Assembly: GCA_003009755.1 (NCBI GenBank)
Contig: PXUB01000007.1
Location: 46,941 to 60,427 of the forward strand
Length of the DNA: 13,487 nt
Reading direction: 5' to 3'
From: Thermoplasmatales archaeon SW_10_69_26
Lineage (GTDB): Archaea; Thermoplasmatota; SW-10-69-26
A program made the position numbers and the translations under genes. The notes under the pieces are model-generated. The model was given only the letters and a program-made list of their open reading frames with translations. It made no database searches and was not told the DNA's origin. Of the stretch, positions 1 through 13,487 are shown in pieces (the first letter of the stretch is position 1; each line of letters starts with the position of its first letter).

Positions 1-7
1 ACCTCGA

Positions 8-24
8 AATGCCCTCCGGGCATT
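8..24. repeat. Short perfect hairpin
   Basis: AATGCCC and GGGCATT form a perfect 7-bp inverted repeat around a 3-base TCC loop. A second, looser pairing (CTCGGC at 32-37 with GCCGAG at 59-64) follows. No gene was recognised in 1-171, so these may be the 3' end of a transcript coming from the left or a terminator-like structure for the minus-strand microprotein at 172-270. No tRNA or rRNA signature was seen on either strand. Confidence 0.35.
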
Positions 25-171
25 CCTTCGTCTCGGCTCCGCGCTTTCACCGCCTGAGGCCGAGCGAGAGCTTAACCCAAGCACAGCCGGCAGTCTAGGC
101 GTTTCATGTCTCGTCCTCCCAACAGCACCCTGGGAAGGCCGAGTCGACGGATAGGCCTTTCCCCGGGGGGC

Positions 172-270
172 TCAGCGTTCCTCCTCGTGCCACCACTCGT
201 CGACGAGGCCGCCCAGCGCCCCCAACAGGACACCGGCCCAGAACCACTCGTCGTCCGTGTCATCGCTCAC
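172..270 (-). CDS. 32-residue acidic single-pass membrane microprotein
   Basis: Starting at GTG, the frame reads an acidic N-terminus (SDDTDDEW), a hydrophobic run (FWAGVLLGALGGLV, about residues 9-22) and a charged tail (DEWWHEEER). That is the profile of a one-helix archaeal membrane microprotein. An in-frame TAG lies three codons upstream, so GTG is the only reasonable start; no good Shine-Dalgarno is visible, which suits a leaderless transcript. It is divergent from the lipoprotein gene at 396. Function is unknown. The call rests on composition and the acidic-hydrophobic-acidic layout, so a chance frame remains possible. Confidence 0.45.
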   Translation of the reverse strand: MSDDTDDEWFWAGVLLGALGGLVDEWWHEEER

Positions 271-331
271 GGATCCCTAGCCCTCGACCCGCCTCATGAA
301 ACGGTCCGCGAACGGTTGCGGGTGGCCTCGA

Positions 332-346
332 TCGGTGCGTTACCGA
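332..346. repeat. TCGGT-n5-ACCGA palindrome upstream of lipoprotein gene
   Basis: A 5-bp inverted repeat with 5-base spacer lies about 20 bases before the TATA-like box of the gene at 396, between divergent genes. A related sequence, CGGT-n3-ACCG, occurs at 8575-8589. It could be a regulator site, but the arms are short. Confidence 0.25.
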
Positions 347-366
347 CGGGCTGGGGAGAAGAACGG

Positions 367-373
367 TTTTCTA
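367..373 (+). promoter_or_regulatory. TATA-like box for lipoprotein gene
   Basis: TTTTCTA, preceded by the purine-rich GAAGAACGG that could serve as a BRE, is centred about 26 bases before the ATG at 396. With normal archaeal spacing, transcription would begin at or next to the start codon, giving a leaderless mRNA. Confidence 0.5.
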
Positions 374-395
374 CGAGCAACCCGACTCCCGTGCC

Positions 396-1415
396 ATGTT
401 GCGACGGGCAGGCGTGGTGTTGCTGGCGTTCGCCTTGGTCACGGCCGGCTGCGTCGGGACGCAGGCTCCCGAGGACGATAGCGAGGCCAGCGAGGAGGAA
501 CTGACCGCACAGAACGCCTCCCCGACGGCCCCACCAGCCGAGGGCGAGCGCGGGCTCGACGAACCGCCGACGCTTCGCCAGGGTGAATGGTGGACCGTCG
601 AGCTGCGAAGCGACGCCTTCAACGTGGAATCCGAGGCCACGATCGTCAACGCCGGCATGAAGGACGGCCGCTACATGATCGGCATGCCCGCCGACGACTA
701 CGCCGTGGAAGCCCTCATCCTGCACCTGCCGAGCATCGGTCCCGTCCAGCCGGACACGCTCGGCTACGAGAGCCACGACGTGCCCTTCGCGCCGGCCTCG
801 TTCCCGCTGCAAGAGGGCGAGACCTGGTCCACGGAGTGGTACACGGGCGAGCTCGAGGGCGAGGTCACCCAGGCCAACCCTGCGGAGGGGACGGCCGAGG
901 CCGAGCTCACCGGGGCCGAGAACGTCAACGTCACCTACGAGGCCGGGCTCGGCATCCCCACGTCGGTCGAGATCGACGGCTACGGCTCCTACGAGGTGAC
1001 CGACCACGGCTACGGCTTCGAGGGCGACGTCAAGGTGCCCTGGGAGCACGACATCGTGTTCCTCAACGGGCGCGTGGGCCCAGCCGCCGACACGAGCCTG
1101 CAGCCGGCGCCGCCCGTCGAGCAGATCCCCGTCGAGGGTGACTACGACGAGGCCGCGATCGCGCTGTTGATGGGCAACCTCGTCGTCGAGGGCCCGCCGG
1201 GCGTCTATCGCGTGTCCGCGGATGCGCCAAATGGCAACACCTACGAGGACACGTTCGTCGCGGAACCGACCGGCCCCCAGCTCAAGATCGTGCCCAGCGC
1301 CGTGCCCGACCCGGTCGGGACCTGGGACGCCGAGTACGAGGCCGGCGGGGCCGGCGTCGCCGCGATCGAGGGCATGGCCTACGAGGTCATCGAGCGCTCG
1401 CTCGGCGATGGATAG
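396..1415 (+). CDS. Secreted lipoprotein, unknown function
   Basis: The 339-residue product opens with a basic MLRR, a hydrophobic stretch and a lipobox (TAGC) whose Cys19 would carry the lipid anchor. An acidic, Ala/Pro-rich linker follows (about 20-58), then a soluble region rich in Tyr, Trp, Gly and acidic residues with a probable beta-sandwich character. The C-terminus (about 240-330) reads like a second small beta domain, with phrases such as GPPGVYRV and VGTWDAEYEA. I do not recognise the family. Expected location is the outer face of the membrane. A small hairpin (GGCCC-GCGA-GGGCC, 1415-1428) overlaps the stop codon. The start is supported by the TATA-like box and the signal sequence. 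It is the first of three exported proteins in a row on this strand. Confidence 0.85.
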   Translation: MLRRAGVVLLAFALVTAGCVGTQAPEDDSEASEEELTAQNASPTAPPAEGERGLDEPPTLRQGEWWTVELRSDAFNVESEATIVNAGMKDGRYMIGMPADDYAVEALILHLPSIGPVQPDTLGYESHDVPFAPASFPLQEGETWSTEWYTGELEGEVTQANPAEGTAEAELTGAENVNVTYEAGLGIPTSVEIDGYGSYEVTDHGYGFEGDVKVPWEHDIVFLNGRVGPAADTSLQPAPPVEQIPVEGDYDEAAIALLMGNLVVEGPPGVYRVSADAPNGNTYEDTFVAEPTGPQLKIVPSAVPDPVGTWDAEYEAGGAGVAAIEGMAYEVIERSLGDG

Positions 1416-1464
1416 GCCCGCGAGGGCCGCCGGAGGGATCGCCTTCGAAGATCGCTGAAGACCC

Positions 1465-1471
1465 CTTATCT
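1465..1471 (+). promoter_or_regulatory. TATA-like box for DUF4382 lipoprotein gene
   Basis: CTTATCT in an otherwise GC-rich gap is centred about 33 bases before the ATG at 1501, predicting a leader of only about 7 bases. It separates this gene transcriptionally from the lipoprotein upstream. Confidence 0.45.
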
Positions 1472-1500
1472 GCCCGGCGGCCGCATGGTTGGGATAGACC

Positions 1501-2604
1501 ATGAGCCCGAACCTGCGACACCGGAGTTGGAGCCTGATCGCGAGCCTGCTGCTCGTCACGGCCGGCCTGGCCGGCTGCGTGCAGGAGGCCGAAGCCTCGA
1601 CCGGCGAAGTCTACGTCAAGGACGACGTCACCGACGAAGCCGAGGCCGTCCACGTCGAGTTCACGAAGGCCGAGATCCTGCCGGCCGACAGCAACGAGTG
1701 GGTGACGGTGTACGAGGGCGACAAGGAGATCGAGCTGTTGTCGCTGTCGGACGCCGACGCCCGCGAACAGCTGGCGGACTTCGAGATCGAGCCCGGCGAG
1801 TACGACCGCCTGCGTATCCACGTCGCCAACGTGACCGTCGACCACGAGAACGGCACCTCGGAGGAGCTCGTCGTCCACGGCAACATGGTGACCGTGGCCG
1901 AAGACATCAGCTACGAGCCCGGCGAGGACGTCAGCGTGCTGCTGGACTTCGACCTCGACGAATCAATCAACACGACCCGCGGCGAGTACACGCCCGTCGT
2001 GGGCGACCTGCAGCGCTCGGACGTCGATCAGGACGAGGACGGCGAGGCCGACCTCGACGACACCGACGACGACGGTGACGACACGCCCGACCACGTCGAC
2101 GACGACCGCGACGGCGACGGCCAACCCGATCTCCCCGCTCAGGCTCAAAGCTACGACAAGCGCGGCCTGAAGGGCGTCTGCACCGCCTGGGAGAACAACG
2201 ACCAGGGCCGCGAGAACGGCACCGTGGAGGAGAACGCGACGGCCTTCCAGTGGTTGCAGAACCGCTCGGCCGAGGCCGGCCAGAGCGTGGACGTCTACTG
2301 CGAGGAGACCACCTCCCAGGGCGCCCCCGACGAGATCGGGATCACGAAGGACGAGCTCCCCGAGCGCGCCCAGCAGGCCCTCGGCGACCGCCACCTGGGC
2401 CCGCCGGAGGACCGTCGCGGCCACGGTGACGATCGCTCGCAGGACCGCGGCGACGGCGACCGCGAGGCCGACCGCGGCGGCGACCGCGACCGGCGCGATG
2501 GCAACCAGACCCGCAGCGACGAGCAGGAGGACCGACAGCAGAGCGAGGACGAGCAGCGAAGCGACGAGCAGGAGACCAACCGCAGCGCCGAGCAGCAACC
2601 CTAG
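1501..2604 (+). CDS. DUF4382-type lipoprotein with Asp-rich repeats and charged low-complexity tail
   Basis: The 367-residue product has a signal sequence ending in a lipobox (LAGC, Cys26). Residues about 35-170 match the DUF4382 pattern: GEVYVKDD, then AEAVHVEFTKAEI, a W-containing strand, an ELLSL turn, and LADFEIEPGEYDRLRIHV. Residues about 173-211 form DxDxDG-type repeats (DVDQDEDGEADL, DRDGDGQPDL) resembling thrombospondin type-3 calcium sites. A 220-295 segment has two cysteines (227, 267) that could pair outside the cell. From about residue 301 the protein is almost only Asp, Glu, Arg, Gln, Gly and Ser. Several N-glycosylation sequons (NVT, NGT, NTT) are present. Role is inferred to be a surface-anchored ion-binding or adhesion protein; DUF4382 has no settled function. 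Confidence 0.85.
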   Translation: MSPNLRHRSWSLIASLLLVTAGLAGCVQEAEASTGEVYVKDDVTDEAEAVHVEFTKAEILPADSNEWVTVYEGDKEIELLSLSDADAREQLADFEIEPGEYDRLRIHVANVTVDHENGTSEELVVHGNMVTVAEDISYEPGEDVSVLLDFDLDESINTTRGEYTPVVGDLQRSDVDQDEDGEADLDDTDDDGDDTPDHVDDDRDGDGQPDLPAQAQSYDKRGLKGVCTAWENNDQGRENGTVEENATAFQWLQNRSAEAGQSVDVYCEETTSQGAPDEIGITKDELPERAQQALGDRHLGPPEDRRGHGDDRSQDRGDGDREADRGGDRDRRDGNQTRSDEQEDRQQSEDEQRSDEQETNRSAEQQP

Positions 2605-2627
2605 GCCGGATCGGTGAGCCCCGAGCA

Positions 2628-2655
2628 GGCCCGCCGGCGAGATCGTCGGCGGGCC
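2628..2655 (+). terminator. Strong GC hairpin after the DUF4382 gene
   Basis: Arms GGCCCGCCGGCG and CGTCGGCGGGCC pair at 11 of 12 positions around the 4-base loop AGAT, 24 bases past the stop codon, and are followed by the pyrimidine run CTCCCCC. It is a good stem-loop, but archaeal termination relies mostly on U-tracts, so it may instead protect the 3' end or process the transcript. Confidence 0.45.
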
Positions 2656-2729
2656 CTCCCCCACCGCCCACGAAGCACAAGACCCACACGCCGCGACCGC
2701 ATCCCCCCGCCGACGCTCCCCTCACGATC

Positions 2730-3791
2730 ATGCCCTCCCCCACCCGACCTTCGCCCGCCCTCGCCCTCGTCCTGGCCCTCACCGTGGCCTTCGCACCAGC
2801 CCTGGTGCCCAGCTTGGCCACGTCCGCGCTGGCTCAGGAATCGGGCCCCGCCAACGGCGGCCCCGACAACGGCAGCCAGCGCGACGCCAACCGTTCCCAG
2901 GACCCCAACGGCAGCGACGACGGCGACCGCTCGGCCTCCGAGAGGCGCGGGACCGACGACGGCCAAGGCCACCGGTCCGACCGGGGCGCCGACGACCGCG
3001 GTCCCGACCAGGCCGGTCCGCCGGTCGAGATCGAGGATCGACGCGGCGGCTTCGCCACGCGCGCCGAGCCCGGTTCGCCCCGCCCCGAGGTGGCCGTCGA
3101 CGCCGCCAACGCTTCCGCCAGCGTCCAACGCGGGGACGTCCGCCCGCTCGACGTGCACCTCGACGAGGTGCTGGCCTTCGAGGACGGCGACGGCGACGGT
3201 GCCTACGACATCGGCGAGCGCGTGCTCGACCGGCAGTCCCTCCCCGAGGCGCCCGCCGAGATCCTCGTCACGGCGAACGAGACGCGCACGGCCGTCTACG
3301 AGCTCGGCGAGGAAGCGAGCCTCGAGCTCGTGTTCGACGTCTCCGCCGCCCACGGCGACGAGGTCGGCGCCAAGTTCGACGTCGAGGTTCACAACTACAC
3401 CTTCGCCGACGGCGAGGACGTCCACACCGCGCTCGGCAGCCGCATCCAGGTCGACGGCGGCCTCGAGCGCGTCGAACGCCAGGGACGCCCGGCCGTCGTC
3501 GGCGAGGCCGGCGACGACGTGGCCTACCTGTCCTGGGTTCAGAACGCGACCGTGGACGGTACCGACCACCGCGTCGGCTCCAGCGTCCTCGTCGACGCCG
3601 AGGAGCGCGACTCGGCCGTCGTCTACTGGGCCTACCCGCAAGGCGAGGAGATCGTGCACGATCCCGAGCTGGGCGTGAGGGACGCGGTCCGCGAGTTGGC
3701 CGGCAACCCGGGGTCCTTCGCCTTCGGCCTCGCGGTGACCACCACGATCCTGTTCGGCGGGTACGCGGTGCGGGCGAGGTGGAACCGGTGA
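2730..3791 (+). CDS. Secreted acidic protein with C-terminal membrane anchor
   Basis: The 353-residue protein has a Sec signal peptide (hydrophobic about 10-34, likely cleavage after ALA at 35). A disordered Gly/Asn/Asp/Ser linker runs to about 105, followed by a folded acidic domain containing EDGDGDGAYDIGERVL, an EF-hand- or dockerin-like acidic turn. Later segments (VFDVSAAHGDEVGAKFDVEV, YLSWVQNATV, VVYWAYPQG) look like beta strands. A single transmembrane helix (about 328-347) and the short basic tail RARWNR end the protein, so it would be anchored with the bulk outside. I do not recognise the family. Its 3' end overlaps the next gene by 13 bases, indicating co-transcription with the DUF7521-like gene and perhaps the regulator after it. 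Confidence 0.8.
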   Translation: MPSPTRPSPALALVLALTVAFAPALVPSLATSALAQESGPANGGPDNGSQRDANRSQDPNGSDDGDRSASERRGTDDGQGHRSDRGADDRGPDQAGPPVEIEDRRGGFATRAEPGSPRPEVAVDAANASASVQRGDVRPLDVHLDEVLAFEDGDGDGAYDIGERVLDRQSLPEAPAEILVTANETRTAVYELGEEASLELVFDVSAAHGDEVGAKFDVEVHNYTFADGEDVHTALGSRIQVDGGLERVERQGRPAVVGEAGDDVAYLSWVQNATVDGTDHRVGSSVLVDAEERDSAVVYWAYPQGEEIVHDPELGVRDAVRELAGNPGSFAFGLAVTTTILFGGYAVRARWNR

Positions 3792-4051
3792 GCCTCGTGC
3801 TCAACCTCGCCGTCGCCGCCTTCGCGTTGACCGCGATCGCCATGACCGGGCTCGCCGGGGTCGGCTGGCGCCGCTCCGGCCAGGCCCGCATGGGTGGCCT
3901 GACCGCCGGGTTCGGGCTCTTCGCCGTCGCGGGCTTGGTCACCGCGTGGTGGCTGTTCGCCCGCGAGGATCTGGAAACGCTGTTGACCGTGCACACCGCC
4001 GTCACCGCCGCCGGCCTGCTGACGATCTACCTGGCCGCCGTGAAACGTTGA
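3779..4051 (+). CDS. DUF7521-like small membrane protein
   Basis: Starting at a GTG inside the previous gene, the 90-residue product has three hydrophobic helices (about 4-24, 37-58 and 66-86). The helix 1-2 link contains a small basic motif (GWRRSGQARMG) and helix 2 contains GLTAGFGLFAVAGL. This matches the layout of haloarchaeal DUF7521 proteins, whose genes commonly sit beside winged-helix regulators, as here. The 13-base overlap suggests translational coupling. Function is unknown; a membrane partner or signal-relay component for the neighbouring exported protein or regulator is inference. The family call comes from pattern recall. Confidence 0.7.
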   Translation: MEPVSLVLNLAVAAFALTAIAMTGLAGVGWRRSGQARMGGLTAGFGLFAVAGLVTAWWLFAREDLETLLTVHTAVTAAGLLTIYLAAVKR

Positions 4052-4184
4052 CCTCTCGCCGGCCGGAGACCACCGAGGAGAGATCCAAGCGTGGAACCGA
4101 AGCGGTCAAGCGGGAGAGCGCCGTCGCTGGCCTCGCGATCCCGGCCGCAGGCGCCCGCTTGAGGCCAACGCGCCGTGAACCGCC

Positions 4185-4823
4185 ATGTCCACCGCCGATG
4201 CATCGACGACGGTCCGCTCCTCTCGCCCGTCGGCCGCAGCCGAGGGCCCGCGCCTCATCGAGCTCGCGATCCTGGCGATGGCTGCCGGCGACGATGCCAC
4301 GACGCGTCGCCGCGTGTACGAGTGCGTCAACGAGCACCCCGGGCTGCACCAGCGGGAGATCGCCCGCCAGCTCGACCTCGACGCCAGCCACGCCGAGTAC
4401 CACCTCTACCACCTGGCGAAGGCCGGCATCCTGCGCACCGAGGAAACCGACGGCTACAAGCGCTACTTCGTCGCGCTGGACCCCAACGAGGCGGTGCCCG
4501 AGGGCGCCGTCCAGCCCGAGGATCGCCCGTGGCTGGGCCTGTTCCGTCAAAAGCGCCCGCTGGAGATCGTGGCCCACCTGTTGCAGGAGGGCCCCAGCCA
4601 GATGGGCCCGATCGCCGACAGCATGGACATCGCGAAGAGCACGTTGAGCTACCACGTCGACAAGCTCGAAGACGAGGACGTCGTCGAGCGCGTGCGGGAC
4701 GGCAACCAGCGCTACCTGCAGCTCACCGATCGCGAGCGCACGATCCGCCTGCTCGTCCAGCACGAGCCGCCCGACGATCTCGTCGCCGGGTTCCAGGACC
4801 TGTGGGAGGACGTCGGGTTCTGA
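4185..4823 (+). CDS. Tandem winged-helix transcriptional regulator
   Basis: The 212-residue protein holds two winged-helix domains. The first (about 41-97) has VNEHPGLHQREIARQLDLD leading into a recognition helix (ASHAEYHLYHLAKAGIL) and a wing (TDGYKRYF). The second (about 123-182) has LLQEGPSQMGPIADSMDI, the recognition helix KSTLSYHVDKLEDEDVV and the wing RDGNQRYLQL. Both follow the ArsR/MarR-like pattern usual in euryarchaeal regulators with doubled domains. No cysteine cluster or ligand pocket is obvious, so the signal is unknown. It lies 133 bases after the DUF7521-like gene on the same strand and is the obvious candidate for controlling the envelope cluster. The start ATG at 4185 leaves a short disordered N-terminus; no clear TATA box was found. 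Confidence 0.85.
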   Translation: MSTADASTTVRSSRPSAAAEGPRLIELAILAMAAGDDATTRRRVYECVNEHPGLHQREIARQLDLDASHAEYHLYHLAKAGILRTEETDGYKRYFVALDPNEAVPEGAVQPEDRPWLGLFRQKRPLEIVAHLLQEGPSQMGPIADSMDIAKSTLSYHVDKLEDEDVVERVRDGNQRYLQLTDRERTIRLLVQHEPPDDLVAGFQDLWEDVGF

Positions 4824-4836
4824 CGGGCGAGAGGGA

Positions 4837-5001
4837 TCAGGCGTCGTCGGCCTCGTTCTCGTCGTCCTCTCGGTGCTCCCGCAGGATGCGCTTGGCCCTC
4901 CGCCGCATCTCTGGATCAGCCGTCGTGGTGAGACGGCCGGGTCGGAGGAAGCCCTCGGGGAGCTTCCGGCGGCCCTCGTCGTCCGACTCCGTCATCGCCA
5001 T
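4837..5001 (-). CDS. 54-residue charged protein of unknown function
   Basis: The frame opens MAMTESDDEG, continues with a Pro/Gly-rich middle (KLPEGFLRPGRL) and a basic helix (PEMRRRAKRILREHRE), and ends in an acidic tail. A GGAGGG Shine-Dalgarno-like sequence lies about 9 bases before the ATG, and the gene starts 20 bases after the stop of the membrane-protein gene, so the two probably share a transcript. TTATAG just upstream coincides with that gene's last codons and stop, and could also act as a TATA box. The basic helix flanked by acidic tails suggests a small nucleic-acid or protein binder, but no family is recognised. Confidence 0.6.
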   Translation of the reverse strand: MAMTESDDEGRRKLPEGFLRPGRLTTTADPEMRRRAKRILREHREDDENEADDA

Positions 5002-5021
5002 CACTATTGCCCTCCCTGGAC

Positions 5022-5555
5022 CTATAAGGTTGTCGCCGCGACGAGGAAGAAGCCGAGCCCGGCGACCAGAACGAGCAACGAGGCCCGGAACCGTCGAGCT
5101 GTGCGTTCCAGCAGTTCTTCCTCTCTGGCGGCCGAGATTCGGTACGTCCGGACCAGCTCCGCCTTGAGCTCGTCCCCGGTGACGTCGAAATCGAGAGCTC
5201 CCGCGAGCGTTTCGGCGTCGACGCCCCCGGCCGTCCCCCGTTTCAGGTAGGCCGAAACCCCGATCACGGTCGAGGCGACCATCGAGGCGAAGCCTGCGAT
5301 CATGGGGAGACGGACGAGCGGCGACCCTCCCAACGACTCAGCCTCTTGGAAGAGAGAAACGATCGGTACGAACAGCCCCAGCATCAGGACGTTGAACCGG
5401 ACGATGCCCTGGATCCGGTCGTCCATCTCCGAGATCGCCTCGGAGAGAGCATCGACCCTGTGCTTCGCCTCTTCGTAGAGGAGCTGCACCGCATCCTCTG
5501 TCGGTCGGTGTCCTCCTTGACCCACGTCGTCTCTTGTCGCCGCTGTTCCCTTCAT
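5022..5555 (-). CDS. Three-helix membrane protein with coiled-coil N-terminus
   Basis: From the ATG at 5555 the product has 177 residues. A cytosolic helical segment (about 20-50, LLYEEAKHRVDALSEAISEM) precedes transmembrane helices at about 52-69 and 82-104. A 50-residue charged loop follows (AYLKRGTAGGVDAETLAGAL, then helical EELLERTARRF), and a third helix at about 157-176 ends the protein. The frame stays open upstream to 5741, but that part is low-complexity Arg/Gly and overlaps the DinB-like gene, so the later ATG is preferred. The layout resembles uncharacterised haloarchaeal membrane proteins and, more distantly, small effector-type membrane domains near defence enzymes. That resemblance is weak and no partner enzyme is visible. 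Confidence 0.65.
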   Translation of the reverse strand: MKGTAATRDDVGQGGHRPTEDAVQLLYEEAKHRVDALSEAISEMDDRIQGIVRFNVLMLGLFVPIVSLFQEAESLGGSPLVRLPMIAGFASMVASTVIGVSAYLKRGTAGGVDAETLAGALDFDVTGDELKAELVRTYRISAAREEELLERTARRFRASLLVLVAGLGFFLVAATTL

Positions 5556-5617
5556 CTTTCTCCGGGGACGACGCTGACCTCGGCGGCTGTACGCGGCCAA
5601 CCCGCCCTCTGACCTGG

Positions 5618-6116
5618 TCAGGGGTGGGCCGCCGGCTCGGCCTCGTCGGTCGTCAGCTCTGTCCCGTACCGGGGCCAGTCGACCGGCGGGGGTTCCACGC
5701 TCTGCGACCAGAGGATCGAGAGCAGCTCGCCGCGGTGCCACTGTTCGTGGGTGAAGATCGTGAACAGCGCCTCCTCGGGCGTGAGGGCCTCGCGTTCGAA
5801 GCCCTCGATCTCGACATCGAGGTGGCGAAGCCGCTGCATCTCCTCAGGATCGAGGTCGTCGACGACCTCGTGCGTGTAGGCGCGGACCGCCTGGAGGTGG
5901 TCGATCACGGGCTCGGTCCAGCGGTCCTTCGAGGGGCGATCCCACGCGAAGCTCTCCCCGGCGATCAACCGCGCCCAGCTCTTCTCGACGTTGCCGACGT
6001 GCGTCGGCGGCCAGCGGGGTGTAGAACGAGCACTTGTAGTCGCGCGTCAACAGCTCTGGGTCCATCGAGCGCAGCTCGGGGAACCACCGATCGTTGAGCT
6101 GATCCGAGAAGACCAA
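5618..6116 (-). pseudogene. DinB-family protein, frameshifted
   Basis: Two minus-strand frames make one DinB-like four-helix-bundle protein of about 165 residues, the usual family length. The N-terminal part (6116 to about 6003: VFSDQLNDRWFPELRSM, then SFYTPLAAD) continues in the other frame as HVGNVEKSWARLIAGES from 6001. That second frame carries the conserved late motif THEQWHRGELL. DinB proteins bind a metal with three histidines. Here the first (HVGN) falls exactly at the break and the other two are in HEQWH. One extra base near 6002 would explain the shift; it could be a true mutation or a sequencing error. The start is uncertain: TTG at 6116 is the only candidate near the expected N-terminus, although the frame stays open further upstream. 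Family members act in thiol-dependent metalloenzyme or stress roles. Confidence 0.65.
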
Positions 6117-6204
6117 CAGCCGCTTGGCCGAGAGGGACAGGGCTCGGGAGGCGCGCTGGCGAGCATCGAGCTTCGCCCCCGAACCGACGGCGGCCGCCGG
6201 GCGC

Positions 6205-7116
6205 TCAGCGCCGGGCTCGGACGATCGCGACGTGGGGCGCCCCGACCCGGCTGTCGGCGTCGACGAGGCCCGCGCCGGCGAGCGCGTCGGTCAACCGCTC
6301 GTGGAGGTCGGCGGCCAGCTCGGCCTCGCCGGCCTCCCGCTTGCGCACGGTCGCCGCCAGCACCGCCGCCAGCCAGCTGGCCGTCAACCGGTCGCTCTCG
6401 CGGGCCGGAGGCAGCTGCACGGGCGAGCCCACGACGCCCTCGGCCAGAAGCTCGCCCAGGTCGGCGACCCCAGCGGCGGCCAGCGTCTCCCGGTAGCCGG
6501 ATCGTCGTCGCCAGGCGGTGACGTCGGGGAACCGGACCGTCCGGCGGGGGCGCTTGGCGGGTGGCCACTCGCCCCAGGGGCGGGTGACCTCGGCCGAGGC
6601 GAAGGAAAGCTGCCAGGCCTCGGGGTCGGGGCGGTGGAAGACGAGCGAACCGCCGAGCGAGGGCAAGCGGGCGTCGGCCAGGATCCGCCTGGGCGGGGTC
6701 ACGTTGCCGGCCGGCGCGATCGCGGGCCGCCGGTGCAGCAGGTCCCAGTGGTAGACGTTGAAGCGAGCGCGCGCCAGCGGCACGTCGCCCGCCACCGCCG
6801 GCAACGGGCCCGGGCGCCGGCGAGCCTGCAGCAGGCACACGCGGAGGTCGGGCGGGTCCGTGGACGTGTATGTGACGACCAGCAGGTCGGCCAGCTGGCT
6901 GCGTCGCTCGTCCGCAGGCAGCTCGTCGTGGGGCCTGAAGTCGACGAAGGCGCGCTGGCCGCGATGCGTCTCGGCGGCGAGGTCGCCGGCTTCCCCGATC
7001 GCGGGCAGGGCGGCCATCCAGGCCTCGAGCAGCTCGTCCTCGTGGAGGCCGGGCTCCCCGGCGGTGGCTTCGCTGAAGGCGTCGGCGAGGGGCTGACCCG
7101 GCGGTGTCTCGCTCAC
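6205..7116 (-). CDS. Uncharacterised protein with possible PD-(D/E)XK-like core
   Basis: The 303-residue product starts at GTG. Residues about 52-100 contain FVDFRPHDELPADERRSQ, then the hydrophobic strand LADLLVVTYT with Asp77, and a second strand, RVCLLQARRR. An acidic residue before one strand followed by Q-x-K/R on the next resembles the D-(E/Q)xK site of PD-(D/E)XK nuclease folds, here with Arg in place of Lys. A further stretch (FNVYHWDLLHRRP, 119-131) and PSLGGSLVF look conserved. No signal peptide or membrane helix is visible. It is divergent from the secreted protein at 7245 and lies upstream of the DinB-like gene on the same strand. Neither a family name nor activity can be assigned. 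Confidence 0.7.
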   Translation of the reverse strand: MSETPPGQPLADAFSEATAGEPGLHEDELLEAWMAALPAIGEAGDLAAETHRGQRAFVDFRPHDELPADERRSQLADLLVVTYTSTDPPDLRVCLLQARRRPGPLPAVAGDVPLARARFNVYHWDLLHRRPAIAPAGNVTPPRRILADARLPSLGGSLVFHRPDPEAWQLSFASAEVTRPWGEWPPAKRPRRTVRFPDVTAWRRRSGYRETLAAAGVADLGELLAEGVVGSPVQLPPARESDRLTASWLAAVLAATVRKREAGEAELAADLHERLTDALAGAGLVDADSRVGAPHVAIVRARR

Positions 7117-7244
7117 GGTGTGGCGCGCGGATGGGCGAGGGCCCTCATGCTTCCGGCGGCCGATGGATCGGTCGACGACGCTCCCACAGCTCGTTCAAGG
7201 GAGCTCACGCGAAGCCCTTTGCCGGCCCCCGGCGATCCCCGACC

Positions 7245-8543
7245 ATGGCGAGAGGGAGAGGCAAAGCGGCTGCCGGTAGGGCGACGAGCGGAGCATGGTG
7301 GACGGTTCTGGCGGTCGCCGCGTTGGTGGTGACCGCTGGGATCGCCGGACAGGTGGGGGCGATCAACCCCACCGACGACGACGCTGGGTCCGGCCGCGAC
7401 GCGGGCGATCAGCCGGCGACCGCCGTCCCGATCGAGCCGGGCACCCACGAGGGTCGTGTGACGGAGACGGTCGACACGCGCGACCACTACAGCTTCGCGG
7501 CCGACGAAGGGGACGTGGTCGTCGTCACCGTGCCCGATGGCGGCGCGCGGCTGTGGATCGGCCTGGTCGGTCCCGACGGCGAGGAGCACGCCTACGGGGC
7601 CGACTTGGAGGGCGTCTGGCTTCCGATCCCGGAGGCCGGGACGTGGACGGTGCTCGTCGAGCTGACGGGCGCCAGCAGCGATCTGCCGGCCGCTGCCGTC
7701 GACTACACCATCGAGCTCGAGCGCTCGCAGGACTACTACGTCCACGAGCGCACCGTCGCGGATGGCTGGTACACCGCCGAGGCCGCCGTCGACGAGCCGG
7801 GTCGGTTGATGGGCTACGTGCGCGGGCAGTCTCCGCAGGACCCCGGGGAAGCCTACGGGAACTTCGGCGCGGTCGCCTCCTGGAAGGCCAAGCCCGAGGG
7901 CGGCCGAATCTTGTCCTGGAGTGCGCACGCGTACGGGCACGGCGCCACCTCCGAGGACTCTCCGTTCGCGATCGCCTCCGAGATCCTCCCCGGCGACGAC
8001 GGGGCCCAGGCCGCCTCCTTCAGCCCCTGGAGCGAGGGGCAGATCCTGGACAGCTATGCCGAGGCCCAGATGCGCTTGACGGCGCTCGAGGCGCCCAGCG
8101 AGCACGGGCTCCGGGTGGCGATCGCCTCGACCTCGCCGCTGGAGGTTCGCGAGGCTACCGGGTCGGAGGTGGTCCACTGGACGACCAGCGACAACGAGGA
8201 GGAGACGGTCCTGCAGACCGGCGGCGTCGTCGCCACGGAGGCCGCCAACCTCACCGTCCCGACCGACCACGGCCTGCGCGGGGCTTTCTACACCTACGAC
8301 GCAGGCGGCGAGATCCACACGCCCGACAGCGACTGCCACGAAGCTGGAAGTGGCGAGCTGTTCGCCGACCCGCAAGCCGGATCCTGGGAGTTCCGCCTGA
8401 ACCCGGTGCAGGACGTCGGCTACACCGAGCACGTCTACCTCGTCGCGGCCGACATCCCCCAGCTGGGCACCTTCGACTGGGGCGGCAACCCTCCGCTGGC
8501 CACCGTGAACGGTCGCCCTTGCGGCCAGGCGGCGGGGAGCTGA
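7245..8543 (+). CDS. Secreted protein with PPC-like domain
   Basis: From the ATG at 7245 the product has 432 residues. A basic N-terminus (MARGRGK) and a hydrophobic stretch (about 19-38) act as a signal peptide or anchor. The region about 48-155 (DAGDQPATAVPIEPGTHEG, then DTRDHYSFAADEGDVVVV and LWIGLVGPDGEEH) has the layout of the bacterial pre-peptidase C-terminal beta-sandwich domain. The remaining 280 residues are acidic and beta-rich, with two cysteines near EIHTPDSDC and NGRPCG that could form a disulfide. No protease triad was recognised, so the protein is probably a binding or structural exoprotein. The open frame extends to 7104, but the signal sequence fits the later ATG and the upstream part reads like non-coding sequence. 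It is the last host-like gene before the element. Confidence 0.8.
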   Translation: MARGRGKAAAGRATSGAWWTVLAVAALVVTAGIAGQVGAINPTDDDAGSGRDAGDQPATAVPIEPGTHEGRVTETVDTRDHYSFAADEGDVVVVTVPDGGARLWIGLVGPDGEEHAYGADLEGVWLPIPEAGTWTVLVELTGASSDLPAAAVDYTIELERSQDYYVHERTVADGWYTAEAAVDEPGRLMGYVRGQSPQDPGEAYGNFGAVASWKAKPEGGRILSWSAHAYGHGATSEDSPFAIASEILPGDDGAQAASFSPWSEGQILDSYAEAQMRLTALEAPSEHGLRVAIASTSPLEVREATGSEVVHWTTSDNEEETVLQTGGVVATEAANLTVPTDHGLRGAFYTYDAGGEIHTPDSDCHEAGSGELFADPQAGSWEFRLNPVQDVGYTEHVYLVAADIPQLGTFDWGGNPPLATVNGRPCGQAAGS

Positions 8544-8574
8544 CCGCGCCCCGCCTAGGTCTGTCACCCCTGAC

Positions 8575-8589
8575 CGGTAACACCGATCG
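8575..8589. repeat. CGGT-n3-ACCG palindrome at presumed left boundary
   Basis: CGGTAACACCG within GACCGGTAACACCGATC is an imperfect palindrome 31 bases after the host gene stop. Its reverse complement, CGATCGGTGTTACCG, matches 329-345 except for two extra bases (CG) there. It could be a regulator site or part of the attachment region; neither is shown. Confidence 0.25.
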
Positions 8590-8639
8590 CGAAGCCGCCC
8601 TCACGATGAGGTTTTCGCTCGGTCCCCACGGCCTGCGGG

Positions 8640-8645
8640 GGAGGT
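8640..8645 (+). promoter_or_regulatory. Shine-Dalgarno of the 56-residue gene
   Basis: GGAGGT lies exactly six bases before the ATG at 8652. The same sequence at the same spacing precedes the recombinase start, supporting both as real translation starts. Confidence 0.55.
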
Positions 8646-8651
8646 CGTACC

Positions 8652-8822
8652 ATGATGAGCAAAACCGAAGCCATACATGAATGCCCCGATTCTCCTTCGG
8701 CTGTTTCGGGTGGAGGCGTAAGGGAGAGCCTTCAGCGCGTGAAGCTAACGACGTCTACGGGTCCGATACCGACTCGTTCAGGACAGTTGGAGAGCCCTGA
8801 ACCGGGCATGGCTGGGAGGTAG
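8652..8822 (+). CDS. 56-residue polar protein upstream of recombinase
   Basis: The frame begins MMSKTEAIHE, is rich in Ser, Thr, Pro and Gly, and ends PEPGMAGR, with its stop five bases before the recombinase GTG. A perfect GGAGGT six bases upstream and a TTTTCG AT-richer patch about 40 bases upstream support expression. Codon use is less GC-biased than in neighbouring genes (AAA, ATA, TCT, CTA), in line with recent acquisition or with non-coding sequence. No DNA-binding motif is obvious, so a directionality-factor role is only a positional guess. If not a gene, this stretch would be a 283-base non-coding region with hairpins such as 8727-8746. Confidence 0.45.
   Translation: MMSKTEAIHECPDSPSAVSGGGVRESLQRVKLTTSTGPIPTRSGQLESPEPGMAGR
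8727..8746. repeat. AGC(C)TTCA-GCGCG-TGAAGCT hairpin
   Basis: A 7-bp stem with one bulged C and a 5-base loop lies inside the putative 56-residue gene, upstream of the recombinase. It could be an operator, part of an attachment core or an mRNA structure; no other copy was found in the window. Confidence 0.3.
8815..8820 (+). promoter_or_regulatory. Shine-Dalgarno fixing the recombinase GTG start
   Basis: GGAGGT ends six bases before GTG at 8827. The ATG at 8809 is followed four codons later by TAG in its own frame, so it cannot be the recombinase start. Confidence 0.65.
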
Positions 8823-8826
8823 TTGC

Positions 8827-9711
8827 GTGGCGGGGTCCCTGACGGGACCGCAAGCTCGCTGGGAGGGGGACCAAGCGAAGGCTGCCGGGTATATCCGATA
8901 CAGTACGATCGACCAAGACCACGAGCGCGAGACGGGTGTCGACGCCCAGCTTGAGAGCATCAAAGAGCACTGCCGCCAGCAGGGCCACGAGCTCGACCGG
9001 GTCTACAAGGACGTCAAGTCGGGCCGCAACGTCGACCGAGCTGAGTTTTACGAGCTGCTCGACTGCGTGGCAGACTACGACGTCCTCGTCACGCGCGAGA
9101 TCTCGCGCTTCGGTCGTGACAAGGACGGCGTCAGCCAGGCCTATCTCATCCAGAAAGCGCGCGCCGCCGGCGTCATCGTCGAGACCACGGACGGAAAGGC
9201 GTTCGACCTTGAGGACCGCTTTGATCGGGCCTTCTTCAAGATGCTCGGCATCATCGCCGACCTCGAGGTCGGGTCGCTCGAGGAGCGCGTCCGCGAGGGC
9301 AAGCGCGAGGGCGCGAAGGCCGGCTACTGGGTGAGCGGCACGCCGCCAACCGGATACGAGACCGAGGGACCCCAGGGCCAGAAGGTGCTTGTCCCGAACG
9401 AGAACGCCGCCTACATCCGACAGATGTTCGAGCGGTACGTCCAAGGCGAGAGCATGCGGGATCTCGCCGCCTGGTTCCGCTACGCCGAGGCCGACCTTCC
9501 CTCCTCCCAGCCCTCGATCGGCAACCTCATCCGAAACCCGGCGTACAAGGGCAAAATCACCTGGAAGGGCGAGATCAACGAGGGCCAGCACGACGGGATC
9601 GTCAGCGAGGCGCTCTGGGAGGCCGCCCAAGACATACGCGAGGGCCGCCGGCGGACCTACCAGTGCTGGGACAAGGGCCTCGACGATGACGGGGAGAACG
9701 GCTCAGGGTAG
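8827..9711 (+). CDS. Serine recombinase / integrase, short form
   Basis: The 294-residue product has the resolvase catalytic domain first: YIRYST with nucleophile Ser26 and Arg24, then GVDAQLESIKEHC, a VYKDVKSGRNVDR loop, and VTREISRFGRDKDG with the conserved S-R-x-x-R arginines. The long helix E linker (FKMLGIIADLEVGSLEERV) leads into the Recombinase DNA-binding domain: GTPPTGYE, EAAYIRQMF-like text, SIGNLIRNPAYKGKITWKG and VSEALWEAAQ. The protein stops about there, so the zinc ribbon and coiled coil of large serine integrases are missing. Such enzymes join element and chromosomal attachment sites without needing a tRNA target. It probably shares a transcript with the 56-residue gene and converges on the operon, overlapping its last gene by 9 bases. 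Confidence 0.93.
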   Translation: MAGSLTGPQARWEGDQAKAAGYIRYSTIDQDHERETGVDAQLESIKEHCRQQGHELDRVYKDVKSGRNVDRAEFYELLDCVADYDVLVTREISRFGRDKDGVSQAYLIQKARAAGVIVETTDGKAFDLEDRFDRAFFKMLGIIADLEVGSLEERVREGKREGAKAGYWVSGTPPTGYETEGPQGQKVLVPNENAAYIRQMFERYVQGESMRDLAAWFRYAEADLPSSQPSIGNLIRNPAYKGKITWKGEINEGQHDGIVSEALWEAAQDIREGRRRTYQCWDKGLDDDGENGSG

Positions 9712-10008
9712 CTTGGCGAGCACGACGATGTCGTCCTCGAAGGCGCGGCCGACGTAGACGTCGGCGGGGCGCTTGAGCTCGTCGTCGAGCTGTTCGGTCG
9801 CCTTCTCCCCGCTCTCCCACTCGACGGTGATGCCGTCGGGGTTCTCGACGACCTCCCACCAGCTCGGGCCGGCGAGGACGAGCACGCGGGCGCCCTCCCA
9901 CGAGCTGGGGGCTCGCGCGACGCCGGCGCTGTTCGCTCGGGTGAGCTTGACGGCGTCGACGGGAATCTTGTCCGTCCCCGCGGGCTCGTACTCCTCTCGG
10001 GCTGGCAC
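9703..10008 (-). CDS. AbrB/DUF2080-like small protein, copy 2
   Basis: The 101-residue product starts at GTG, with a G-rich Shine-Dalgarno-like run just upstream. The segment AVKLTRANSAGVARAPSSW followed by EGARVLVL fits the swapped-hairpin AbrB pattern (x-V-x-x-x-G-N-S-x-x-V-x-x-P-x-x-W-x-G-x-x-V) seen in DUF2080 proteins of haloarchaeal transposons and viruses. An acidic middle follows, then a second short hairpin, DVYVGRAFEDDIVVLAK. It shares both segments with the gene just upstream at 10035-10313. DNA binding is possible from the family, but the role is unknown. It is the last gene of the operon, 26 bases after the previous stop, and its end overlaps the recombinase gene. Confidence 0.7.
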   Translation of the reverse strand: MPAREEYEPAGTDKIPVDAVKLTRANSAGVARAPSSWEGARVLVLAGPSWWEVVENPDGITVEWESGEKATEQLDDELKRPADVYVGRAFEDDIVVLAKLP

Positions 10009-10034
10009 GAGCCCCCGTGAGGGCGAGGATGGGC

Positions 10035-10313
10035 TTAGTCGCTTGGGTCACGGACGAGGATGGCCTCCTCGCCCTCGAGGCCCTTCGCGATGTAGAGCTG
10101 CGGCGGCCCGGTCCCGCCCCAGGGCGTGGCCGTGTGCTCGTAGGCGACGTCCGCGGTCACGGTGACCTGGTCCTCGTCGACGTCGACGTGGATCGTGTAG
10201 TCGCCGTCGGGCACGAGCACGTGGATCGGGTCGCCCTGCCAGTCGGTGGGAGCGTACACGCGCCGGCTGGCGGGCACGGTGCGTCTCTCGACTGCGCTGC
10301 CGGTGACGGTCAC
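10035..10313 (-). CDS. AbrB/DUF2080-like small protein, copy 1
   Basis: The 92-residue product begins at a GTG that forms GTGA with the previous stop. RRTVPASRRVYAPTDWQ followed by GDPIHVLV follows the AbrB-like hairpin pattern (V-Y-x-P-x-x-W-x-G-x-x-V). An acidic beta-rich middle (DGDYTIHVDVDEDQVTVT) and a C-terminal hairpin (LYIAKGLEGEEAILV) follow. The latter aligns with DVYVGRAFEDDIVVL of the downstream protein. The two look like diverged tandem duplicates. Dimeric DNA binding or a toxin-antitoxin-like antitoxin are options; no toxin is visible nearby. Confidence 0.65.
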   Translation of the reverse strand: MTVTGSAVERRTVPASRRVYAPTDWQGDPIHVLVPDGDYTIHVDVDEDQVTVTADVAYEHTATPWGGTGPPQLYIAKGLEGEEAILVRDPSD

Positions 10314-10405
10314 GCGCCTCTCTCCTCGAGGCGTTGGTCGATCTGCTCGAACACGGGCCGCAGCTCGCTCGCCGGGCTTCCTCGGCGCCCGCTGCTATCC
10401 GGCAT
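10310..10405 (-). CDS. 31-residue helical microprotein
   Basis: The frame reads MPDSSGRRGSPASELRPVF then EQIDQRLEERGA, a disordered basic N-terminus followed by a short amphipathic helix. It starts inside the zinc-finger gene (11-base overlap) and its TGA forms GTGA with the next start. Coupled overlaps on both sides are the main evidence that it is a gene; function is unknown. Confidence 0.5.
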   Translation of the reverse strand: MPDSSGRRGSPASELRPVFEQIDQRLEERGA

Positions 10406-10547
10406 CGTCCCCGACCCCCGCGAGGAGGCTGTCCAGGTGCTTCTCGCGGCACGCGCGGCAGAGGTCGCGTTCGCGCTGGCCGATCGTGATCGAGGCGGTC
10501 GGCGTGTTGCCGCAGGCTTCGCAGACGAGTTTCTCCTGCTCAGGCAT
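10395..10547 (-). CDS. 50-residue zinc-finger protein
   Basis: Two CxxC pairs (Cys9/Cys12 in VCEACGN and Cys30/Cys33 in DLCRACR) separated by 17 residues make a four-cysteine zinc knuckle, followed by a helix (REKHLDSLLAG). This layout is common in small virus and phage proteins of unknown role, often presumed to bind nucleic acid or protein. The ATG lies within the end of the 26-residue gene (8-base overlap), so translation is probably coupled. Confidence 0.7.
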   Translation of the reverse strand: MPEQEKLVCEACGNTPTASITIGQRERDLCRACREKHLDSLLAGVGDDAG

Positions 10548-10620
10548 CCTCGGGCGCCTCCACCTCGGAGGCGGCTTCGACCTCGGCGCTGCCCTCCAGC
10601 GTCACGCGGAACCGAGGCAT
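10540..10620 (-). CDS. 26-residue acidic microprotein
   Basis: The frame reads MPRFRVTLEGSAEVEAASE then VEAPEDA. The pattern, one basic strand (RFRVTLEG) followed by an acidic Glu/Ala-rich stretch, recurs in small phage and haloviral proteins. The ATG shares one base with the nuclease stop (TGATG), and the end overlaps the zinc-finger start. It is too short for confident family assignment. Confidence 0.5.
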   Translation of the reverse strand: MPRFRVTLEGSAEVEAASEVEAPEDA

Positions 10621-11813
10621 CAGGCGTCCCTCCGTTGGATGTACGTGTACCCGTTGCGGGTCTGCTTCTCCTCGAGGCAGGCGGACAGCGCGTTCCCGTG
10701 CGCCTCGAGGTCGGGCGTGTCGATGGCTTCGAGCGCGTCCTGCAACCGTTCTTCGTCGAGCCGGGTCTCGGTCCCGATCTCGATGCCCTCGATCCCGGTC
10801 AGGCCCAGGTCGTCCAGCCGCTCGGCGAGGCCCTGCTCGTCCGTCACGGTCGCAGTCGGCACGTCCTCTCGATACGCGTCGAGGTTCTCGTCCGTGTGTT
10901 CGTCGAGGAGCTTGCGCGCCTTCTCGACGTCGAGCTCCTGCTTCGTGCCCGGGCTGTTGTAGACGGCCTGGTACGGGCCGACCACGATGCTGTCCTCGAC
11001 GGTCTTGGCCTGGATCTCGTGGATTTTCTCGCGCTTCTCGTCGTAGGCCTGCTCGTGCTGTTCCTTCTGCTCCTTGGCCCAGCCCGCCTCCATGACGAGC
11101 TCGTGCAGGTCCTCGGGCGCCTCGACGAGATCGTCCAGCGCGGCCTCATCCGAGGTAACCTCGTCCGTTGTGGAGCCATCCGGCTCCCAGGTCCCGGCCA
11201 CCATGGCGCGCACCATCTGACCGTACTCCTCGTAGGCCTGCGTCATGCGCTGCCCGACACCGTCGCCGTCGAGCCGGATCGCCTCCCACTCGAGGCCGCG
11301 GCCGCCCCACCAGTCCACGATCAGGGTCTCGACCTTGTCGACGCCGAGCACCTCGCTCGCGGGGTTCCAGTCGCCGTCGGGCGTGCGGGCTTCGCCGCGC
11401 TCAATCGCCAGCGCGTAGAGCGCGAGCTGGTCGAGGTAGTCCTCCCGCTTGTCATCGGTGAGCTGGTAGCTGCTGCTCGTCTTCAGGTCCCGCAGCGCGC
11501 CGTCCGGCGTCAGACAGTCGAAGTGCCCGTGCCAGTACAGTCCACCGGTCTCGGGGATCTCCAAGCGGACCTCGGTCTCGCCGTTCGGCGCGTCCCCGTA
11601 CACGGTCTGGTGGAGCACCGTGCCCTTGGCGCGGGATCCCTGATCCTCGTCCTCGGGCAAGGGCTTGCCCCGGATCCGCATGCGCGTCAGAGTCGGGTCC
11701 CACGTCATGGTGCTGATGCCGAGGTGGTCGTCGTCGGGCCGCCCGGGATGCGTGTCCACCGCCTCTTGGAGCCGCTTGCGCGCGAAGTCGGGAGCCTCCT
11801 CAAGGATCCTCAC
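10620..11813 (-). CDS. PD-(D/E)XK exonuclease, RecB/Cas4-like, with helical C-terminus
   Basis: The 397-residue product starts at GTG within GTGA. The nuclease core is clear: GTVLHQT (His68), HGHFDCLTPDG (Asp99), DLKTSS (Asp109-x-Lys111) and YLDQLALYALA (Q-x3-Y, 129-133), the order seen in RecB, AddB and Cas4 nucleases. No four-cysteine iron-sulfur cluster is visible, unlike typical Cas4. Residues about 225-290 are a long charged helix (HELVMEAGWAKEQKEQHEQ), as in phage YqaJ/exonuclease-type proteins, followed by a segment binding or capping the core. It directly follows the ERF-like annealing gene with a 4-base overlap. It probably resects DNA ends to 3' single strands that the partner then anneals, as in lambda Red-type systems. 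Substrate preference is inferred, not seen. Confidence 0.85.
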   Translation of the reverse strand: MRILEEAPDFARKRLQEAVDTHPGRPDDDHLGISTMTWDPTLTRMRIRGKPLPEDEDQGSRAKGTVLHQTVYGDAPNGETEVRLEIPETGGLYWHGHFDCLTPDGALRDLKTSSSYQLTDDKREDYLDQLALYALAIERGEARTPDGDWNPASEVLGVDKVETLIVDWWGGRGLEWEAIRLDGDGVGQRMTQAYEEYGQMVRAMVAGTWEPDGSTTDEVTSDEAALDDLVEAPEDLHELVMEAGWAKEQKEQHEQAYDEKREKIHEIQAKTVEDSIVVGPYQAVYNSPGTKQELDVEKARKLLDEHTDENLDAYREDVPTATVTDEQGLAERLDDLGLTGIEGIEIGTETRLDEERLQDALEAIDTPDLEAHGNALSACLEEKQTRNGYTYIQRRDA

Positions 11814-12739
11814 GAGGACCCACCCCCGAGTGTGGCCTTCTCCTTGAGACCCTGGAGCTTCTCGATCATCGCACCCGCCTCGTCCATCGTCCTCGGCTTG
11901 CCGCGCATCGCGTTGCTGTCGAATGGGTTCGCGTCATCCTCCATCTCGCCGGCGCTCGTCGGGACGCCCGCGTTGCGGCACTCCTCCCGCAGGTCTTGGA
12001 TGAACTCGAGCTGGGGCCCACTGGGGTCCTGCCCGGTCGACGACTGGGACTGCTGGGTGCCCTGCCCGCTGCCGGGATCGGCGTCGACCTCGACGTCCCC
12101 GCTCTCGAGCAACAGCATCTTCGACAGGGCGTAGCGGAGGAGCTGGGATTCGAGCGCGTAGTGGTGCTTGTCGCCGGCGTTCTCGTTCTCGCCGACGACG
12201 CGGCGGCCCATGCGGCTGTCGCCGTCGGTCAGGTAGACCTCCATGACGGCCGTCACGCACCAACGCTGGTTCCCGCTGCCCGTGGTGCCCGACGGCTGCT
12301 TATAGGTGTCGACGATGCTGCTGTGCACCCAGACGTCCGCCTCGGCCAAGGGTTCGGCGACGGCGCCGTTCACGTCGTCGTAGGTTGAGTACTCGTGGTC
12401 GATGTGGCTGTTGTACCCGCTCTTCGGGATCGTGCCGATGTTCTGGCGGGCCTCGCACACCTTCTCGATGAGCGCAGGGCTGGGGTCGCCGAGCGGCGTG
12501 CTGCCTTGGACGCGGAACCGCCAGGTCTCCTCGCCCTCGGGGCCCTGGTCCTTGCCCATGTCGAAGGGGCTGCTGGGCTTGGTCTCGGTGACCTGGACCT
12601 CGCGCACCGTGCGGCCGTCGACGGCTTGCAGGATGTCGTCGATGACCATCTTGGCCTGGCTCTGTGTGAGGCTCTCGCCTGCGTCGTCGATGTCGTCGGT
12701 CTCCCCGTCCGCGGGCGTGGCTTCTTCGGTCTCCGTCAC
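11810..12739 (-). CDS. ERF-family single-strand annealing protein
   Basis: Starting at the GTG that overlaps the preceding stop, the product has 309 residues. The ERF-like core spans about 91-212: KVCEARQNIGTIPKSGYN, HEYSTYDDVNGAVAEPLAEA, a beta strand around WCVTAVMEVYLTDG, then GENENAGDKHHYALESQ and LLRYALSKMLLLES, matching the ERF motif of a DK followed by a helical A-x-R-YAL segment. An acidic linker (213-245) and a helical C-terminus follow. An ATG at 12787 in frame would overlap the upstream gene by 52 bases, so GTG is preferred. Such proteins pair homologous single strands during virus replication and repair. The exonuclease partner lies immediately downstream. Confidence 0.82.
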   Translation of the reverse strand: MTETEEATPADGETDDIDDAGESLTQSQAKMVIDDILQAVDGRTVREVQVTETKPSSPFDMGKDQGPEGEETWRFRVQGSTPLGDPSPALIEKVCEARQNIGTIPKSGYNSHIDHEYSTYDDVNGAVAEPLAEADVWVHSSIVDTYKQPSGTTGSGNQRWCVTAVMEVYLTDGDSRMGRRVVGENENAGDKHHYALESQLLRYALSKMLLLESGDVEVDADPGSGQGTQQSQSSTGQDPSGPQLEFIQDLREECRNAGVPTSAGEMEDDANPFDSNAMRGKPRTMDEAGAMIEKLQGLKEKATLGGGSS

Positions 12740-12855
12740 GGGTCCACCCCCTGGCGCCAGCGAGGGTCGCTGCGGTCGAACAGCCACACGGTCTCGACCT
12801 GGAGCGTGGTCGGCGTGTCTTCCTCGAGCTCGCCGATCGCGTGCTGGCGTGCCAT
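12736..12855 (-). CDS. 39-residue protein of unknown function
   Basis: The frame opens MARQHAIGELEEDTPTTLQ and continues with VETVWLFDRSDPRWRQGVDP. Its ATG shares one base with the upstream stop, and its TGA forms GTGA with the annealing-protein start. Clean coupling on both sides is the main support. No motif is recognised. Confidence 0.6.
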   Translation of the reverse strand: MARQHAIGELEEDTPTTLQVETVWLFDRSDPRWRQGVDP

Positions 12856-13058
12856 CAGGCTCCCTCCTCGATGGGGATGAGGACGTGGATCAGGTCGTCC
12901 CAGAACGCCAGGTCGACCCCCTCTTCCCGCATGGTGCCCGTCTCGCCGAGCACGGCAAGCACGGCCTCGTGCTCGCCGCGGGCGATTTGGAGCTCGACGG
13001 CGAGCTCGTCGTGCCCGTGGTAGGGGCTCGGTTCGATGGAGCATCCGATGCTCGGCAT
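12855..13058 (-). CDS. 67-residue acidic protein of unknown function
   Basis: The product begins MPSIGCSIEPSPYHGHDE and continues with an amphipathic region (LQIARGEHEAVLAVLGE) and a hydrophobic end (FWDDLIHVLIPIEEGA). No domain is recognised; there is no membrane helix or metal motif beyond isolated Cys/His. The ATG shares one base with the stop of the first operon gene, indicating coupled translation. Confidence 0.65.
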   Translation of the reverse strand: MPSIGCSIEPSPYHGHDELAVELQIARGEHEAVLAVLGETGTMREEGVDLAFWDDLIHVLIPIEEGA

Positions 13059-13297
13059 CAGGCGGCCCCCTGCTGGTAGTCGATGACCTCGAGGTTAACG
13101 CGCTCGTCGCCGCGCCCGGGTGTCTCGTCCCAGGCGAGGACGGCGGGGCAGTCGTCGCACGTGGCCCGGACGGAGATGACGTCGGGCTCGAGCTGCTCGC
13201 GGTCGATCACGCGGCAGGACTCGTGCAGGCACGTGTTCGGCTCGGGCGGCTTGAGCCGGCGTCGTTCGGCTCGTCGTAGGTTCGCGTCGGCGTACAT
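13058..13297 (-). CDS. 79-residue zinc-ribbon-like protein, first gene of operon
   Basis: A basic N-terminal helix (NLRRAERRRLKPPEP) precedes CLHESC (Cys23, His25, Cys28) and CDDC (Cys47, Cys50), a plausible zinc ribbon, then an acidic end. GGTGA lies about 7 bases before the ATG and the operator-promoter region just beyond. Similar small zinc proteins open early operons in many archaeal viruses, with unknown function. The basic helix plus metal site suggests nucleic-acid binding. Confidence 0.7.
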   Translation of the reverse strand: MYADANLRRAERRRLKPPEPNTCLHESCRVIDREQLEPDVISVRATCDDCPAVLAWDETPGRGDERVNLEVIDYQQGAA

Positions 13298-13309
13298 CGG
13301 GTGTTCACC

Positions 13310-13326
13310 AGCGCCCCGGTGGCGCT
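13310..13326 (-). repeat. Leader hairpin before the operon
   Basis: AGCGCC and GGCGCT form a 6-bp inverted repeat around a 5-base loop, 13 bases before the first start codon and inside the predicted short leader. It touches the first operator half-site. It may affect translation or be chance in GC-rich sequence. Confidence 0.3.
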
Positions 13327-13363
13327 ACACTCTTGTAGCGACCGCCGCTACAAAAGTGTTGCG
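13323..13363. promoter_or_regulatory. Tandem operator: two 18-bp palindromes
   Basis: Four alternating half-sites are visible: CGCTACA (13323-13329), TGTAGCG (13334-13340), CGCTACA (13346-13352) and TGTTGCG (13357-13363, one mismatch). Each pair is an 18-bp palindrome with a 4-base gap (CTCT, AAAG). The two palindromes are 5 bases apart, 23 bp centre to centre. The second covers the TATA-like box of the leftward operon and the first lies about where transcription should begin, so a dimeric repressor bound here would block initiation. The repressor is not in this window. Confidence 0.75.
13349..13355 (-). promoter_or_regulatory. TATA-like box for the minus-strand operon
   Basis: On the minus strand TTTTGTA stands out in GC-rich sequence, about 55 bases before the ATG at 13297. 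Standard spacing places transcription near 13328, leaving a roughly 30-base leader with GGTGA near its end. Confidence 0.5.
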
Positions 13364-13411
13364 TTGGCGGACGAGAGTCACCCTGCGAGGAGGAGAGGCT
13401 GCCTTCGTGAT

Positions 13412-13487
13412 TTACTCGTCGATGTTCCGTTCCGGATCGGCGTAGAAGGCGTCGAACGAGAGGTCATATCCCCGCCAAAGGACGATC
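13412..13487 (-). CDS. Partial gene, C-terminus only
   Basis: The minus frame ends in LWRGYDLSFDAFYADPERN then IDE and TAA, with amino-acid use like the other element genes. The body lies beyond the right edge, so no function can be given. It is upstream of, and separated by 114 bases from, the operator-controlled operon, on the same strand. Confidence 0.5.
   Translation of the reverse strand, partial: IVLWRGYDLSFDAFYADPERNIDE

Follow-up and report, generated by a model that had tools for sequence, protein, structure and literature searches.

A 41-bp sequence near the right end of the window, composed of two consecutive palindromes, is probably a bipartite operator at the promoter of the early/recombination operon of an archaeal provirus, on which a pair of dimers would exclude the transcription machinery. 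The operator reading is favoured by the rarity of the pair, by its uniqueness in the genome and by its position on top of the best-scoring predicted promoter; it is weakened by the spacing of 23 bp, which does not divide evenly by 10.5, and by the ability of the 41 bp to fold as one strong hairpin. The simplest role of the site is to control this operon alone, which includes the case of auto-repression. Lysogeny control by the palindrome pair is possible, and local control is favoured because the assembled parts hold no second site.

Two consecutive palindromes that are unique in the genome

The window, by which we mean the whole 13,487-nucleotide stretch that was analyzed, is the right end of a contig, C7, of an archaeal genome. 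At 13323-13363 it reads CGCTACA CTCT TGTAGCG ACCGC CGCTACA AAAG TGTTGCG, which resolves into two features:

13323..13340, no strand: left palindrome, CGCTACA-CTCT-TGTAGCG, with perfect arms; spans about -14 to +4, counted from the predicted start
13346..13363, no strand: right palindrome, CGCTACA-AAAG-TGTTGCG, with a single mismatch; spans about -37 to -20 and overlies BRE and TATA

Both palindromes are 18 bp long, each with a 4-bp gap, and their centres lie 23 bp apart, so that direct reading of the sequence bears out the equal gaps and the spacing given in a preliminary description of this DNA. Its wording of four alternating CGCTACA/TGTAGCG half-sites was slightly generous: three of the four are exact, and the fourth, TGTTGCG, has one mismatch. 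The half-site centres fall at 13326, 13337, 13349 and 13360, in steps of 11, 12 and 11 bp, and matched half-sites are thus about one helical turn apart. The dimeric arrangement proposed earlier fits this geometry, with two palindromes for two dimers.

A single palindrome of this kind is not rare, since 0.41 matches with up to three mismatches are expected per window, and the two palindromes are the only such matches in the window. For the pair, we counted loose pairs, in which arms of 7 enclose a gap of 0 to 8, a single mismatch is allowed overall and no more than one base distinguishes the half-sites. Second-order Markov sequence contained 46 of these per 12 Mb (0.05 per window), and pairs with identical left half-sites occurred twice per 15 Mb (0.0018 per window); two other loose pairs, both on contig C22, were present in 196 kb of real sequence from the same genome. 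The palindrome pair is far beyond chance expectation, and the earlier statement that chance is unlikely holds for the pair, at about 0.002 such pairs per window in simulation.

Throughout the 2.8-Mb genome these are also the only two sites with 0-1 mismatches. Sites with up to three mismatches are fewer than those of a reversed-pattern control, and the weaker ones therefore look like chance. Further copies of the motif, for which the preliminary description had proposed a search of the rest of the element, did not appear in the 0-1-mismatch scan of the assembled genome, and no second operator copy was found there or in the assembled provirus parts of C7, C22 and C39.

The palindrome pair covers the predicted promoter and start site

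We trained a BRE/TATA promoter model on 78 host-gene upstream regions from which provirus genes were excluded; the training set kept the left end of contig C39, afterwards recognised as provirus-like. The host consensus, C-G-N-A-A-S-S-C-T-T-A-T, starts mainly 36-38 bp before start codons, and this consensus and distance are the BRE/TATA signature of mostly leaderless transcripts. Upstream of the leftward operon described below, three features were placed:

13350..13363, minus strand: predicted BRE/TATA element CGCAACACTTTTGT, 10.1 bits in the host-trained promoter model
13324..13328, minus strand: predicted transcription start region, from the promoter-to-start distance usual in the host
13305..13309, minus strand: GGTGA, Shine-Dalgarno-like, 8-12 nt before the first-gene ATG at 13297, read directly

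CGCAACACTTTTGT is the top promoter of the operon upstream region, the runner-up scoring 5.8 bits. A score of 10.1 bits has a background frequency of about 1e-4 (roughly 1 in 10,000 positions) and ranks first among those of the scored provirus-like upstream regions of C22, C39 and C7, and the derived consensus CGNAANNCTTNT matches once in the window, at 13350-13363. The predicted start falls near 13326, where the left palindrome ends, and the predicted BRE/TATA falls within the right palindrome; the inverted-repeat sites therefore overlap promoter elements, the promoter being a model prediction and not a mapped one. The preliminary description had put the palindromes on a TATA-like box and a start at 13328, and the host-trained model agrees with it to within a few bases for both promoter and start. 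A sigma-70 scan returned no site, as expected for an archaeon.

On the minus strand the half-site with the mismatch reads CGCAACA and falls on the host BRE (CGNAA). Its departure from CGCTACA may be explained by promoter constraint, because the same bases must serve as BRE.

Since each arm is itself palindromic, the 41 bp can also be read as a single long inverted repeat with 18-bp arms and a 5-nt loop. One alternative is that this hairpin acts as RNA or as a cruciform, as a processing signal or as a terminator of the upstream gene, and that the sequence does not hold paired operators. The RNA fold (-26.4 kcal/mol, z -5.2) and a position that follows the 3′ end of a gene on the same strand would agree with such a role, but a hairpin does not require palindromic arms, the two 4-bp gaps are complementary at only three of four positions, a terminator-like T-run is absent, and the predicted start leaves nearly none of the hairpin in the operon mRNA. 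We consider this alternative improbable.

A separate small hairpin, AGCGCC-ACCGG-GGCGCT, occupies 13310-13326, where the operon mRNA is predicted to begin, ahead of GGTGA.

The operon encodes recombination proteins and faces a serine recombinase

The ten-gene operon of the preliminary description was recovered, as ten ORFs run leftward behind the predicted promoter, with ends that mostly overlap:

13058..13297, minus strand: gene 1, 79 aa, Cys-rich (zinc-ribbon-like), no family
12855..13058, minus strand: gene 2, 67 aa, weak PHROG match, function unknown
12736..12855, minus strand: gene 3, 39 aa
11810..12739, minus strand: gene 4, ERF-family single-strand annealing protein, 309 aa
10620..11813, minus strand: gene 5, PD-(D/E)XK exonuclease-like, 397 aa
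10540..10620, minus strand: gene 6, 26-aa ORF whose start overlaps the gene 5 stop, read by eye
10395..10547, minus strand: gene 7, 50 aa, CxxC
10310..10405, minus strand: gene 8, 31-aa ORF
10035..10313, minus strand: gene 9, 92 aa
9703..10008, minus strand: gene 10, 101 aa
8827..9711, plus strand: serine recombinase, resolvase and Recombinase domains, integrase-like, convergent with the operon

Judged by this gene content, the ten ORFs and the facing serine recombinase are the putative early/recombination module of an archaeal provirus. That the element is archaeal, as first described, agrees with the BRE/TATA promoters of the host, with a TFB gene read on C22 and with the host MCM gene on C39.

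The contig ends in a repeat shared with a contig bearing viral late genes

The window closes on one further feature:

13389..13487, no strand: 99-bp contig-end sequence, identical to the C22 end in the same orientation; an assembly branch

It contains the 3′ end of a minus-strand gene of unknown identity (...RGYDLSFDAFYADPERNIDE*). Such shared 99-bp ends are found at many contig ends of the genome, and the sequence is therefore a repeat that the assembler failed to cross; the contig breaks at 13487 inside it, and the joining piece is absent from the assembly.

On C22, a rightward virus cluster occupies roughly 51 to 81 kb. It opens with RuvC-like, ParB-like and PCNA-like genes, followed by putative late genes for terminase, portal, capsid and tape measure, assigned by reading and gene order and not by profile, and for an S74-type tail fibre, assigned by Pfam, whose last codons fall within the shared 99 bp. 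The integrase and early genes are thus on C7 and tailed-virus late genes on C22, with a common 99-bp end, and the two contigs may come from a single provirus, as its ends on either side of a repeat-flanked piece, or from two different ones. The shared sequence at 13389-13487 may itself mark a repeat-flanked or rearranging segment.

A search for att cores between C22 and C7 yielded, besides short words, a single match of 18 bp, to a sequence found repeatedly on C22, and synteny around the host MCM gave no pairing of the provirus ends. The sequence around CCTCATCGTGAGG is present at 8596-8618, between chromosomal genes, and at 50359 and 50682 of C22, and resembles a dispersed repeat of intergenic DNA. 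At its left end (1-8500), next to the host MCM, C39 is provirus-like and encodes a C5 cytosine methylase, a PAPS-reductase-like protein and small Cys-rich proteins; both ends of this contig carry a common 99-bp sequence that begins a gene MSNDDLP...

The proximity of the assembly branch, 25 bp away, and the serine recombinase encoded by the element raise the alternative that the palindromes are recombination-associated, either as accessory sites for that enzyme or as part of a rearrangement at the junction from 13389. We regard this as very improbable, since C22, the other branch, lacks such palindromes beside the shared 99 bp, many contigs of the genome end in 99-bp shared ends, and the recombinase gene is 3.6 kb distant.

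The virus cluster of C22 also encodes, at 54157-56067, a 636-aa ParB-type protein with ParB_N and HTH_ParB domains and a long C-terminal part, and the palindromes could accordingly be sites for a ParB-like or other architectural protein, with a role in partition and only a secondary one in transcription control. ParB parS and KorB sites are contiguous palindromes of 13-16 bp, unlike the half-sites here, which are parted by 4 bp. ParB-class proteins bind palindromes and some of them, such as KorB, repress (PMC11790492), but the site here sits exactly over BRE/TATA and the start, and that C22 and C7 are one virus is itself only a possibility. A site of this kind therefore seems improbable to us, at the level of the hairpin.

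Relatives and the search for a regulator

Queries with ERF, terminase and nuclease recovered no homologous operon from IMG/VR, from GTDB contigs (searched with ERF only), from phage records (searched with ERF and terminase) or from up to 97 relatives; the ERF matches were distant ones only, about 30% identical and from phages of Bacillus, Paenibacillus and Enterococcus. We also scanned for the paired motif itself, as CGCTACA-N4-TGTNGCG-N(2-10)-CGCNACA-N4-TGTNGCG. IMG/VR contained no match, and the GTDB contigs contained only one other, in Mycolicibacterium moriokaense (L137, 1876-1920), where two perfect copies with 9 bp between them are intergenic, 28 bp before a TetR-family gene that is divergent from a YceI-family gene. 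The M. moriokaense pair is likely the operator of its TetR-family gene. By analogy, and not by homology, this shows that a paired motif of such a type can occur at regulator promoters. Three viral-contig matches to the half-pattern were set aside, as their context differs: two of them represent a single stretch that seems to be coding, and the third is in an AT-rich phage.

No convincing DNA-binding regulator gene was seen in the assembled parts checked, and a TetR_N (PF00440) profile search of the 95%-complete genome gave no match over the cut-off. The product of operon gene 1 is not predicted as HTH (weak structure model, pLDDT 60), and a 90-aa protein of C22 has weak HARE-HTH similarity (model pLDDT 65, no significant fold match). 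C7 ends at a repeat shared with C22, and the repressor gene may be located in the missing piece beyond 13487.

These results bear on the lysogeny-type switch that the preliminary description had proposed, in which the site would be the operator of a CI/Rep-like repressor encoded next to 13487 and cooperative dimers would silence the provirus. Such a switch would suit the temperate-type gene content (serine recombinase, ERF and exonuclease), the lambda-like centre spacing and the archaeal precedents of phiH RepR, phiCh1 Rep and F55. Set against it are the lack of a repressor gene in the assembled parts and of a second operator at any other provirus promoter examined, and the different repeat, CGTTACGCGTT-CGTTACGCGTA-ACG, upstream of the rightward cluster of C22. 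With no homologous operon found either, the proposal gained no support, and we hold it to be possible but doubtful. A more specific version, in which the operator is the main point of lysogeny control for an archaeal tailed-virus lineage without detectable relatives in the collections searched, and the repressor lies in the possibly rearranging segment flanked by the 99-bp repeat, is unlikely.

The C22 repeat consists of 11-bp direct repeats CGTTACGCGTT CGTTACGCGTA ACG at 52357-52381, from -45 to -19 of the first gene of the rightward cluster; it is unique in the genome and could be a second, different operator.

Proposed mechanism and comparison with known systems

For the bipartite operator we propose that a homodimeric regulator, which could be winged-helix, HTH, RHH or TetR-like, would bind each palindrome, and that two dimers would sit side by side on both. 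The bound dimers would occlude BRE/TATA and the start and so exclude TBP/TFB and RNA polymerase, and the ERF and exonuclease genes would be expressed only once the protein is removed, titrated or out-competed. As a purely local operator the site would be unremarkable, and it is most likely a common type of switch, here in a virus lineage that has not been studied. To our knowledge, few archaeal-virus repressor-operator systems have been characterised. The paired palindrome on a predicted BRE/TATA is a ready probe for the regulator of such a lineage, and it offers a test case for the exclusion of TBP/TFB by dimers.

At the OL/OR regions of lambda, dimers bind paired sites that overlie a recombination-operon (exo/bet-like) promoter, with a centre spacing of about 23-24 bp. 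The paired sites at a recombination-operon promoter and the similar centre spacing are shared here, but the promoter is archaeal, no cI or cro was seen, and there is neither a third site nor a second operator region among those found. The pair in M. moriokaense has the same half-sites, the 4-bp gap and two copies, but is bacterial, lies in an unrelated context and has 9 bp between its palindromes, and the archaeon has no TetR over the cut-off.

Among archaeal viruses, the tailed-virus examples considered here are haloarchaeal: RepR of phiH and Rep of phiCh1 are repressors of head-tailed viruses that block a lytic promoter (PMC4284463, PMC6471424). The phiH repressor gene is back-to-back with its target, whereas none is seen beside the C7 operon. 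The winged-helix protein ORF80/Stf76 of Sulfolobus plasmids and pSSVx binds palindromes with half-site centres 11 bp apart, at two sites in one promoter (PMC4027180). The C7 pair resembles it in the 11-bp half-site spacing and in having two sites per promoter; it differs in that the ORF80/Stf76 sites are TTAA-N7-TTAA, lie 60 bp apart and autoregulate the regulator gene.

F55 of SSV1 (Sulfolobus spindle-shaped virus 1), an RHH regulator, represses through two sites per early promoter that overlap BRE and the transcription start (PMC5569661). The F55 sites are tandem direct repeats of ATAGATAG, unlike the inverted CGCTACA/TGTAGCG half-sites here; no F55-like gene was found here, nor are ATAGATAG-type tandem repeats present at this site. 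The two systems are nevertheless alike in placing their sites over BRE and the transcription start at an early promoter, here a predicted one, of a temperate archaeal virus.
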